A DNA stretch of 64,000 bases. It comes from Gammaproteobacteria bacterium (GTDB lineage: Bacteria; Gemmatimonadota; Gemmatimonadetes; Longimicrobiales; Gaopeijiaceae). The stretch covers positions 62,001 through 126,000 of the forward strand of contig JAPPMM010000018.1 of NCBI GenBank assembly GCA_028819075.1. The letters are read 5' to 3'. Of the stretch, positions 1-64,000 are shown in pieces (positions within the stretch are counted from its first letter, which is position 1; each line of letters starts with the position of its first letter). The notes below the pieces were generated by a model. That model searched no databases, was not told the DNA's origin, and saw only the letters and a program-made list of their open reading frames with translations. A program made the translations under genes and the position numbers.

Positions 1-1
1 C

Positions 2-298
2 TTCTCCGTGGAGACGGTGTGGCTTCCGCTCGCGACCGGGCCGCGAGGCGCCACGGATCTGTCGGATCTGAACCGGGCCTTCTCCGAGGTGCAGTGGGTG
101 ACCGACACCAGGATCGAGTCCTACGGGGACGGCAGCGCCCAGCGCTGGCGCGCCACCATCACGTTCCGACCGGGTCAGCCGGTGGACATCCGGGACGCGG
201 TCGCGGCCGCCAGCGTGCTGGCCCTCCCCCCGGGCCAGCGGCATCTCTACGAAGTGACCTGCGTGAACCTCACCGACTGCAGCGCCGAGCGGCGGTAG
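2..298 (+). CDS. Partial hypothetical protein, 5' end outside window
   Basis: The frame is open from the window edge, so the true start lies upstream; the GTG at position 8 is probably internal. About 98 C-terminal residues are visible, without a transmembrane segment, and with two cysteines near the end (VTCVNLTDC). I do not recognise the family. The gene converges with a lipoprotein gene whose stop lies 16 bases away. GC-rich codon use matches the neighbours, so it looks like a real gene end. It could be the C-terminal domain of a secreted or periplasmic protein, but nothing visible proves that. Confidence 0.5.
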   Translation, partial: FSVETVWLPLATGPRGATDLSDLNRAFSEVQWVTDTRIESYGDGSAQRWRATITFRPGQPVDIRDAVAAASVLALPPGQRHLYEVTCVNLTDCSAERR

Positions 299-314
299 CC
301 GGGCTCGCTTCAGC

Positions 315-806
315 CTACCGTCCCACGGGTACAGAGATCAGCGGCACCATCAGATCCGGGTCCGGATCGGGCGGCGCGGGCTCGCCCTCGGACTCCAGAA
401 TGAAGCTGAGGATCGCTGCCACGCCACCGGCGACGACCCCCACGAAGGCGGAAGTGGCGAGCCCGTTCAGGGAACGGCGTTCCGTCGCGAGTATTTCGCC
501 CTCGGGGATGCGCAGCGTCTGCTCGAGCCCGACCGCCTGGAAGCCCACCTGCCTCCGCGCGACCTCTACCATCAGCAACAGATCGCCGGCGTCCCGTCCG
601 ACAACCGTCCCGCGCACCCTGGGCAAGGCCTGGTCCACCTCGTAGACCTCCCGGAAGTCCTCTGCGCCGGCCTGGGTCACGTAGACTCTCACCGGCTCCC
701 CGGGCGCCGCCGCCGCCGTTTCCATCGGCACGTAGCGGTAACACGCGGAGAACAGCAGCAAGGTCGCGACAGTGCAGATGGCCTGTCTCGCGTTCGTCCC
801 TCGCAT
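315..806 (-). CDS. Small putative lipoprotein
   Basis: Encodes 163 residues. The N-terminus has two arginines, a hydrophobic stretch and a lipobox-like LFSAC ending near residue 21, so it is probably exported and lipid-anchored. The mature part (MVEVARRQVGF, LRIPEGEILATERRS) looks like a compact beta-rich domain. It is followed by a Gly/Ala-rich hydrophobic segment at about residues 118-137 (AFVGVVAGGVAAILSFIL) that could span or pack on a membrane. The C-terminus is Pro/Asp-rich. I do not recognise the family. It is divergent from the SusC gene and convergent with the partial gene at the window start. Confidence 0.65.
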   Translation of the reverse strand: MRGTNARQAICTVATLLLFSACYRYVPMETAAAAPGEPVRVYVTQAGAEDFREVYEVDQALPRVRGTVVGRDAGDLLLMVEVARRQVGFQAVGLEQTLRIPEGEILATERRSLNGLATSAFVGVVAGGVAAILSFILESEGEPAPPDPDPDLMVPLISVPVGR

Positions 807-1161
807 GGCACCTCCCGGCCGGCCGACGACGGGCTCGAGCGAGGCACCGTGTCGCGCGCAAATCGATGGGCGTTCGGTTGACGATTATCGCGCCGCCGCG
901 GACGCGCGCAACCCCCGAAAGCCTCGACGCCGGCTCCGGTCTCCCAACTGCCGCCCGCGCGGCTGCTTGCGTGACCCCCACTCACGGCCAATTCTACACG
1001 TTTGCGGTTCGACCCCTCTATTCACCAGCACCAGCGTCGTTTGGGACGGCAGTTCGGTCAACGCGCGGTCTGGGAGTTCGTCCCAGGGGCTTTTGGCAGG
1101 AGTCTGTTTCTCGGCGCACCGGGCGCAACGCCGGTGACTTGCGTCGCCGAAGGAGGGCTCC
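807..1161. other. Intergenic region upstream of the SusC gene
   Basis: About 355 bases between divergent genes, presumably carrying the promoters for both. I see no convincing -35/-10 pair; a TTGACG at 878-883 has no good partner. The only firm element is the Shine-Dalgarno AAGGAGGG just before the SusC ATG. No RNA gene, repeat or credible small ORF was found. Confidence 0.5.
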
Positions 1162-4100
1162 ATGTCCCGATTGTCCCTGTTCTTTCCACACAGACCCCGC
1201 GGGCCTGGTCGATTGGAAGGAGGGTTGGCCGTTCTCATTGTGGCGGGTCTCTCGATGCTCTCCCCACTGCCCGCGCACGCCCAGAACGGCCGCATCACGG
1301 GAATCGTCACCGACGCCCAGTCGGGCGCTCCGGTCGGCGAGGTGCAGGTGTACGTGGTCGGTTCCACCCTGGGGACGCTGACCCGGTCGAACGGGCGCTA
1401 CCTCATCCTCAACGTACCTCCGGGTTCGTACGAACTCCGGGCGGAGCGCATCGGCTTCCAGACGGTGACCGAATCGGTCGACGTGCCCGTTGACGGCACC
1501 GTCACCCGGGACTTTGCTCTGACGACGGAGGCGCTGGGGCTCGACGAGATCGTCGTGACCGGGGCGGCGGGGGCCGCGCGCCGGCGCGAGATCGGCAACG
1601 CCATCGCCCAGATCAACCTCACCGACATCCCCGAGCGCGAGGCCAACGTGTCCGACCTGCTGCAGGCGGCCGCGCCCGGCATACAGGTGATCGGCGGAAG
1701 CAGCGAGCCCGCGCAGGGCAAGCAGATCCGCCTGCGCGGCAACTCCAGCGTGGCCATGTCGAACCAGCCGATCATCTATGTGGACGGCGTGAGGATCATG
1801 GACGACGCCTTCCCGGTGGTGGCCACCCCCGGCACCGGGCTGGGACGTCCGTCGCTCATCACGGTGACCCCGCTCGACATGATCAACCCCAACGACATCG
1901 AGCGCATCGAGGTCATCAAAGGCTCCGCGGCGACCACCCTGTATGGCACCGAGGCCTCGGCCGGCGTCATCCAGGTCTTCACCAAGCGCGGCTCCGCCGG
2001 CGCGCCGGTGTGGACCGCGGAGATCCAGCAGGGCACGGGATGGATGCAGCCGTTCGGCGCGCCCGGCGGCGACTTCATCCAGATGGAACACTACATGCGC
2101 GACGCCTGGTGGGGCGGCGGATACGAGGGCGGCCAGTATTCCACGGACTGCGTCACCGACGACGACCGCTGGAAAGGTGTGAACTCGAGCGCCAGTGGCC
2201 CGTGCAGCTTCCCCGGGTCGGTGTGGTTCCAGAACTACCTGCTCTCGGTTCGCGGCGGCGGCGAGGCTTTGCAGTACTTCATTTCGGGCCAGTATCAGGA
2301 CGACAGCTACGTGCTCGCCAACGACGAGCTGGAGAAGTACAACTTCCGCGGCAACTTCACGATGACGCCGGTCGAGGATCTCCAGATCCAGTGGAACACG
2401 GGCTATACCAGCCAGTGGCTGAGCGGGACTCCGTCGGGCAACAACGCCGAGGGAATCCAGCTCAACGCCTTCCGCCAGGAGCGCAACTACGTGGGCTCGG
2501 CCGATCCGCGCGAGATCGGCAAGCTCCTGGAATACGAGTTCGACCAGCGCAACGAGCGCCTCAACTCCGGAATCACGCTGACCTACACGCCTCAGGCGCG
2601 GCTCACCAACCGCTTCACCTTCGGCTACGACTACTCCAACCAGGAGGGTGAGAACCAGCGCAACTTCGGTTTCTTCCTCAAGCCGCTGGGTTCACGCACC
2701 AACGATACCTTCCAGAGACGGGTGCTCACCTTCGACTACGTGGGGACGTACAACCTGCCGATCACGTCCACCATCAACTCCAACTTCTCGTGGGGCGGCC
2801 AGGCGATCGGCGACTCGCAGGTGCGACTGCGCCTGTTGGGCGAGGACTTCCCCGGCGCAGCCGAACCCACGGTGAGCTCCGCGGCCATCAAGGTAGCCGA
2901 GGAGGACCGCGAGAAGGTCTGGAACGCGGGGTTCTTCTTCCAGAACGTTTTCGACTTCAGCAACAAGTACTTCGTCACCGGCGGGATCCGGGTCGACGGC
3001 AACAGCGCCTTCGGTTCGGGGTTCGGCCTCCAGGTCTACCCCAAGGTGAGCGGCACCTGGGTGATGAGCGACGAGGACTTCTGGGATCCCGGGCTGGGCT
3101 CCATCAAGCTTCGCGCGGCCTACGGCCAGTCCGGCCGGGCTCCGGGAGCATTCGATGCCGTTAGAACGTGGTCGCCCGCGGGGTATGCGGGCACGCCCGC
3201 CTTCACGCCGTTCAACCTGGGGAATCCCGATCTGGGACCGGAGGTGTCCAGGGAATGGGAGTTCGGCTTCGACGCCTCGTGGCTCGACGACCGACTGACG
3301 GCCACCTTCACCTACTTCGACCAGCAAACCACCGACGCGCTCATGTTCGTCAGCGCCGTCCCCTCGCAGGGATTCACGCGGAGCCAGCTCCAGAACGTCG
3401 GGACGGTCGGCGCCAACGGGATCGAACTCCAGCTCGACGGGAGGCTGTTCCAGAGCACCAGCTTCAGCGTAGACGCGGGGCTGGGGGTCAGCACCTACAA
3501 TTCGGAGGTGATGAGCTTGTGCAAGGGCGAAACCGAGCCGAGCGAAATCGTGCTCGCGCGCGATCCCGACGCCCAGTGCATCTCCCGCTTCGCCGATCTC
3601 AACGGGTGGATCATCGAGGGCCAGGCGCTTCCCGTCGAGATGGGCCGGCGCGTCATCAATCGGGACGAGATCGCCGACCCGCAGTTCGCGGACAATCCGG
3701 AAACTCCGGCGGCGCCCGGCAGGACCGGAGAGAACGTCATCATCGGGCCCCAGCTGCCCACCCACACCATCACGCCGTCCCTCGCCGTACGCTTCCCCGG
3801 CAACATCCTGCTCTCCGCGCGCGGAGAGTACATGGGCGGACACGTGGCGTACATCAACGAGATCTCCATCAGCCGTTCCGTCCGCTCCCCGCTCTGCTTC
3901 CCGTGGTACGTCACTCCCAAGACCTCCATCGAGCTGAAGCCGGAGACGCCGGCCATATGGCGCGAACGGTGCACGCCCGGGTTCTCGCGCGACTACTGGT
4001 TCGATTCGGACTACTTCAAGCTTCGCAACGTCAGCCTGACCGTGCCCGTGGACGCCGTGTTCCCGGAAAGGGTCTCGAACGCCACGTTCACCGCCACCCT

Positions 4101-4251
4101 GAGCAACTTCTACGACTGGTACCGCGAGATTCCCTGGTACGACCCGGAGTCGCTCGGCAACACGCCGGCCCTCGATGACGGAATCGGAAACCAGACCGAG
4201 CGGGTGCCGTCCCCGGTCACGTTCCGCATGTCCATGCGGGTCACCTTCTAG
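1162..4251 (+). CDS. SusC/RagA-family TonB-dependent outer-membrane receptor
   Basis: Encodes 1029 residues. The ATG is preceded by AAGGAGGG and a signal peptide ending in PLPAHAQ. Residues about 43-115 form a carboxypeptidase-regulatory-like domain (GRITGIVTDAQSGAPVGEVQ, NGRYLILNVPPGSYEL). The plug domain follows (DEIVVTGAAG, IRLRGNSSV, PIIYVDGVRI, IERIEVIKGSAATTLYGTEA). The rest has the alternating pattern of a 22-strand barrel and ends in a terminal strand with a final Phe (MSMRVTF). The length is normal for SusC. SusC proteins import oligosaccharides or peptides across the outer membrane using TonB energy, with SusD as a lid. The substrate is not evident; no glycoside hydrolase is nearby. 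The SusD partner starts 14 bases downstream. Confidence 0.95.
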   Translation: MSRLSLFFPHRPRGPGRLEGGLAVLIVAGLSMLSPLPAHAQNGRITGIVTDAQSGAPVGEVQVYVVGSTLGTLTRSNGRYLILNVPPGSYELRAERIGFQTVTESVDVPVDGTVTRDFALTTEALGLDEIVVTGAAGAARRREIGNAIAQINLTDIPEREANVSDLLQAAAPGIQVIGGSSEPAQGKQIRLRGNSSVAMSNQPIIYVDGVRIMDDAFPVVATPGTGLGRPSLITVTPLDMINPNDIERIEVIKGSAATTLYGTEASAGVIQVFTKRGSAGAPVWTAEIQQGTGWMQPFGAPGGDFIQMEHYMRDAWWGGGYEGGQYSTDCVTDDDRWKGVNSSASGPCSFPGSVWFQNYLLSVRGGGEALQYFISGQYQDDSYVLANDELEKYNFRGNFTMTPVEDLQIQWNTGYTSQWLSGTPSGNNAEGIQLNAFRQERNYVGSADPREIGKLLEYEFDQRNERLNSGITLTYTPQARLTNRFTFGYDYSNQEGENQRNFGFFLKPLGSRTNDTFQRRVLTFDYVGTYNLPITSTINSNFSWGGQAIGDSQVRLRLLGEDFPGAAEPTVSSAAIKVAEEDREKVWNAGFFFQNVFDFSNKYFVTGGIRVDGNSAFGSGFGLQVYPKVSGTWVMSDEDFWDPGLGSIKLRAAYGQSGRAPGAFDAVRTWSPAGYAGTPAFTPFNLGNPDLGPEVSREWEFGFDASWLDDRLTATFTYFDQQTTDALMFVSAVPSQGFTRSQLQNVGTVGANGIELQLDGRLFQSTSFSVDAGLGVSTYNSEVMSLCKGETEPSEIVLARDPDAQCISRFADLNGWIIEGQALPVEMGRRVINRDEIADPQFADNPETPAAPGRTGENVIIGPQLPTHTITPSLAVRFPGNILLSARGEYMGGHVAYINEISISRSVRSPLCFPWYVTPKTSIELKPETPAIWRERCTPGFSRDYWFDSDYFKLRNVSLTVPVDAVFPERVSNATFTATLSNFYDWYREIPWYDPESLGNTPALDDGIGNQTERVPSPVTFRMSMRVTF

Positions 4252-4265
4252 GGGAGGGCTGAACG

Positions 4266-5612
4266 ATGACAGAGAACAGAGGAAACAACTACGGAATCCG
4301 CCTCCCCCGGGTGCTTCTCGTCGCCGCAACCGCCGGGCTGGCGGCCTCCGGCTGCGAGGTCACCAACCCCGGACCCATCCAGGACGAGTTCCTGGCCCAG
4401 CCGGCGTCCCAGCAGGGGCTCGTCAACGGCGGCGTGCGCCGGCTGGCGGAGCTGCTCACCTACGGCAGCTACACCCATGCCATCCTGGCCCGGGAACTCT
4501 TTCCGGGCGGCCAGACCGGGTTCATGGGTCACGACCCCATCACCCAGTCCGGGCACATCCTGCCCGGGAGCTTTTCCAATCGCTGGAACGACGGGGTGCA
4601 GGCCCGCTTCATCACGGAGACGGCGATCAGCCGCTTCACGGAGGTCGACGCGCCCAGCAACATGCTGTACCAGGCGTACCTGTGGAACGCCTTCACCTAC
4701 CGCACCATGGGCGAGTGGTGGTGTGACGCCGTGCTCGGTCCCACCGATCCGGACGATACCACGCCCGGATCCTATGAACAGGGATCGACCGGGAACTTCA
4801 ACCGCGCCATCGACAGCTTTACAGCCGCCCTGGGGTTCGCTGCCACCCCCGACGAGACTCACGCGGCAAGGGGCGGTCGGGCAGCCGCACACGCCTGGCT
4901 GGGGGACTGGAGCGCGGCCGCAGCCGACGCCGCGACGATCCCGGACGACTTCGTCTTCTGGATCAACTACGACGACGAGCTGCAGCCCTACTACAACACC
5001 ATCTTCGAGGCCAACGCGCGCCAGCCGGCGGGATCCTACTCCATCATCTACACCTTCGTCGAGGACTACTACACGGAGACGGGAGACCCGCGGACCCCCT
5101 GGTTCGAGGACGCGAACATTCCCTACGCCACCGCGAGCCTCGACACCTACGGCCAGGTGGAGTGGAAGAACCAGGCCAAGTACAACAGCCGCAACGACGA
5201 CCAGCGCATCGTCAGCGGCTGGGAGATGCGGCTGCTGGAAGCGGAGGCTGCGCTGAACGCAGGCAACTGGCAGGCCGCCATGACCATCATCAACCGGGTG
5301 CGTACGCGAAACATCAGCGATACCACCGGCGAGCCGCTCGATCCCTGGGTCGCGATGAGCATGGAGGAGGCGTGGACCTTCCTGAAGCGCGAGCGCTACA
5401 TCGAGCTCTGGCTCGAGGGACGCCGGCTGGGTGACGAGCGCCGCTGGGCGGCGACCAACACGCCGGGAGATCTGGATACCCCCGACTGGGAAAGCACCGC
5501 CTTCGCGCCCGGTTCCCGCACCACCATGTTCACGCGCAACCCGAGGTCGTATTGCTTCGACATTCCCGAGTCGGAGCGCGACCGCAACCCCAACGTCCCG
5601 CCGATCAGCTGA
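4266..5612 (+). CDS. SusD/RagB-family outer-membrane lipoprotein
   Basis: Encodes 448 residues with a lipoprotein signal ending ASGC near residue 30, followed by VTNPGPIQDEFL as expected for SusD. The helical TPR-like scaffold is indicated by LVNGGVRRLAELLTYG and ARGGRAAAHAWLGDWSAAAADA. The C-terminal RagB/SusD part has LLEAEAALNAGNW, IINRVRTRN and FLKRERYIELWLEGRRLGDERRW, a typical family signature. The length is at the short end of the family. It forms an operon with the SusC gene upstream and is closed by a strong terminator. Its role is substrate capture at the cell surface for the SusC channel. Confidence 0.93.
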   Translation: MTENRGNNYGIRLPRVLLVAATAGLAASGCEVTNPGPIQDEFLAQPASQQGLVNGGVRRLAELLTYGSYTHAILARELFPGGQTGFMGHDPITQSGHILPGSFSNRWNDGVQARFITETAISRFTEVDAPSNMLYQAYLWNAFTYRTMGEWWCDAVLGPTDPDDTTPGSYEQGSTGNFNRAIDSFTAALGFAATPDETHAARGGRAAAHAWLGDWSAAAADAATIPDDFVFWINYDDELQPYYNTIFEANARQPAGSYSIIYTFVEDYYTETGDPRTPWFEDANIPYATASLDTYGQVEWKNQAKYNSRNDDQRIVSGWEMRLLEAEAALNAGNWQAAMTIINRVRTRNISDTTGEPLDPWVAMSMEEAWTFLKRERYIELWLEGRRLGDERRWAATNTPGDLDTPDWESTAFAPGSRTTMFTRNPRSYCFDIPESERDRNPNVPPIS

Positions 5613-5629
5613 ATCGAGGGGAACAGGAC

Positions 5630-5675
5630 AAATCCGGGCCGCGGGGGTGGTCGCCCTCGCGGCCCGGATTTTTCG
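5630..5675 (+). terminator. Rho-independent terminator of the SusC/SusD operon
   Basis: A perfect 14-bp stem (AAATCCGGGCCGCG pairing with CGCGGCCCGGATTT) encloses a 14-base loop and runs into TTTTTC. It begins 18 bases after the SusD stop codon. Confidence 0.9.
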
Positions 5676-5741
5676 TTGTCCCGGCTGAGATGATCCGGTG
5701 CACGGTCGGGCGCCGGTGACCTGCCGGCAGGCTTCCGCGAT

Positions 5742-6689
5742 CTACCAGAGGTAACGGTAGTCGCGCAGGTTCACGGTGAATCGGGTGCCCCGCCTCAGCC
5801 AGACCCTCCTGATGCGATTCCGCCATTCGACGCCTGTCGGGTCGAGCGCGCTGCTCGCCGGGCTTCCAAAGGCGTCGGCAAGTCGAGGGGTGATCACCGA
5901 GGACATGTCGGGGTCCAGGTAGATGAGCTGGATTCTTCCGACCCGACCCCGCTCCGTGTCCATCCCGACGGCAATGGAGTCGGTCGTCCCGAACAACCCG
6001 TCGGTCCGGCCGATGACGGTCAGGGCGCCGGACCTGCGGGGCAACGTCTCCAGCGACTCGGGAAGCGGCTCGCCGAGGGTGATGGTTGTGCCCCCGACCA
6101 GTTGAACGGCACTCGGAACCGAACGCATCACGGAGCCGGGGACGGGAGGTGGAGAGTCGCATGCGACCGAGGTCAGCTCGACCCGCCGAGTCCAGCTGCG
6201 ATACGGGAGGTTATCCGAGAACGTGGTGGAAGCTCCCGCCCAGATACCCCCGTCATCCGGCTCAAGGCGCGCCCCCACGCCGTGGAAGCCCGTGGAGAAC
6301 CAGAGTCGCAGTGTGCTGCCTTCGACTCCCCAGTTCATGTACACATGAGGCGTCGGCAGAGCGCCTTCCGGAACGACGATTTGCCCGGCGCTCCCGGGAA
6401 GGGTGGCATCAGCGGGCGGACCGGCCAACCGAAAGCGGGGCGGAATCTGCAGGTACGCGGAATCCAGGCCCAATGCGCTCGGCACGGGCTCGCTCTGCAC
6501 CTCGATCGTGTCGGTCAGGAGTTCGCCCCCCGCAAACATGAGCCCCGCAACGCGCCCCTCGAACCACTCTCCCTCGGCTACGTCGTAGCAGCCAAGCAGG
6601 TCCGCCTCGGTCAGCTGAGCCGACGTTGATACCGACCAGGCCCCGGATGCCAGTAGCAGCCCGACCACGTGCACGAAGTGATTTCGCAT
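5742..6689 (-). CDS. Secreted hypothetical protein
   Basis: Encodes 315 residues beginning with a signal peptide (HVVGLLLASGAWSVSTSAQ). The mature protein looks beta-rich. It has two cysteines, one near the N-terminus (LLGCYDV) and one mid-protein (SVACDSPPP). I recognise no catalytic motif and no named family. It stands alone, convergent with the SusC/SusD operon and divergent from the blaI-like gene. The interval in front of its start also carries the BlaI-type promoter, so shared control is possible but not shown. Confidence 0.7.
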   Translation of the reverse strand: MRNHFVHVVGLLLASGAWSVSTSAQLTEADLLGCYDVAEGEWFEGRVAGLMFAGGELLTDTIEVQSEPVPSALGLDSAYLQIPPRFRLAGPPADATLPGSAGQIVVPEGALPTPHVYMNWGVEGSTLRLWFSTGFHGVGARLEPDDGGIWAGASTTFSDNLPYRSWTRRVELTSVACDSPPPVPGSVMRSVPSAVQLVGGTTITLGEPLPESLETLPRRSGALTVIGRTDGLFGTTDSIAVGMDTERGRVGRIQLIYLDPDMSSVITPRLADAFGSPASSALDPTGVEWRNRIRRVWLRRGTRFTVNLRDYRYLW

Positions 6690-6785
6690 GGCGTTCTCCT
6701 GAGCGTGCGGCGCAGTCGAAAAGTAGATGTCCGGGGGCTGGCGGGGCGAACCAGGCGAGCCGAGGGGGGCCTCGGCGACCAGGTT

Positions 6786-6847
6786 ACTAAGGATGTAGTT
6801 GACAGATCGGGATCCTGCTCTCCACTATGCTACTATACCATTAGTAG
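6786..6847 (+). promoter_or_regulatory. Promoter and putative BlaI-type operators of the blaI-M56 operon
   Basis: A consensus TTGACA (6799-6804) is followed after 18 bases by CACTAT (6823-6828) as a plausible -10. A perfect 6-bp inverted repeat, CTACTA-N6-TAGTAG (6830-6847), covers the expected transcription start. A second dyad, ACTA-N6-TAGT (6786-6799), abuts the -35. BlaI/MecI repressors bind TACTA/TAGTA-type dyads, so autoregulation of the downstream repressor is the likely function. Dyads and promoter are read directly; binding is inferred. Confidence 0.7.
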
Positions 6848-6951
6848 CCGTCTCTGAGCCTTGGCGGACGAGATTTCTCCGTCGAGCCTGGACGACCCGT
6901 CACACGGTTCCGGAGAGCCCGGCCCGAAAAATCCAGCTTGAGGAGGAATCC

Positions 6952-7326
6952 GTGACCGCGCTCACCGCCCGCGAAATGGACGTCATGTCGGTTCTGTGGG
7001 ACCTGGGGTCCGCTACCGTGAACGAGGTCAGCGCCCAACTGGACGACGACCTGGCCTACACCACCGTGCTCACGGTGCTGCGCATCCTGGAATCGAAGGG
7101 CCTCGTCGGCCACGAGCGGGAAGGGCGCGCGCACCGCTATCACCCCTTGCTCGCGCGCCGGGAGGCCGGCCGGTCGGTGCTCGACCGGCTCCGGGAGAAG
7201 GTCTACTCCGGGTCCACGGAGATGCTCGTGGCCAACCTGGTTTCCGACGAACGGCTTTCCGCGAAGACCATCAGGCGCCTGCGCAGGCTGCTTGACGAGC
7301 GTCTCGAGAAGGAGGAACGAGGATGA
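6952..7326 (+). CDS. BlaI/MecI/CopY-family transcriptional repressor
   Basis: Encodes 124 residues from a GTG placed 5 bases after AGGAGG, which decides this start over an upstream in-frame one. The winged-helix domain has the family pattern LTAREMDVMSVLWDLGSATV, then AYTTVLTVLRILESKGLVGH and EGRAHRYHPLLAR. The C-terminal helices (LVANLVSDERLSAKTIRRL) serve dimerisation in this family. The last four bases overlap the M56 gene (ATGA), as in blaI-blaR1 pairs, where cleavage of the repressor follows activation of the membrane peptidase. A promoter with TACTA/TAGTA dyads lies just upstream. No beta-lactamase gene is adjacent, so the regulated process is unknown. Confidence 0.93.
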   Translation: MTALTAREMDVMSVLWDLGSATVNEVSAQLDDDLAYTTVLTVLRILESKGLVGHEREGRAHRYHPLLARREAGRSVLDRLREKVYSGSTEMLVANLVSDERLSAKTIRRLRRLLDERLEKEERG

Positions 7327-9347
7327 TCGCCGCATGGATGCTCTGGTCGGCCGGTATCGGCGTGTTGTTCCTGGTCGCGGGCCTGGCGGCCGAGAGGCTC
7401 CTCACCCACGGCGGCCGCCCGACGCGATGGGTCTGGATCGTCGCGGGCGCTGCAACCACCGCATTGTCGGTGCTGCGGATTCCGGGGGCCCCACCGGAAC
7501 CCGCGGTCGTCCCTCCACCGGGGTTCGCGCCCCCGCTGCTGGAGCCGCTGGCGGTGACGGTCGCCCGCGACTCGATGCTCCGCTCCCTGGACGATCTGCT
7601 CGTGCTGGGCTGGGTCGTGCTCTCTTCGCTGCTGGTGGTCACGGTCCTGTTCGCCTTCGCGCGCCTGGTGCGGGAGGGAAGGTCGTGGCAGCCCGGTTCG
7701 CTGGGCCATCGCTCCGTGTTCTGGTCCAGGGACACGGGCCCGACCATCGTCGGCCTCCTGCGGCCGCGCGTCGTGCTGCCGGCGTGGGTGCGCGCGATTG
7801 GCCGGAGGGAGCAGGAACTGATTCTTGCGCACGAAGAGGAGCACATCCGCGCCGGCGACGCGCGGCTCCGGTTCCTGATGACGCTGCCGCTGTTCGTCTT
7901 CCCGTGGAATCCCGCCCTCTGGCTGCAGCGCCATCGCCTGAATCTCGCCGTCGAACTCGACTGCGACCGGAGGGTGATGCGCCGGATGCCGGGACACCGC
8001 CACGCCTACGGCAACCTGCTTCTGCGCGTGGGCGCGGGACAAAACGGACTGCATCGCGTGGCGCTCGTGGCATTGTCCGAGGGGCGGTCGCAGCTGGAGC
8101 GACGCATCACCAGGCTGGAGGAGCAGATGCCGCGCGTGCGTCGCCTGCAGGGTGTGCTGCTCGTGTTGGGCGCCGCAGCCATCGTGGCGCTGGCGGTCCT
8201 GTTCCCGCGCGTTCGCGGAGAAGATGCACCAGCGTCGGACGAGCCGGCCGACCTCATGGCGGCGCCGGTGTTCACCCCCTACACGGTGCGTCCCGACCTG
8301 GTGAACGAACGAACGGTCATGCAGGCGCTGGAGGCCGAGTATCCCCCGATACTGCGCGACGCGGGGATCGGCGGCACCACCAACGTGCGCTTCTTCATCG
8401 ACACGCGTGGCGTGGTGCAACGGGTTCTCGTAGCCGAGACGTCAGGCCACGAAGCACTCGACTCGGCCGCCCTGCGGGTCGCCCGCACCTTCCGGTTCAC
8501 GCCAGCGCTCAACCTGGACGAGATCGTGTCCGTGTGGATTGCCATCCCGATCACCTTTAGCACTGGCGCTGCGGGGGCGGACGGAGTGCCTGACGAGGTG
8601 CGCGAATTCGCCGACAGCATCGCCCGCGAACGGGGGGACGACCCCGGCGATCCCCCGGCGGACCCCGAAGCCCGACAGGAAGCATCGCTGGCGGACGGCA
8701 TGCAGCAGCCGACGTTCACCCGGTACACGGTGCGTCCGGACCTCGTGAACCAGCGGGAGGTCCAGCGGGCCCTCGAGAGGGAGTATCCTCCGGTCCTCAG
8801 GGAGGCGGGAATCGGAGGGACGGTCAACGTGCAGTTCTTCATCGACGCGGAGGGCAAGGTGCGAAGGACCCTCCTCGCCGCGAATTCGGGTCACGCAACG
8901 CTTGACGAGGCTCGCCTGCGGGTTGCGAACGTCTTCCAGTTCACGCCCACGCCCAACCTGGACGAACCCGCGCCCGGCGCCCCCGTGGCCGACACCCCAA
9001 CCGCCACGCGCTACACGGTACCTCCCAACCTCCTCAACGAGGAGGAGGTCCAGCAAGCCATCGACGACGAATACCCTCCGCTGCTTCGGGATGCGGGGAT
9101 CGGAGGCACGGTCCACGTGCAGATCTTCGTCGACGGGGAAGGTGTGGTGCAGAACGCCGTCGTTGGCCGGTCGTCAGGCCACGATCCGCTCGACGAAGCA
9201 GCTCTCCGCGCCGCCCGCGTCATGCGATTCACACCGGCTCTGGACGTGGACGAGCCCGTGCCGGCCTGGATCGCCATACCGATCACGTTCATCGCTGACG
9301 GCAGGGTGTACAGAATGGCCGAGGGTGATATCCCGGGGAGCCCGTAA
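7323..9347 (+). CDS. BlaR1-like M56 membrane peptidase with three TonB C-terminal-like domains
   Basis: Encodes 674 residues. Hydrophobic segments lie near 8-22, 92-114 and 276-294. The M56 zinc site HEEEH is at 170-174, with ELDCD at 211-215 supplying the probable third ligand. After the last membrane segment, three similar units occupy about 317-412, 465-545 and 562-656. Each has the order YTVRPDLVN, a helix, EYPP(I/V/L)LR(D/E)AGIGGT, a VxFFIDxxG strand, SGHxxLD and a RFTP-type strand. This is the TonB C-terminal fold as found in energy-transducer-like proteins. It overlaps the blaI-like gene by four bases. M56 plus one TonB domain is known in related phyla; the triplication is the oddity. 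The domains probably sit in the periplasm and may sense or bind envelope partners. Confidence 0.9.
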   Translation: MIAAWMLWSAGIGVLFLVAGLAAERLLTHGGRPTRWVWIVAGAATTALSVLRIPGAPPEPAVVPPPGFAPPLLEPLAVTVARDSMLRSLDDLLVLGWVVLSSLLVVTVLFAFARLVREGRSWQPGSLGHRSVFWSRDTGPTIVGLLRPRVVLPAWVRAIGRREQELILAHEEEHIRAGDARLRFLMTLPLFVFPWNPALWLQRHRLNLAVELDCDRRVMRRMPGHRHAYGNLLLRVGAGQNGLHRVALVALSEGRSQLERRITRLEEQMPRVRRLQGVLLVLGAAAIVALAVLFPRVRGEDAPASDEPADLMAAPVFTPYTVRPDLVNERTVMQALEAEYPPILRDAGIGGTTNVRFFIDTRGVVQRVLVAETSGHEALDSAALRVARTFRFTPALNLDEIVSVWIAIPITFSTGAAGADGVPDEVREFADSIARERGDDPGDPPADPEARQEASLADGMQQPTFTRYTVRPDLVNQREVQRALEREYPPVLREAGIGGTVNVQFFIDAEGKVRRTLLAANSGHATLDEARLRVANVFQFTPTPNLDEPAPGAPVADTPTATRYTVPPNLLNEEEVQQAIDDEYPPLLRDAGIGGTVHVQIFVDGEGVVQNAVVGRSSGHDPLDEAALRAARVMRFTPALDVDEPVPAWIAIPITFIADGRVYRMAEGDIPGSP

Positions 9348-9399
9348 CATCCGGAACGACAACCATCTCCGGGTTGTCGGCACTCAGGGTTGGAACCGA

Positions 9400-9472
9400 C
9401 TGGGGCGGGAGGGCTCGAACCTCCAACCTCCTGGTTAACAGCCAGGCGCTCTGCCTATTGAGCTACACCCCA
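9400..9472 (-). tRNA. tRNA-Asn (anticodon GTT)
   Basis: On the minus strand a 73-base cloverleaf is readable. The acceptor is TGGGGTG/CGCCCCA with discriminator G. The D arm is GCTC-AATAGGCA-GAGC. The anticodon arm is CCTGG-CTGTTAA-CCAGG and contains GTT. The T arm is GGAGG-TTCGAGC-CCTCC. The 3' CCA is not encoded. Confidence 0.95.
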
Positions 9473-9692
9473 ACAAGGCCGGTATGCAGATGTGGCGCGT
9501 CCCCGGGAAGCCGGGGTCGACGCAACTGCAAACGAAGCCATTTCGGCCCCCGCGTGTCAACACTGCTTCCCGGCTGCGTGTCTCAAGAGTTAGGTTACCG
9601 GGCTTGCGCGCGCACGGGGTCATACCGTCCCGAGGCGGCGTTCGCCGCGTCCTTGCCACAAGCCAGGTGTCATCCGAGAGGGCTCATCTCCC

Positions 9693-12125
9693 ATGATTCT
9701 CAAGCTGCTCGCCGTACAGGCCATTCTCGTGCCTGCCCAGGGCGATGTGCCCGAGCGCCCGCCCGCAGTGGCCGAATACGATGGCGCCGCAGGGCAGCTC
9801 GAGATCGCCACGCCGCGGCTTGAAGACCCGGACATCAACATTGACGGCAGGCTCGACGACGCTGCCTGGGAAGGCGCGGCGCTGCTGCGCAACTTCAGCC
9901 AGTACGATCCGGTCGAGGGCATCCCCGCGGTGCAGCCGACCGAGGCGCTCGTGTTGGTAAGCGACGACGCCATCTACTTCGGGGTTCGCGCCTACGACAG
10001 CGATCCCGGCGGGGTTCGCGCCTCCCTCAGCGAGCGTGACAGCTGGGGCCGGGCCGACGACTACATTCGCGTCGTGCTCGACACCTTCAACGACCGGCGG
10101 CGCGCCTACAACTTCATGGTCAACGCCTACGGCGTACAGCAGGATGGGATCTGGGTCGAGGGCGGCCAGGGCGGAGGCGGTGGCGGCCGGGGCGGCCGCG
10201 GAGGCGGTGGCGGTGGGGGTGGCGGACGCCGGGGCGGCGGATTCGGGCCTCCGCCGGTGGACTACAACCCCGACTTCATCTGGGAGTCGGACGGCCGCCT
10301 GGACGACCAGGGGTACACGGTCGAAATGCGCATCCCGCTCAAGAGCATCCGTTTCCAGAACGTGCCCCGGCAGTCCTGGGGCATCAACATCATGCGCCGG
10401 GTGCAGCGCACCGGCTATCAGCAGTCCTGGGCGCCGCTCTCGCGCGACAGGGCCAACCAGCTCGAACAGTCCGGAACGCTGGACGAACTTCAGGATCTGG
10501 ATCCCGGCCTGTTCCTCGAAATCAATCCGGTCGCCACCGGCAAGCGCCTGGGCGCATACGACTCCGACGCGGGCGCCTTCCAGCACGACGATCCCGTCGG
10601 CGACTTCGGCTTCTACACGACCTACGGGCTTACCTCCAACCTGACCCTCGACGGTACCTACAACCCGGATTTCAGCCAGGTCGAAGCCGACGCGGGCCAG
10701 ATCGCGGTCAACGAGCGCTTCGCCCTCTTCTTCCCCGAGAAGCGTCCGTTCTTCCTCGAGGGAATGGACATCTTCCAACTGCCCAAGCAGCTCGTCTACA
10801 CCCGTTCGGTCGTGGATCCGATCGCGGGCGCGAAGATCACCGGGAAGGTGGGGAGCTTCAACGTCGGCTACATGGGCGCCGTCGACCAGGTCGCGTCGAG
10901 CAGCTCCGCCAACGACGCCGTCGTGAACCTGGTGCGTCTTCGCCGCGACCTGGGGACCAGCTCGACCTTCGGGCTGACCTACACCGACCGTACCCGTTCC
11001 ACCGACGTCTTCAACCGCGTCATGAGCGCCGATTCGCGCCTGGTGATGGGTGGCCGCTACACCTTGCAGCTCATCGGAGCGGGCAGTGTCCGGGGCCTGA
11101 GCGAGGGCGGCTCGGAATGGGGTTCGCTGACCTCCGCCAGCTTCGCCCGCACCGGACGGACCTTCTCGTTCAACGGCGAGTTCGAGAACATCGAACCCGC
11201 GTTCGAAGCCGCCAGCGGGTTCATCCGGCGGGTCGGGCTGACGCAGATACAGGGGAACGTCTCGCTCAACAGCATCGGGCGTCCGGGCGATCTGATCGAG
11301 CGCTGGGGGCCGTCGCTCTCCGTGCGCACGCTCTGGGACCACGACACCTTCTGGGACGGCGGCAAGACCGAGGAAAGCGAAATCCGCCTCACGGGCACGG
11401 CCTCGTTCCGCAACAATATCACGCTGTTCCTAACCGGAACGCGCACCGACTTCTTCTTCCCCGCGAGCGACTACGGGGGGCTCTTCACGCGTGAGCCATC
11501 GGACATGCTGGCCCCGCTCTCCGTGAGCCAGTCACATTTCGAGGGCTTGTACGGAGGCAGCTTCTTCCTGATGGCCAGCTCCTGGAGCAAGGTGCGCGGC
11601 AACATCCGCTTCAGTTGGGGGGAGACGCCTCTGTTCTACCGCACGCTCGACGTGCCGATCGAAACCGCGGAGCAATATTCCGGCAGCGTGAGCCTGAACC
11701 TCTATCCCTTCACCTCCCTGCAGGCGGAAGTCGGGGTCAACCACGAGACCCTCATCCGCAAGCGTGGCGGGGGCCGTTATTCATCGGCCACGATTCCGCG
11801 CATCAGGGCACAGTATCAGTTCACCAAGGCGCTCTTCCTGCGGAGCATCATCGAGTACGCCCACCGCCATCAGGAGCCGCTGCTGAACCCGGTCAGCGGG
11901 CTGCCTCTCGAGTACTGCCCGGCGGATGCATGCACCGCATTGTCGACATCCGATGGACACGACGTCCACGTCGAGGTGCTGCTCAGCTACGAGCCTTCAC
12001 CGGGTACGGTGATGTACATCGGCTACTCGCGCGAGATGGAGGACTCGGGCGCCTTCCGATTCCAGCGGATGAGGCCCCAGGCGGACGGCCTCTTCGCGAA
12101 GGTGAGCTACCGGTTCCGGCTGTAG
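9693..12125 (+). CDS. DUF5916 protein with N-terminal CBM9-like domain
   Basis: Encodes 810 residues. The N-terminus has a modest hydrophobic leader. A CBM9-like sandwich covers about residues 45-260 (INIDGRLDDAAWEGA, LVLVSDDAIYFGVRAYDS, YTVEMRIPLKSIRF). It is interrupted at about 155-188 by a run of Gly/Arg that looks like an inserted flexible linker. The long C-terminal part has DUF5916 hallmarks (YNPDFSQVEADAGQIAVNER, FFPEKRPFFLEGMDIF) and strand periodicity ending YRFRL, consistent with an outer-membrane barrel. The family is common in Gemmatimonadota and Acidobacteria; its function is unestablished, and a role in polymer binding at the surface is inferred from the CBM9 domain. Confidence 0.9.
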   Translation: MILKLLAVQAILVPAQGDVPERPPAVAEYDGAAGQLEIATPRLEDPDINIDGRLDDAAWEGAALLRNFSQYDPVEGIPAVQPTEALVLVSDDAIYFGVRAYDSDPGGVRASLSERDSWGRADDYIRVVLDTFNDRRRAYNFMVNAYGVQQDGIWVEGGQGGGGGGRGGRGGGGGGGGGRRGGGFGPPPVDYNPDFIWESDGRLDDQGYTVEMRIPLKSIRFQNVPRQSWGINIMRRVQRTGYQQSWAPLSRDRANQLEQSGTLDELQDLDPGLFLEINPVATGKRLGAYDSDAGAFQHDDPVGDFGFYTTYGLTSNLTLDGTYNPDFSQVEADAGQIAVNERFALFFPEKRPFFLEGMDIFQLPKQLVYTRSVVDPIAGAKITGKVGSFNVGYMGAVDQVASSSSANDAVVNLVRLRRDLGTSSTFGLTYTDRTRSTDVFNRVMSADSRLVMGGRYTLQLIGAGSVRGLSEGGSEWGSLTSASFARTGRTFSFNGEFENIEPAFEAASGFIRRVGLTQIQGNVSLNSIGRPGDLIERWGPSLSVRTLWDHDTFWDGGKTEESEIRLTGTASFRNNITLFLTGTRTDFFFPASDYGGLFTREPSDMLAPLSVSQSHFEGLYGGSFFLMASSWSKVRGNIRFSWGETPLFYRTLDVPIETAEQYSGSVSLNLYPFTSLQAEVGVNHETLIRKRGGGRYSSATIPRIRAQYQFTKALFLRSIIEYAHRHQEPLLNPVSGLPLEYCPADACTALSTSDGHDVHVEVLLSYEPSPGTVMYIGYSREMEDSGAFRFQRMRPQADGLFAKVSYRFRL

Positions 12126-12207
12126 CGTTGTCGCTGTTGCCCGCTCGAGATCGGAACCGGAGCGCCTTCGGGGTCGAGGCCGGAGGCGAGGCACGGGCGC
12201 GGAGCCG

Positions 12208-12402
12208 TTATTTCCGCTCGAGCACCGCGGTGCGCCGGCATCGCTCGCACATCAACCAGACGCGGTCGCGCACGTACGAGACATCGGAGCGTGGACGCAC
12301 ATCGCGCCGAACCATCGCTGATCGGCACCTGGGGCAAAGAAGCGGCTCGCCGCCGTCCAGGCGCTCCTTGAGGAGACGCTCCTCCCCGGGTGTGAAATTC
12401 AT
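12208..12402 (-). CDS. Small zinc-ribbon protein
   Basis: Encodes 64 residues from an ATG preceded by AGGGGAG. The protein opens with [19 protein letters not shown], then has CPRC and, about 30 residues later, CERC, giving a four-cysteine zinc ribbon. The basic stretches between them ([22 protein letters not shown]) would fit nucleic-acid binding. It is divergent from infA and may share its regulatory interval. I do not know a named family. Confidence 0.65.
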
Positions 12403-12489
12403 GGCGGCCCAACTCCCCTGCGCGGCAGGCGTCGCGTCACGGGGCTCGGCTCCAGCGCCCTCCCCTTTGTCACGATAAGAGGCCCGCTC

Positions 12490-12705
12490 TTGGCAAAACA
12501 GGCAATCGAAATCGAAGGAACCGTAATCGAAGTTCTCCCCAACGCGACCTTCCGTGTCCGTCTCGAGAACGGACACCAGATCCACGCCTATCTCTCCGGC
12601 AAGATGCGCCAGCACTACATCCGCGTGCTGGAAGGCGACCGGGTGAAGTGCGAGATGTCTCCCTACGACCTTTCGAAGGGACGCATCACCTATCGGTACA
12701 AGTAG
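12490..12705 (+). CDS. infA: Translation initiation factor IF-1
   Basis: Encodes 71 residues, the standard IF-1 length, as a single S1/OB fold ([60 protein letters not shown]). IF-1 occupies the ribosomal A site during initiation. The start is TTG, because no ATG or GTG is available at the conserved MAK N-terminus; AAGAGG a few bases upstream is a weak ribosome site. infA is isolated here from the usual ribosomal-protein operon. Confidence 0.95.
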
Positions 12706-12706
12706 T

Positions 12707-12800
12707 TCGGCCACATGTCCCGAGTCAGTCGGCCCCGCACGTCCTGAGTCGGTCCGTCCCGCACGTCCTGAGTCGGTCGGCCCGGCACGTCCCGAGTCGG
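12707..12800. repeat. Four-copy tandem repeat of about 24 bp
   Basis: Four imperfect copies start at 12707 (22 bp), 12729, 12753 and 12777 (24 bp each). All share the pattern TCGGCCC-GCACGTCC-GAGTCGG with a few substitutions, and a partial fifth follows. The array begins directly after the infA stop codon. There are no unrelated spacers, so it is not a CRISPR array. Confidence 0.8.
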
Positions 12801-12883
12801 TCCCCGTACTGACCCCGTCCGCGCAAAAGCCCGCCGGTCATCCCCGGCTGCCATCCCAACGCCCGCTCCGATGGGCGAGCTTT

Positions 12884-13735
12884 ATGGCGGCACAACAGCG
12901 AAGTGCACCGGACGGCGCGCCTTGGGGGACGATGCTCGGTATCGCGCAAAGCATCAAGCGGGAACTGCTCGGGGAGAGTGCGCAGATCGAACGCGTCCGA
13001 CATCTGATCGCGCGCGCGGCGGGCGTGGAGGCTCCCGTGCTCATCACGGGAGAGACCGGCACCGGCAAGAGCCTTGCCGCCCGGCTCATCCACGGGCACA
13101 GCGCGCGCCGGGGGGCGCCGCTGGTTCCCGTCAATTGCGCCGGAATCCCGGAGGGTCTGTTCGAGAGCGAATTCTTCGGTCATCGCCGGGGCGCGTTTAC
13201 GGGAGCCGTGGAGAGCAGGCGCGGGCTCTTCGAGATTGCGGATGGCGGCACCCTCTTTCTGGACGAGATCGGGGAACTTCCCTCGCCCCAGCAGGCGAAG
13301 CTGCTGACCGTGCTTGAAGACCGCGAAGTGCGCCGGGTAGGAGATGAACGGCTTCGCTCCCTGGACGTGCGGGTCGTCTGCGCGACCTCGCGCGATCTGT
13401 CGGAGGCGGTGCCGGCCGGTAGCTTCCGAGCCGATCTGTTCCACCGCATCGCCGTGCTCCGAATCGCTCTCGCGCCCCTCCGGGAGCGGCCCGGGGACAT
13501 CCCCGTGTTGGCGCACATGCTTCTTCAACGGCTGATCGAGAAGTACGGCGTGCGCACGAAGACGCTGCCGGTTCGCGTCGAGGAGATCCTGGTGGAGTAT
13601 GCCTGGCCCGGGAACGTGCGGGAGCTGGCGCACGTGCTCGAGGCGGCCGCCATCTGCAACTCCCGGAAGCGGATTTCCGCGAGCGGCGTGGAAGAGGTGA
13701 TCCGGTCGCAACCCGGGCGCGCGCATGGCGCCTGA
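12884..13735 (+). CDS. Sigma-54-dependent activator AAA+ domain protein, minimal form
   Basis: Encodes 283 residues that are nearly all sigma-54 interaction domain. Visible motifs are Walker A GETGTGKS, the sigma-54 contact loop GAFTGA, Walker [13 protein letters not shown], an arginine-finger region ([23 protein letters not shown]) and WPGNVREL. These proteins remodel sigma-54 RNA polymerase by ATP hydrolysis. There is no receiver, GAF or PAS domain before it and no Fis-type HTH after it; the protein stops about 40 residues after the AAA+ lid. It may therefore act from solution or with a partner. ATG at 12932 is an alternative start. Confidence 0.88.
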
Positions 13736-13939
13736 CACTCCGCCATAGGCGGGCCACGGTGCGGTCATAGCCTGGCGGTCGGCGCCCGGCACTGCCCTGG
13801 CGCCTGCCCGGGCTCATGCCTCGTTGGACAACACCCGGTGTTGCAATGGCTACGGCGCGGATCTACCGTATCCGCTGCCAGGTCTGCCAGTTCAGCGCCG
13901 GTCGGCGTGAAGTCGTCCAGTCAGCCCGCGGAGGTCTCG

Positions 13940-15226
13940 ATGGGTAGGGGTATTCCAGCAGTCGCCGTTCCGGTCCTCTGGTTGTTCGCTGCGTTTCTAG
14001 CCGGCGCGGGCTCCGCTCCGGTCGAAGCGCAACAGCCGGGTGGACAGGACGCGGACGATCCCGTCCGCGAACTCGTCTCGCGTCTCACCCTCGACGAGTA
14101 CAAGACCACGCTCAAGGGCCTTACCCAGTTCGGCGACCGCCGCCAGGGCACGCAGCGCAACCGCGACGCCGTGGACTGGATCGAGGCCACGCTTCAGGAC
14201 TTCGGCTGCACCACCACCGAACGCGTCCACTACCAGTATCCGCCCGCGGGCGCACAGCCGCGACGTTCCTTCGCCGACCCCTTGCCGCGGCCGCCACCAC
14301 CGCCGCCCAACGAGAATACCGGCACCCCGACCGGAGGCGATGTCGGCCGACGCGGCCCCGGTCCCGGAGGCAGCGTCATCTTCGGCTACCGGGCCCGCAC
14401 GGGCGTGAACCGCGACCCGATGGCCCAGCCCGACGAGCGCATCCGCGAGCTGAACCGCGAGGAGCCGGTGGACGGGGACCGGTCGCAGGTCTACTGCACC
14501 AAGGTCGGCGCGACACGTCCCGACGAGATGTACATCCTCGGAGCGCACATGGACGGGCACGGTGTCAACGAGGCCGTGGACGACGACGGTTCCGGGACCG
14601 CGCTGGTGATGGAACTCGCGCGCGTCTTCAGCTCCCCGGACGTCCAGACCGAGCGCTCGATCCGCTTCGTGCTCTGGAACAACGAGGAGACGGGCCTGAA
14701 CGGCGCGCGCGCATACGTGGAGCAGCGCGAGGCGCTGCAGGGCGTGGAGGATCCGCCCGGGTCCGGCAGTTATCCCGAGCCGCGTTGGCTTGGGATGATT
14801 CAGCACGACATGATGCTCTGGGACCACGGCGCGCCCGACCGCGCCGGACGGGTAAGCCGGGATCAGCGCCCCGAGGCCGACGTCAACATCGAATTCCAAT
14901 CCAACGCCGAGCTGGCGACCGAAGCCATGGAGCTGGCGTTCTTCTTCAAGGCCGCCAACGAGCAGTACGCGACCGATTATCCCGCCACCGTCGGTCCGCA
15001 CATGACCAACACCGACTCGACGCCCTTCATGCACCTCACTCCCGCGATCAGCCTGCGCGAGAACGAGAGGGGGGCGCAGGTCGGTGCCGGCTGGAACCCG
15101 AACTGGCACCAGCCCACCGACGTGTGGACCACCTACACGGACGACGACTTCCGCCTCGGCCTGAACGCCGCCCAGACCACGCTCGCGGCGATCGCGCAGT
15201 TGGTCGGCGCGACCGTCGAACGGTGA
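13940..15226 (+). CDS. Secreted M28-family zinc peptidase
   Basis: Encodes 428 residues from an ATG 5 bases after GGAGG, with a signal peptide ending PVEAQQ. Metal-site motifs of M28 are visible in order: GAHMDGHG (His ligand), DDDGSGTA (bridging Asp), WNNEETGLNGA (catalytic Glu and ligand Glu), MMLWDHGAP (Asp) and NWHQPTD (final His). M28 enzymes are usually aminopeptidases or carboxypeptidases. A Pro-rich insert at about residues 110-140 lies between the propeptide-like N-terminus and the catalytic domain. The next gene starts 13 bases on, so the two are probably co-transcribed. Confidence 0.9.
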   Translation: MGRGIPAVAVPVLWLFAAFLAGAGSAPVEAQQPGGQDADDPVRELVSRLTLDEYKTTLKGLTQFGDRRQGTQRNRDAVDWIEATLQDFGCTTTERVHYQYPPAGAQPRRSFADPLPRPPPPPPNENTGTPTGGDVGRRGPGPGGSVIFGYRARTGVNRDPMAQPDERIRELNREEPVDGDRSQVYCTKVGATRPDEMYILGAHMDGHGVNEAVDDDGSGTALVMELARVFSSPDVQTERSIRFVLWNNEETGLNGARAYVEQREALQGVEDPPGSGSYPEPRWLGMIQHDMMLWDHGAPDRAGRVSRDQRPEADVNIEFQSNAELATEAMELAFFFKAANEQYATDYPATVGPHMTNTDSTPFMHLTPAISLRENERGAQVGAGWNPNWHQPTDVWTTYTDDDFRLGLNAAQTTLAAIAQLVGATVER

Positions 15227-15239
15227 GAGAGGAGCGATC

Positions 15240-16901
15240 ATGACGATTGGAACGAGGGTCCCGGGTCGGAGTTGCGATGCCGGCATGGGACGGTGGCGGC
15301 GGTGGTCGGCTCGGCGCACCGGACATGCTGGCCGAAGGCACGTGGCGGGCGGACGGGCGATCGCGGCAATCGGTGCGGCTCTGACCGGCGCGGCGTCCGG
15401 CACCGTCGTGGCGCTCTTCGCGGTATCGGCGCTCGCGGCTCAGGGCACGGCATCGCCATCGAGCGGACCCTTGGTGGAGGACGTGACCTTCAGCCGGGAC
15501 ATCGCGCCCATCCTGCAGCGCGCCTGCGTCCGCTGCCACCGGGACAACGGCGTCGCCCCCATGTCGCTCGTCACCTACCGCGATGCGCGCCGCTACGCGC
15601 GCCGAATCGCCGAGCGCACCGGAATCCGCGATCGGGCGGGCGCCATGCCTCCGTGGTACGTCGAGAAGGACATCGGCATCCAGCACTTCAAGGACGACAT
15701 GTCGCTCGACGATTGGGAGATCGCCGCGATCGACGCGTGGCATCGCGCGGGCGCGCCCGAAGGGGATCCGGCGGACATGCCTCCACCCCTGGAATTCGAC
15801 GACGACATCGTATGGACGGCAGGCGAACCCGACCTCATCGTCCGCCTGCCCGAAGTGCTCGTGGGGGGCGACTCGCCCGACTGGTGGGGCGAGATCGAGA
15901 GCGTCCCGACCGGCCTCACCGAGGACCGGTACGTGAAATCCGTTGAGATCCGCGAGGTCAACGATGTGCCGTCGACGCGGACCAGCACCGAACACGAGGG
16001 TCGCCACACGGTCGGAGGGCGGTTCGTGGTGCACCACATGATCTGGAGCACGCGCGTGCTCGAGGGCAGGGAATCGGGGGTCGGCTCCGAGCGGGCTTCC
16101 ACCGATGTCGGCTGGCCGGTGCACGAAGTCGGGCGCGAACCGGACATCTTCGACGAGGACGCCGGCCGGCTGCTTCGCGCCGGGTCGTCGGTCGTGTCCA
16201 ACTCGGTGCATCTTCACTCCAACGGCCTTGATACGCGCGCCCACCTGGAGATCGGCTTCCGCTTCCATCCTCCGGATTACGAGCCCAGGTACCGGCGGGC
16301 CAGCTTCGGACTGGGCAACGGAAGCGACATCGACATCCGCGCCGGAGAGTCGGGACAGGAGCTGCACGCGTACCGCGTCCTGAACCAGCACACCAAGATC
16401 GTCACCTTCGAGCCCCACCTGCACGCCCCCGGAATGCGCATGTGCCTGGAGGCGATCTGGGGCTTCAACGTCGAGACCATCAACTGCGTCGGCTACGACC
16501 ACAACTGGGTGCGCGGCTACACCTACGCCCAGGATCACCAGCCGCTCCTGCCCAGAGGGACGATTCTCCACATCGTCGGCTACATGGACACCTCCGAGGA
16601 AAACCGGAACGTGCCCGACACCCGCAACTGGCAGGGCTCGGGCAACCGGTCGGTGGCGAACATGTTCATCGATCTCGGGATGCGGGTGCAACTCACCGAC
16701 GAGCAGTTCGTGGAGGAGATGGCGAGGCGCAGGGAGCGGCTGGAGCTGGGTCCCAACGACCACGTGATCGGCTGCCCGCTGTGCATGGTCGTTCCGGAGA
16801 ACGGGAATCCGCGGTACTACGCAGATGCGGATGCGGCGGCTGCGAACGGCGAGCGAGCCGGGTCAACAGGCAATCCGCCCCCGGGCTCCCGCAATCGATA
16901 G
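15240..16901 (+). CDS. Cytochrome c-like / copper type II monooxygenase-like secreted protein
   Basis: Encodes 553 residues with a long Arg-rich N-terminus and a hydrophobic export segment ending ALAAQ near residue 67. A single haem-binding motif, CVRCH, sits in FSRDIAPILQRACVRCHRDN, with a plausible distal Met at GVAPMS. The remainder resembles ascorbate-dependent copper type II monooxygenases: VVHHMIW (paired His), NSVHLHSNG (HxH) and FEPHLHAPGMRM (His plus Met), then YDHNWVRGYTYAQ and LPRGTILH. Such two-copper enzymes hydroxylate small molecules or peptide C-termini. The haem domain could deliver electrons. It follows the M28 gene by 13 bases after an AGAGGAG site. The substrate is unknown. 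Confidence 0.75.
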   Translation: MTIGTRVPGRSCDAGMGRWRRWSARRTGHAGRRHVAGGRAIAAIGAALTGAASGTVVALFAVSALAAQGTASPSSGPLVEDVTFSRDIAPILQRACVRCHRDNGVAPMSLVTYRDARRYARRIAERTGIRDRAGAMPPWYVEKDIGIQHFKDDMSLDDWEIAAIDAWHRAGAPEGDPADMPPPLEFDDDIVWTAGEPDLIVRLPEVLVGGDSPDWWGEIESVPTGLTEDRYVKSVEIREVNDVPSTRTSTEHEGRHTVGGRFVVHHMIWSTRVLEGRESGVGSERASTDVGWPVHEVGREPDIFDEDAGRLLRAGSSVVSNSVHLHSNGLDTRAHLEIGFRFHPPDYEPRYRRASFGLGNGSDIDIRAGESGQELHAYRVLNQHTKIVTFEPHLHAPGMRMCLEAIWGFNVETINCVGYDHNWVRGYTYAQDHQPLLPRGTILHIVGYMDTSEENRNVPDTRNWQGSGNRSVANMFIDLGMRVQLTDEQFVEEMARRRERLELGPNDHVIGCPLCMVVPENGNPRYYADADAAAANGERAGSTGNPPPGSRNR

Positions 16902-17013
16902 CGCCGTGAAGGTGGGCATGAGTGCCCGCCGGGGTCGCGTGACGGGCGGCAGCGGGGCCGGGCTTCGCGCCACCATCCCGACGTGGTCGGCGACATTTGG
17001 GAACGTTCGAGCG

Positions 17014-18057
17014 ATGCGTGGCATCGGGACCGGGCTCCGAGCCGCATCCAGGGTGAGCCGTAGCGTCGCCGCGCTCCGCGCCGTAGTCAGGCTAAGGTGT
17101 GGCGTCGCGGTGCTTGTGCTCGTCGCCGCCGCGTGGGCCTCCGACTCCGCTGCGCAGACCTATTCCCACGGGCAGAACGTGGCTCCGGCGTTCGAGGGCT
17201 GGGAGAGAAACGAGGACGGCTCGTTCAACTTCCTGTTCGGCTACATGAACCGGAACTGGCTCGAGGAAATCGATGTGCCGATGGGGGAGGACAACGCGTT
17301 CTCGCCCGGCCCGCCCGACCGCGGCCAGCCGACCCACTTCCTCCCCCGCCGCAACCGCTTCGTGTTCAAGGTTCGCGTCCCGTCCGACTGGGGCGACCAG
17401 GAACTCGTGTGGACGCTGACCAGCAACGGGATGACCGAGCGCGCCTACGCGACCCTGCGGCCGGACTACATCGTGGACAACACGGTCGTCATGTCCGAGA
17501 CCGGCGCCCTGGGGGCCGGCTCCAGCAGTCCGGAGATGCGCGCCAACCAGCCCCCGACCATCGCGCTCGAGGGGCCGGATGTTCGCGAGACGTCGGTGGG
17601 ACGGCCGGTCACCATCACCGTGCTCGTCGAAGATGACGGCCTGTTGCGCCCCCGACGCCGCCAGGCGCCCCCACCCCCCGAGACCGCGGAAGACTCAGCA
17701 CGTGCCGACTCGATCTGGAACGCCCCCCCGACCTTCAGCCGCCGGCAACTCGCGCCTCCCTCCCGCGTCACCGTCCAGAAGGTGAACGGCCTCTTCATGT
17801 CGTGGTTCCTCTACCGCGGCGAGGGCGCCGTCTCGTTCGACCCTCCCCAGGTGAAGGTGTGGGAGGACACCCGCACGGGTGCCAACTCCCCTTGGGCCCC
17901 GCTGTGGTTCCCACCCGACCCACCGGAAGACGGCCGTTGGACCGTGAACGTGACCTTCGACCAGCCGGGCACATACCTCCTTCGCGGCCGGGCCGACGAC
18001 GGCGGGCTGTTCGCAGACGTTGAGCTGACCGTGTTCGTGCGGCCCACGACGAGCTGA
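17014..18057 (+). CDS. Secreted hypothetical protein, parent of a nearby pseudogene
   Basis: Encodes 347 residues from the ATG chosen here; the in-frame ATG at 16918 has a better ribosome site (AAGGTGGG) but would put about 60 residues before the signal peptide. The export signal is CGVAVLVLVAAAWASDSAAQ. The mature part has a GYMNRNWLEE segment and two Ig-like stretches (FVFKVRVPSDWGDQELVWTL; WTVNVTFDQPGTYLLRGRAD) separated by a Pro/Arg-rich linker. I do not recognise a named family. A shortened broken copy lies about 1.4 kb downstream. It follows the copper-protein gene and may belong to that transcript. Confidence 0.75.
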   Translation: MRGIGTGLRAASRVSRSVAALRAVVRLRCGVAVLVLVAAAWASDSAAQTYSHGQNVAPAFEGWERNEDGSFNFLFGYMNRNWLEEIDVPMGEDNAFSPGPPDRGQPTHFLPRRNRFVFKVRVPSDWGDQELVWTLTSNGMTERAYATLRPDYIVDNTVVMSETGALGAGSSSPEMRANQPPTIALEGPDVRETSVGRPVTITVLVEDDGLLRPRRRQAPPPPETAEDSARADSIWNAPPTFSRRQLAPPSRVTVQKVNGLFMSWFLYRGEGAVSFDPPQVKVWEDTRTGANSPWAPLWFPPDPPEDGRWTVNVTFDQPGTYLLRGRADDGGLFADVELTVFVRPTTS

Positions 18058-18075
18058 GTTGGTCCACGACCAAAC

Positions 18076-18098
18076 CCGATTGGCTTCTGCAGCCAAAG
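18076..18098. repeat. 23-bp exact copy of part of the ABC permease gene
   Basis: These 23 bases are identical, in the same orientation, to 20285-20307 inside the downstream ABC permease gene, where the complement encodes LWLQKPIG. Flanks do not match. It looks like the remnant of a second permease copy or a recombination scar at the left edge of the accessory island. Confidence 0.7.
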
Positions 18099-18107
18099 CA
18101 CGAGTGG

Positions 18108-18138
18108 CCCAGGCCCGGGAGTCTCTCCCGGGCCTGGG
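18108..18138. repeat. Conserved hairpin, left copy
   Basis: A perfect 13-bp inverted repeat (CCCAGGCCCGGGA, loop GTCTC, TCCCGGGCCTGGG). The hairpin and about 15 bases on each side recur at 22637-22667. Neither strand has a T-run after the stem, so it is not a standard intrinsic terminator, though it lies downstream of both flanking genes. Confidence 0.8.
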
Positions 18139-18189
18139 AGCAGCCGCGCCAGGACGAAGTCCGTTGATTTGCCGGCTAGTGGCGAAGAC

Positions 18190-18477
18190 CTATAGCAAGA
18201 AGCTGCTTACCAAGTCGACGCCACAAGACACCCTGTCGATGCCCCACTTCATCCCGCACCCGGCGCGACTGAAGAACGTGCGGCCCCCGCACTGAGCCAT
18301 AGCGTCGTCAGCGTTGGCAAGACACCGGTCGAATTGCTCGCTGGGTGTACATTCCCGCGGACTGCCGTACATGGTGTAACACTCCGCCAGCAGTGGTCCA
18401 GCTCCAAGAGCCAGAGCCGTTGCGAGCGCGAGACCGAGTCCGGTGGTTCGCACTAGGGGGTTTCTTGCGCGCATCAT
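18190..18477 (-). CDS. Small secreted cysteine protein, C-x10-C family, member 1
   Basis: Encodes 95 residues after AGGAG, with two adjacent ATGs available. The signal peptide (TGLGLALATALALGAGPLLA) is closely similar to those of the two other family genes in this island. The mature part has six cysteines. The last four follow C-x10-C-x10-C-x10-C (starting DRCLANADDAMAQC and ending DRVSC), which suggests a disulfide-stapled helical hairpin; two more Cys lie at the N-terminus (AECYTMY, PRECTP). No known family is recognised. It sits between a conserved hairpin and member 2, on the same strand. AGA, CTA and GTA codons are frequent, unlike most of the window. Confidence 0.7.
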   Translation of the reverse strand: MMRARNPLVRTTGLGLALATALALGAGPLLAECYTMYGSPRECTPSEQFDRCLANADDAMAQCGGRTFFSRAGCGMKWGIDRVSCGVDLVSSFLL

Positions 18478-18604
18478 GTTATTCTCCTGTGGGTTTGAGG
18501 TGGATGACTAAATGGAGGCCGTCGCATCTTTGCTCGGGCCAGATCGATACAGTTGTCCGCGCTGGTCGGAAGCACGACCGGCACGATCAGAAGGAGATCA
18601 GTGG

Positions 18605-18838
18605 TCAAAAGACGCAATCCACCGCGTCCAGGAACGCTACGAAGGAGCAAGTGACACGGTCCCAGAAGCCCTTCGCCTGCCTGAGGCATTCGCCGTAGTC
18701 CTCTACGGCTTCGCCCAGGCACCCTGGGAGTACTTCCCCCTGCGCGGCCAGCACCGGTCCGGTGCCCAGCGCCAGTGCGACCATCAGAGCGAGGCTTGCC
18801 CCGGTCAAGCGGACAAATCGTTTGGTTTTGGCGATCAT
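18605..18838 (-). CDS. Small secreted cysteine protein, C-x10-C family, member 2
   Basis: Encodes 77 residues from an ATG after GAGGAGAG. The signal peptide is TGASLALMVALALGTGPVLA, nearly the same as in member 3. The mature 46-residue part contains four cysteines in the order C-x10-C-x12-C-x10-C: GCLGEAVEDYGEC, then GFWDRVTC, then LDAVDC close to the end. It lies in the left copy of a duplicated cassette whose right copy holds member 3. Cysteine spacing, length and leader point to a paralogous family; function is unknown, with a secreted structural peptide, bacteriocin-like peptide or chaperone-like hairpin all possible. Confidence 0.72.
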   Translation of the reverse strand: MIAKTKRFVRLTGASLALMVALALGTGPVLAAQGEVLPGCLGEAVEDYGECLRQAKGFWDRVTCSFVAFLDAVDCVF

Positions 18839-19298
18839 GGCTCTCTCCTCGTATGGATTTGACTGTGCGGGCCGTCTTGTCGGCCTGCGTGAGCGGACCA
18901 GCCGATTCGCGCGAGTGGGCGGGATCTCACCGCAGGTGGCATCTCGAGAGCTGTGTCACGGTCGAGTTCGAGGTTGGGTTGTATCGACATGGTGTGCTCG
19001 TTGAGGTCGCGGCCAGCGCGGCTCCTTGTCGCGCTGTTTGCGAGTGAGATCGGAGTCCCTCATCCGCGAATCGGTGCCTGTTCGCGGGTCACTCATCCAC
19101 GTCTCGTACCGAAGCGCGGACCCCGGGCGAGTCAATGGCGGGATGTGCCGGTGTCCCTGAATCGGGCCGGTGCCGACGCATCGCAGCGGCGTCGAGACCG
19201 GATAGAGGCGTTGCCGACCCGACCCTGCCAGGGCCGGAGACGTCGGCGAGGGACGGACGCAAGCCCGCGGACACGGAACTGGACGAACAGAGAGGGAA
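18839..19298. other. Duplicated non-coding segment, left copy
   Basis: About 460 bases without a supported gene. Both ends match the segment at 22968-23269. 18839-18895 corresponds to the stretch just upstream of member 3. 19083-19165, with scattered matches up to 19298, corresponds to the part before the small membrane-protein gene. The middle (about 18896-19082) is extra here. It presumably holds the promoter of member 2 on the minus strand; no clear boxes were identified. Confidence 0.65.
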
Positions 19299-19465
19299 AG
19301 GAAGACGTTTTCTCAGCTGCCTGCGGGGGAATCACTGCGGTCCTGCTTCTGAAGGCTGCGGCCTTCGCCTTCGGGTTCAAGCTGCTGCTGATCGCCGCAG
19401 CCGTCCGGCTCGTCTGGACGCTGCTCCGGAAAAGCCGGTGGTGCCGAACCTGCGACGAGGAATAG
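19299..19465 (+). pseudogene. Decayed copy of the small two-helix membrane protein gene
   Basis: Aligns with the intact gene at 23270-23476, from the ribosome-site context (GAGAGGGAA) to the final GACGA(G/C)GAATAG. Three lesions are visible: the ATG has become AGG, a base is missing near CTGCGGGGGAATC so the frame shifts, and about 40 bases encoding the first membrane helix are deleted. The stop codon is preserved. It is directly fused to a second pseudogene fragment. Confidence 0.8.
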
Positions 19466-19792
19466 GACGGCTCCTCCAACTTCCTGTTCGGCTATATGAA
19501 CCGGAACTAGCTCGTGTGGACCCTCAACAGCCTCGGGATGACCGAGCAGACCTACGCGACCCGGCGGCCGGGACCATCGTCGACAACACGGTCGTCATAT
19601 CCGAGACCGGCGCCCTGGGAGCCGGTTCCAGCAGCCCGGAGATGCGCGCCAACCAGCCGCTGGCGATCAACGTCGAGGGTCTTGATGTTCGCGAGACATC
19701 GGTGGGTCGGCAGGTACCATCACCGTGCTCGTCGAGGGACGGACGGCCTGTGCGGGTTCCCCTACTGCGGCGAGGGCCACCTTTGCGGCATC
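19466..19792 (+). pseudogene. Truncated copy of the secreted protein gene at 17014-18057
   Basis: It starts abruptly with sequence matching 17217 onward (GACGGCTC-TTCAACTTCCTG). About 140 bases of the parent are then missing, with the junction at a GGAACT shared by both sides of the gap, and the join creates a TAG. Matching resumes (CTCGTGTGGAC, GACAACACGGTCGTCAT, GAGATGCGCGCCAACCAGCC) to about 19735. A second gap removes about 150 bases before a last match around CTACTGCGGCGAGGGC. The N-terminal signal sequence and C-terminus are absent and frames are broken, so it cannot encode the parent product. Confidence 0.8.
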
Positions 19793-19800
19793 CAGCATGC

Positions 19801-20544
19801 TCAGGACTGCTCCGCGTGGGGCAGCCGGCCTTTGTTGACCGTGTACCAGACGCCGAGCGCACCCAAGGCCGTCCAACCGATGCTGTATGCAAGGATTTGT
19901 GCAGATGGGATCCAGATGGCATCGGATCCGCCGACAAGGAAATCACGGAATTCTCTAATGGCGGGAATCGGAACGAGTAGTGCTTCGACCAGCCAGTTCC
20001 AAGGCCGTCCAAGCAGGTGGGTCGAGCCCGTTTCACGGGCCAGGGCTCCCGCCGCCACGAAACCGATCGCAACCAGCGTCGATCCTCTCGATATCCAGGA
20101 CGAGAAGCCAAACACAACGCAAGCGAAGATGAGCACATATGGAAGGTAGCCGAGCAGCCGACTGATCTCGTCGGGTTGACCCAGCGCCGCGATCCCCAGG
20201 CGCGTTGCACCAAGCGCGAGAAGCGCAAACACCAGCGAGACCAGCAGCCCTTCCAGGAACCTCGACAGATAGAAGTGCACCGGTCCGATTGGCTTCTGCA
20301 GCCAAAGTCGTGCCATACCGCGTCGGAAGTCACCTGACACAATACCGGACGCGAAGACCAGCGGAAGAGCGAGACACAAGATTGCGAATATGTCACCGAG
20401 ACCTACCGCGAGCAGGCTGGGCTCACCGCCGATGAGATTGGGCCACTGGATGATTCCGATGGCGAGGACCATCAGTGTGAGAGCTTTGACACGCGACCGA
20501 ACCAATAGGATGACTCGTCTGCTCAAGGGCATATACATAATCAT
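19801..20544 (-). CDS. ABC-2-type transporter permease
   Basis: Encodes 247 residues with about six hydrophobic segments, for example ALTLMVLAIGIIQW, IFAILCLALPLVFASGIVSG, LLVSLVFALLALGA, YVLIFACVVFGFSSW, LVAIGFVAAGAL and AYSIGWTALGALGVW. The loop SGDFRRGMARLWLQKPIGPV after the second helix pair is the usual cytoplasmic coupling region of ABC-2 permeases. The start overlaps the ATPase gene by four bases, so the pair is co-translated and should form one exporter. Codon use (ATA, AGA, CTA, TTG) departs from the window average. The cargo is unknown. Confidence 0.85.
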   Translation of the reverse strand: MIMYMPLSRRVILLVRSRVKALTLMVLAIGIIQWPNLIGGEPSLLAVGLGDIFAILCLALPLVFASGIVSGDFRRGMARLWLQKPIGPVHFYLSRFLEGLLVSLVFALLALGATRLGIAALGQPDEISRLLGYLPYVLIFACVVFGFSSWISRGSTLVAIGFVAAGALARETGSTHLLGRPWNWLVEALLVPIPAIREFRDFLVGGSDAIWIPSAQILAYSIGWTALGALGVWYTVNKGRLPHAEQS

Positions 20545-21278
20545 TCTCCAGTTCCCGTAAACTCAGCTTCCAGTATCGTGTCGGCGGGAGCGTCGCCAGG
20601 GCTGAGGACGGGGCCTGGACGGATGGTCCCATCTTCAAGAACGAAGGCGCGGTTCGCCAATCGTTCCACTTCCCCCAGTTCGTGGCTGGCCAGCACCACA
20701 GTGGCTCCCCGATTCCGCGCGCCAATGATTTCTGCTCTAAGGGCGTGGCGTGCGGGTGGGTCGAGCCCCGCAAAAGGCTCATCGAGCAATACGACCGTGG
20801 GTTCACCGATCAGGGCGTAGGCCAAAGACAGCCGTCGCTTCATGCCTTTCGAGTACCGTCGGGCGGGGCGCAAGAGGGTGGCGTCGTCAAATCGGGTTCG
20901 CGAGATGGCTTTCCGGAACGCGCCATGCCGGTCATCCGGCGAGATCCCGCTGAGGTCGACGCCGCGCCCGAGCACATCCCGGGCGTTCCACAGTCCCGGA
21001 AAGTCAATCGTCTCGGGCTGATAGGCGATTCCCTTCCGCTGCCGGTACTCCATGGGCGGCAAACCACCGATGAGGCACTTCCCCGCGTCGACCGGCAAGA
21101 ACCCGAGCAGGACACGGAACAACGTTGTCTTCCCTGCTCCGTTAGGGCCGACGATCGCAGTGATCTCACCTGATCGTGCGACAAAGTCGATCTTCGACAG
21201 CACCCGACGACGTCGGGAGAATCTGCGGTAGGATACGCTCGCCCCGTCGACAACGATATCCGCCTGTGTAGCACCCAT
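20541..21278 (-). CDS. ABC transporter ATP-binding protein
   Basis: Encodes 245 residues from an ATG (MGATQADIVVDGASV) one base after the stop of the propeller gene, which favours this start over an upstream in-frame one. Motifs: Walker A GPNGAGKTT, Q-loop AYQPET, a signature region YSKGMKRRLSLAYAL in place of LSGGQ, Walker B VVLLDEPFAGLDPP and switch His in LASHEL. The weak signature is typical of the ABC-2 exporter class. It is middle gene of a three-gene operon (propeller, ATPase, permease) and powers the membrane partner. Confidence 0.9.
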   Translation of the reverse strand: MGATQADIVVDGASVSYRRFSRRRRVLSKIDFVARSGEITAIVGPNGAGKTTLFRVLLGFLPVDAGKCLIGGLPPMEYRQRKGIAYQPETIDFPGLWNARDVLGRGVDLSGISPDDRHGAFRKAISRTRFDDATLLRPARRYSKGMKRRLSLAYALIGEPTVVLLDEPFAGLDPPARHALRAEIIGARNRGATVVLASHELGEVERLANRAFVLEDGTIRPGPVLSPGDAPADTILEAEFTGTGE

Positions 21279-21279
21279 G

Positions 21280-22398
21280 TCAGCGACCCTCCAGCGCGTA
21301 GGTGGTGAGCCGAACGCCTTCGAGATCGTCCCAGCCCAGCAAGGCCGTCCCCTCATGTACAAAGGCGTATCTCGCACGGGGAACGAGAAGCCTGATCGAG
21401 TCTTGTCGGCCAGGTGCGATCAGTTCATAACTCTCGGGCTGATCGGAAGCCAGGACGCGGTAGATCCATATGCCGTTGCGGGTCACAAAGACTTCTGCAA
21501 TGGGATAGAACTGCTCAGGCAGCGTCCACCGCATGTCTGTCCGAGCGGACAGTGTGGAACGCATCTGTCTGATCAATTCCCTTGGTGTCGCTACCACTGC
21601 GAGCCAGTCATGGCAGACGGACTCGATCGCCTCTCCATCGAGCCGATAGACGCCGAGGCATGTGTCTTGCGCGCTACCGAACACGAATCCCTCGGGATGC
21701 AAGCTCAGGATCGGCGGAGTGAGAGCGTCGAGCACGACCGGCGCGTCAGACTGGGGAAGGCGCGCAGCCACCGTCCGGTTGAACCCGTCCCCGGCCTCCA
21801 GGACCACGCGTGTCTCCGTCCTTATTCCGTCGCTTCTGCATCTGACGAGCAGCAAAAGGCCGAGCGGCGTGGAAGCGAGATCGTGGATTTCGGGCAGAAG
21901 GCATGCGTCGAGGCGAACCAGTCGGGTGGCCAGCACAGCGCCTTCGGGCGAATACAAGTTCACCTGATTATTTGTCCGCTCCGTCACCACGATCGAATCG
22001 CCATGCGCCGCGATCGCAGCCGGGAGTGCTCCGAATTCACCCGGCCCGCGGCCTCTTCGGCCGAAACTGCCCAATAACGCCCCGGCGGAGTCGAGGCGGT
22101 GAACCCGGGCGGCCCGCGCGTCAAGGACGAACCAGTCTCCATCGTGAAAGACCGCGTCGGTGGCGGAGAGTACATTCTCCAGGAGGGGCACGTCCAGAGG
22201 CACCTCCAGGGGTCTTCGCTCCTGGTAGACCTCTACTCGGTCAGCGTTGGCAGCCCCCCGTGCATCCATGGGGCGACGGTCCCGTAATGTCTGTACGACG
22301 CTCAGGAACAGAACGGATGCGGCTGCCGCGAAGGCGATTCCGACCACCCATCCGGCCGATCCGGCTACAGATCCTCCTGCCTTGGGAATCATGAACAT
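21280..22398 (-). CDS. Membrane-anchored beta-propeller protein (6-bladed/NHL-like)
   Basis: Encodes 372 residues; the second Met (start at 22392) has the better spacing from AAGAAAGG. One N-terminal membrane segment (GWVVGIAFAAAASVLFLSVV) anchors a domain with propeller-like repeats: WFVLDARAARVHRLDSAGAL, SFGRRGRGPGEFGA, DSIVVTERTNNQVNLYSPEG, and later blades. The GRRGRGPGEF motif is typical of 6-bladed NHL-type propellers. It is first in the operon with the ABC ATPase one base away, so it may help the exporter act at the periplasmic face. No enzymatic motif is seen. Confidence 0.8.
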   Translation of the reverse strand: MFMIPKAGGSVAGSAGWVVGIAFAAAASVLFLSVVQTLRDRRPMDARGAANADRVEVYQERRPLEVPLDVPLLENVLSATDAVFHDGDWFVLDARAARVHRLDSAGALLGSFGRRGRGPGEFGALPAAIAAHGDSIVVTERTNNQVNLYSPEGAVLATRLVRLDACLLPEIHDLASTPLGLLLLVRCRSDGIRTETRVVLEAGDGFNRTVAARLPQSDAPVVLDALTPPILSLHPEGFVFGSAQDTCLGVYRLDGEAIESVCHDWLAVVATPRELIRQMRSTLSARTDMRWTLPEQFYPIAEVFVTRNGIWIYRVLASDQPESYELIAPGRQDSIRLLVPRARYAFVHEGTALLGWDDLEGVRLTTYALEGR

Positions 22399-22636
22399 CC
22401 TTTCTTGTTATTGGTGAATAATTCAGGCTCTTGCCATTCTCTCCCGAGCGATGCCGCAGCCAGCAAACGCCGCGGGATGCAGGCGGCCAGCACGCCGGTT
22501 CCGGCACGCCTTCCAGAGTGCTGCCCGCCGCAGGGCTACGCCATGGCTGGGTGGGAACACATGGTGTCAGATGGAAGCATATGCCGGAGTACGAGTTGGC
22601 GGGACGGCATTTCGGCGGCCGAAGAGCACGAGTCGC
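22399..22636. other. Intergenic region upstream of the propeller-ABC operon
   Basis: Contains the minus-strand leader of the operon. The A/T-rich stretch at about 22405-22430 (TTGTTATTGGTGAATAATTC on the plus strand) is the most AT-rich spot nearby and a likely promoter site, but I cannot define both boxes. No gene is seen in the rest. Confidence 0.4.
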
Positions 22637-22667
22637 CCCAGGCCCGGGAGTTTCTCCCGAGCCTGGG
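22637..22667. repeat. Conserved hairpin, right copy
   Basis: CCCAGGCCCGGGA, loop GTTTC, TCCCGAGCCTGGG: a 13-bp stem with one mismatch, matching the left copy at 18108-18138. Conserved flanks include AGCACGAGT before and GAGCAG(C/T)CGCGCC after. It lies on the 3' side of family member 3. No T-run follows on either strand. Confidence 0.8.
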
Positions 22668-22712
22668 AGCAGTCGCGCCGGCCCGCGCTGGTCGGAAACA
22701 CGACAGGCTCGA

Positions 22713-22967
22713 TCAGAAGGCGTTAGTTATTGCGTCGCTGACGCAACCCAACCCGTCCAGAATCGCTACGGCCCTGCAGCCGACACGGTCCCAGAAGCCG
22801 TCTGCCCCCTCCATGCATTCGACGAAGTCCCTCGCGGCTTCGACCAGGCACCCTGCGAATCCTCTCTCCTGTGCGGCCACCATCGGTCCGGCTCCCAGTG
22901 CCAGTGCGACCACCAGCGCGAGGCTTGCTCCGGTCGAGCGGACGAGTCGTTTGGTTCTTCGGATCAT
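22713..22967 (-). CDS. Small secreted cysteine protein, C-x10-C family, member 3
   Basis: Encodes 84 residues from an ATG after AGGAGAGG. The leader TGASLALVVALALGAGPMVA is almost identical to that of member 2. The mature protein has exactly four cysteines spaced C-x10-C-x12-C-x10-C (GCLVEAARDFVEC, DGFWDRVGC, LDGLGC), with a short extra tail (VSDAITNAF). The conserved GFWDRV and acidic/alanine-rich helices suggest a helical hairpin held by two disulfides in the periplasm or outside the cell. It belongs to the right, intact cassette, divergent from the small membrane-protein gene. Not assigned to a known family. Confidence 0.75.
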   Translation of the reverse strand: MIRRTKRLVRSTGASLALVVALALGAGPMVAAQERGFAGCLVEAARDFVECMEGADGFWDRVGCRAVAILDGLGCVSDAITNAF

Positions 22968-23269
22968 GCCTCTCTCCTACTATGAATTCGACTGTGCCGG
23001 CCGTCTTGTCGGCCTGCGTTCGCGGGTCACTCATCCACGTCTCGTGCCGAAGCGCGGATTCCGGGCGAGTCAATGGCCGGATGCGCCGGTGTCGATGAAT
23101 CGGGCCGGTGTCGATGACTCACGCCGGCGTCGGGGCTCGGGCCGGAATCGACGCATCACACCGGTGTCCAGCCAGTAGAGAGGCGTTACCTTGACCCGGC
23201 CGGGCCCGGAAACTTCAGCGAGAGCCGGACGTACGGCGGCGGACACAAACCCGACGAACGGAGAGGGAA
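22968..23269. other. Duplicated non-coding segment, right copy
   Basis: Divergent interval between member 3 and the small membrane protein. It is homologous to both ends of 18839-19298. It ends with GAGAGGGAA just before the plus-strand ATG. Tandem-like phrases (GCCGGTGTCGATGA, GCCGGTGTCGATGACTC) recur around 23084-23120. Promoters for both genes should lie here; boxes were not defined. Confidence 0.55.
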
Positions 23270-23476
23270 ATGAAGACGTTTGCTCAGCTGTCCGCGGTGG
23301 GAATCGCCGCGGTCCTGCTTCTGAAGCTGCTGGGGGTGATCGTCGTGCCGCTGCTGGGGTTCCTCGCGGCGGCCTTCGCCTTTGGCTTCAAGCTGCTGCT
23401 AATCGCGGCAGCCGTCTGGCTCGTCTTGAAACTGCTCCGGAAAAGCGGGTGCTGCGGAACCAGCGACGACGAATAG
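23270..23476 (+). CDS. Small two-helix membrane protein
   Basis: Encodes 68 residues after a GGAGAGGG ribosome site. Two hydrophobic helices (VGIAAVLLLKLLGVIVVPLL and LAAAFAFGFKLLLIAAAVWL) are followed by a short basic patch, a Cys pair (KSGCCGTS) and an acidic end (DDE). It is likely an inner-membrane hairpin with both ends on one side. It is divergent from secreted family member 3 and duplicated together with it; the other copy is a pseudogene. Function unknown. Confidence 0.7.
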   Translation: MKTFAQLSAVGIAAVLLLKLLGVIVVPLLGFLAAAFAFGFKLLLIAAAVWLVLKLLRKSGCCGTSDDE

Positions 23477-23479
23477 CCC

Positions 23480-24460
23480 CTACGTCCAGCGCCCCAGTTG
23501 CTGCAGCTGCCGGGGCGTTCCCATGACCACCAGCTCGTCCCCCACCTTGAGCGTGGTGCTCCCCTTCGGATTGAACGTGATCTGCTTCTGATCCGCTCCG
23601 CGCAGGAGGGCAACCACGACCATCGACTCGCGAATGTGCGTGGCGTCGAGCGTCTTCCCAGCCGCCGCCGCCCGCGCGCTCAGGGCGACCTGGTCCGTGC
23701 GCAGATTCAGTTCCTGCAGGCGGTTGCCGATCTCGAGCAGCGTCGTCGCCGACGGGCGAACCAGCATCGCGGCCATCGTGACGCCGCCGCTGACGTTGGG
23801 GCTGACGACGTGACTCGCGCCCGCCCTGTACATCTTGGCGGTGGTCTCGGGGTCGTCGGCCCGCGCGACCACGGTCAGTTCGGCGTTGAGGACGCGCGCG
23901 GACAAACACACGAACAGGTTGTCGGCGTCCTCGCTCAGACACGTGATGAGACCCCGCGCGTGGCGGATGCCGGCGCTCTCGAGGGCCTCGTCCTTCGCGG
24001 CGTCGCCCTCGACCACCAGCGCGTTGGGGAATCTGCTGCGGACTGAGCGAATTCTCTCCGGGTCGACTTCGACGACCACGAAGTCCAGCTCCGACTGTTC
24101 CAGTTCGATGAGGACTTGCATTCCGGTGCGGCCGCATCCGCACACAATCACGTGGTTTCTCAGCTTGGCGATGGTTTTCATGGTGCGCCGTCGTTGAAGC
24201 GTGCCCGTCAGATCCATTTCGACGAAGAAAGCCGTGATCGCGGCGAACCATAGGCCGAGTCCGGTCAGCCCCAGGGCGAGCAGGCCCATGGTGAAGTTGC
24301 GCCCGGCGGCAGAGAGCGGAGCGACCTCGTGGTACCCCACCGCGGTCAGGGTGATGACGGTCATGTAGAGGGCGTCGTGGAACGACCATCCCTCGAAGAA
24401 CATGTACCCCCAGATCCCGATCACATTCACGATCACGAAGTAGAGGGCCATCCAGGCCAT
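23480..24460 (-). CDS. Two-helix potassium channel with RCK/TrkA domains
   Basis: Encodes 326 residues from the ATG after GAGGCAC; a GTG at 24496 would add 12 residues but lacks a ribosome site. The first membrane helix is ALYFVIVNVIGIWGYMFF. The pore loop is LYMTVITLTAVGYHEVAP and the second helix is NFTMGLLALGLTGLGLWFAA. The RCK (TrkA-N) domain follows, with nucleotide-binding GCGRTG and VVEVDPERI, then a TrkA-C domain (LRGADQKQITFNPKG, GDELVVMG). Such channels are ligand-gated K+ pores. The filter reads TAVGYH, with His in place of the last Gly of TVGYG. Stands alone, convergent with the small membrane-protein gene. Confidence 0.92.
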   Translation of the reverse strand: MAWMALYFVIVNVIGIWGYMFFEGWSFHDALYMTVITLTAVGYHEVAPLSAAGRNFTMGLLALGLTGLGLWFAAITAFFVEMDLTGTLQRRRTMKTIAKLRNHVIVCGCGRTGMQVLIELEQSELDFVVVEVDPERIRSVRSRFPNALVVEGDAAKDEALESAGIRHARGLITCLSEDADNLFVCLSARVLNAELTVVARADDPETTAKMYRAGASHVVSPNVSGGVTMAAMLVRPSATTLLEIGNRLQELNLRTDQVALSARAAAAGKTLDATHIRESMVVVALLRGADQKQITFNPKGSTTLKVGDELVVMGTPRQLQQLGRWT

Positions 24461-24535
24461 GTGCCTCGAGAAGGAACCGCTCACTGAGGCGCCCACGTCA
24501 CGCGGCGCCGATGGTGCGGGGTGCCGTATCCCGGA

Positions 24536-26164
24536 TCACGGCGCGGGTTTGACGCGCCGGCGGCCGGAGCCACCTCTCGACCGGGAGGGGCCGCGCGCGG
24601 GCTCGCGGTGGTAGTCCACACGCACGGCGCGTCCACCCAGAGTGATCCCGTTGAGGGCCCGCACCACCTTCTCCGCCACCTGCTGCCGGATTTCGACCCG
24701 GGTGAAGGTTTCCTGGATCTCGATCCTGCCCACCTGAGCGCGCTCGATTCCGGCCTGGTCCACGGCGGCCCCCAACAGGTCACCCGGTCCGATTCCGTCG
24801 CGCGAGCCCACGCTCACGAACAGGCGCACCCACGCCTGGGCGCGAACCGGAAGCTGGACGGCGGCCGGTGAATCCGCGGAATGGGTGGCGCCCCGGCGCG
24901 CTTCTCCATCGGCTCGCCTGCGGTAGGCCGAGGGGTTTTTCGCCGCCCGCCCCGCCAGACGGCTTGCAGCCGCGGCCACCTCCACCGGGTCATGGCGCTC
25001 GAACAGCGGGTCCAGAAGCAGCATTTCCGACGCCAGGTCTTCTTCCTCGAGGACGCGCAGCAACTCGGAACGCAGGCGTTCGAGCTCGGAATGAGGGTCG
25101 GCTTCAGGGGGTGTCGGAAGGGGTCGCAGGCGATAGCCCGTCTCTGCCGCGATCGCCTTCAGGTGCGCCACCTCGCGGTGAAGCACAAGCACCGCGGCCG
25201 CGGCTCCCAGGCCGTGCCGGTGACGCAGTTCGTCCGCGCCGGCCGGCACGTCGACGCTCAACGTCGCCACGCTGGTGGCGTCGGCGATCCCCTCGAGGGC
25301 AGGGGGGGGTTCGGTGTCGTCGACCCGGCTCGAGAGCCAGACCGGAGCGGAAGCATCCCCCGGAGCGCCCGCCCGGAAGCCGTGCAGCGAAGCCAGGTCG
25401 CCCACATCCGCGGCGTGATCGTCGGAGGCGCAGAAGACCAGCACGTGGCGTGCGCCCTGCTCCAATACTTCGGACACCGTGCGCACGAGATCCGCGTCAC
25501 TTCTGCGGCAGATGCGGTAGTGCAGGATTCCGTGCACCGGGCCGGCCTTGGCGCCGGGCGGCAGTCCGGAGCCCGCCACGTACCCCGCCTTTCTCGCGTG
25601 GGCACGCGCGAAGGCTTCCACCTCCGGGGTGACCGGCAGGGAAATCACGACACGCTGCGCCGTCGCGGGCACGAAGCCAATCAGGGTTTCGAGGTCTTCG
25701 AGCCCGTCCGACCGCTGGATGGTCGTGGCTCCGTCCACCACCAGCGCGCGGAGGTCTTCCAGCCGCAGCCGCGAATTCCGCACCGCCGCAAGGAGGTCGG
25801 GAGCGGTGGCGAAGAGGATGTCGGAATGCTCCGGAGCGGCCCACGGCGAGCCCAACGCCGCCACCGCGTGTCCGGTTGCCGTCGCCAACCGGGCGAGCGA
25901 GGTGGCAAGAGCCCCGGCCGCCGTCGCCGAAGCGGTGAGCACAAGCGCCCTGGGCACCGTCGCCTCCGCCTGGATACGCTCCAGCAGGGGAGCACCGTAG
26001 GCCACCAGGGTTCCGCTGCCCGGACCGGCGCGCACGAGCGCGTTGTTGCCGCGGCGCAGAAGCGGAATTGCATCCCGCTGGAGCGGCGTGGGGCGCTCGA
26101 TGCCCTCGGCGGCAAGGGCGTCGACCAGCTCCGGCGGGAGCCCGAGTTCCCCGAAGGAGTCCAC
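24536..26164 (-). CDS. DEAD-box-like RNA-binding protein lacking ATPase motifs
   Basis: Encodes 542 residues with the layout of a DbpA/CsdA-type DEAD-box helicase. The Q motif (ERPTPLQRDAIP, 23-34) is intact. The Walker A site reads AGPGSGTL (46-53) instead of AxTGxGKT, so the phosphate-binding Lys is lost. DEAD is replaced by DGAT (144-147) and SAT by SLP (175-177). The second RecA-like domain is also degenerate. The C-terminal DbpA-type RNA-binding domain (about 446-519, VRLFVSVGSRDGIGPGDLLG) is well kept, then an Arg/Gly-rich tail. It probably binds RNA without unwinding it. The GTG start lies two bases after the stop of the gene upstream. An intact DEAD-box gene lies 2.8 kb away. Confidence 0.85.
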   Translation of the reverse strand: MDSFGELGLPPELVDALAAEGIERPTPLQRDAIPLLRRGNNALVRAGPGSGTLVAYGAPLLERIQAEATVPRALVLTASATAAGALATSLARLATATGHAVAALGSPWAAPEHSDILFATAPDLLAAVRNSRLRLEDLRALVVDGATTIQRSDGLEDLETLIGFVPATAQRVVISLPVTPEVEAFARAHARKAGYVAGSGLPPGAKAGPVHGILHYRICRRSDADLVRTVSEVLEQGARHVLVFCASDDHAADVGDLASLHGFRAGAPGDASAPVWLSSRVDDTEPPPALEGIADATSVATLSVDVPAGADELRHRHGLGAAAAVLVLHREVAHLKAIAAETGYRLRPLPTPPEADPHSELERLRSELLRVLEEEDLASEMLLLDPLFERHDPVEVAAAASRLAGRAAKNPSAYRRRADGEARRGATHSADSPAAVQLPVRAQAWVRLFVSVGSRDGIGPGDLLGAAVDQAGIERAQVGRIEIQETFTRVEIRQQVAEKVVRALNGITLGGRAVRVDYHREPARGPSRSRGGSGRRRVKPAP

Positions 26165-26166
26165 GG

Positions 26167-26469
26167 TCAGGAGGGATCCCCGGATCCCGGCCCGCCCCTG
26201 TCACCCGGCTCGTAGGGCAGGTTGTTGAGAAACTTCTGGATCTCGTAGTCGATGCGTGATGTCCGCAGCCGATCCGTCGAGGCGGTCACCGATGTGTACA
26301 TTCCGTGGCGGTGCACCGAGAGCGTAAGGGTCCCTTCCTTGCCGGTGTAGGTCGCCTCGTGCGACGAACCCCGGGCGCGGGCCAGCCCGACGAGGTCCGG
26401 GAGGATCTCCTCGGCCCGCGCCATCACTCCGGCCGGCGAAAGCGCCGTCTTCCTCTGATATCCGGCCAT
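26167..26469 (-). CDS. Conserved-looking small hypothetical protein
   Basis: Encodes 100 residues, soluble, with MARAEEILPDLVGLARARGS, then strands TLTLSVHRHGMYTSVTASTD and a C-terminal SRIDYEIQKFLNNLPYEPGD. The end is Gly/Pro-rich. No signal peptide or cysteine. Its stop lies two bases before the start of the pseudo-DEAD protein, so the two are translated together and may act together, possibly in RNA metabolism. I do not recognise the family. Confidence 0.65.
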   Translation of the reverse strand: MAGYQRKTALSPAGVMARAEEILPDLVGLARARGSSHEATYTGKEGTLTLSVHRHGMYTSVTASTDRLRTSRIDYEIQKFLNNLPYEPGDRGGPGSGDPS

Positions 26470-26534
26470 CTGCCTCTCTCGCTTGTAGGTTGATGTTGGA
26501 TCGGGAGGTCCCGCGCACCCCGGATGGAGTCCTG

Positions 26535-27116
26535 TCAGCAGGCGGCCGCCCCGAGAAAGCGAAGCAGCTCCTGCCGGCCAGGCAGCCCTTCCAGCTTCCG
26601 CCCGCCCGCCTCGACCGTGGGCGGTCCCCGTACTCCGCTGCGCAGCGCCGCCTCGCGCATTTCCTCGACTTCCGCCGCGTAGCGATCCACATCGAGTACG
26701 GCTCTCGCCTCGGTGGGGTCCAGCCCCGCCTCTTCCGCGAGCGAGATCAGCACGTCGATGCGGCCGATGTCCGCCTTCCTTTCAAAGAACGCCCGGAACA
26801 GTGCGGAATGCATGGCTTCGCAGCAACCCTTCGCGCGCGCGTGCAGAGACAACTCGTGCGCCTTGCGGCTCCAGGGCATCCGCCCCGGAATCGATAGCTC
26901 CAGCCCGTAGTCCGCGGCGCCCCTCTGAACGGCATGGCAGCGGCTTCTCCAGGCTTCGGACCCGGGATCGATCGGCGACAGGGGCGGGCGGTGCAGCTCG
27001 AACGGGCGGCGGGCCACCGTCACCCCGTCGGGCAACAGGACGCGCAGTGCCTGGTCCAGCAGGTAGCACGCGGGATCGACGTAGTCGAAATAGAAGATGA
27101 CCTCCGCTTCCTCCAT
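26535..27116 (-). CDS. DsbA/FrnE-like thioredoxin-fold protein
   Basis: Encodes 193 residues from MEEAEVIFYFDYVDPACYLL. The order of elements is that of the DsbA family (FrnE / 2-hydroxychromene-2-carboxylate isomerase group): a starting strand, DPACYLLDQALR at the active-site position, a long helical insertion (HELSLHARAKGCCEAMHSAL), then VRGPPTVEAGGRKLEGLPGR carrying the cis-Pro loop. The CxxC pair is absent; only one Cys remains at the active-site turn, so simple dithiol exchange is unlikely. No signal peptide, hence cytoplasmic. It is divergent from the aminotransferase gene. Confidence 0.75.
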   Translation of the reverse strand: MEEAEVIFYFDYVDPACYLLDQALRVLLPDGVTVARRPFELHRPPLSPIDPGSEAWRSRCHAVQRGAADYGLELSIPGRMPWSRKAHELSLHARAKGCCEAMHSALFRAFFERKADIGRIDVLISLAEEAGLDPTEARAVLDVDRYAAEVEEMREAALRSGVRGPPTVEAGGRKLEGLPGRQELLRFLGAAAC

Positions 27117-27299
27117 GGGGCGGAATCTCGCCCCGCGCGCGACGTGCAGCAATGCGGCAAATGCCCGGCGGACCGGTCGTGGCGTGCCCCCTCGGCGCTT
27201 GATCGCCGGCGCTCTCCGGCGCAACTTGGTGGCGCGTCCGGGCGGGAACATCCCCGGGCAACCCCCTGCCGACCGTCCCTCCCCATCGATCCGCCGCCC

Positions 27300-28484
27300 A
27301 TGACATTCAGCGAGAACGTCGCCCGACTCCAGCCGTCCGCCACCATGGCCGTCAGCTCGCTGGCCAAGCGCCTGCGCGCGGAGGGGCGCGACATCATCGA
27401 CCTGAGCGCCGGCGAGCCCGACTTCGACACTCCGTCCTGGCTTGTGGACGCGGCGGTGGAGGGAGTGCGCGCGGGCGCCACCCGCTACACCCCCGCCGCC
27501 GGAATGCCGGAACTGCGCGCCGCCATCGCCAGGTCTCTCGTGGCCCGGGGCGCCGATGCGGCATGGAGCGACGTCGTGGTCACCGCCGGGGCCAAGCAGG
27601 CGCTCTTCAACGCATGCTTCGCCTTCTTCGGCCCAGGCGACGAGGTCATGATCGCCTCGCCCTACTGGACCAGCTATCCGGAGATGGTGACCCTTTCGCG
27701 CGCCGAGCCGGTCTTCGTCCAGGGGCCGCCCGAGAAGAACTTCCTGCTTCGTCCCGAGGACCTCGAGGCCTCCCGCACCGAGCGCACCCGCGGCCTGATC
27801 ATGTGCTCGCCCAGCAATCCCACCGGCGCCGTCTACACGCGCGACGAACTCGCCGCGGTGGCGCGCTGGGCCCGAGACAACGACGTTCGCCTGATCAACG
27901 ACGAGATCTACCGCCACATCCACTTCGCCGGCGCGGGGACGGCGCCCGGGCTACTGGAACTGGATCCCGGGGACCTGGGTCCCTTCGTGCTCATCGACGG
28001 CGTCTCGAAGGCCTTCGCCATGACCGGGTGGCGCATCGGCTTCTCCTACTGCGAGGGAGCCGGGGCGAAGAAAATGGCCGCCTTCCAGAGCCACACCACC
28101 TCCAATCCAGCCACCCCGTCCCAGCTCGCGGCGCTCGCAGCCTACGGCAACGTGGAACGCTCGCTCGGGGACATCGCCGAGATGGCGAAAGCCTACAAGC
28201 GGCGTCAGCGCCTGGTCGTCTCCCTCATGGGCGAGCTGCTGCCCGAGCTCTCCTTCGTGGAGCCCGGCGGCGCCTTCTACCTCTTTTTCCGGGTGGATTC
28301 GGCCTGCGGCCCCGGTCAGGGCTCAAGCGACTTCTGCACCCGCATGCTGGAAGAGGCCGGCGTCGCCCTGGTCCCCGGCTCGGCGTTCGGCGACGACCGC
28401 TACGCGCGCATGAGCTTCGCCACCTCCGACGACCTGCTCAGCGAGGCGATTCGGCGGATGGCGCGTGTGCTGGGGGGTGGTTGA
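27300..28484 (+). CDS. Class I/II PLP-dependent aminotransferase (AspC-like)
   Basis: Encodes 394 residues. Signature elements: substrate loop DLSAGEPDFDTP, YTPAAGMPELRAAIA, cofactor ring stacking at YWTSYPEM, SPSNPTGAVYT (Asn), NDEIYRHIHF (Asp and Tyr), the Schiff-base Lys in DGVSKAFAMTGWRIGF and a C-terminal Arg in ARMSFATSDD. It closely fits the aspartate/aromatic aminotransferase I-gamma subgroup, which transfers amino groups from aspartate or related acids to 2-oxoglutarate. Exact substrate cannot be read. Its last 47 bases overlap the convergent phosphatase gene. Confidence 0.92.
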   Translation: MTFSENVARLQPSATMAVSSLAKRLRAEGRDIIDLSAGEPDFDTPSWLVDAAVEGVRAGATRYTPAAGMPELRAAIARSLVARGADAAWSDVVVTAGAKQALFNACFAFFGPGDEVMIASPYWTSYPEMVTLSRAEPVFVQGPPEKNFLLRPEDLEASRTERTRGLIMCSPSNPTGAVYTRDELAAVARWARDNDVRLINDEIYRHIHFAGAGTAPGLLELDPGDLGPFVLIDGVSKAFAMTGWRIGFSYCEGAGAKKMAAFQSHTTSNPATPSQLAALAAYGNVERSLGDIAEMAKAYKRRQRLVVSLMGELLPELSFVEPGGAFYLFFRVDSACGPGQGSSDFCTRMLEEAGVALVPGSAFGDDRYARMSFATSDDLLSEAIRRMARVLGGG

Positions 28485-28950
28485 GACTCTCCAGCAGCCC
28501 GCGGCACGACCGCTCCACGATCCGGAAGCACTCCTCGAACCCGCGTCTGGCCCCGTAGTAGGGGTCGGGCACATCCTTGTTGCGGCCGGCTTCCGGGTCG
28601 AACTCGCGAAGCAGATGCAGTCGCGCGGAGCCGCGCGAGGACCGCCGCAGCGCCGCCAGATGTGCGAGATTGCTGCGGTCCATGGCGATCACGTAGTCGA
28701 AGTCGTTCATGTCGCTCTCGCTCACGCGGCGCGCATGTCCCGGCAACTCGACGCCATGTGCGCGGGCGACCGCCAGGGCGCGCGAATCGGGACGCTCGCC
28801 CACGTGCCAGGATCCGGTTCCGGCGGAATCGACACGCACGTCGACGTCGGCCTGGTTGGCCATATGGATGAAGACGCCTTCCGCCAGGGGAGATCGGCAG
28901 ATGTTGCCCAGACACACGAAAAGTATTGAGGTTACGGCGGAATCCGTCAT
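28438..28950 (-). CDS. Low-molecular-weight protein-tyrosine phosphatase
   Basis: Encodes 170 residues. The P-loop C-x5-R is at the N-terminus (ILFVCLGNICRSPLAEGVF) and the general-acid loop is DVPDPYYGARRGFEEC, both diagnostic. The AGTGSWHVGERPD and DYVIAMDRSN stretches also match. The enzyme dephosphorylates phosphotyrosine, in bacteria often on capsule or exopolysaccharide tyrosine kinases; no such kinase is present here. The C-terminus extends slightly beyond the usual length and overlaps the end of the aminotransferase gene. It is divergent from the DEAD-box helicase gene. Confidence 0.93.
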   Translation of the reverse strand: MTDSAVTSILFVCLGNICRSPLAEGVFIHMANQADVDVRVDSAGTGSWHVGERPDSRALAVARAHGVELPGHARRVSESDMNDFDYVIAMDRSNLAHLAALRRSSRGSARLHLLREFDPEAGRNKDVPDPYYGARRGFEECFRIVERSCRGLLESLNHPPAHAPSAESPR

Positions 28951-28983
28951 GCTTTGGGAGAGCGCGTGGGGCTGATATCGGGG

Positions 28984-30267
<1,284 letters not shown>

Positions 30268-30297
30268 CCAGACATCCAACCGGAAAACGGACCACTC

Positions 30298-30705
30298 ATG
30301 ATCCTGAAGCGTTACGGCACCCGACTGCACAGCGTCCAGCCCGACTTCGATTCCCGTGCCCTCACAGAGATCGGGTTCCGACGCGACCGGCGGCTCTCGC
30401 TGGGCGCCGAAGGTTTTGCGGAGGAGTACGAAGCCGTGGAGACGCTGGAGTTGTCCGCCAAGGCGGATGGCCCGGTCCACGATCGGGCCGAGCAGGAGCT
30501 GCTGCGCAATCTCGAGCGCGAGCTGCGCCGGGTCGAAGCCGACGCGGGCGAGGGGCTGGTGGTCATTGAGAGCGCCCAGGGAGTCGACTATCCCAAGACC
30601 CGCGACCGGAAGCAGAACCAGGTCCGGGACGGCCGCAACCGGCTTTACTTCCACTGGACGGTCGACCCTCCGTTGCGGGTCGGCGTATTCCGCCGGCGCG
30701 GTTGA
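30298..30705 (+). CDS. Hypothetical protein
   Basis: Encodes 135 residues beginning MILKRYGTRLHSVQPDFDSR. It has an acidic helix-rich middle (LERELRRVEADAGEGLVVIE) and a basic end (YPKTRDRKQNQVRDGRNRLY, VGVFRRRG). Soluble, no cysteines, no signal peptide. It starts 30 bases after the helicase stop and may be co-transcribed. Codon use is typical of the window, which supports a real gene. Family not recognised. Confidence 0.7.
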   Translation: MILKRYGTRLHSVQPDFDSRALTEIGFRRDRRLSLGAEGFAEEYEAVETLELSAKADGPVHDRAEQELLRNLERELRRVEADAGEGLVVIESAQGVDYPKTRDRKQNQVRDGRNRLYFHWTVDPPLRVGVFRRRG

Positions 30706-30793
30706 ATCCAATCCCGCATTCCGGCGTATTGGTAGTCATGCGGACCGCGTCGGGGTGACGCGGCTCGCTGCAGTCATAGATGCAAGGAGGTTG

Positions 30794-30958
30794 ATGATGT
30801 TGATCCGCAGATCCAGCACCCGTTTCAAGGGACGGAGGGACTACACCCTTTCCAGCAGGCGCGAGACCCGCCCGACGGCGAGCGAACGGCTGCTCGGCAA
30901 GGAAACCCGCCCGCTGGCCACCGGGTCCCGCCGGGAACGGACGGCCGCCGCGGGGTGA
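30794..30958 (+). CDS. Small basic protein
   Basis: Encodes 54 residues (MMLIRRSSTRFKGRRDYTLS at the start), with about one in four residues Arg or Lys. The start is supported by a perfect AAGGAGG four bases upstream, and the gene is followed 47 bases later by a strong terminator. This makes a short but real translation unit likely. Basic composition suggests nucleic-acid or ribosome binding; not identified. Confidence 0.6.
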   Translation: MMLIRRSSTRFKGRRDYTLSSRRETRPTASERLLGKETRPLATGSRRERTAAAG

Positions 30959-31005
30959 TCCCCGCGATCCCGCGAGGGATCCGGGCTGACACACCAACAC
31001 GAACA

Positions 31006-31042
31006 CGGAGCCCCGAGGATCAACTCGGGGCTCCGTTGCTTT
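31006..31042 (+). terminator. Rho-independent terminator
   Basis: A perfect 12-bp stem, CGGAGCCCCGAG / CTCGGGGCTCCG, with a 6-base loop GATCAA and a TTGCTTTT tail. It closes the plus-strand helicase to small-protein transcript and lies next to the 3' end of the minus-strand S9 peptidase gene. Confidence 0.9.
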
Positions 31043-31060
31043 TCTGATGTTGATCCGCGT

Positions 31061-33082
31061 TCAGCGCGCGCCGTCCTCCGTCACCGGCATCGGCGTCATC
31101 CACCTCTCGAACCAGCTGCGCAGGTAGAGCTGGGTGCGAAGGAAGTTGGAGGGGATGCTCGAGGTGCCGTGCCATTCGTCCTTGAAGCGCACCATGGCCG
31201 CCGGGACCTTCAGGACCCGCAGCGCCTGGTAGAACTCCTCGGTCTGCGCCATCGGCGTGCGGAGGTCCATCTCGCCGGTCATGAGCATGGTGGGCGTGGT
31301 CACGTTGCCCACGTACATCAGCGGCGAGCGGCGCAGGTGCTCCGAGGGGTCGTCCCAGGGGAAGTGCTCGAAGTTCTTGTACCAGGTGGCTCCGTCGGTC
31401 GTGCCGACGAACGACAGCCAGTTGGTGACCGGACAGTTGGCGGACGCCGCGCGGAAGCGGTCGGTGTGGCCGACGACCCATGAGGTCAGCACGCCGCCCC
31501 CGGAGCAGCCATAGACGAACATGTTGTCGGTGTCGACGTAGCCCCGGGCGATCACCTCGTCGACGCCGTTCATCAGGTCGTCGTAGTCCTTGCCCGGATA
31601 GGCGTTCTTGATGGCATTGCCGAACGGGCTGCCGTAGCCCGAGCTGCCGCGCGGGTTGGTGTAGAGCACCACGTAGCCGTTGGCGGCGTGGTTCTGCCAG
31701 CCGAAGTTGAACCCCACGTTGTACATCCCGTGGGGTCCGCCGTGGATCGCGAGGATGAGGGGATAGCGCTCGGAGGGATCGAAGTCGGGCGGCTTGATGA
31801 CCCAGCCCTGAATGTCGAAGTCGTCGACCGACTTGTACCAGATCTCCTCGACATCGCCGAGCCTGACGTCGGCCAGGATGTCGTCGTTCACGCGCGTGAG
31901 CTGCCGGATGTCGCCGGGGCTGTCGAGCGCGAAGGAGATGACGTCTCCCGCCTCGTGATAGCTCGTGAGCGTGCCCACCGCGCGGCCGCGCTCGTCGACC
32001 GTGGTGACCGCGAGCATGTGGTTCCCGCTGGTCACCGCGCGCGGCTCGCCATTCACCGGGGCGAACCAGAGGTTCGAGTTGCCCGTCATGGCGGCGGTGA
32101 AGTACACCCCGCTGCCGTCGCGGGCCCAGGTCACGCCCGAAAGCCGGCGCCCCAGCTCGCTCGCGATGAGCCGTGAGCCCGAGCCGTCCGCGTTCATCAC
32201 GTAGAGGCCGGTCTCGACGTAGGTGTCGTCGGACCAGTCGTTGGCCTGGTAGGCGATCAGGCTGCCGTCGGGAGAGGGGACCGGGCTGCCGTCGGGGCCG
32301 CGATGGTCGGTGATCTGCCGAATCGCGCGCGAGCGCACGTTGACGGCGTAGATCTCGGACTCGCGCCAGGTCTGGTCGATGTCCTCGGAGTCCTCGATGC
32401 GCAGCGACTGGAAGACGATCTCCGAACCGTCGGGCATCCACTGCGGGGCGGAGTGGTTCCAGTCGCCGTCGGTGAGTTGGCGGGGCGTGCCGCCTTCCGC
32501 GGGCACCAGGAAGAGGTGCTGGAAGCCGTCGTCGATGTAGCCCCGGCGGTCACGGCGATAGGTCAGCCGTGTGACGATCTTGGGGGCTTCGGTCCAGCTC
32601 GCCCCCTCGGGCGGCGAGGGCATGTCGATGGCCCAGCGCTCGTCCGACGGAACCGTCATGACGAATGAGATGTGGGTGCCGTCGGGCGACCAGGCGATGT
32701 CGGACGGGCTCTCCTCCAGGCGCGTGATCTGGGTGGTGGCGCCCTCGGCGTCCATCCAGCGCACGAAGATCTGCGAGTCGTTGAGGAAGGCGATGCGGGT
32801 GCCGTCGGGCGACCAGCGCGGGCTCGATCCCTCGAGCAGGAAGCGGGCCCGCGAGCCGTCGGCGTTCATCACCCACACCGACGAGGCCCTGCGGTCGTCC
32901 TGCTGGTCCACCCAGGACCGCGTGTACACGATCCGGCTGCCGTCGGGAGAGATGCGGGGATCGGCCACCCACTCCCAGTCCAGGTACTTGTCGAGCGACA
33001 GCACCTCCCCCTCCTGGGCGGAGACCTGGGGCGCGAAGGCGAGCAGGAGAAACAGCGGGATCATTCGGGCTCCGCGGACCAT
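31061..33082 (-). CDS. Secreted S9-family prolyl oligopeptidase-like peptidase
   Basis: Encodes 673 residues; the ATG six bases after GGAGG was chosen (33064 and 33088 are alternatives). Signal peptide MIPLFLLLAFAPQVSAQ. The N-terminal half is a TolB-like propeller (ISPDGSRIVYTRSW, RWSPDGTRIAFL, PSPDGSLIAYQAND). The C-terminal alpha/beta-hydrolase has HGGPHGMY (oxyanion), nucleophile Ser in YGCSGGGVL, Asp in TGEMDLRTP and His in DEWHGTSS. Such enzymes cleave short peptides after Pro or similar residues. The gene is divergent from a second S9 peptidase 198 bases away, so both may be expressed together. Confidence 0.93.
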   Translation of the reverse strand: MVRGARMIPLFLLLAFAPQVSAQEGEVLSLDKYLDWEWVADPRISPDGSRIVYTRSWVDQQDDRRASSVWVMNADGSRARFLLEGSSPRWSPDGTRIAFLNDSQIFVRWMDAEGATTQITRLEESPSDIAWSPDGTHISFVMTVPSDERWAIDMPSPPEGASWTEAPKIVTRLTYRRDRRGYIDDGFQHLFLVPAEGGTPRQLTDGDWNHSAPQWMPDGSEIVFQSLRIEDSEDIDQTWRESEIYAVNVRSRAIRQITDHRGPDGSPVPSPDGSLIAYQANDWSDDTYVETGLYVMNADGSGSRLIASELGRRLSGVTWARDGSGVYFTAAMTGNSNLWFAPVNGEPRAVTSGNHMLAVTTVDERGRAVGTLTSYHEAGDVISFALDSPGDIRQLTRVNDDILADVRLGDVEEIWYKSVDDFDIQGWVIKPPDFDPSERYPLILAIHGGPHGMYNVGFNFGWQNHAANGYVVLYTNPRGSSGYGSPFGNAIKNAYPGKDYDDLMNGVDEVIARGYVDTDNMFVYGCSGGGVLTSWVVGHTDRFRAASANCPVTNWLSFVGTTDGATWYKNFEHFPWDDPSEHLRRSPLMYVGNVTTPTMLMTGEMDLRTPMAQTEEFYQALRVLKVPAAMVRFKDEWHGTSSIPSNFLRTQLYLRSWFERWMTPMPVTEDGAR

Positions 33083-33280
33083 CTTCATCCTCCGGAAAAG
33101 CAAGCGCACTCTTGAGCCTTTGAGAAACTCGGGAACAGAAGCGAAAGCTACCGGAGTCGAAACTCGCGGGCCAGAGAGTCCGGGCATTTGCTCCCGCGCC
33201 TCGGGTGCCCCCACATTCCGGGTCTGTACGGTTCGAACGCCAGCACGTCTGGCGTGCCACGTGATTCCGGAGAGACCATC

Positions 33281-35776
33281 ATGGCCCCGACCACCACACC
33301 CTCCCGCCCCATGTCCACGGCCCGGCGATCCCACGGCAGAGCACGGAGACTGCTGCCGGCCACGCTCGTGGCGGCCTGCGCCGCCGGGTTCCTGGCCTCG
33401 GCCGCGCACGAAGTCTCCGCCCAGGAGGGATATCGCATGCCTCCCCAGGAGATCGTTCGCATCCTCGACGCGCCTCCGCCCCCGTTCGTGAACGTCAGCC
33501 CGGACGGGGAGTGGATCGTGCTCACCGGCCGCCGCAGCATGCCCTCGATCGAGGACATGGCGCAGCCCATGCTTCGTCTGGGTGGCCGGCGCATCAATCC
33601 GGCGACCACCGGCGTCTTCGGACCCTCGACGGGACGCGATCCGGGACTGACCACCACCCTCTCGGTGATGAATGTCGCCGATGGTTCCCAGCGATCCGTC
33701 GACGCGCCGGAGGGCGGTTGGGGCGTGCCGCGCTTCGCTCCCGCAGGTGACCGGTTCGCGATCACGCGCACCGTGAGCGACGGGATCGAACTCTGGACCG
33801 GAAGCGTCTCGGAGGCCAGTGCCCGGAGGCTCACCGGGGAGCAGCTGAACGGGGTGCGCGGAGAGCCCTGCCAGTGGATGCCGGGCGGGGACGAGCTGCT
33901 ATGCACCCTGGTGCCCTCGGGACGCGGGCCCTCGCCCATGGCGCCCCCGGTCCCCGGCGGCCCGGTCATCCAGGAAGCCGAAGGCAGGACCGCCCCGGTA
34001 CGCACCTACCAGGACCTCATCGAAGACTCCCACGGCGCAGCGCTGTACGAGTACTTCGCCACCTCCCAGCCCGCCATCGTGGATGCGGACGACGGGACGG
34101 TGCGCACGCTGGGGGAACCCGGCATCTGGAATCTCAGCCGTTCGCCCAGCGGCGCGTACATCCTCGCGGAGAGGACGGTGCGCCCCTTCTCCTACCTGGT
34201 GCCGGATTCGCGCTTCCCGAAGGAGCTGGAGATCTGGAGCCGGGACGGCGGCGTGGTGGCCGAAGTCGCGGCGCTCCCGCTCGCGGACCGAGCGCCCATC
34301 GGAGGCGTGGAGGAGGGTCCGCGCGGACACCGCTGGATGCCCGGGGAGGACCACACCCTGATGTGGGTCGAGGCGCTGGACGGGGGCGATCCCTGGACGG
34401 AGGCCGAGCACCGCGACCAGGTGATGCGGCTGGCTGCACCGTTCGACGGCGATGCCGCGGAGGTGGCGCGCACGGCCCTCCGCTACGCGGGACTCTCGCG
34501 GGGGGAGGATGGTCTGGCGCTGCTGACCGAGTCCTGGCGCCGGTCCAACATGATCCGCACCTGGCGGATCGACGTGGACGGCGGCGCCGAGCCCAGGCTG
34601 ATCTGGGAGCGCAACTCGCAGGACCGCTACGGCGACCCCGGGACCCCGGTGACGCGGCGCGCGGAGAACGGCGAGTCGCTCATCGTGCAGGACGGCGACT
34701 GGATCTTCCTGACGGGCGCGGGCGCCTCGGATGCCGGCGACCATCCCTTCCTCGACCGCATGAATCTCGCCACCGGCGAGAGCGAACGCCTCTTCCAGGC
34801 CTCCCCGGGCAGCTACGAGTCCGTGGTCGCCATGCTCGACGACGACGGCCGCCGCGTCCTCACCCAGTATGAGACGCCTCTAGAGCCGCCCAACTATTTC
34901 GTGCGCGACACCCGTTCCGAGGACCGCAGGCAGCTGACCCGGTTCGAGAATCCCCATCCCGAACTCTCCGACGTGACGCGCCAGTTCGTCACCTACGAGC
35001 GCGAGGACGGGGTGCAGCTCTCAGGGACGCTCTACCTGCCCGCCGACTACGAGGAGGGAACGCGGCTGCCCACTATCGTGTGGGCCTATCCGCGCGAATA
35101 CTCCAACCCCGACGTGGCCGGCCAGGTGCGCGGCTCGCCCAGCCGCTTCACGCGCGTGGGCGGCGCCTCACACCTCTTCTTCCTCACGCAGGGGTACGCC
35201 GTCTTCGACGGACCCACCATGCCGATCATCGGCGAGGAGACGCCCAACGACACGTATGTGGATCAGCTCGTAAGCTCCGCGGCGGCGGCTGTGGACAAGG
35301 TGGTGGAAATGGGCGTCACCGACCGCGGCCGGGTCGGCGTCGGCGGCCACAGCTACGGCGCCTTCATGACCGCCAACCTGCTCGCCCACTCCGACCTGTT
35401 CCAGGCCGGCATCGCGCGCAGCGGCGCCTACAACCGCACCCTGACGCCCTTCGGCTTCCAGAACGAGCGCCGCACCTTCTGGGAGGCGGGCGACGTCTAC
35501 TTCGCGATGTCGCCGTTCATGCACGCCGACGACATCAACGAGCCGATGATCCTCATACACGGGGAGGCCGACAACAACTCGGGGACCTTCCCGGTGCAGT
35601 CGCGGCGCATGTTCCACGCGATGAAGGGCAACGGGGGCACGGCCCGGCTGGTGATGTTGCCCCACGAAAGCCACGGCTACCGGGGGCGTGAGTCGGTGAT
35701 GCACGCGCTGGCCGAAATGGTGGAGTGGATGGACACGTACGTGAAGAACGCGGGCGTGCCGGTGATGGACCGGTAG
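33281..35776 (+). CDS. Secreted S9-family peptidase (glutamyl-endopeptidase-like subgroup)
   Basis: Encodes 831 residues. Start set at the ATG after GGAGAG; the N-terminus is Arg-rich (RRSHGRARRLL) before an export helix ending HEVSAQ. The propeller is recognisable at PFVNVSPDGEWIVLTGRRSM and NLSRSPSGAYILAERT. The catalytic domain has LPTIVWAYPREY, nucleophile Ser in GGHSYGAFMTANLL, Asp in ILIHGEADNNSG and His in LPHESHGYRG. Length and these motifs fit the S9C/S9D group found in this part of bacterial diversity. It is the divergent partner of the S9 gene on the other strand; both would act outside the cytoplasm on peptides. Confidence 0.92.
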   Translation: MAPTTTPSRPMSTARRSHGRARRLLPATLVAACAAGFLASAAHEVSAQEGYRMPPQEIVRILDAPPPPFVNVSPDGEWIVLTGRRSMPSIEDMAQPMLRLGGRRINPATTGVFGPSTGRDPGLTTTLSVMNVADGSQRSVDAPEGGWGVPRFAPAGDRFAITRTVSDGIELWTGSVSEASARRLTGEQLNGVRGEPCQWMPGGDELLCTLVPSGRGPSPMAPPVPGGPVIQEAEGRTAPVRTYQDLIEDSHGAALYEYFATSQPAIVDADDGTVRTLGEPGIWNLSRSPSGAYILAERTVRPFSYLVPDSRFPKELEIWSRDGGVVAEVAALPLADRAPIGGVEEGPRGHRWMPGEDHTLMWVEALDGGDPWTEAEHRDQVMRLAAPFDGDAAEVARTALRYAGLSRGEDGLALLTESWRRSNMIRTWRIDVDGGAEPRLIWERNSQDRYGDPGTPVTRRAENGESLIVQDGDWIFLTGAGASDAGDHPFLDRMNLATGESERLFQASPGSYESVVAMLDDDGRRVLTQYETPLEPPNYFVRDTRSEDRRQLTRFENPHPELSDVTRQFVTYEREDGVQLSGTLYLPADYEEGTRLPTIVWAYPREYSNPDVAGQVRGSPSRFTRVGGASHLFFLTQGYAVFDGPTMPIIGEETPNDTYVDQLVSSAAAAVDKVVEMGVTDRGRVGVGGHSYGAFMTANLLAHSDLFQAGIARSGAYNRTLTPFGFQNERRTFWEAGDVYFAMSPFMHADDINEPMILIHGEADNNSGTFPVQSRRMFHAMKGNGGTARLVMLPHESHGYRGRESVMHALAEMVEWMDTYVKNAGVPVMDR

Positions 35777-35819
35777 GGGTGAGCGAGCCGCTGGAGGCGG
35801 TTGAGCGGTGACCTGACCC

Positions 35820-36911
35820 ATGCCCGTCCGCGCAGCCGTCATGACAGGCCCGCACGAGCCTATGGTCGTGCAGACCCTGGAGGACCCGGACCTGGAACCC
35901 GGCGCCGTCCTCCTGGAGACCATCGCCAGCGAAGTCTGCGGCACCGACGTCCACCTGTGGCACGGTCGGCTGGCCGGGGTGCCCTACCCGATCATCCCCG
36001 GCCACGTGAGCGTGGGCAGGGTGGCGGAGGCGCGCGGGGTGGAGCGAGACGCGGTCGGGCGGCCGCTGGCGCCCGGCGACGTGGTGACCTTCCTGGACGT
36101 GCACGAAACCTGCTACCGCTGCTACCACTGCCTGGTGGCGCGCCAGCCCAACCGGTGTCCGGCGCGCAAGGTGTACGGCATCACCTACACCCTCGCGGAA
36201 GGGCTGCTGGGGGGCTGGGCGGAGCGCATCTGCCTGAAGCCGGGAGTGCGCATTCTCCGGCTGCCGGACAACCTGGACGCGGACGACGTGATCGGGGGTG
36301 GGTGCGGGCTCTTCACCGGCTTCGCGGCGGTGGATCGCGCCGATCTGCGCATGGGGGATGTGGTGGTGGTGCAGGGGGCCGGTCCGGTGGGACTGGCCGC
36401 CGCCGCCTTCGCCGGTCTGTCGGGCGCGGCCGAGGTCGTGCTCATCGGCGATCCGGATGCCCGCCTGGCGCTCGGGGCACGCATGGGAGCGGGAGTGGGG
36501 CTCTCGCTGTCGGGCACCACGCCGGAGGAGCGCCTCGACGCGGTCATGGCGTGCACCGGAGGGCGCGGGGCCGACCTGGTCATCGAGGCGAGCGGCAACC
36601 CGGCCGCCATCCCCGAGGGATTCGCGCTCGTCCGCGACGGGGGCCGCTATGTCGTGGCAGGACACTACACCGACGCCGGGCCCGTAGAGATCAATCCGCA
36701 CACCGACATCAACCGCGGGCACGTGGACGTGCGGGGCCAGTGGGGGACCGACTTCCATCATCTGGTACGCGCCCTCCGGCTGCTTTCCCGGCACCGCGAA
36801 CGCCTGCCATTCGCCGAGGTGATCGGGGCGCGCTATCCGCTCGAAAGCACGCAGCAGGCGCTCGAGGATGTGGCCGCGCTGCGGGTCACGAAGGCGCTTG
36901 TGGTGCCCTGA
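35820..36911 (+). CDS. Zinc-dependent alcohol dehydrogenase-family (MDR) protein
   Basis: Encodes 363 residues of medium-chain dehydrogenase type. The catalytic zinc site is indicated by EVCGTDVHLWHG and IPGHVSVG, where the usual GHE has become GHV. The structural zinc loop is complete (ETCYRCYHCLVARQPNRC, C-x2-C-x2-C-x7-C). The NAD(P)-binding fold has GAGPVGLAAAAFAG and LIGDPDAR. Hydrophilic differences near HTDINRGHVDVRGQWGTDF suggest a polyol or threonine-dehydrogenase-like substrate rather than ethanol. The ATG overlaps no neighbour; it follows the S9 gene by 43 bases and converges with the DtxR-family gene. Confidence 0.9.
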   Translation: MPVRAAVMTGPHEPMVVQTLEDPDLEPGAVLLETIASEVCGTDVHLWHGRLAGVPYPIIPGHVSVGRVAEARGVERDAVGRPLAPGDVVTFLDVHETCYRCYHCLVARQPNRCPARKVYGITYTLAEGLLGGWAERICLKPGVRILRLPDNLDADDVIGGGCGLFTGFAAVDRADLRMGDVVVVQGAGPVGLAAAAFAGLSGAAEVVLIGDPDARLALGARMGAGVGLSLSGTTPEERLDAVMACTGGRGADLVIEASGNPAAIPEGFALVRDGGRYVVAGHYTDAGPVEINPHTDINRGHVDVRGQWGTDFHHLVRALRLLSRHRERLPFAEVIGARYPLESTQQALEDVAALRVTKALVVP

Positions 36912-36923
36912 CGGCCTCGGACG

Positions 36924-37640
36924 TCAGAGGGACCGCGCGGAGTCGTCGGCGGGCTGTGCGGCCGGCTCCAGGTCGATGAAGATGCAGCGCGCCAGGTCGA
37001 AGCCGATCGCCTGGCTGTCGCCGTCGGGTCCGCCCAGGCGCACCGTCACGGGTCCGTTGAACGGAGCCCTCTCCTCCACCGCCAGGATCACCCCCGGCAG
37101 GAGCCCCCTGGCCTCCAGATAGCGCAGTCTCTCCGGCTCGTCGTCGCGCACCGCGCGGATCCGGATCGGGCCGGTGGCGTCGGAATCCGCCAGCGTCGGA
37201 TAGCTGGTCGAATCGATCTCGCCTCCCGGCGTCGGAATGGGCGCGCCGTGGGGATCGTGGCGCGGGTTCTTGAGCGCGTCGGCCATGCGCTCGATGAGCT
37301 GATCGGAGGCGGCGTGCTCGAGCCGCTCGGCTTCGTCGTGCACATCCTCCCAGGAATAGCCGAGGCGCACGCTGAGGTAGGTCTCGATGATGCGATGGCG
37401 ACGAACGATGCGGAGCGCTTCCCGGCGGCCGCTGGGCGTGAGGCCGACGCCGCGGTAGGGCTCGTGCTCCACGACGCCCAGGTCGGCCAGGCGCTTCACC
37501 ATTCCGCTCACCGACGCGGGCTGTACGCCCAGGGTGCTGGCGATATCGCTGGTGGTGGCGGTATCGTCGTGCTCCGTGAGGGCGAAGATCGCCTTCAGGT
37601 AATCCTCGATCGAAGGCGAGAATCGGGACGTTTGAGCCAT
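36924..37640 (-). CDS. DtxR/MntR-family metal-dependent transcriptional repressor
   Basis: Encodes 238 residues. N-terminal winged helix (SIEDYLKAIFALTEHDDTAT, TLGVQPASVSGMVKRLADLG, VGLTPSGRREALRIVRRHRI). Dimerisation and metal-binding domain with VHDEAERLEHAASDQLIERM and DPHGAPIPTPGG. C-terminal FeoA/SH3-like domain (RYLEARGLLPGVILAVEE). The protein uses Fe2+ or Mn2+ to bind operators of metal-uptake genes. A DtxR-like half-site lies just upstream of its own start. It is divergent from an outer-membrane protein gene, which is a candidate target. Confidence 0.93.
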   Translation of the reverse strand: MAQTSRFSPSIEDYLKAIFALTEHDDTATTSDIASTLGVQPASVSGMVKRLADLGVVEHEPYRGVGLTPSGRREALRIVRRHRIIETYLSVRLGYSWEDVHDEAERLEHAASDQLIERMADALKNPRHDPHGAPIPTPGGEIDSTSYPTLADSDATGPIRIRAVRDDEPERLRYLEARGLLPGVILAVEERAPFNGPVTVRLGGPDGDSQAIGFDLARCIFIDLEPAAQPADDSARSL

Positions 37641-37646
37641 CGCGGG

Positions 37647-37680
37647 TTGTTGTTGCGTGGGCGGGGCTACAATCTAACCT
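37647..37680 (+). promoter_or_regulatory. Candidate promoter with DtxR-like half-site
   Basis: Between the divergent DtxR-family and barrel genes lies TTGTTG, then TACAAT (37668-37673) at a short 15-base spacing, immediately followed by CTAACCT (37674-37680). CTAACCT is one half of the DtxR/IdeR consensus palindrome; the other arm is poor (4 of 7). Suggestive only. Confidence 0.35.
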
Positions 37681-37781
37681 GTCCTTTCCCGCGCTGCCGG
37701 AGCACCTCGCGCCCTCCCGGTCGAGGCCGGCCGCGGGGGGACGACCCCAAACCAACCCGACCAACCCGGAGCGATGCGCAC

Positions 37782-38429
37782 ATGAGAATCGGACACGGAT
37801 CGAGGGCAACTGCGCTGGTGCTGCTTGCGGGATGCCTCTCCACCGCGCTGGCGCCGCCGGGCGCGAGGGCCCAGGGAGGCTACCTGATCTTCCAGGCCGG
37901 ATACTACGTGCCCACCCAGGATCTGGGCCTTCTGGCAGATGCCGGCTTCGGGCAGGCGGTCGAGTTCGGCGAGCGCGAACGGAGCTTCGCCTACTCCCTC
38001 GGGCTGGAACTCGCCGTTTCCGGGCCCATCTCGGGGCGCGCGACGCTGGCGTACGCGACGAGCGCGGACCTCGCCGTCTCGGCCGGCATGTGTCCGGAGT
38101 GCGAGGCTCGCAACAACCTCCTCAACGCCACTGCCGCCCTCGTCTTCCGCCCGCTTCCCAGCGGCGTTCCCGTTCAACCGTACCTGCTGGGTGGCGGTGG
38201 CGTGAAGCACTACGACCTGGAGTCGCTGGACGCGCTGCACCGGTCGCCCCTGCACGATCAGACCCGGAGGACCATGCTGCTCGGCGCGGGCATCGAGGTG
38301 AGGATGGGTCCGCTGCGCATCGTCACCGAACTCTCCGACTACATCAGCCCGATCTTCGCCGACAACGACGTGGAGACCACGCAGCACGATCTGTTCTGGA
38401 CGGCGGGGCTCATGCTGGGGAGTGGCTGA
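37782..38429 (+). CDS. Outer-membrane beta-barrel protein, small
   Basis: Encodes 215 residues with a signal peptide ending GARAQG. The mature part has alternating strands with aromatic girdles typical of 8-10-stranded barrels (GGYLIFQAGYYVPTQDL, FAYSLGLELAVSGPISGR, VQPYLLGGGGVKHYDL, MLLGAGIEVRMGPLRIVTEL, LFWTAGLMLGSG). Two Cys (MCPECEAR) may form a loop disulfide. It could be an adhesin or OmpA/OmpW-type porin; no ligand can be named. It lies divergent from a metal-responsive repressor. Confidence 0.75.
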   Translation: MRIGHGSRATALVLLAGCLSTALAPPGARAQGGYLIFQAGYYVPTQDLGLLADAGFGQAVEFGERERSFAYSLGLELAVSGPISGRATLAYATSADLAVSAGMCPECEARNNLLNATAALVFRPLPSGVPVQPYLLGGGGVKHYDLESLDALHRSPLHDQTRRTMLLGAGIEVRMGPLRIVTELSDYISPIFADNDVETTQHDLFWTAGLMLGSG

Positions 38430-38488
38430 AGCGGCGCCGAGCTTGGCGGAAAGGGCGAGGAAACATATCTTTCTCATTCTGTGCCGTT

Positions 38489-38767
38489 GTGTTTGGCACG
38501 GTGTTTCGATCCGTCGATTTCGAGGTCTTGGACGAGTTGGAGGTGAGCGTGCCTGAATCCGCGCCCCATGAGAAGGTGATCGATTCCGTAGCTGTGGACG
38601 CCAAGCGCATCCTGCTGCGGTATGGGACGCCCATCGCAATCCTGGATCGCGTCTCGGAAGTAGACCGGATCGCGCTCGCCCGCCAGGTCAGCCGCACGCG
38701 TCTGCCTGACCGCGAGCCGCGGCTGAGAGCGCTGCTGGAAGAGCACGGGTACCTCCAGGTGGACTGA
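38489..38767 (+). CDS. Possible small hypothetical protein
   Basis: An open frame of 92 residues from GTG (38501 is an alternative), containing VLDELEVSVPESAPHEKVID and RILLRYGTPIAILDRVSEVD, a charged helical composition. No ATG and no good ribosome site is seen, and overall GC is lower than in its neighbours. The opposite-strand frames across it look like shadows. It may be a remnant of a transferred gene. Confidence 0.35.
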   Translation: MFGTVFRSVDFEVLDELEVSVPESAPHEKVIDSVAVDAKRILLRYGTPIAILDRVSEVDRIALARQVSRTRLPDREPRLRALLEEHGYLQVD

Positions 38768-38835
38768 CATCCGGGGACGCGGGACCTGCGGATCGAATGG
38801 AGTCCGCGCCGCGTCTGCGTGGGACGGGAGGTTTC

Positions 38836-40542
38836 ATGAGGGCATCGCACTCCTCTCGCTGTCTTGCCCTTTCACTGGTTCTGCTGTGGGGATGTGGCGG
38901 GACTGCGCCGACGCGCGTCGAGCCCACCACCGACCAGGTGGCGCAGTCGAGCCGGGGAATGGTGGTCGCGGCCCAGCCGCTTGCGACCGCCGCGGGCGTC
39001 GAAATGCTCGAGCGGGGCGGCAACGCGGCCGATGCGGCGGTGGCCGCGGCATTTGCGGTATCGGTGGTGGAGCCGAGCATGAACTCGATCGGCGGGCGCA
39101 CCCAGATACTGGTGCGAACCGCGGAAGGGACCTTTCACGGCATCGACGCCACCACCCAGGCCCCGGACACCTACGATCCCGACACGGCCCCTCAGGCCGG
39201 TTACGGGTATCCCACCGTGGGATTGCCGGGGGCCGTCGCGGGGCTCACCCGCCTCCTCGACGAGCACGGCACGCTTCCGCTGGCCACCGTAATGGAGCCG
39301 GCCATTCGGTACGCCTCCGAAGGCTTCGTGCTCCTGCCCGGTGAAGCCGCCCGCCAGGCATCGACTTCAGAGCAACTGCGGGAATCCGAGGGCGCGACCC
39401 TGTACTACATCGAGCCGGACGGATCGCCGTACGACGCGGGCGACCATTTCGTGCAGAGCGATCTGGCGATGGTGCTGCGCCGCATCGCTTCCGGAGGCGC
39501 CGACGCCTTCTACCGGGGCGAGATCGCGAGGGCCATGGCCGACGACATCGTGGGCGCGGGCGGGCACGTCACGGCCGGCGCGCTCGCCGGCTACCGCGCC
39601 GAGGATTCCCGCGTGGTGCGGGGCAGCTACCGCGGCCACGAGCTGGTGGGCACGTTCACCCCGGCTGCCGGGGCAATGACCATCGGCATCCTTCAGATCA
39701 TCGAGAACTTCGACATGGCGGGGGCCGACGAGACGACGTGGGCCCTGGTGGTGGGGCAGGCGCTTGCGCTCGGCTTCGAGGCGGCGCGCACCCACCGCGG
39801 ACCCGACGCGTGGCAGCTGCTCACGTCGCGGGAATGGGCGCGCGAGCAGGCCGAACGCGTCCATCTGCCGGTGGCGGCGGCGGCCATGGGACCGGAGCCC
39901 GCAGCTGCGCCCCGGGCTTCCCCGGAGACCGGAGCTACCTATTTCGCAGGCCCGGACGACGACGGACACACCACGCACCTTTCGACCGCGGACGCCGACG
40001 GCATGGCGGTGTCGCTCACCCAGACCATCGGGCCGGCGATGGGCTCGAAGATCGCCACGCCGGGGCTGGGCTTCCTCTACGCGGCGACCCTGGGAGGGTA
40101 TCTGGGCCGCCTCGAGCCGGGCGAGCGGGCGCGCTCCAACATCGCCCCGTTCATGGTACTGGACGGCGACGATCCGATGCTGGTGCTGGGCGCTGCCGGG
40201 GGAGCACGCATCGTCTCGGCCGTCGTGCAGGCGGTATGCCGGGTCGTCGATCAGGGGCTCTCCCTTCCCGAGGCGCTGGCCGCCGCACGCCTTCATCCGA
40301 TGCAGGGATCGCTGAACTCACCGGGCTCCGAGAGCGGGTTCCAGATGGAGACGTCGCCGGATATCGGCTGGTCCCCGGAGGTCATCGCGGAGTTGCGTCA
40401 GCTCGGTTTCGCGGTGCAGGAGGTGCCACGCTCCGGCGCGTTCGGACGCATCCACGGGATGTCGTACGATGCCACCGCCTCCTCCTGGACGGGGGCCGCG
40501 GATCCGGACTGGGAGGGGAGCGCGGCGGCGCCTCGCAACTGA
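38836..40542 (+). CDS. Gamma-glutamyltransferase-family lipoprotein
   Basis: Encodes 568 residues from an ATG after GGGAGG, with a lipobox-like WGC near residue 19. GGT/Ntn-hydrolase motifs: GMVVAAQPLATAAGVEMLER, GGNAADAAVAAAFAVSVVEP, substrate-binding Arg in IGGRTQILV, and the autocatalytic Thr in DDDGHTTHLSTADADGMAVS where the chain splits into two subunits. The PTVGLPGAVAGLTRLLDEHG and NIAPFMVLDGDDPMLVLGAA stretches are family-typical. Such enzymes remove gamma-glutamyl groups from glutathione and peptides in the periplasm. The missing SGG of some GGTs in the MNSIGG region is conserved here as IGG. Confidence 0.92.
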   Translation: MRASHSSRCLALSLVLLWGCGGTAPTRVEPTTDQVAQSSRGMVVAAQPLATAAGVEMLERGGNAADAAVAAAFAVSVVEPSMNSIGGRTQILVRTAEGTFHGIDATTQAPDTYDPDTAPQAGYGYPTVGLPGAVAGLTRLLDEHGTLPLATVMEPAIRYASEGFVLLPGEAARQASTSEQLRESEGATLYYIEPDGSPYDAGDHFVQSDLAMVLRRIASGGADAFYRGEIARAMADDIVGAGGHVTAGALAGYRAEDSRVVRGSYRGHELVGTFTPAAGAMTIGILQIIENFDMAGADETTWALVVGQALALGFEAARTHRGPDAWQLLTSREWAREQAERVHLPVAAAAMGPEPAAAPRASPETGATYFAGPDDDGHTTHLSTADADGMAVSLTQTIGPAMGSKIATPGLGFLYAATLGGYLGRLEPGERARSNIAPFMVLDGDDPMLVLGAAGGARIVSAVVQAVCRVVDQGLSLPEALAAARLHPMQGSLNSPGSESGFQMETSPDIGWSPEVIAELRQLGFAVQEVPRSGAFGRIHGMSYDATASSWTGAADPDWEGSAAAPRN

Positions 40543-40662
40543 CCTGGGCTCGACTCACGGGACGCTCCCGGGGCAGCCGCTTGCGTTGGCGGGGGCCCCG
40601 CATGCCGTGGAAGTGCAACCGGCGGCGTCCGCAAACGCCGACCGCTGACAAGGAATCCGGAG

Positions 40663-42261
40663 ATGGGAACTGCTGTTGACGCCCCGCGCCGCCGTGTGCT
40701 GAGTCTTCTCTTCGTGCTGACCGCGAGCGCATGTTCGTCGGGCGACGCCCCCGAGTTCGACGTCATCCTGCGCGGCGGCATCCTGCAGGCCGTGGGCGAC
40801 GCCCCCGAGTTCGTCACGGATCTGGCAGTGCGAGGAGACCGGATCGCGGCGATGGGCGATCTCGCCGGCTACACTGCGCGCGACACCCTGGACATCGCCG
40901 GTCTCCACGTCTCCGCAGGCTTCATCGACGTTCATTCGCACGCGGGCTCGGGACTCGACACGGAAGACCGCAGCCACGCCGAGCCCCTGCTGGCGCAGGG
41001 CATCACGACGGTGGTGGTGAACCCCGATGGCGGAGGGCCGATGGACCTGGCCCTGCAACGGGCGGTGCTGCTCGAAGACGGGCTCGGGGTGAACGTGGCG
41101 CAGCTGGTGCCCCACGGATCGGTGCGCAGGGCGGTGCTGGGGATGGACGATCGGCTGCCGGGCCCCGACGAACTGCAGGAGATGAAGGCCCTGGTGCGGG
41201 AGGGCATGGAGGAAGGGGCGTTCGGCATGTCGTCTGGACCGTTCTACGCCCCCGGAAGCTACTCGGATACCGATGAGCTGACGGCCCTCGCCGAGGTCGT
41301 GGCCGAGTACGGTGGGGTCTACACCAGCCACATCCGCGACGAGTCGAACTACACCATCGGCCTGGTCGCGGCGGTGGAGGAAGTGATTACGGTGGCGCGC
41401 TCGGCGGGATTGCCGGGGGTGGTGACCCACATCAAGGCGCTCGGGCCGCCGGTGTGGGGCAAGTCGGCGGAGGTGATCGCCGCCATCGAGGCGGCCCGCG
41501 CGGAGGGGGTCGAGGTGTACGCGGACCAGTACCCGTACGAGGCCTCTTCAACGGGGCTTTCGGCGGCGCTTCTGCCGCGCTGGGCACAGGCAGGGGGAGG
41601 CGATTCACTCACGGCTCGCCTCGCCGATCCCGCCACGCGCGCACGCATCCGCGAAGAGATGGAAGCCAACCTCGCGCGCCGCGGAGGGGCGGACCGCCTC
41701 CAGTTCCGCCGCTTCCGCCCTGAGCCGTCGATCGAGGGCCGCACCCTGGAGGATGTCGCCATCGCCCGCTCTCTCCATCCTCTGGACGCGGCTCTGGAGC
41801 TGATCGGGGAGGGAGGAGCGTCGGTCGTTTCCTTCAACATGAGCGACGACGACATCGCCGCCTTCATGATCCAGCCCTGGACCATGACGGCCTCCGACGG
41901 GGCGCTGCCGGAGTGGCAGGTTGGCGTGCCGCATCCGCGCGCCTACGGCACCTTCCCGCGCAAGCTGCGCAGGTACGTGGTGGAGGACGGCACCGTAAGC
42001 CTGAAGGCGGCCATCCGCAGCATGACGTCCCTTCCCGCGGACGTCTTCGGTCTCCGAGGTCGAGGGAGGCTCGTCATGGGGGCGGTCGCGGACATCGTGG
42101 TCTTCGACCTGGAGGAGGTCCGCGATCTCGCCACCTACACGGACCCGCACCAATTGTCGCAGGGTATGGTGCACGTTTTCGTGAACGGCACGGCGGCGAT
42201 CCGTGACGGGGCCTTCACCGGCGAGCGTGCCGGGCGGGTGCTCCGGCGAGCGGATCGCTAG
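40663..42261 (+). CDS. N-acyl-D-amino-acid deacylase-like amidohydrolase
   Basis: Encodes 532 residues with a weak lipoprotein-type signal (LSLLFVLTASACSSG). Amidohydrolase-superfamily landmarks: FIDVHSHAGSGLD (HxH), TSHIRDES and VVTHIKALG as the next metal ligands, TASDGALPEWQ (final Asp), and a beta-sandwich covering both ends (FDVILRGGILQAVGD, VMGAVADIVVFDLEEV). The closest match by motif is the D-aminoacylase/dihydroorotase-like group that hydrolyses N-acyl-D-amino acids or dipeptides. It follows the gamma-glutamyltransferase gene on the same strand, so both likely serve amino-acid scavenging from peptides. Confidence 0.88.
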   Translation: MGTAVDAPRRRVLSLLFVLTASACSSGDAPEFDVILRGGILQAVGDAPEFVTDLAVRGDRIAAMGDLAGYTARDTLDIAGLHVSAGFIDVHSHAGSGLDTEDRSHAEPLLAQGITTVVVNPDGGGPMDLALQRAVLLEDGLGVNVAQLVPHGSVRRAVLGMDDRLPGPDELQEMKALVREGMEEGAFGMSSGPFYAPGSYSDTDELTALAEVVAEYGGVYTSHIRDESNYTIGLVAAVEEVITVARSAGLPGVVTHIKALGPPVWGKSAEVIAAIEAARAEGVEVYADQYPYEASSTGLSAALLPRWAQAGGGDSLTARLADPATRARIREEMEANLARRGGADRLQFRRFRPEPSIEGRTLEDVAIARSLHPLDAALELIGEGGASVVSFNMSDDDIAAFMIQPWTMTASDGALPEWQVGVPHPRAYGTFPRKLRRYVVEDGTVSLKAAIRSMTSLPADVFGLRGRGRLVMGAVADIVVFDLEEVRDLATYTDPHQLSQGMVHVFVNGTAAIRDGAFTGERAGRVLRRADR

Positions 42262-42327
42262 AAGGCTCGCCGGGCTTCGCGCGTTCGTCGCTACCAGACA
42301 TCAATCCGGCAAGAGCCGAACCCCGGC

Positions 42328-44157
42328 ATGAAGGTCCGCAACGTCGCAATCATCGCCCATGTCGATCATGGGAAGACCACCCTCGTGGACCAGATGCTCC
42401 GCCAGGCAGGGGTGTTCCGCGAAAACCAGCACGTGCGCGAGCGGGTGATGGATTCGAATCCGCTGGAGCGGGAGCGGGGCATAACGATCCTCTCCAAGAA
42501 CACTTCCGTGCGCTGGGGCGAGTTCAAGATCAACATCGTGGACACTCCGGGCCACGCCGACTTCGGAGGCGAGGTCGAGCGCATCCTGCGCATGGTGGAC
42601 GGGGTGCTGATCCTGGTCGACGCCGCCGAGGGACCGATGCCCCAGACCCGGTTCGTAACGGCCAAGGCGCTCGAGCTGGGCCACGCGCCGGTGGTGGTCA
42701 TCAACAAGGCCGACCGCCCGGACGCGCGCGCCGAAGAGGTCCACGACGAGGTGCTGGAGCTGTTCATGGACCTCGAGGCCACCGACGAGCAGCTCGACGC
42801 CCCCTTCCTGTACGCCTCGGGTCGGGAAGGATGGGCGACACCGGATGCCGATGGGCGCGGCGCCGATCTCGCGCCGCTGTTCGCGGCCGTCGTGGATCAC
42901 GTGCCCGCTCCGCCCGTCGAACCGGCGGGGCCCTTCCAGATGCTGGTCTCGACGCTGGACCATTCCTCCTATGTCGGACGCATCGCGATCGGCCGCGTCG
43001 AGCGCGGGCGCATCCGGCCCGGCCAGGAGGTGGCGCTGCTGCCGATGGGCGCGGCCGGCATGGTCGAGGAGGATGACGCGGCCCGTTCGCGCGCCCTCAA
43101 GGTGTATGGATTCGACGGTCTGGAGCGCGTGGACATCGCGGAAGCCGGTGCGGGAGACATCGTGGCGGTGGCGGGCGTCCCGGGCGTGGAGATCGGCAGG
43201 ACGCTGGCCGATCCGGAGCACCTCGAGCGCCTGAACGGCATCGCCGTGGAGCGGCCCACGATATCGGTCGACTTCGTCGTCAACGACTCGCCCTTTTCCG
43301 GCGAGGGGAAGTACGTGACCACGCGCCAGCTCCGCGAGCGGCTGTTCCGGGAGATGGAGCGCAACGTCGCCCTGAAAGTGGAGGCGACCGACCATCCGGA
43401 CACCTTCCGGGTCGCCGGGCGGGGCGAGCTGCACCTCTCCATCCTCATGGAGACCATGCGCCGCGAGGGCTACGAGTTCCAGGTCTCCCGCCCGCGCGTG
43501 CTCATCCGCGAAGGCCCCGCCGGCGAGCCTCTGGAGCCCTACGAGGAGCTGGTGGCCGAGACGCCGGAAGCCCGGGTGGGCACCGTCATCGAGAAACTGG
43601 GCGGGCGGCGGGGCGAAATGCTCGAGATGAGACCGACGGACCGGGGGCCGATTCGCCTGCGCTTCCGTATTCCGGCACGCGGCCTGTTCGGCTACCGCAC
43701 CGAGTTCCTCACCGACACCCGCGGGGACGGGCTGATGCACCACCGCTTCCTGGAGTACGGGCCGTGGGCGGGGGCGCTGCCCGGACGCGACCGTGGCGCC
43801 GTGGTGGCCGACCGCCGTGGCGCCGCGGTGGCGTACGCCATCTTCGGCCTGCAGGAGCGCGCCACCTTCTTCCTGAAGCCCGGCGCCCCGGTCTACGAGG
43901 GCATGATCGTCGGCGTGCACGTCCGAGCGGGCGACCTGGACGTCAACATGTGCAAGGGAAAGAAGCTCACCAACATCCGGGCGGCGGCCGCGGACGACAA
44001 CATCCGGCTGGAGCCGCCCCGCGTAATCACGCTGGAATCCGCTCTGGAGTTCATCGCGGACGACGAGCTCATCGAAGTAACCCCGGGCGCAATCCGTCTG
44101 CGCAAGCGAATCCTGGATGCCGGGGCCCGCCGGAAGGCGGCGCGCCGCAGAAGGTGA
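42328..44157 (+). CDS. typA: Ribosome-associated GTPase TypA/BipA
   Basis: Encodes 609 residues, normal length. GTPase motifs: AHVDHGKTT (G1), ERGITI (G2), DTPGHADFGG (G3), NKADRPDAR (G4). EF-G-like domains II, III and V follow, then the TypA-specific C-terminal domain with KLGGRRGEMLEM, GLFGYRTEFLTDTRGDG and CKGKKLTNIRAAAADDN. The protein supports 50S assembly and growth under stress or cold. It starts 66 bases after the amidohydrolase and ends four bases before the aminotransferase start. Confidence 0.97.
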   Translation: MKVRNVAIIAHVDHGKTTLVDQMLRQAGVFRENQHVRERVMDSNPLERERGITILSKNTSVRWGEFKINIVDTPGHADFGGEVERILRMVDGVLILVDAAEGPMPQTRFVTAKALELGHAPVVVINKADRPDARAEEVHDEVLELFMDLEATDEQLDAPFLYASGREGWATPDADGRGADLAPLFAAVVDHVPAPPVEPAGPFQMLVSTLDHSSYVGRIAIGRVERGRIRPGQEVALLPMGAAGMVEEDDAARSRALKVYGFDGLERVDIAEAGAGDIVAVAGVPGVEIGRTLADPEHLERLNGIAVERPTISVDFVVNDSPFSGEGKYVTTRQLRERLFREMERNVALKVEATDHPDTFRVAGRGELHLSILMETMRREGYEFQVSRPRVLIREGPAGEPLEPYEELVAETPEARVGTVIEKLGGRRGEMLEMRPTDRGPIRLRFRIPARGLFGYRTEFLTDTRGDGLMHHRFLEYGPWAGALPGRDRGAVVADRRGAAVAYAIFGLQERATFFLKPGAPVYEGMIVGVHVRAGDLDVNMCKGKKLTNIRAAAADDNIRLEPPRVITLESALEFIADDELIEVTPGAIRLRKRILDAGARRKAARRRR

Positions 44158-44161
44158 GACC

Positions 44162-45325
44162 ATGACCGACAACTCGGCGGCGTGCGGCGGCCCGGACGGT
44201 GAGAACGGGTTCGGCCGCTTCTTTCTGCCCGGTCCCACAGAGGTGCGGCCGGCGGTGCTGGCGGCCCAGAAGCGGGCTCTCATCGGGCACCGCGGCGAAC
44301 CCATCAACGCGCTCATGCGCGAGATTCAGCCCGGGTTGCGGGAGGTGTTCGGCACATCGCGGCCGGTACTGTTGTCGACCTCGTCCGCCACCGGCCTCAT
44401 GGAGGCGGCGGTGCGCAACGGCGCGCGGGAGCGGGTGCTGTCGCTCGTGAACGGGGCGTTCTCCGAGCGCTTCGCCCGCATCGCGCGCGCCTGCGGGTTC
44501 GAGGTGGACGTTGTCGACGCGCCGTGGGGCGGCGTGCACGATCCGGATTCCGTGCGGGCCCGCCTGCAGGCGGGGCGCTACGACGCCGTGACCATGGTGC
44601 ATTCCGAGACCTCCACCGGCGCTCTCAACCCTATCGCCGACCTGGCGGCGGCGGTGCGGGAGTTCCCGGACACGCTGGTGCTGGTCGATGCCGTTACCAG
44701 TGCGGGAGGCGCCCCGGTGCAGGCGGACGAGCGGGGCCTCGATTTCGTGCTCGCCGGTTCCCAGAAGGCGATGGCGCTGCCGCCGGGGCTGGCGTTCGGC
44801 GTCGCGTCGGAGCGCATGCTGGAGAGATCCGCGAGCGCGGCACGCAAGGGGGTCTACTTCGACCTGGTCGCGTTCTCCAGTTCTCTGGCGAAGGCACAGA
44901 CGCCGAACACGCCCGCGGTGACGCTGATGTACTCCCTGGCGGAGCAGTTGCGCCACATCTCGGCGGAGGGCCTGGAGAGACGCTGGGCGCGCCACGCGGC
45001 GATGGCGCGAAGGTGCGCCGATTGGGCGGACGCGTCGGGAGAGCGCATCGGTGCGGGGCTGTCGGTGCTGGCACCGGACGGTTTTCGTTCGCCCACAGTG
45101 ACCTGCCTGCTCCTGCCCCCCGGGCGGACCGGTCCGGAGGTCGCGCACGCGATGAAGGAGCGGGGGTTCGTGATCGGAGCAGGATACGGCAGACTCAAAC
45201 CGCGGTCGGTGCGCATCGGCCACATGGGAGACCACACGGTGGAGGAACTGGATCGGGTGCTGGGGGCGTTGGAGGAGGTCCTGCGGGCACCCCCGGGGCA
45301 GGGGCTTGCCGGAGGAAGGCGATGA
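44162..45325 (+). CDS. Class V aminotransferase (serine/alanine-glyoxylate type)
   Basis: Encodes 387 residues. Start set to ATG directly after the typA stop (spacing four bases). Motifs: FLPGPTEVRP, HRGEPINALMREIQPG, substrate/cofactor loops STSSATGLMEAA, HSETSTGA, VDAVTSAGGAPVQ, and the Schiff-base Lys in LAGSQKAMALPPG. The C-terminal GAGYGRLKPRSVRIGHMGDH is family-typical. It overlaps serA by four bases. In organisms lacking classical SerC, this type pairs with SerA to make phosphoserine or to interconvert serine; that use is probable here but not proven. Confidence 0.9.
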   Translation: MTDNSAACGGPDGENGFGRFFLPGPTEVRPAVLAAQKRALIGHRGEPINALMREIQPGLREVFGTSRPVLLSTSSATGLMEAAVRNGARERVLSLVNGAFSERFARIARACGFEVDVVDAPWGGVHDPDSVRARLQAGRYDAVTMVHSETSTGALNPIADLAAAVREFPDTLVLVDAVTSAGGAPVQADERGLDFVLAGSQKAMALPPGLAFGVASERMLERSASAARKGVYFDLVAFSSSLAKAQTPNTPAVTLMYSLAEQLRHISAEGLERRWARHAAMARRCADWADASGERIGAGLSVLAPDGFRSPTVTCLLLPPGRTGPEVAHAMKERGFVIGAGYGRLKPRSVRIGHMGDHTVEELDRVLGALEEVLRAPPGQGLAGGRR

Positions 45326-46929
45326 GCGCGCGCGGCCGCCGGTACGTGGTCGGTGTTGCCGACCAGGTCTCACCCTCGGGGCTCGGCGCGCTCACCGGCG
45401 ACGAGCGCTTCGAGGTGCGCTGGCTGGCGGAGCGTCCGGCGGCGGAGAAGGAACGAGCGATAACCGGGACGGACGCCATTATCGTGCGCAGCGCCACCCG
45501 GATCACCCGGGAACTGATCGAGGCGGCGTCCAGCCTGAAGGTCATCGGGCGGGCCGGAGCCGGGGTGGACAACATAGACCTCGACGCCGCCACCGAGCGC
45601 GGCATCCCGGTGCTGAACGCGCCCGCGGGCAACACCGTCTCCGCCGCGGAGCTCACCTTTGCGCTCATTCTGGCGCTCGCGCGCAAGGTCGTGGCCGCGG
45701 ACCGGTCGGTGCGCGAGATGACCTGGAAGACGCCGGGACTCTCCGGGGTCGAGCTCAACGGCAAGACGCTCGGGCTGGTCGGGGCCGGGAGAATCGGCGG
45801 GGAGGTGGCGCGCCGCGCCCGCGCCTTCGGCATGAGGGTGCTGGTCTACGATCCCTATCTGCCCGCAACCCGCGCCGAGGAGCTGGACGCGCAGCCGAGC
45901 GGCCTCGACCACGTGATCGAGCAGGCGGACTTCCTCAGCCTCCACGTGCCCCTCACTCCCTCCACCACGTCCATGATCGGGGCGAAGCAGCTGCGCCGAA
46001 TGAAGCAGTCGGCCTACCTCGTCAACGCGGCTCGCGGCGGGGTGGTGGACGAGGACGCGCTCGCCCGCGCCCTCCGGGAGGGATGGTTGGCGGGCGCCGC
46101 ACTGGATGTCTTCCGCCAGGAGCCGTTGTCGGCGTCCAGCCCTCTCCTGGGGAGCCCGAACCTCATCCTCAGTCCCCACCTGGGGGCCTCCACCGCGGAG
46201 GCGCAGGAGCTGGTGGCCTCCGAGATCGCGTCGGCCGTGCGCGGAGCGCTGCTCGACGGCGATCTCTCCCGGGCCGTGAATGCGCCCGGCATCGATGGCG
46301 CAACGCTGCGCAAGCTGCGTCCCCTGCTGGAGCTGGGAACCCGGATCGGGCGTCTCGCGTGCGCGCTCGCTTCCGGAGGCATCCGGGGGGTGCAGGTGCG
46401 TTACAGCGGTGCCTCGGAAGAGGCCCCCGGCCCGCTTACCGCCGCGGTGCTGTGCGGGCTGCTGGAGGACATCGTCGGAGGAACGCGCGTCAACGCCGTC
46501 AACGCGGCCCGTCTCGCCGAAGCGCGCGGCATGAGGGTGGTGGCGGCGCGCGCGACCCGGCATCCCGATTACTCCGAGTACCTGGTCACCGAGGTGGAGG
46601 CGGAGGGCGGCCTGTTGCGCGTCGCGGGAGCGCTGCTGGAGGGCACCCACCCCCGCATCGTCGGCATCGGCGGCTTCTCCATCGACCTGGAGCCGCGCGG
46701 ATCCATCGTCATCGTGCGCAATCAGGACAAGCCCGGGGTGATCGCGGGAGTGGGCACGGTGCTGGCGTCCATGGGCTTCAACATCGCCGGATACCACCAG
46801 GCCCGCCTGGAGCCGGGCGGGGACGCCATGGCGGCGGTCTCGGTGGATGGCGAGATCACGCAGGAGCTGCTGGATCGCCTGCGCGAACTGGACCAGATCT
46901 CCTACGTCAAGGCGGCCCGCCTGGGATAG
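45322..46929 (+). CDS. serA: D-3-phosphoglycerate dehydrogenase
   Basis: Encodes 535 residues, the long form. Substrate-binding domain with AIIVRSATRITRELIE and IGRAGAGVDNIDLDAA. NAD-binding domain with LGLVGAGRIGGEVARRARAF, ARGGVVDEDAL and LSPHLGASTAEAQ, the latter holding the catalytic His. Then an intervening ASB domain (VRYSGASEEAPGPLTAAVL) and a C-terminal ACT domain (IVIVRNQDKPGVIAGVGTVL) for serine feedback. It makes phosphohydroxypyruvate, the first step of serine synthesis. Its ATG overlaps the aminotransferase stop (ATGA), so the two enzymes are translationally coupled. Confidence 0.96.
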   Translation: MSARGRRYVVGVADQVSPSGLGALTGDERFEVRWLAERPAAEKERAITGTDAIIVRSATRITRELIEAASSLKVIGRAGAGVDNIDLDAATERGIPVLNAPAGNTVSAAELTFALILALARKVVAADRSVREMTWKTPGLSGVELNGKTLGLVGAGRIGGEVARRARAFGMRVLVYDPYLPATRAEELDAQPSGLDHVIEQADFLSLHVPLTPSTTSMIGAKQLRRMKQSAYLVNAARGGVVDEDALARALREGWLAGAALDVFRQEPLSASSPLLGSPNLILSPHLGASTAEAQELVASEIASAVRGALLDGDLSRAVNAPGIDGATLRKLRPLLELGTRIGRLACALASGGIRGVQVRYSGASEEAPGPLTAAVLCGLLEDIVGGTRVNAVNAARLAEARGMRVVAARATRHPDYSEYLVTEVEAEGGLLRVAGALLEGTHPRIVGIGGFSIDLEPRGSIVIVRNQDKPGVIAGVGTVLASMGFNIAGYHQARLEPGGDAMAAVSVDGEITQELLDRLRELDQISYVKAARLG

Positions 46930-46970
46930 GCGGCCACGCGCCGCTCATCCGGCCCGGCCGGGCCGCTGCC

Positions 46971-48227
46971 TCAGGGGATGACGTTGTAGCGCCGCAGCAC
47001 CTCCAGCGTCTCGTCGATGGGCAGGGCCTCCGCGGTGTTCCCCATCCCCGAAACGGTGGTGGCCTTGAAGAGCGAGTTGTAGACGGCCTCCTCGGTGGCT
47101 TCCACGGTGGCCAGGAAGAGCGACGACATGCGGTTGTTAGCGACCTCCTCGACGGCCAGCACGTCGTCCCCCCCACGCCGCACACCGGATGCAGTCGAGA
47201 AGGCGATCACGTAGTCGCCCGAGCCGTTGCCGGCGAACGATCCGGTGCGCGCCAGCCCCATCATGGCCCGCCGCGCCACGCGCTCGAGCTTGAGGGGGGA
47301 GAGGGGCGCGTCCGTCGCGACCACCATCATGATGGATCCCTGCCCCTCGTCTCCGCCTCCCCGCCCTTCGCCCTGGTCCGCGCCGAAGGGTGTGTCGCTG
47401 CCCGGCGCCGTCCCCTGAAACGAGTAGCGCCCCAGCTCGCGTCCCACCGGCGCCCCCGCGATCGAGAGGATGCCGCCGAAGTTGGACTGCACCAGCACGC
47501 CCACCGTGTACCCGCCCAGCTCGTCGGGCACCACCCGGCTGCTGGTGCCGATGCCGCCCTTCCAGCCGAACGCGCGGGTCCCCGTGCCGGCCCCCACCGA
47601 CCCCTCCTCGACCGGGCCGGTGCGGGCCGACTCGAGTGCCGCGCGCACGTGCTCGGGAGTGATCGGCCGTGATCGGATGTCGTTCAGGCCGCCGTCGTTG
47701 GTCTCGCCCACGACCGGGTTGATGGAGCGCACCCCCTCCATCCCCTCGCGGGCCAGCATCCACTCCGTGAGAGCGTCCGCCGCCTTCCACACGCACAGCG
47801 TGCAGGTGAGCAGGACGGGCGTCTCCAGCTCCCCCAGCTCCCGCACCTGGGTCACGCCGAGCAGTTTGCCGAAGCCGTTGCCGACGTGCATTGCGGCCGG
47901 CACCCGGTCGCGGAAGACGTTCCCTCCGTGTGGCCGGATGGCCGTCACCCCGGTACGGACGCGGTCGCCCTCGCGCACAGTGGCGTGCCCCACCAGCACG
48001 CCCTCCACGTCCGTGATCGCGTTGTAGGGGCCCGGAGCGAAGATGCCTGGCGCGATCCCGACGTCGCGCGCCCGGGGCCGGGGTTCTTCCTGGGCGGAAG
48101 CCGCGGGAGCCCCCGAGCCGAACCCCGCAGCGACGAGCGCAGCGGCGGCGATGAGTGGTCGCGGCCGGAATGAACGGCGACGGGTTCGCGCGGCGGGAAA
48201 CGGAAGGGGCGAAGACAGGACGTTCAC
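46971..48227 (-). CDS. P1-family peptidase (DmpA-like Ntn hydrolase)
   Basis: Encodes 418 residues from a GTG; an in-frame ATG at 48290 would overlap ctaB. The signal peptide contains PLIAAAALVAAGFGSGAPAA and ends SAQ. The family region begins ITDVEGVLVGHATVREGD. The autoproteolysis site is the Gly-Ser in DEGQGSIMMVVATDAPL, where Ser becomes the N-terminal nucleophile. Conserved stretches NPVVGETNDGGLNDI and GNGSGDYVIAFSTA are also present. DmpA-type enzymes release N-terminal D- or beta-amino acids from peptides. It lies downstream of ctaB on the same strand and converges with serA. Confidence 0.9.
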   Translation of the reverse strand: MNVLSSPLPFPAARTRRRSFRPRPLIAAAALVAAGFGSGAPAASAQEEPRPRARDVGIAPGIFAPGPYNAITDVEGVLVGHATVREGDRVRTGVTAIRPHGGNVFRDRVPAAMHVGNGFGKLLGVTQVRELGELETPVLLTCTLCVWKAADALTEWMLAREGMEGVRSINPVVGETNDGGLNDIRSRPITPEHVRAALESARTGPVEEGSVGAGTGTRAFGWKGGIGTSSRVVPDELGGYTVGVLVQSNFGGILSIAGAPVGRELGRYSFQGTAPGSDTPFGADQGEGRGGGDEGQGSIMMVVATDAPLSPLKLERVARRAMMGLARTGSFAGNGSGDYVIAFSTASGVRRGGDDVLAVEEVANNRMSSLFLATVEATEEAVYNSLFKATTVSGMGNTAEALPIDETLEVLRRYNVIP

Positions 48228-48282
48228 GGTCGCGCTCCGGTTCAGGTGGTCGGCAGCCCGCGGAAGAACCCCTCGCGCGGAT

Positions 48283-49167
48283 TCATCCACCGACTGCCAG
48301 GGTATCGACGATCAGCAGCACCAGCAGGCAGGGCTGATAGAGCAGGGTGCCCAGGAAGACCCGGCGCGCTCGACGGTCCGTAAGGCGCCCCGCGGCCGCG
48401 AACGTCACCGCCAGAAGGGCGATGCCCGCCAGCAATGCTCCGGCGGCGTATACGATGCCGGTCAGGTCGAGCAGCACGGGCGCAAGGCTCACCGGAACCA
48501 GCGCGGCGGCGGCCGCCAGCATGCGCAGGCTGAGGAGGCGTCCGTGCTCGTCGCCCGGGGGCGCCATGATGATGCCCGCGCGGGCATAGTCCTCGCGGCA
48601 GATCCACGCCAGCGCGAGGATGTGCGGAAGCTGCCATATGAAGAAGATCCCGAACACCGCGAACGCCTGTGCCGACAACGTGCCCGCCGCGGCACTCCAG
48701 CCCACCAGCACGGGAAGCGCGCCGGGAAACGCGCCCACCAGGCTCGCGAGCGAGGTTCGCGTCTTGAGCGGCGTGTACACCAGCACGTAGAGGGCGCTCG
48801 AGACGAGGGCGAGAATCGAGGGCAGCGCGCCGGCGGCCTCCCACAGGTAGAGGGCCCCGGCCACGGTTAGCAGGAGCCCGAAATCGCGAGCCTCGCGCGG
48901 AGTTACGCGCCCCGACGGGATCGGGCGTGCGCGGGTGCGCGTCATGAGCGCGTCCTCGCGGCGCTCGGCGTACTGGTTGAGCGCCAGCGCGCCACCCGTC
49001 ACCAGTCCCGTCCCCAGCGCCGTGTGGACGATCAACAGAACCCCGAGGGCGCCGCCGACCGCGATATAGCAGGACACCCCGGTCAGGGTCATCACGAAAC
49101 ACGCGATCCCGGGCTTGGTCAGTTCCAGATACGCGCCGGGGCCGCGCGGACCGGTCGTGGAGTTCAT
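48283..49167 (-). CDS. ctaB: Protoheme IX farnesyltransferase (heme O synthase)
   Basis: Encodes 294 residues with about nine membrane helices. Prenyltransferase motif NQYAERREDALMTRTRARPI (N..E...D...M.RT) binds farnesyl diphosphate, and YTPLKTRTSLASLVGAFPGA plus the second site (ICREDYARAGIIMAPPGDEH) are typical of the UbiA family CtaB branch. It attaches farnesyl to heme b for cytochrome oxidase. No oxidase subunit is adjacent. It is divergent from the envelope operon starting at 49269, with the start taken at the ATG of MNSTTGPRG. Confidence 0.93.
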   Translation of the reverse strand: MNSTTGPRGPGAYLELTKPGIACFVMTLTGVSCYIAVGGALGVLLIVHTALGTGLVTGGALALNQYAERREDALMTRTRARPIPSGRVTPREARDFGLLLTVAGALYLWEAAGALPSILALVSSALYVLVYTPLKTRTSLASLVGAFPGALPVLVGWSAAAGTLSAQAFAVFGIFFIWQLPHILALAWICREDYARAGIIMAPPGDEHGRLLSLRMLAAAAALVPVSLAPVLLDLTGIVYAAGALLAGIALLAVTFAAAGRLTDRRARRVFLGTLLYQPCLLVLLIVDTLAVGG

Positions 49168-49268
49168 GTGCTCGGTGCTCGGCGAGCGTAAAGGATTTGG
49201 AGGCGGCAAGTTGCCGGGGGTCGGGGGTACACGCAAGTTCCGCGTGTCTCGTCGCACCTGGTTTTCGG

Positions 49269-51443
49269 ATGTCCATGAAGCAGATCGCCGCCTTCCTTCT
49301 GCTGTGTGCGCTGTCCCTGCCCCATGGGATCGTGGCTCAGCGCAACGCGGCGCGCGCGGCGCTCGAGGAGGGTGTCCGGCTGGCGCAGGAAGGCGATACC
49401 GCCCGTGCCCTGGGCCTTATCGAGCGAGCCGTCACGATCGATCCCGGGTACGCCGAGGCGCACTTCCTCAAGGGGGTGTATCACGCCCGGCAGGCTCCGC
49501 GCAGCACGGGTGACTTCCGTCGCCGCATCATCGCCCGCGAAGCGCTGGACCAGGCGGTGCGCCACGACCCGCAGAATCCCCTGTACCTGCTGGAGCTTGC
49601 CAGGCTCCTGATGATGCAGGAGATCCGCGTGGACGCACGCAGGATGCTCCGGCGGGCGCTGGATGTGGCCGAACGCGCCGACGCGCCCACGCTCGCGGAG
49701 GTCCACTACCAGCTCGGCATCTTCAGCGAGACGACCTGGCGCCGGCTTCGCTACCGCCGCCTTCTCCCCATCGGCATCGCGGAACTCCGCGGGGACATCG
49801 CCTTCGAGAGCGCGAACTACGTCTGGGACGTGCTCCAGGCTTCGGGCTACGCCCCGGGGCAGGGGGCCGCCGCGCGCGAGGCCATGCTCGACCACTTTCA
49901 CCGGGCTCTGACCGCGAATCCCGCGCACACGGGGGCGGCGACCCATCTGCTGGCCTTCTACTACGACAGGGGGCGCATGGCCGAGTTCATGGCCGAAGCC
50001 CTGCGCTTCGTGCGCGCGGCCCCTTCCGAGCCCCGCGCCTATCTCGCGCTCGGCCTGGGACTGCACGCCGAGGGCCGCGACGACGAGGCCGCGGGCGCGT
50101 TCGAATATGCGGTCGAGCTGCTGCCGGAGGAGGTGCGCGCGGATTTCCTGGCGGTCTCGCGGCTGCTCACGCAGGATGACGCGGAGATCTTCGAGGCGCG
50201 GGTCGGCGCGGATCCGGCCGACGCGGCCCGCCGCTTCTGGACCGCGTGGGATCCGCTCTACCTGACGCCTTCAAACGAGTACTGGGCCGAGTACCTGTCG
50301 CGCATGGCCTACGTCGATCTCCGGTTCGGTCTGCCCGAGTACGATGTCCCGGGATGGCGCACCGACCGGGGCGAGATCTGGGTGCGCTACGGAAGACCGC
50401 TGCGCCAGGCGAGTTTCGGGGCCAACACGACGTCCGCCGGAGACCTGGAGTCCACCGGTCGGGTGACGACCGTTTGGAGCTACGGAAGGAACGGTCCGGT
50501 GTTCGTGTTCCGGGGCATGCCGGGATACCGCGGAGCCACCTTCGCCAACGACTTCCGCTTCTACGCCGAGAACTACCGGGCGCGCCAGCCCGCGCGCTTC
50601 ACGGCGCCGTCGCTTCCCGCGCTCCTGCAGGTACCCGCTCAAATCGCGCGCTTCCGGGGTGTGGACGACGAGATCGATCTGGAGGTGTACGCGGCCGTCC
50701 CCCTGGATTCGCTCCGCGAGGCGGTCGGGATGGCGGCGGCCACCTTCGAAACCGGCCTCTTCGTGGTCGAGCCCGACGGGGCCGAGATTCGCCGCGTTAC
50801 CGAGGCTCGGCAGGTGACCTTCGAGGCAGGCCGCGCGCTTCCCCTGAACTGGCGCACGACCGTGCCCGCCGGGCAGCCGCACATCGTGTCGGCGGAAGCG
50901 CGTGACCCGCTCAGCTGGGCGGCCGCCGTGCACCGGGCGCGCGTGGACGCCCGCAGCTTTCCCACCGGCGAACCGAGCGTAAGCGACATCCTCCTGACCC
51001 GGTCGCTCGAAGTCGTCACGGATCCTCCGCGCACGCGCACCGACTTCCGCATGGTGCCCGAGCCCACGCTCACCTACGCCCCCGATGACGAGATCGGCGT
51101 CTACTTCGAGCTCTACAACCTGCTGCCCGACTCGAACCAGGTCGCGTCCTACGACCTGGAGCTGGCGGTGACGGTGGAGGAGATCCATCGGACCGGGTCG
51201 TTGGTGCAGCTGCTGGGCGAGCTGGCGGACCGTTGGGGGCTGAGCGCCGAGGGCGACCAGGCCGTGCGCCTCACCTTCAGCAAGCAGAACCAGGTGCAGG
51301 CGAGGGACATGCTGCCCGAGTACTTCACCATCCAGCTCGACGAGCCGCCGCCGGGCCGCTACGGGCTGCGGCTGCGGGTCCTGGACCGCAATGCGCTCGT
51401 CCAGGTGGACGTGGAGCGGGAGTTCCAGGTGCGGGAGCCGTGA
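49269..51443 (+). CDS. GWxTD-domain protein with N-terminal TPR region
   Basis: Encodes 724 residues with a signal peptide (MKQIAAFLLLCALSLPHGIV). TPR-like helical pairs fill about residues 25-310 (AALEEGVRLAQEGDTARALG, AYLALGLGLHAEGRDDEAAG). The GWxTD domain follows, with FWTAWDPLYLTPSNEYWAEY and GWRTDRGEIWVRYGRP, then a beta-rich C-terminal part (LPEYFTIQLDEPPPGRYGLR). The family is common in Gemmatimonadota, Acidobacteria and Bacteroidota; function is not established but is probably in the periplasm. It overlaps the next gene by GTGA and heads the long envelope operon. Confidence 0.9.
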   Translation: MSMKQIAAFLLLCALSLPHGIVAQRNAARAALEEGVRLAQEGDTARALGLIERAVTIDPGYAEAHFLKGVYHARQAPRSTGDFRRRIIAREALDQAVRHDPQNPLYLLELARLLMMQEIRVDARRMLRRALDVAERADAPTLAEVHYQLGIFSETTWRRLRYRRLLPIGIAELRGDIAFESANYVWDVLQASGYAPGQGAAAREAMLDHFHRALTANPAHTGAATHLLAFYYDRGRMAEFMAEALRFVRAAPSEPRAYLALGLGLHAEGRDDEAAGAFEYAVELLPEEVRADFLAVSRLLTQDDAEIFEARVGADPADAARRFWTAWDPLYLTPSNEYWAEYLSRMAYVDLRFGLPEYDVPGWRTDRGEIWVRYGRPLRQASFGANTTSAGDLESTGRVTTVWSYGRNGPVFVFRGMPGYRGATFANDFRFYAENYRARQPARFTAPSLPALLQVPAQIARFRGVDDEIDLEVYAAVPLDSLREAVGMAAATFETGLFVVEPDGAEIRRVTEARQVTFEAGRALPLNWRTTVPAGQPHIVSAEARDPLSWAAAVHRARVDARSFPTGEPSVSDILLTRSLEVVTDPPRTRTDFRMVPEPTLTYAPDDEIGVYFELYNLLPDSNQVASYDLELAVTVEEIHRTGSLVQLLGELADRWGLSAEGDQAVRLTFSKQNQVQARDMLPEYFTIQLDEPPPGRYGLRLRVLDRNALVQVDVEREFQVREP

Positions 51444-52765
51444 GCCGCCCGGTCTGCCGCCGGCCGCGCCCGAAGCGGTGGGGCGCGCGAGGACCGGCTC
51501 GGGCGCGGGATCGCGCCCCGGACCGCCCGTGGAAGGGATGCGGACCAGCCGTTTGCGCCGGCCTGCTGGTGGTGGCCGTGGCGCTGCCGCCGCCCACGGC
51601 CGCAACCGCGCAGGAATTCGGTCCCGGCGGCCACCGCAAGTGGCTGGGGGGCGCGATCGGAGCCGTGGCCATCGGCATCCCGACGTTCACTTCGGCCGAC
51701 TTCAGTCCCAACCTGGGCACCTGCACCCGGACGGAGTGCTTCGCGCCGCTGGCCACGGCTGTCGGGTTCACCCTGGGCTTCCTGCTCGGCAAGGAATTCG
51801 ACGACGGGGCCGCGCGACGGTTCGTGGCGGGTCCCCGGCTGGACCTCCGGCCGCGACAGACGGTCCAGCTTCCCTTCCTGCCCGACCGGGGCCGGGTGGC
51901 TGGGTCGGCCGCGCTCCTGAGCGGAGCTGAAGGACTGGTCTTGCTGGAGGGCGAGGCGCAGTCGCCGCTGGGGGGGTTGCGGGGGCTGCGTGATGCCGCG
52001 GTGGTCGAGGAGCGCGCGGCCCTCGTCGCGGCCACCCCGAACGGCCTGTTCGCCCTTCCGCTCCTGCGGGACGACAGACCCGGCCGGAGGGTCGACGCGC
52101 GCGGCGCCCGCCTGGTTGCGGCGGGGAGCGGCGGGGGGCTGGTGGTGTCGGGGGCGGGGGGTCTGCTCGGCTTCACCAGCCTCGGACAGGGCGCCGACCT
52201 GGAGCTGTCGGAAGCCGCGCGCACCACGGGCGACCCGCTGGCCGCCGACTTGGTCTGGCCGCGCGCATCACCGATCGCGTGGGTGCTGGAAGGCCCCCGC
52301 CTGGTGGCGCGCGACGGAGGCACGCTCGAGGAGATGGGGGCTCTGGAGTTGGCCGCGAGCGCCCGTTCGCTCGACGTGGAAGGCGCGCTCGGCGTGGTGG
52401 CCGCCGGCCGGGACGGCGTATACGTCATCGACGTGTCCGATCCGGCCATGCCCCGGCTCGCCGCCCGCTACCAGGGGGTTCGCAACGCCTTCGACGTGGC
52501 GCTGCTGGAGTCCCGAGCCTACATCGCCGCGGGCGAGCAGGGCCTGGTGGTTGTCGACATCGGGCGTCCCGCGGAACCGAAGGTGGCCGCGGTAGCCCGA
52601 AACCTCGGATCCCCCTCGTTGGTACTAAGGACTTCCGGGCTGGTGTGGGTCGTGGACGGCGCGACAAGCGAGGCTCATTCCGTCTCGTTTTCCGGCGTCG
52701 CGCCTCCCGAACAGCCGGGCTTCGCTCTCCCTCACCGAAGGAACTGGCCTCCATCAGACCGATGA
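51440..52765 (+). CDS. Secreted LVIVD-repeat propeller protein
   Basis: Encodes 441 residues from a GTG overlapping the previous stop. An Arg-rich N-terminus precedes a hydrophobic segment (AVCAGLLVVAVALPPPTA). A glycine-rich helix-like segment (GAIGAVAIGIPTFTS) is followed by an extended repeat domain. The blades end in VYVIDVSDPAMPRLAARYQG and LVVVDIGRPAEPKVAAVARN, the LVIVD repeat signature. Such propellers bind at surfaces; no substrate is known. Its stop overlaps the following TonB-family gene. Confidence 0.8.
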   Translation: MSRPVCRRPRPKRWGARGPARARDRAPDRPWKGCGPAVCAGLLVVAVALPPPTAATAQEFGPGGHRKWLGGAIGAVAIGIPTFTSADFSPNLGTCTRTECFAPLATAVGFTLGFLLGKEFDDGAARRFVAGPRLDLRPRQTVQLPFLPDRGRVAGSAALLSGAEGLVLLEGEAQSPLGGLRGLRDAAVVEERAALVAATPNGLFALPLLRDDRPGRRVDARGARLVAAGSGGGLVVSGAGGLLGFTSLGQGADLELSEAARTTGDPLAADLVWPRASPIAWVLEGPRLVARDGGTLEEMGALELAASARSLDVEGALGVVAAGRDGVYVIDVSDPAMPRLAARYQGVRNAFDVALLESRAYIAAGEQGLVVVDIGRPAEPKVAAVARNLGSPSLVLRTSGLVWVVDGATSEAHSVSFSGVAPPEQPGFALPHRRNWPPSDR

Positions 52766-53430
52766 CACCGGGCAACTCGAGCAACCAGGACCGCCGCCGG
52801 CGCGAGAAGAAGCTCTGGCGCGCGGCGATGGGGCTATCGCTCGGCTTCCATCTGTTTCTGTTCCTCTTCTGGCGCATTCCGGCGCCCGTCGTGTCCCCGT
52901 ACGCCGCCGCGGGTCCGCGCGCGGGCGACAACCGGGCCGCATCGGGTTCCATGCAGGCGCTGCGCCTGGCCATGGCGCCCCCCCGGCCCATCGTTCCTCC
53001 GCGCGTGCCCGCCCCCGTGCTTGTCGATGTCGAGCCGGTGGAGTTCGAGGAGTCGGTGGAAGTCGACTACGCGTCGCTCCTCGGGGAGCGACCCGGCGAA
53101 GGCGAGGGTCCCGGCATCGAGGAGGGCGAGGGGCGGGGGGACGGCGGCACGGCCGCCGAAGGGAGGTCGCGGACGATCCCTCCCTCGCCCCGCAGCATGA
53201 TTCTGCCTCCCTCCAACCGCAGCCTGAGGGACCGGGAGGTGGAGGTCTGGGTGTTCGTCCTGGAGTCGGGGAGAGTCGCGGCGGATTCGGTCCGCCTGAT
53301 GCCCCCCACCTCCGACCGCGACTTCAATCGCCGGCTGATACAGGAGGCCGCCCGCTGGATGTTCGAGCCGGCGCGCCGGGGCGGGCTGCCCGTGGCGGCC
53401 TGGTTCCGCTATGTCATCAGCATGGAATAG
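52762..53430 (+). CDS. TonB-family energy-transducer-like protein
   Basis: Encodes 222 residues from an ATG overlapping the previous stop (ATGA). A basic N-terminus (RRRREKKLWRA) is followed by one membrane helix (AMGLSLGFHLFLFLFWRI), a Pro-rich periplasmic spacer (PPRPIVPPRVPAPVLVDVEP), a Glu/Gly stretch, and a C-terminal TonB-like domain (REVEVWVFVLESGRVAADSV, RRLIQEAARWMFEPARRGGL). Topology matches TonB, which links the proton-motive force to outer-membrane receptors. ExbB/ExbD are not in the window. It could energise the SusC receptor at 1.2-4.3 kb. Confidence 0.82.
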   Translation: MTPGNSSNQDRRRREKKLWRAAMGLSLGFHLFLFLFWRIPAPVVSPYAAAGPRAGDNRAASGSMQALRLAMAPPRPIVPPRVPAPVLVDVEPVEFEESVEVDYASLLGERPGEGEGPGIEEGEGRGDGGTAAEGRSRTIPPSPRSMILPPSNRSLRDREVEVWVFVLESGRVAADSVRLMPPTSDRDFNRRLIQEAARWMFEPARRGGLPVAAWFRYVISME

Positions 53431-53492
53431 ACTCCTTCTTCCACTGCCCCGGAGGGCCCACGAGCCGCCAGCAGCGGCCAGGCGGCCAACGA

Positions 53493-55088
53493 ATGAAACC
53501 ACTTCCCTCCACCCGCGCCAAGCGCGTTCTCTGGGTCGACGACGAGATCGACCGCCTGCGGCCACACCTCCTGTTTCTGCAGCAGCGGGGCTACCATGTG
53601 GACGCCATCACCAACGGCGACGATGCCCTCGTGCTCCTGCGCCGGAACCACTACGACCTGGTCATGCTCGACGAGCAGATGCCCGGGCGCCGGGGCCTCG
53701 AAGTGCTTTCCATCCTGCGGCGGATGGATCCCAATGCCCGCGTCGTCATGGTGACCAAGTCGGAGGAAGACCGCACCATGACCGAGGCGATCGGGCGGCG
53801 CGTCGAGGACTATCTGGTCAAGCCGACCAGCCCGCGCCAGGTGCTTTCGGTGGTTACCCGCATCCTCGAAGGGTCGAGCATTCGCCAGCAGCAGGTGGCC
53901 CGCGACTTCGCGGCGCGCTTCGGATCGCTCTCGGCGCTGCGTGCGGAGGTCCGCACCCATGAGCGGTTCGCCTCCCTGTATGCGGAGCTGGTGGACTGGC
54001 ACATCCGGCTGGATCAGGCGGGAGAGACCGGTCTGCTGGATTCCGTCAACGGGATCATGGCCGAGCTTCGCCACGACTTCGGAACCTGGATCACCCGCAA
54101 CTATCCTCGCTGGGTGAAGGGCGCGGGCCCGGCCCGGCCCGAACTCTCGACCGACATCGTGAAGAACCACGTGGCGCCCCTGCTGGGCACCGATCCGGTG
54201 GTCTTCGTGATCCTCGACTGCATGAGGCTCGACCAGTGGCGCGTCATCGCACCCCTGCTGTCCCCCATGTTCGAGATCCAGGAGAAGCTCTACTACTCCA
54301 TCCTGCCCACCGCCACGCCCTACGCGCGCAACGCCATCTTCGGCGGACTGTTCCCGGACGAAATCGCCCGGCTGCGCCCCGGCTGGTGGGACGCGTCCGA
54401 CGACGAAGGGAGCCTGAACGCCTTCGAGGACGAGTTGCTGGCAGCGCAACTCTGGCGGCTGACCGGGCGCGACGTGCCGCTGCACTACGAAAAGATCTTC
54501 ACCGACCGGGAAGGCGACCAGGTTCGGGCGCGCTTCCGTTCGGCCGTGCGCACCGAGGGCTCGCTGGTGGCGCTGGTATTCAACTTCGTGGACCTGATGA
54601 CGCATGGACGCAGCGAGTCCCCGGTGCTCATGGAGGTGGCCAGGGACGAGGTCGCGCTGCGCAACCTGACGCGGGCCTGGTTCGAACGCTCTACCGCCTT
54701 CCAGGTCCTGAAGGAAGCCGCGACGGCGGGCTATCCCGTGGTGCTCACCACCGATCACGGCTCGATCCACTGCAACCGTCCGACCACCATCTACGCCCGC
54801 AAGGACGCCACCACCAACCTGCGCTACAAGTTCGGGGTGGATCTCCGGACCGCGAGCAGGTCCACCGTCTTCAGCACCAAGCGGGCCCGCGACCTGCGGC
54901 TGCCCGGGGGACGGATGGGAACGACCTACGTCGTCGCCCGGGACGACTACTTCATGGTGTATCCCACGAAGCTGCGGGAATACCAGTCACGCTACCGCGG
55001 GTCCTTCCTGCACGGCGGCATCTCGCCGGAGGAGATGATCGTGCCGGTCGCGCGCCTGCAGCCCCGAGGCCGGAGCACGCTGGATTGA
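53493..55088 (+). CDS. PorX-like response regulator with PglZ domain
   Basis: Encodes 531 residues. The receiver (about 10-125) has acidic pair DD at 16-17, phosphoacceptor Asp60 in VMLDEQMPG, VTKS at 87-90 and Lys110 in YLVKPTSP. After a helical bundle, the PglZ/alkaline-phosphatase-fold domain has FVILDCMRLDQW (metal Asp242), LPTATPYARNAIFGGLFPDE (nucleophile Thr region) and TTDHGSIH (metal Asp/His). The order matches PorX, which in Bacteroidota controls type IX secretion and is phosphorylated by PorY. No PorY kinase or T9SS genes are visible here. It overlaps the ABC gene (TTGA). Confidence 0.88.
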   Translation: MKPLPSTRAKRVLWVDDEIDRLRPHLLFLQQRGYHVDAITNGDDALVLLRRNHYDLVMLDEQMPGRRGLEVLSILRRMDPNARVVMVTKSEEDRTMTEAIGRRVEDYLVKPTSPRQVLSVVTRILEGSSIRQQQVARDFAARFGSLSALRAEVRTHERFASLYAELVDWHIRLDQAGETGLLDSVNGIMAELRHDFGTWITRNYPRWVKGAGPARPELSTDIVKNHVAPLLGTDPVVFVILDCMRLDQWRVIAPLLSPMFEIQEKLYYSILPTATPYARNAIFGGLFPDEIARLRPGWWDASDDEGSLNAFEDELLAAQLWRLTGRDVPLHYEKIFTDREGDQVRARFRSAVRTEGSLVALVFNFVDLMTHGRSESPVLMEVARDEVALRNLTRAWFERSTAFQVLKEAATAGYPVVLTTDHGSIHCNRPTTIYARKDATTNLRYKFGVDLRTASRSTVFSTKRARDLRLPGGRMGTTYVVARDDYFMVYPTKLREYQSRYRGSFLHGGISPEEMIVPVARLQPRGRSTLD

Positions 55089-56941
55089 GGCTGTATCTCC
55101 GCATCCTGCGGTATCTGGGTCCCTACGTCGCGGTGTTCCTGGGGGCCGTGGCCGCGAGCATCCTGTTCGCCGCCTTCGACGCCTTCTCGATGGTGCTCCT
55201 GATCCCGTTCCTGAGCGTCCTGATGACGCCGGAGGCAGGTGCCTCGAGCGGGGTCGGCGACGGGATGCTGGGCCGGCTGCTGGACGCCACCGCGGGCCGC
55301 TTCGTCGCCGGCGCGTCGGGACCGCAGGAGGCGGTTCAGGCGCTCATCCTGCTGATCCTCGCCGTGTTCGCAGTCAAGAACGTCTTCGACTTCCTGAAGA
55401 CCTGGCTGGCGGCGCGCGTGGAGCAGGGGGTGACCCGCGACCTGCGCAACCAGGTGCACGATCACCTGCTCGAGCTCGACCTGGTCTTCTTCGGACGAAC
55501 GCGCATCGGGCAGATCGTCTCCCGGCTGACCCACGACGTCGAGCTGGTGCGGACCCTGTTTACGCGCGAGTTCATGCGCGGCATCTCGGCCGCCTTCGAG
55601 GTGGTAGCCGTTGTGGTGCTCATGGTGGCGGTGTCGCCTTCGCTGACGCTGCTCTCGGTCGCCGTGCTGCCGGGCATGGTGGTCATCTGGGGGCCGATGC
55701 TGAAGAAGCTGCGCCGGGAGGACGGCCGCGTGCTCGACCAGGCCGCCGAGGTGAACGCCCGGATCCAGGAGACCTTTTCGGGAATCCGTCTGGTGAAGGG
55801 GTCCGCGGCCGAGGACTACGAACGCGGGCGCTTTCATGCCCTTACCGGACGATACTTCCGCACCTTCCTGCGCACGGAGCGGGTGCGCGCCCTGGCGGCC
55901 CCCGTGACCGAAATGGTGGCGGCGCTCGGCACCATCGTCATCCTCTGGTACGGCACGCGGCTGGTCCTCGTGCAGGGCGACCTCACCGGGCCGGCGTTCA
56001 TGGGTTTCGTCGCGCTGAGCACGAAGCTCTACAGGCCGGTCAAGTACCTGAGCAGGCTGCCCGCCATGATCCAGCCCGCCCTGGTGGGAGGCCGCAGGCT
56101 GTTCGAGTACCTGGACGCGCCAGCGGCCATTCGCGACCGGCCGGACGCGCTGCCGTTCCCGGGCCTGGAGCGCGAGATCGTGTTCGACCGGGTAGGGTTC
56201 GGCTACCGCGAGGGAAGCCCCGTGCTGGAGGATGTTTCGCTTGTGGTAGAGCGCGGAGCCATGGTGGCCGTGGTGGGGCCGAGCGGGGCCGGGAAGAGCA
56301 CCCTGGTGGATCTGCTCAGCCTGTTCTTCGAGGTCACCTCGGGGAGGATCCTGATCGACGGCACGGACATCCGGCGGTTCCGGCTGCGCAGTCTGCGGGC
56401 GATGATGGGCATCGTTTCGCAGGAGACCGTGCTCTTCCACGACACCGTGCGCGCCAACATCGCCTACGGGTTGCCCGGGGCCGGGGCGGGGGAGGTGGAG
56501 GAGGCGGCGCGCGCGGCGGGTGCGCACGAATTCATCGAGGCGCTGCCCGGGGGCTACGACACCGTGGTCGGCGAGCGCGGCGCCGAACTCTCCGGCGGAC
56601 AGCGCCAGAGGCTCGCGATCGCGCGCGCCATCCTGCGCGATCCTCCGATCCTGATCCTCGACGAGGCCACCAGTTCGCTCGACACCGCGTCGGAACGCCG
56701 CGTGCAGCGCGCCCTGGACCGGCTCAGCGAAGGACGAACCGTGTTCGTAATCGCGCACCGTCTGTCCACCGTTCAGCGCGCGCACGCGATCTTCGTGCTG
56801 GACGGGGGCCGGATCGTCGAAGTCGGGGATCACGACCAGCTCATGCGCGCGGGAGGGCTGTACTGCCGGCTCCACGAGATGCAGAGCGGGTCGCCGGCGG
56901 GCGGGCACCGTATTCCGGAAGTGGCCGCGGCGCGGGGTTGA
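55085..56941 (+). CDS. MsbA-like ABC transporter (fused membrane and ATPase domains)
   Basis: Encodes 618 residues from a TTG overlapping the PorX-like stop. Six membrane helices occupy about residues 1-330 (YLGPYVAVFLGAVAASILFA, VVLMVAVSPSLTLLSVAVLP, MVAALGTIVILWYGTRLVLV). The ATPase domain has Walker A GPSGAGKST, Q-loop VSQETV, signature LSGGQRQRLA, Walker B ILILDEATSSLD and H-loop IAHRLST. Coupling-helix contacts RLTHDVELVR and GIRLVKGSAAEDYER fit lipid-A/phospholipid flippases. It is followed by an LpxL-type acyltransferase 18 bases on, supporting a role in outer-membrane lipid export. Confidence 0.93.
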   Translation: MRLYLRILRYLGPYVAVFLGAVAASILFAAFDAFSMVLLIPFLSVLMTPEAGASSGVGDGMLGRLLDATAGRFVAGASGPQEAVQALILLILAVFAVKNVFDFLKTWLAARVEQGVTRDLRNQVHDHLLELDLVFFGRTRIGQIVSRLTHDVELVRTLFTREFMRGISAAFEVVAVVVLMVAVSPSLTLLSVAVLPGMVVIWGPMLKKLRREDGRVLDQAAEVNARIQETFSGIRLVKGSAAEDYERGRFHALTGRYFRTFLRTERVRALAAPVTEMVAALGTIVILWYGTRLVLVQGDLTGPAFMGFVALSTKLYRPVKYLSRLPAMIQPALVGGRRLFEYLDAPAAIRDRPDALPFPGLEREIVFDRVGFGYREGSPVLEDVSLVVERGAMVAVVGPSGAGKSTLVDLLSLFFEVTSGRILIDGTDIRRFRLRSLRAMMGIVSQETVLFHDTVRANIAYGLPGAGAGEVEEAARAAGAHEFIEALPGGYDTVVGERGAELSGGQRQRLAIARAILRDPPILILDEATSSLDTASERRVQRALDRLSEGRTVFVIAHRLSTVQRAHAIFVLDGGRIVEVGDHDQLMRAGGLYCRLHEMQSGSPAGGHRIPEVAAARG

Positions 56942-56959
56942 TTCCGGCGGGGAGCATGC

Positions 56960-57907
56960 ATGGGGGCGTCTGAGGGACAGCGCGTGCGTGTCCGACACCG
57001 GGTCGAATACGCGGTCTTCCGCATGGCCGCCGGGTGTGCGCGGCTGCTTCCGGGACGGTGGGTCCAGGGCCTGGGGGCGGTGGCGGGATGGCTGGCCGGC
57101 AGCGTGCTGGGCATCCGCCGCCGGGTCACCGCGGAGAACCTGGCGCGCGCCTTTCCGGAGCGCTCGTCCGCCTGGCGGGCCCGGGTGGCGCGGGAGAGCT
57201 ACCGCCATCTGGGACGCACCGCGGCCACCACCTTCCGGCTCGCGCGCCTGACGAGCGCCGAGATCCTCGCGCTCTCCCGGGTGGAGGGGCGGGAGCTGCT
57301 GGCGGAGCCGGTGGCGCGCGGCGAGGGCGCCATCCTGGTGACCGGCCACATCGGCAACTGGGAGGTGGGGGGCGGGGCGCTGGCTTGCCGCGGCCTTCCG
57401 CTGGACGTGGTGGTGCGCCCCCAGAACAACCCGCTCTTCGACCGTGCACTGGTGCGGGCCCGCCGCCGGCTGGGCATGAACGTGGTCTCGCGCAACGACA
57501 CGGTACACGTCCTGCTCCGCTCGCTCCGCAAAGGCCGCGTCGTCGTGCTGCTCGCCGACCAGAATGCCCACGCGCGCGGCCTGCCGGTGGAATTCTTCGG
57601 AGAGCCGGCCTCGACCGCCCGTGGCGCGGCCCTCCTCTCACTGCGCAGCGGCGCACCCCTGGTGCTGGGTGTCGCCCTCCATCATCCGGCGGCCCCCGTT
57701 CCCCATCATCTCGTTCTGGAACAGGTCTCGGTTTCACCGAGCGGCGTGTCGGCCCGCGACGTGGAAGCGCTGACGCGCGCGCACGTCGCCGCGCTCGAGC
57801 GCTGGGTGCGGCGCTATCCGGGCCAGTATCTCTGGCAACACCGGCGGTGGTCCCGCCCGCGAGCCTCCGGCCGGCCGCCGGAACCGTCCCCGCGCGGTCA
57901 GGTATAA
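56960..57907 (+). CDS. LpxL/HtrB-type lipid A acyltransferase family protein
   Basis: Encodes 315 residues. Membrane-interacting N-terminus (AVFRMAAGCARLLPGRW). Active site H-x4-E in VTGHIGNWEVGG, followed by RPQNNPLFDR and LADQNAHARGLPVEFFGEPA, typical of LpxL/LpxM-like lysophospholipid acyltransferases that add a secondary acyl chain to lipid A or a related glycolipid. Basic C-terminus (LWQHRRWSRPRAS). It starts 18 bases after the MsbA-like exporter and belongs to the same run. Confidence 0.9.
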   Translation: MGASEGQRVRVRHRVEYAVFRMAAGCARLLPGRWVQGLGAVAGWLAGSVLGIRRRVTAENLARAFPERSSAWRARVARESYRHLGRTAATTFRLARLTSAEILALSRVEGRELLAEPVARGEGAILVTGHIGNWEVGGGALACRGLPLDVVVRPQNNPLFDRALVRARRRLGMNVVSRNDTVHVLLRSLRKGRVVVLLADQNAHARGLPVEFFGEPASTARGAALLSLRSGAPLVLGVALHHPAAPVPHHLVLEQVSVSPSGVSARDVEALTRAHVAALERWVRRYPGQYLWQHRRWSRPRASGRPPEPSPRGQV

Positions 57908-57999
57908 GCGCCAGCCTGTTTGTTCCCACCGTCCGCGGTTCTGTTCGGCACCGATCTTGCACCGCCGAGAGGACGTTCCGCGACGTCACGGAGTCCAGC

Positions 58000-58746
58000 T
58001 TGGTCTATATCTGCATACCTGCCCGCAACGAAGAGAACACCATCGGCGTGCTTCTCTGGAAGATCCGTCAGGTCATGGCCGGCTTCGGCCGCGACTACGA
58101 GATTCTCGTTCTCGACGACGGCTCCAGCGACGATACGCGCTCGCTGCTGTCGAGCTATCGGCGCGTTGTGCCGCTCGTGATCCTGTACGGCAAGAAGCGA
58201 TTGGGGTATGCGGGGGCGACGGAAGAGCTGCTGCGCCACGCCGCGCGCCGGGCCGAGTATCCGAAGCGGGATGTGGCCGTGACCCTTCAGGCCGATTTCA
58301 GCGACGACCCCGCGGGCATCGTACCCCTCCTGAAGACCATCGAAGGGGGTACGGATGTCGTGAGCGTAGCCTACGCCGGGGAGCCGCCCGGACTGACCCG
58401 GTCCGCCCGCCTTACCCGCTGGGTCGGGCGCCACTGGCTGCGAAGGGCGCTCCGCTCGGCGCCGGTGTCGGATCCGTTCGGGGGCTTCCGGGCATATCGC
58501 ATCGTGGTCCTCCGGAAGATGTTTGGCGAAGCCGGAGAGGAGGGGCTGGGGCTCGGAGAGGGCTGGGCCGGCAACCTGGAGCTGCTCGGGCGTGCGCTTC
58601 CCCATGCCCGCGCGGTCGCCGAGGCCGTGGTCGAGGCGCCCCGCAACCGGCGGGTGCGGGGTTCGCGTTTCAGGGCGTGGCGCACGCTGAGGGGCCTGGG
58701 CCGCGCGCGCGGACGGATAACCTTTGCCGCCGCGCAGGGATCATGA
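58000..58746 (+). CDS. Glycosyltransferase family 2 (DPM1-like)
   Basis: Encodes 248 residues starting at a TTG six bases after CGGAG, because the frame has no ATG or GTG near the conserved start (VYICIPARNEENTIGVLL). GT-A motifs: VLDDGSSDDTRSLL, and the metal-binding acidic cluster in LQADFSDDPAG. Also DPFGGFRAYRIVVLRKMFGE. It transfers a sugar from a nucleotide or dolichol-type donor to a lipid or glycan, here probably in envelope glycolipid synthesis. No membrane helices at the C-terminus. It overlaps the next gene by ATGA. Confidence 0.85.
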   Translation: MVYICIPARNEENTIGVLLWKIRQVMAGFGRDYEILVLDDGSSDDTRSLLSSYRRVVPLVILYGKKRLGYAGATEELLRHAARRAEYPKRDVAVTLQADFSDDPAGIVPLLKTIEGGTDVVSVAYAGEPPGLTRSARLTRWVGRHWLRRALRSAPVSDPFGGFRAYRIVVLRKMFGEAGEEGLGLGEGWAGNLELLGRALPHARAVAEAVVEAPRNRRVRGSRFRAWRTLRGLGRARGRITFAAAQGS

Positions 58747-59558
58747 GACGCCCGATCGGTCTCGCGTTCGCGCTGAGCCTCGCCGCCGTCTCGCCGGCCG
58801 AGGCCCGCGCGCAGGCGCAGGCGCCCTGGATGAGGCCGGCGGAACCCATCGCGGCCCCCGTGCCGTTCGAGGTGGGCGAGTTCCTGGAATACAAGGTCAA
58901 GCTGGGAATCCTCGACGCCGGCGAAGGATCGCTGGAGGTTGCCGCCATCGAAGCGGTGCGGGGAACCCCGGCCTACCGTGCCGTCATGAGGATAGACGGC
59001 GGCATACTGTTTGCGCGCGTGCGCGACGTGTTCCAGACCTGGTTCGACACCCGCACGCTGACCAGCCTTCGCTTCATCCAGGACCAGAACGAAGTCGGAT
59101 CGAAGCGCTATCGGCACTACGAGATGTTCCCGGAGCGCGGGGTCTGGGAACGCAGGGACGACGAAGAGGTGGGCGACCTGCCCACATCCCTGCCCCTCGA
59201 CGACATCTCCTTCGTCTACTTCATCCGCACCCTGCCGCTGGAGGTGGGCGACGTCTACACCTTCAACAGGTACTTCAAGGACACGGGCAATCCGGTAGTC
59301 ATACGGGTGCTGCGCAAGGAAGAGAAGGAGGTCCCCGCGGGCATCTTCAAGACCATCGTGGTGCAGCCGATCATCCGCACCCGGGGCCTCTTCGGCCAGG
59401 GCGGCAGGGCCGAACTGTACTTCAGCGACGACGACCGCCGGGCGCTCGTGTACATGAGGTCGAGCATCCCGATCGTCGGCAGCCTCACCCTGCACCTCAC
59501 CAACCCGCCCGCCTGGCAACCCCAGCCCGGCGACACCACGGGCATGACGCCGCCGTAG
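58743..59558 (+). CDS. DUF3108 exported protein
   Basis: Encodes 271 residues from an ATG overlapping the glycosyltransferase stop. Signal peptide LAFALSLAAVSPAEARAQ. The mature domain matches DUF3108: PFEVGEFLEYKVKLGILDAG, then FQTWFDTRTLTSLRFIQDQN, YRHYEMFPERGVWERRDD and GRAELYFSDDDRRALVYMRS. The fold is a periplasmic beta-sandwich/barrel of unknown function often next to lipid-transport or LPS genes. It is last gene of the envelope run. Confidence 0.88.
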   Translation: MRRPIGLAFALSLAAVSPAEARAQAQAPWMRPAEPIAAPVPFEVGEFLEYKVKLGILDAGEGSLEVAAIEAVRGTPAYRAVMRIDGGILFARVRDVFQTWFDTRTLTSLRFIQDQNEVGSKRYRHYEMFPERGVWERRDDEEVGDLPTSLPLDDISFVYFIRTLPLEVGDVYTFNRYFKDTGNPVVIRVLRKEEKEVPAGIFKTIVVQPIIRTRGLFGQGGRAELYFSDDDRRALVYMRSSIPIVGSLTLHLTNPPAWQPQPGDTTGMTPP

Positions 59559-59589
59559 CACCACTCCCGTTTGTTGCGGCCGCGCCACC

Positions 59590-59607
59590 GTATTACACTC
59601 GTAATAC
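59590..59607. promoter_or_regulatory. Palindrome upstream of the toxin-antitoxin pair
   Basis: A perfect 7-bp inverted repeat GTATTAC-ACTC-GTAATAC lies 79 bases before the antitoxin start. Ribbon-helix-helix antitoxins autoregulate by binding such dyads; it is also unusually AT-rich here. It could also fold as a hairpin after the DUF3108 stop. Confidence 0.55.
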
Positions 59608-59685
59608 GCGGGCACGGCCGGCCTCCGTGGTCCGGCCCGATCCTCGCTCGCGAGGTCCTTCGTTCGGCCGGGAGCGATGATCTGA

Positions 59686-59949
59686 ATGGCAACTCGGACG
59701 GTGCGTCTCGGACGGGAAGGGGAGACAACCCTGGCCGATCTGCGGGACCGGACCGGCCTGTCCATTTCGGAGGTGATCCGGCAGGCGCTGCGCACCCTGG
59801 CGGCGGAGCTGGACAGGGAAGCCACCTCGCGCCCGTACGACGTCTTCCGGAAGATCCCCCTGCCGCGGTCGGGCGGGTATGCTCTGGCGCCCGCCTTCCG
59901 CGCCAAGCAGGCGGTGGTGCTCGTGATCCGGCGGAGGCACGCATCGTGA
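59686..59949 (+). CDS. Ribbon-helix-helix antitoxin
   Basis: Encodes 87 residues. The N-terminal ribbon-helix-helix domain has TVRLGREGETTLADLRDRTG and SISEVIRQALRTLAAEL, the CopG/MetJ-type DNA-binding fold. The C-terminal half (PYDVFRKIPLPRSGGYALAP) would cover the toxin active site. It overlaps the PIN toxin gene by GTGA, the standard coupled layout for such pairs, and has a palindrome upstream. Confidence 0.82.
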   Translation: MATRTVRLGREGETTLADLRDRTGLSISEVIRQALRTLAAELDREATSRPYDVFRKIPLPRSGGYALAPAFRAKQAVVLVIRRRHAS

Positions 59950-60368
59950 TTCTGGTCGATACCGGACCGCTGGTGGCCCTGTTCACTCCCACCGATGACT
60001 ACCACCGTCACTGCGTCGCGATTCTGGAGTCGCTGAACGAGGAGCTGGTGACCACGGCGCCGGTGCTGACCGAGGCGTTCCATCTGCTGCGCCCGGGGAG
60101 TCAGGGTCCGCCCAGGCTCATGGAGTTCGTGCGGCAGGGCGGGCTCCGGGTTCTGCCGATGGACGGCGAATGCCTGCTGCGCGGCTTCCAGCTCATGGAC
60201 CGGTACGCGGACATGGCGATGGACTTTGCCGACGCCTCCATCGTGGCCACGGCGGAGGGCCACAGGATCCACAGGGTGTTCACCCTGGACAGACGGCGCT
60301 TCGCGTCCTACCGCGTGAAGCGCGGCCACCGGCGCGTCCCTCTTTCGTTCGCGGAGCCACCCGGATAA
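59946..60368 (+). CDS. PIN-domain ribonuclease toxin (VapC-like)
   Basis: Encodes 140 residues from a GTG overlapping the antitoxin stop. PIN catalytic acids: Asp5 in ILVDTGPLVALF, Glu43 in VLTEAFHLL, Asp93 and Asp96 in AMDFADASIVATAE, and Asp115 in FTLDRRRF. These Mg2+-dependent RNases cut specific tRNA or rRNA sites when the antitoxin is degraded. Length is normal. A membrane protein gene starts eight bases downstream; whether it is part of the transcript is unclear. Confidence 0.87.
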   Translation: MILVDTGPLVALFTPTDDYHRHCVAILESLNEELVTTAPVLTEAFHLLRPGSQGPPRLMEFVRQGGLRVLPMDGECLLRGFQLMDRYADMAMDFADASIVATAEGHRIHRVFTLDRRRFASYRVKRGHRRVPLSFAEPPG

Positions 60369-60376
60369 GCGCGGCA

Positions 60377-62128
60377 GTGTCGGAGAAGCCGCCAACGGGG
60401 CGCCGGCTCCGGCTGGAGACCCCCGAGCACGTCCGGCTGGACTACGAGCTGGCCGACGTGGGCTCGCGCCTGGCTGCTCTGCTGATCGACATGGCGATCA
60501 TCGTGGGCGGCCTGATCCTGCTCGCGATGGCCAGCGCGCTGCTGCGGCGGGGCGGATTGTCCCTGGGCGAGAGTCTGGCGGCGAGCGTCGTGGTGCTCGG
60601 TTTCTTTGTGCTGCAATGGGGATACTTCCTGCTGTTCGAGTTGCTGCGCGACGGCCAGACGCCCGGAAAGCGCGCCCTCCGCCTGCGGGTGCTCCACTCG
60701 AGCGGCCAACCTCTCTCGGTGCGCGGCTCGGTGATCCGCAACGTGCTGCGCATCGTCGACTTCCAGCCGGCGGTGACGGGTGTGCTGGGCGGGGGAGTGA
60801 TCATGCTCACCGGCAGGTCCCAGCGACTGGGCGACCTGGCCGCCGACACCATCGTGGTGCGCGACGGTGGCGCGGACGAAGTGGCCTGGCCCGAAGCCTC
60901 GGCCGCCCCGGCGGCCGGCCGACCGCTGCTCTCGGCCGAGCAGTTCGAGCTCCTGACCAACTATCGCCGCCGGCGCGCGGACCTGGCGCCCGAGGCGCTG
61001 CACTCGGTCGCGAGCGCGGTGTTGCAGGCGATCCGCCCGGCCGTGGAGGGCCATTCCCTTCTCGGAACGGTGTCGGCCGACGAGTTCCTGGTGCGGCTGC
61101 ACGACGAGGAGGAGCCGCGCCGGGCGGCGGCGGGCGGTGTGTGGGGACTGCAGGCCGCCGCCCTGGTGCGGGAGCAGCGGCAGGAATGGGCCAGGTACGG
61201 CGAACTCCTGCGCGAGAGTCGCAGGGGCGGACTCGCGCGGCTTCCCGAAACGGAGCTCAGGACCTTCGGGCGTCTGTATCGCGGGATGACCGCCGACCTG
61301 GCGCGCGCCCGCACCTACGGCGCTCCCGCGTCGGTGCTGCGCAGCCTGGAACGCTGGGCCGGAGCTGGCCACAATCTCCTCTACCGGGTGACCGGGGAGT
61401 CCATCGTGTCGGTGCGCCGCTGGATGGCATCCGGTTTTCCGAAGGCGGTGAGGACGTATCACCGGCCCATCCTGCTTGCGGTCCTGCTCCTCTTCGGCCC
61501 CATGGGCATCTCGTTCGGCCTGGTGCGATCGAATCCGGTCCTGGCCCGCTACATGACTTCGTCGGCCATGCTGGAGCGGGCGGAGTCGACCCCGGCGGGA
61601 GACATCGACGCCGAATACGTCGACATCCCGGGCACGCTCATGCCGCTGGCCTCCACGAGTCTCATCACCAACAACGTGCAGGTTGCCCTGCTGGCTTTCG
61701 CGGGCGGGGTTCTGGCGGGATCGCTGACCGTGCTGCTGCTGGTGTTCAACGGCGTGCACCTGGGCACCGTGCTGGGGCTGTACGCAAACGAGGGGCTGCT
61801 GGGGGTCATTCTCGCGTTCGTGTTCCCGCACGGCTTCATGGAGCTCACCGCCATCTGCCTGGCGGGCGGCGCCGGGCTCTGGCTCGGATCCGCCGTCCTG
61901 GCGCCGGGTCGCCGCACGCGCCGGGCGGCGCTGCAGGCGCGAGGCCGGGAAGCGCTCTCGCTCCTGGCGGGCGTCGTCGGACTGCTCGTTGTCGCGGGGG
62001 TCGTCGAGGGCTTCTATTCCCCGTCCGGCCTGCCGGCGTCCGCGAAGTTCGCGTTCGGTGGAGCGACGGCGGTCTTGCTGGCGGTCTATTTCGCCCTGGG
62101 CGGGCGGAGGGAGGCGAATCGGGCGTAG
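60377..62128 (+). CDS. RDD domain fused to stage II sporulation protein M-like domain
   Basis: Encodes 583 residues from a GTG. The RDD domain (about 15-145) has HVRLDYELADVGSRLAALLI, ELLRDGQTPGKRALRLRV and RSQRLGDLAADTIVV. A soluble linker of about 150 residues (rich in Arg and Glu) follows. The SpoIIM-like domain begins about residue 330 with LLAVLLLFGPMGISFGLV and contains ITNNVQVALLAFAGGVLAGS, GTVLGLYANEGLLGVILAFV and FPHGFMELTAICLAGGAGLW. These two are usually separate neighbours of MoxR and DUF58 genes, which here lie on the opposite strand. Role in envelope homeostasis is inferred from that context. Confidence 0.88.
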   Translation: MSEKPPTGRRLRLETPEHVRLDYELADVGSRLAALLIDMAIIVGGLILLAMASALLRRGGLSLGESLAASVVVLGFFVLQWGYFLLFELLRDGQTPGKRALRLRVLHSSGQPLSVRGSVIRNVLRIVDFQPAVTGVLGGGVIMLTGRSQRLGDLAADTIVVRDGGADEVAWPEASAAPAAGRPLLSAEQFELLTNYRRRRADLAPEALHSVASAVLQAIRPAVEGHSLLGTVSADEFLVRLHDEEEPRRAAAGGVWGLQAAALVREQRQEWARYGELLRESRRGGLARLPETELRTFGRLYRGMTADLARARTYGAPASVLRSLERWAGAGHNLLYRVTGESIVSVRRWMASGFPKAVRTYHRPILLAVLLLFGPMGISFGLVRSNPVLARYMTSSAMLERAESTPAGDIDAEYVDIPGTLMPLASTSLITNNVQVALLAFAGGVLAGSLTVLLLVFNGVHLGTVLGLYANEGLLGVILAFVFPHGFMELTAICLAGGAGLWLGSAVLAPGRRTRRAALQARGREALSLLAGVVGLLVVAGVVEGFYSPSGLPASAKFAFGGATAVLLAVYFALGGRREANRA

Positions 62129-62135
62129 GGATTCT

Positions 62136-63449
62136 CTACAGCAATCCCCGTTCCTTCACCTCCATGTACTTGTCGAGCGTGGCCGCGAGCGTCTCGGCGG
62201 GCGGGACGTCCACCACGAGGATTCCGGAACGCCGCATGGCCTGGAGCGCCAGGGCACGCGCCTGCACCAGTTCGGCGGCGGCCGCCCGGCGGAACGCGTC
62301 GGCGTCGGTTCTGACCAACTGGCCGGCGGCTTCCGCCAGCCCCGGGTTGCCGATGGTCACGGCGAGCGGGAGGTGCGCGCGCGCGATCCGGCCCAGCGAG
62401 CGAACCAGGGCCCGCGACACCGTCTCGTCGATCACGTCGGAGAAGAGCACCACCAGCGAACGCTTGCTGAAGGTTCGCCCCAGCGTCGCCATGGCGAGGG
62501 GGTAGTTGGGCTCCACCAGGCGCGTCTCGACCCCGGTGAGCGTCTCCGCAAGCCGCGGAAGGTTCACGCGCCTCGGCGCCGACAGGTGGCGGATACGGTC
62601 GTCGAAGACCATCACGCCGAGGCGATCCCCGTAGGCCTGCGCGCGGCTGGCCAGCAGCATGCTCGCGGCCAGCGCGATGTCGGCCCGCTCCCGGTCGAGG
62701 ATGGTCTCGCGCATGTGACGGCCCGCGTCGATGGCGAGGACGAGGTGCTGTCCGCGCTCCGCCTGGTAGTTGCGCACCAGGAAGTGCCGGCGCCGGGCGG
62801 AGGCCTTCCAGTCGATGGTGCGCGGATCGTCCCCCTTCACGTACTCTCGCAGGCTCTCGAATTCGGTCCCCTCCGCGCGCATGCGCGTGCGGCGGGGTCC
62901 CATCTCGTGGAGCGGGCGGCGAAGGCTGTGCTTCCTGTCGCGCAGGAAGTCGCGAATGCCCGGCTGTACGCGCACCACGTCGGTGGCCGAGACCGTGACA
63001 CGCGTCCATGCGAGTCCGAGCGGGCCCAGCGCACGCAGATGCATGTCGCCGAGCTCGAGAAAGCCACGCCCACGCGGCCGCATCCGGTAGGAGCGCGAGA
63101 CCGATCCCCCGGGGGGCACTGCCAGTCGCACGCCCGCGTTCCAGTCGTCGTCGCTCCGCCGGGCGCCACGGCGCTCGAACCTCGCGTCGATGTCGTCGGT
63201 GAACATCACGCGGACGGCGCGCGGAGTGGGGTTGGCGACCGTGACGACCACTTCCCAGAACGTGCCCAGGGAGGCCACCTCGGGAGCCCGCCGCCTCGCT
63301 TCGGGGGCCTGCGTCCGGCGTGCGTCCAGCAGGATCAGCCCCCCGATGACCAGATCGACCAGCAGCGCGACCGGAACCGACACCGCCAGCAGCGGCGAAG
63401 CCAGCGCGAGCAGCCAGAGGGCGCGCCGGCTCGGGACAGCGCGGATCAT
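62136..63449 (-). CDS. DUF58 (VWA-like) protein
   Basis: Encodes 437 residues. Two N-terminal hydrophobic helices (ALWLLALASPLLAVSV and VALLVDLVIGGLILLDA) are followed by a beta domain (WEVVVTVANPTPRAVRVMFT). The DUF58 core reads GTEFESLREYVKGDDPRTID, WKASARRRHFLVRNYQAERG, then a VWA-like fold HLVLAIDAGRHMRETIL and VVLFSDVIDETVSRAL. DUF58 proteins work with MoxR ATPases, as here, with the MoxR gene just upstream on the same strand. Confidence 0.9.
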   Translation of the reverse strand: MIRAVPSRRALWLLALASPLLAVSVPVALLVDLVIGGLILLDARRTQAPEARRRAPEVASLGTFWEVVVTVANPTPRAVRVMFTDDIDARFERRGARRSDDDWNAGVRLAVPPGGSVSRSYRMRPRGRGFLELGDMHLRALGPLGLAWTRVTVSATDVVRVQPGIRDFLRDRKHSLRRPLHEMGPRRTRMRAEGTEFESLREYVKGDDPRTIDWKASARRRHFLVRNYQAERGQHLVLAIDAGRHMRETILDRERADIALAASMLLASRAQAYGDRLGVMVFDDRIRHLSAPRRVNLPRLAETLTGVETRLVEPNYPLAMATLGRTFSKRSLVVLFSDVIDETVSRALVRSLGRIARAHLPLAVTIGNPGLAEAAGQLVRTDADAFRRAAAAELVQARALALQAMRRSGILVVDVPPAETLAATLDKYMEVKERGLL

Positions 63450-63487
63450 CGCCGCTCGAATGCCGGGGAGGGTTCGTCCACGGGCTG

Positions 63488-64000
63488 CTACCGTGGCGCT
63501 TCCAGCGTCTCGAGCAAAGCCGCCACCTCGTCGTCGGAGGATCGTCCCTCCACCTCCGCTTCGGGGGTGAGGACCACCCGGTGGCGGAGGACCGGGAAGG
63601 CCAGCGCCTTTACGTCGTCGGGAATGGCGAAGTCCCGGCCGCTGAGCCAGGCCTCGGCCTTGGCCGCCTGAAGCAGGGCCACGCCGGCGCGCGGGCTCGC
63701 CCCCAGCGCGAAGACCGATTCCCCGCGCGTCGCACGCACGATGTCGGTGATGTAGCGGCGGATGCGCTCGTCCACGTGCATGCGGTTCACGGTGTCCCGC
63801 ATCGCCAGCAGCTCCTCCCGCGACACCGGCTCGCCCAGTGGATAGGTGGCCTGGTCGTCCGCCCGGAAGCCGGCGTCGTGGCGGTCGAGGATGCGGCGCT
63901 CCGCTTCCTCCGGGGGATAGTCCACCGAGATCTTCATCAGGAAGCGGTCCACCTGCGCTTCCGGCAGCGGGTAGGTGCCTTCGTATTCGACCGGGTTCTG
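63488..64000 (-). CDS. MoxR-family AAA+ ATPase, 5' part outside window
   Basis: Only the C-terminal 170 residues are inside; the N-terminal Walker motifs lie beyond position 64000. The visible part starts [20 protein letters not shown], the sensor-1/arginine region diagnostic of MoxR, and continues with the lid helices ([39 protein letters not shown]-like). MoxR ATPases act as chaperones for VWA-domain partners; the DUF58 gene lies 38 bases downstream and is likely that partner. Confidence 0.92.

What the first reader, a model, noticed from the sequence alone, without database searches (positions are those of the whole stretch)
18190..22967. New family of small secreted proteins with C-x10-C-x(10-12)-C-x10-C spacing
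Three genes (18190-18477, 18605-18838, 22713-22967) share near-identical signal peptides ending in ALALG(A/T)GP and a mature part with four cysteines at C-x10-C-x10 or 12-C-x10-C. Members 2 and 3 share GFWDRV between the second and third Cys. The even Cys count and the spacing suggest two disulfides stapling a helical hairpin outside the cytoplasm. I know no named family with this pattern. Expansion beside an exporter operon raises the option of a secreted effector, bacteriocin-like peptide or envelope structural peptide.
Basis: partly seen in the sequence, partly recalled or inferred. Interest (0 to 1): 0.75.

Follow-up and report, generated by a model that had tools for sequence, protein, structure and literature searches.

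The report
Disulfide hairpin peptides with propeller–ABC cassette
Three neighbouring genes encode members of a previously unnamed family of small exported proteins, probably two helices stapled by two disulfide bonds, that across the phylum Gemmatimonadota sit beside a membrane-anchored propeller protein and an ABC transporter at a site that differs sharply between close relatives, which suggests a peptide used in competition together with its own protection genes.

Summary
In detail: three minus-strand genes (18190-18477, 18605-18838, 22713-22967) encode signal peptides plus C-x10-C-x(10/12)-C-x10-C. They belong to a family absent from Pfam, NCBIfam, PHROGs and PDB sequences. In a sample of the phylum it occurs in 32 of 395 genomes (13 of 138 genera). 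Of 58 collected copies, 56 keep both outer x10 spacings while the middle varies from 10 to 14. One member found by position has lost exactly C2 and C3. AlphaFold2 gives a helical hairpin. All this fits C1-C4 and C2-C3 disulfides.

The larger finding is the setting. Apart from loci at contig ends, all but one small-gene locus carries, on the same strand, an NHL-type propeller and/or an ABC ATPase with an ABC-2 permease (129 same-strand pairs, 0 opposite). In the window's genus the locus is hypervariable: flanks are alike but the inside is replaced. In one species the peptide and most of the propeller changed while the ABC genes did not. Two species share a different, 99-100% identical cassette there.

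Best reading: a diversifying, Sec-exported, bacteriocin-like peptide with propeller and ABC protection genes. Function is inferred. Other phyla could not be searched.

The parts
18190..18477 (-). m1: six-Cys member, signal peptide plus mature part, spacing 10/10/10 with an extra N-terminal Cys pair
   Evidence: ORF and alignment; orthologues in the genus
18605..18838 (-). m2: four-Cys member, spacing 10/12/10
22713..22967 (-). m3: four-Cys member, spacing 10/12/10; mature part modelled as a helical hairpin
21280..22398 (-). NHL-type 6-bladed propeller with N-terminal membrane anchor; Cys conserved across the family (three invariant, one nearly invariant)
   Evidence: weak Pfam DUF5128, NHL structures by profile, alignment A6
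20541..21278 (-). ABC ATPase; likely ATG at 21278, one base after the propeller stop codon (longest ORF starts at 21377)
   Evidence: Pfam ABC_tran, NCBIfam
19801..20544 (-). ABC-2 permease, overlapping the ATPase stop codon by 4 bases
   Evidence: Pfam ABC2_membrane_3, E 6e-6, below its cut-off; homologue weakly like PmtD
22637..22679 (-). strong hairpin after m3, before the propeller gene (attenuator or terminator candidate)
   Evidence: repeat D7; folding and control
18108..18150 (-). the same hairpin after m1
18557..19465 (.). segmental duplication copy 1 (m2, its upstream DNA and a truncated copy of the 68-aa gene); copy 2 is 22683-23476
18076..23018 (.). variable interval whose content differs between species of the genus while both flanks are conserved

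Best explanation
The three genes encode Sec-exported small proteins that fold outside the cytoplasm into a two-helix hairpin clamped by disulfides C1-C4 and C2-C3; six-Cys members add an N-terminal Cys loop. They are the variable product of a conserved cassette: small peptide(s), a membrane-anchored NHL-type propeller facing the periplasm, and an ABC-2 transporter. The most likely function is a bacteriocin-like antagonistic peptide: the peptide, made in excess because a strong hairpin follows its gene, acts on the envelope of related cells, while the propeller and the ABC-2 pair protect the producer by binding the peptide and clearing it from the membrane. Shown: family, spacing, gene linkage, operon overlap, locus variability and exchange. 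Predicted: hairpin fold, signal peptide. Inferred: disulfide pairing, release from the cell, antagonism, protection by propeller plus ABC.
For: Linkage on the same strand across the phylum, 129 pairs to 0 opposite. Reverse search: small Cys genes directly upstream of propellers that were found without them. Hypervariable locus: flanks mostly 83-95% identical, inside replaced. Against G007 the small gene and propeller (dS 2.07) are highly diverged while ATPase (0.37), permease (0.46) and flanks (0.16-0.21) are not, so peptide and propeller changed together. Against G001 and G008 m1 keeps its leader (dS 0.07-0.11) but the mature part is replaced (dS above 2). A different peptide/propeller cassette in G003 and G009 is 99.2-100% identical between them amid less similar flanks. 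Mature four-Cys parts have dN/dS 1.21 (0.79-1.93) against 0.49 for signals and 0.10-0.20 for the ATPase. Tandem copies, patchy presence and peptide-less cassettes resemble bacteriocin loci with orphan immunity. Strong hairpin after the small gene in 6 of 8 genera against 6% of control gene ends.
Against: No antimicrobial activity is shown. These are diderm bacteria and the cassette has no outer-membrane export gene, so release is unexplained. Peptide-plus-propeller (L075, L079, L090) and peptide-plus-ABC (L082-L085) variants leave unclear which part would protect. The dN/dS interval includes 1, so relaxed constraint is possible. In genus g25 the joint exchange of peptide and propeller is not clearly seen. 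The permease-PmtD similarity is weak.
Confidence: 0.45

Rival explanations
1. The small protein is a periplasmic subunit or client of the propeller-ABC-2 complex that serves the producer itself (for example envelope assembly or cofactor delivery in the manner of NosDFY), and the variability reflects pressure from phages, predators or habitat on an exposed machine.
For: Stable linkage over the phylum and translationally coupled propeller-ATPase-permease genes. In family f5 the small gene ends about 10-50 bases from the ATPase homology. No outer-membrane exporter.
Against: Present in only 32 of 395 genomes; tandem paralogues; the peptide can occur without ABC genes (L075, L079, L090); unrelated cassettes replace it at the same site.
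Confidence: 0.3
2. The peptide is a signal or kin-recognition molecule sensed by the propeller.
For: Peptide and propeller changed together in G007 while the ABC genes did not; minimal peptide-propeller pairs exist.
Against: No kinase, sigma factor or other signalling gene was seen as part of the cassette; the ABC pair is then unexplained.
Confidence: 0.13
3. A host-directed (sponge) effector.
For: Close relatives are BD2-11-type MAGs, a lineage abundant in sponges (PMC11651109).
Against: The family extends to other families of the order and class, and the linked propeller-ABC genes look like producer-side functions.
Confidence: 0.05
4. Chance clustering or decaying duplicates without function.
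For: The window shows many local duplications and gene fragments.
Against: Linkage holds across families at different chromosomal positions, 129 to 0 by strand, and Cys spacing is kept at about 20-30% identity.
Confidence: 0.03

Closest known systems
[quoted passage not shown]
   Same: Helical hairpin with two Cys per helix at 9-10 spacing and two disulfides; oxidative folding outside the cytosol (PMC7909247)
   Different: Both spacings are x10 here; bacterial Sec signal peptide; no Pfam or PDB sequence match, so analogy of architecture only
Sec-exported bacteriocins with ABC-type producer protection (lactococcin 972 type, LanFEG-like protection; from memory apart)
   Same: Small exported peptide gene next to ABC transporter genes; locus variability
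   Different: Lactococcin 972 lacks Cys (PMC8538875) and no match to it was seen; a propeller gene is linked here; diderm host
PmtCD exporter/immunity transporter for phenol-soluble modulins
   Same: ABC-2 type; weak permease similarity (NF047564 E 3e-4 for a homologue, PDB PmtD E 0.045)
   Different: Far below the family cut-off; modulins lack Cys and Sec signals (from memory)
NVEALA peptides (PF14055) and 6-bladed propeller DUF5128 (PF17170) of Bacteroides
   Same: Small exported Cys-containing peptides and, from memory, neighbouring 6-bladed propellers
   Different: No NVEALA match in 150 genomes of the phylum; propeller similarity to DUF5128 below its cut-off
NosDFY
   Same: Periplasmic repeat protein plus ATPase plus ABC-2 permease (from memory)
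   Different: NosD is a beta-helix, here an NHL-type propeller; no nitrous oxide reductase gene was noted beside the cassette

Membership tests
This new family (C-x10-C-xn-C-x10-C with signal peptide) | Four Cys with both outer spacings of 10 | tested here: met
   56 of 58 copies; four of six position-found copies keep it
This new family (C-x10-C-xn-C-x10-C with signal peptide) | Linkage to propeller and/or ABC-2 genes | tested here: met
   exception G017 (L081)
Twin CX9C / CHCH | Sequence match to CHCH-type models or solved structures | tested here: not met
Twin CX9C / CHCH | Antiparallel helical hairpin with C1-C4 and C2-C3 disulfides | tested here: inconclusive
   Two helices predicted; S-S distances not available; joint C2/C3 loss agrees
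Bacteriocin with self-protection | Antagonistic activity of the peptide | not testable with these tools
   needs an assay
Bacteriocin with self-protection | Cognate protection genes linked to the peptide gene | tested here: inconclusive
   Linked ABC and propeller genes; their protective role is untested
Pmt exporter (NF047564) | Permease score above the family cut-off (220 bits) | tested here: not met
   Window permease has no hit, a homologue 20.5 bits
NVEALA (PF14055) | Profile match above cut-off | tested here: not met
Phospholip_A2_2 (PF05826) | Score above the gathering threshold | tested here: not met
   m1 15.5 bits against 22, the only member with a hit

The most novel reading that the evidence does not exclude
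A new class of bacterial conflict or recognition cassette in which a doubly disulfide-stapled helical-hairpin peptide and a membrane-anchored NHL propeller form a specificity pair, backed by an ABC-2 transporter, and are exchanged as a module between species at a fixed chromosomal site that can also hold an unrelated peptide/propeller cassette.
Probability: 0.35. Interest if true: 0.8.

Novelty: new variant of a known kind. Interest (0 to 1): 0.62.

Why it matters
If right, this gives the little-studied Gemmatimonadota a peptide-based competition or recognition system with a new stapled-hairpin scaffold, a clear candidate binding partner (the propeller) and a candidate protection module, all directly testable. 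The spacing rule gives an immediate search signature, and the swapped locus is a natural experiment on partner specificity.

Tried and rejected
Known family: Pfam, NCBIfam, PHROGs, PADLOC and PDB sequence searches gave nothing significant for the small proteins. NVEALA homology: rejected. Plasmid or phage carriage: no match. Fold similarity: no significant PDB match. The propeller model was too poor to search with (pLDDT 44). A promoter-pattern search was uninformative. Joint exchange of peptide plus propeller was looked for in genus g25 and not clearly seen. A weak hit in L192 was judged a false positive. The weak phospholipase A2 hit of m1 was rejected (below cut-off, no other member has it). 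Positive selection: the mature dN/dS interval includes 1, so it is not claimed.

Full report
CHECK. The three ORFs are real and lie on the minus strand. Mature spacings are 10/10/10 (m1, with two more N-terminal Cys) and 10/12/10 (m2, m3). All have ribosome-binding sites. m2 and m3 are parts of a segmental duplication that also copied upstream DNA and part of a 68-aa membrane-protein gene, so their shared leader is expected.

FAMILY. A profile of the three finds homologues in 6 of the 9 other species of the genus (G009 has a leader-only match; G003 and G006 none) and in a second genome of the window's own species. Close relatives in named records include a BD2-11 clade Gemmatimonadota MAG. A profile of mature parts, then one of 31 diverse members, extends the family to 32 of 395 genomes and 13 of 138 genera of the phylum, including another family of the order (f2) and another of the class (f5). 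Outer spacings are 10 in 56 of 58 copies; the middle is 12 (27), 11 (21), 10 (5), 13 (2) or 14 (1). A six-Cys subfamily has an extra N-terminal pair (C...R.CTxxE); the tree needs at least two changes between four- and six-Cys states, though many forks are weak. Because the profile itself contains the Cys columns, the members discovered only by their place upstream of a propeller are the fairer test: four keep the spacing, one is frameshifted, one (L136) has lost C2 and C3 together. No library knows the family.

FOLD. In mature m3 the Cys are residues 9, 20, 33 and 44, and 9+44 = 20+33, the register needed for two cross-links in an antiparallel hairpin; eleven residues are about three helical turns, so both Cys of a helix face the same way (from the sequence and general knowledge of helices). 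AlphaFold2 gives two helices, 2-22 and 27-52, pLDDT 78. Joint loss of C2 and C3 fits C2-C3 pairing. The pairing remains inferred.

SETTING. In the window the order is m3, hairpin, propeller, ATPase, permease, duplicated fragments, m2, m1, all on one strand; propeller, ATPase and permease genes touch or overlap. Homologues of these three genes flank the small gene across the phylum. Of 39 loci scanned, those without such neighbours are at contig ends (L073, L077, L094) or in G017 (L081). Some genera have peptide plus propeller only (L075, L079, L090), and f5 has peptide plus ABC only (L082-L085, L191; ATPase only in L190). The reverse search from the propeller is specific (33 matches in 298 genomes at E 1e-30) and shows cassettes without a recognisable small gene (L131, L139, L141, L145) and lone propeller paralogues. 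The propeller is NHL-like, has conserved Cys of its own and an N-terminal membrane anchor, lipobox-like in some homologues (read from the sequences). A strong hairpin follows the small gene in 6 of 8 genera examined, against 6% of control gene ends.

VARIABILITY. Between genus members the DNA outside about 18076-23018 is mostly 83-95% identical, and inside it diverges or is unrelated. Against G007, the propeller (dS 2.07) and small gene are highly diverged while ATPase (0.37), permease (0.46) and flanking genes (0.16-0.21) are not. Against G001 and G008, m1 has nearly identical signal-peptide DNA (dS 0.07-0.11) and a saturated or nearly saturated mature part. G003 and G009 hold a different cassette at the same site: a small Cys-rich exported peptide, a 180-aa protein, a propeller lipoprotein and another small Cys-rich peptide. 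It is 99.2-100% identical between them over 3.5 kb while the surrounding 500-base windows are 82-97%, so it moved recently; one of its peptides was found in no other genome of the taxonomic family (2 of 121). Mature four-Cys parts have dN/dS 1.21 (0.79-1.93), above signal peptides (0.49), the ATPase (0.10-0.20) and the larger flanking genes (0.06-0.25); the interval includes 1. In genus g25 the exchange signal is weak.

MECHANISM. Patchy presence, module exchange at a fixed site, tandem paralogues, fast-changing mature parts behind constant leaders, cassettes without a peptide, and an ABC-2 transporter weakly like a peptide exporter are what bacteriocin loci look like. I commit to that at 0.45. 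A housekeeping propeller-ABC machine with a variable subunit is the main rival (0.3). In both readings peptide and propeller are probably physical partners. The lack of an outer-membrane export gene is the main gap in the bacteriocin reading.

KNOWN KINDS. By architecture it resembles twin CX9C proteins without being one. By gene plan it resembles Sec-exported bacteriocins with ABC protection. By theme it may resemble NVEALA peptides with 6-bladed propellers, a lead from memory only (negative). Phyla other than Gemmatimonadota could not be searched, so the true range of the family is unknown.

Noticed in passing
L152:2306-4572 (G009) and the same site in L153 (G003): Unrelated cassette at the homologous site: two small Cys-rich exported peptides, a 180-aa protein and a propeller lipoprotein, 99-100% identical between two species whose flanks are less alike.
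   Followed up: partly
L004 (G000:C52:87681-87773), L018, L028, L032, L033: Another small exported peptide with a similar leader and a conserved ending (...GNWIWCWPLYWFIFCGTR, C-x9-C), present in five genomes of the genus; context not examined.
   Followed up: no
window 23270-23476: 68-aa membrane protein gene divergent from m3, conserved in the genus at the edge of the variable locus; a truncated copy lies at about 19327-19465.
   Followed up: partly
window 19464-19715: Degraded copy of part of the gene at 16825-18057, left inside the variable locus.
   Followed up: partly
L098 (G033:C1, about 1593400): A second cassette in one genome whose small gene is frameshifted; its C-terminal EVENPC-type extension is shared with L135, a possible third subfamily.
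   Followed up: partly
(L071, L072, L074, L081, L092, L096): Tandem pairs of one six-Cys and one four-Cys gene recur in genera g1, g25 and g9, which raises the option of two-component peptides.
   Followed up: no
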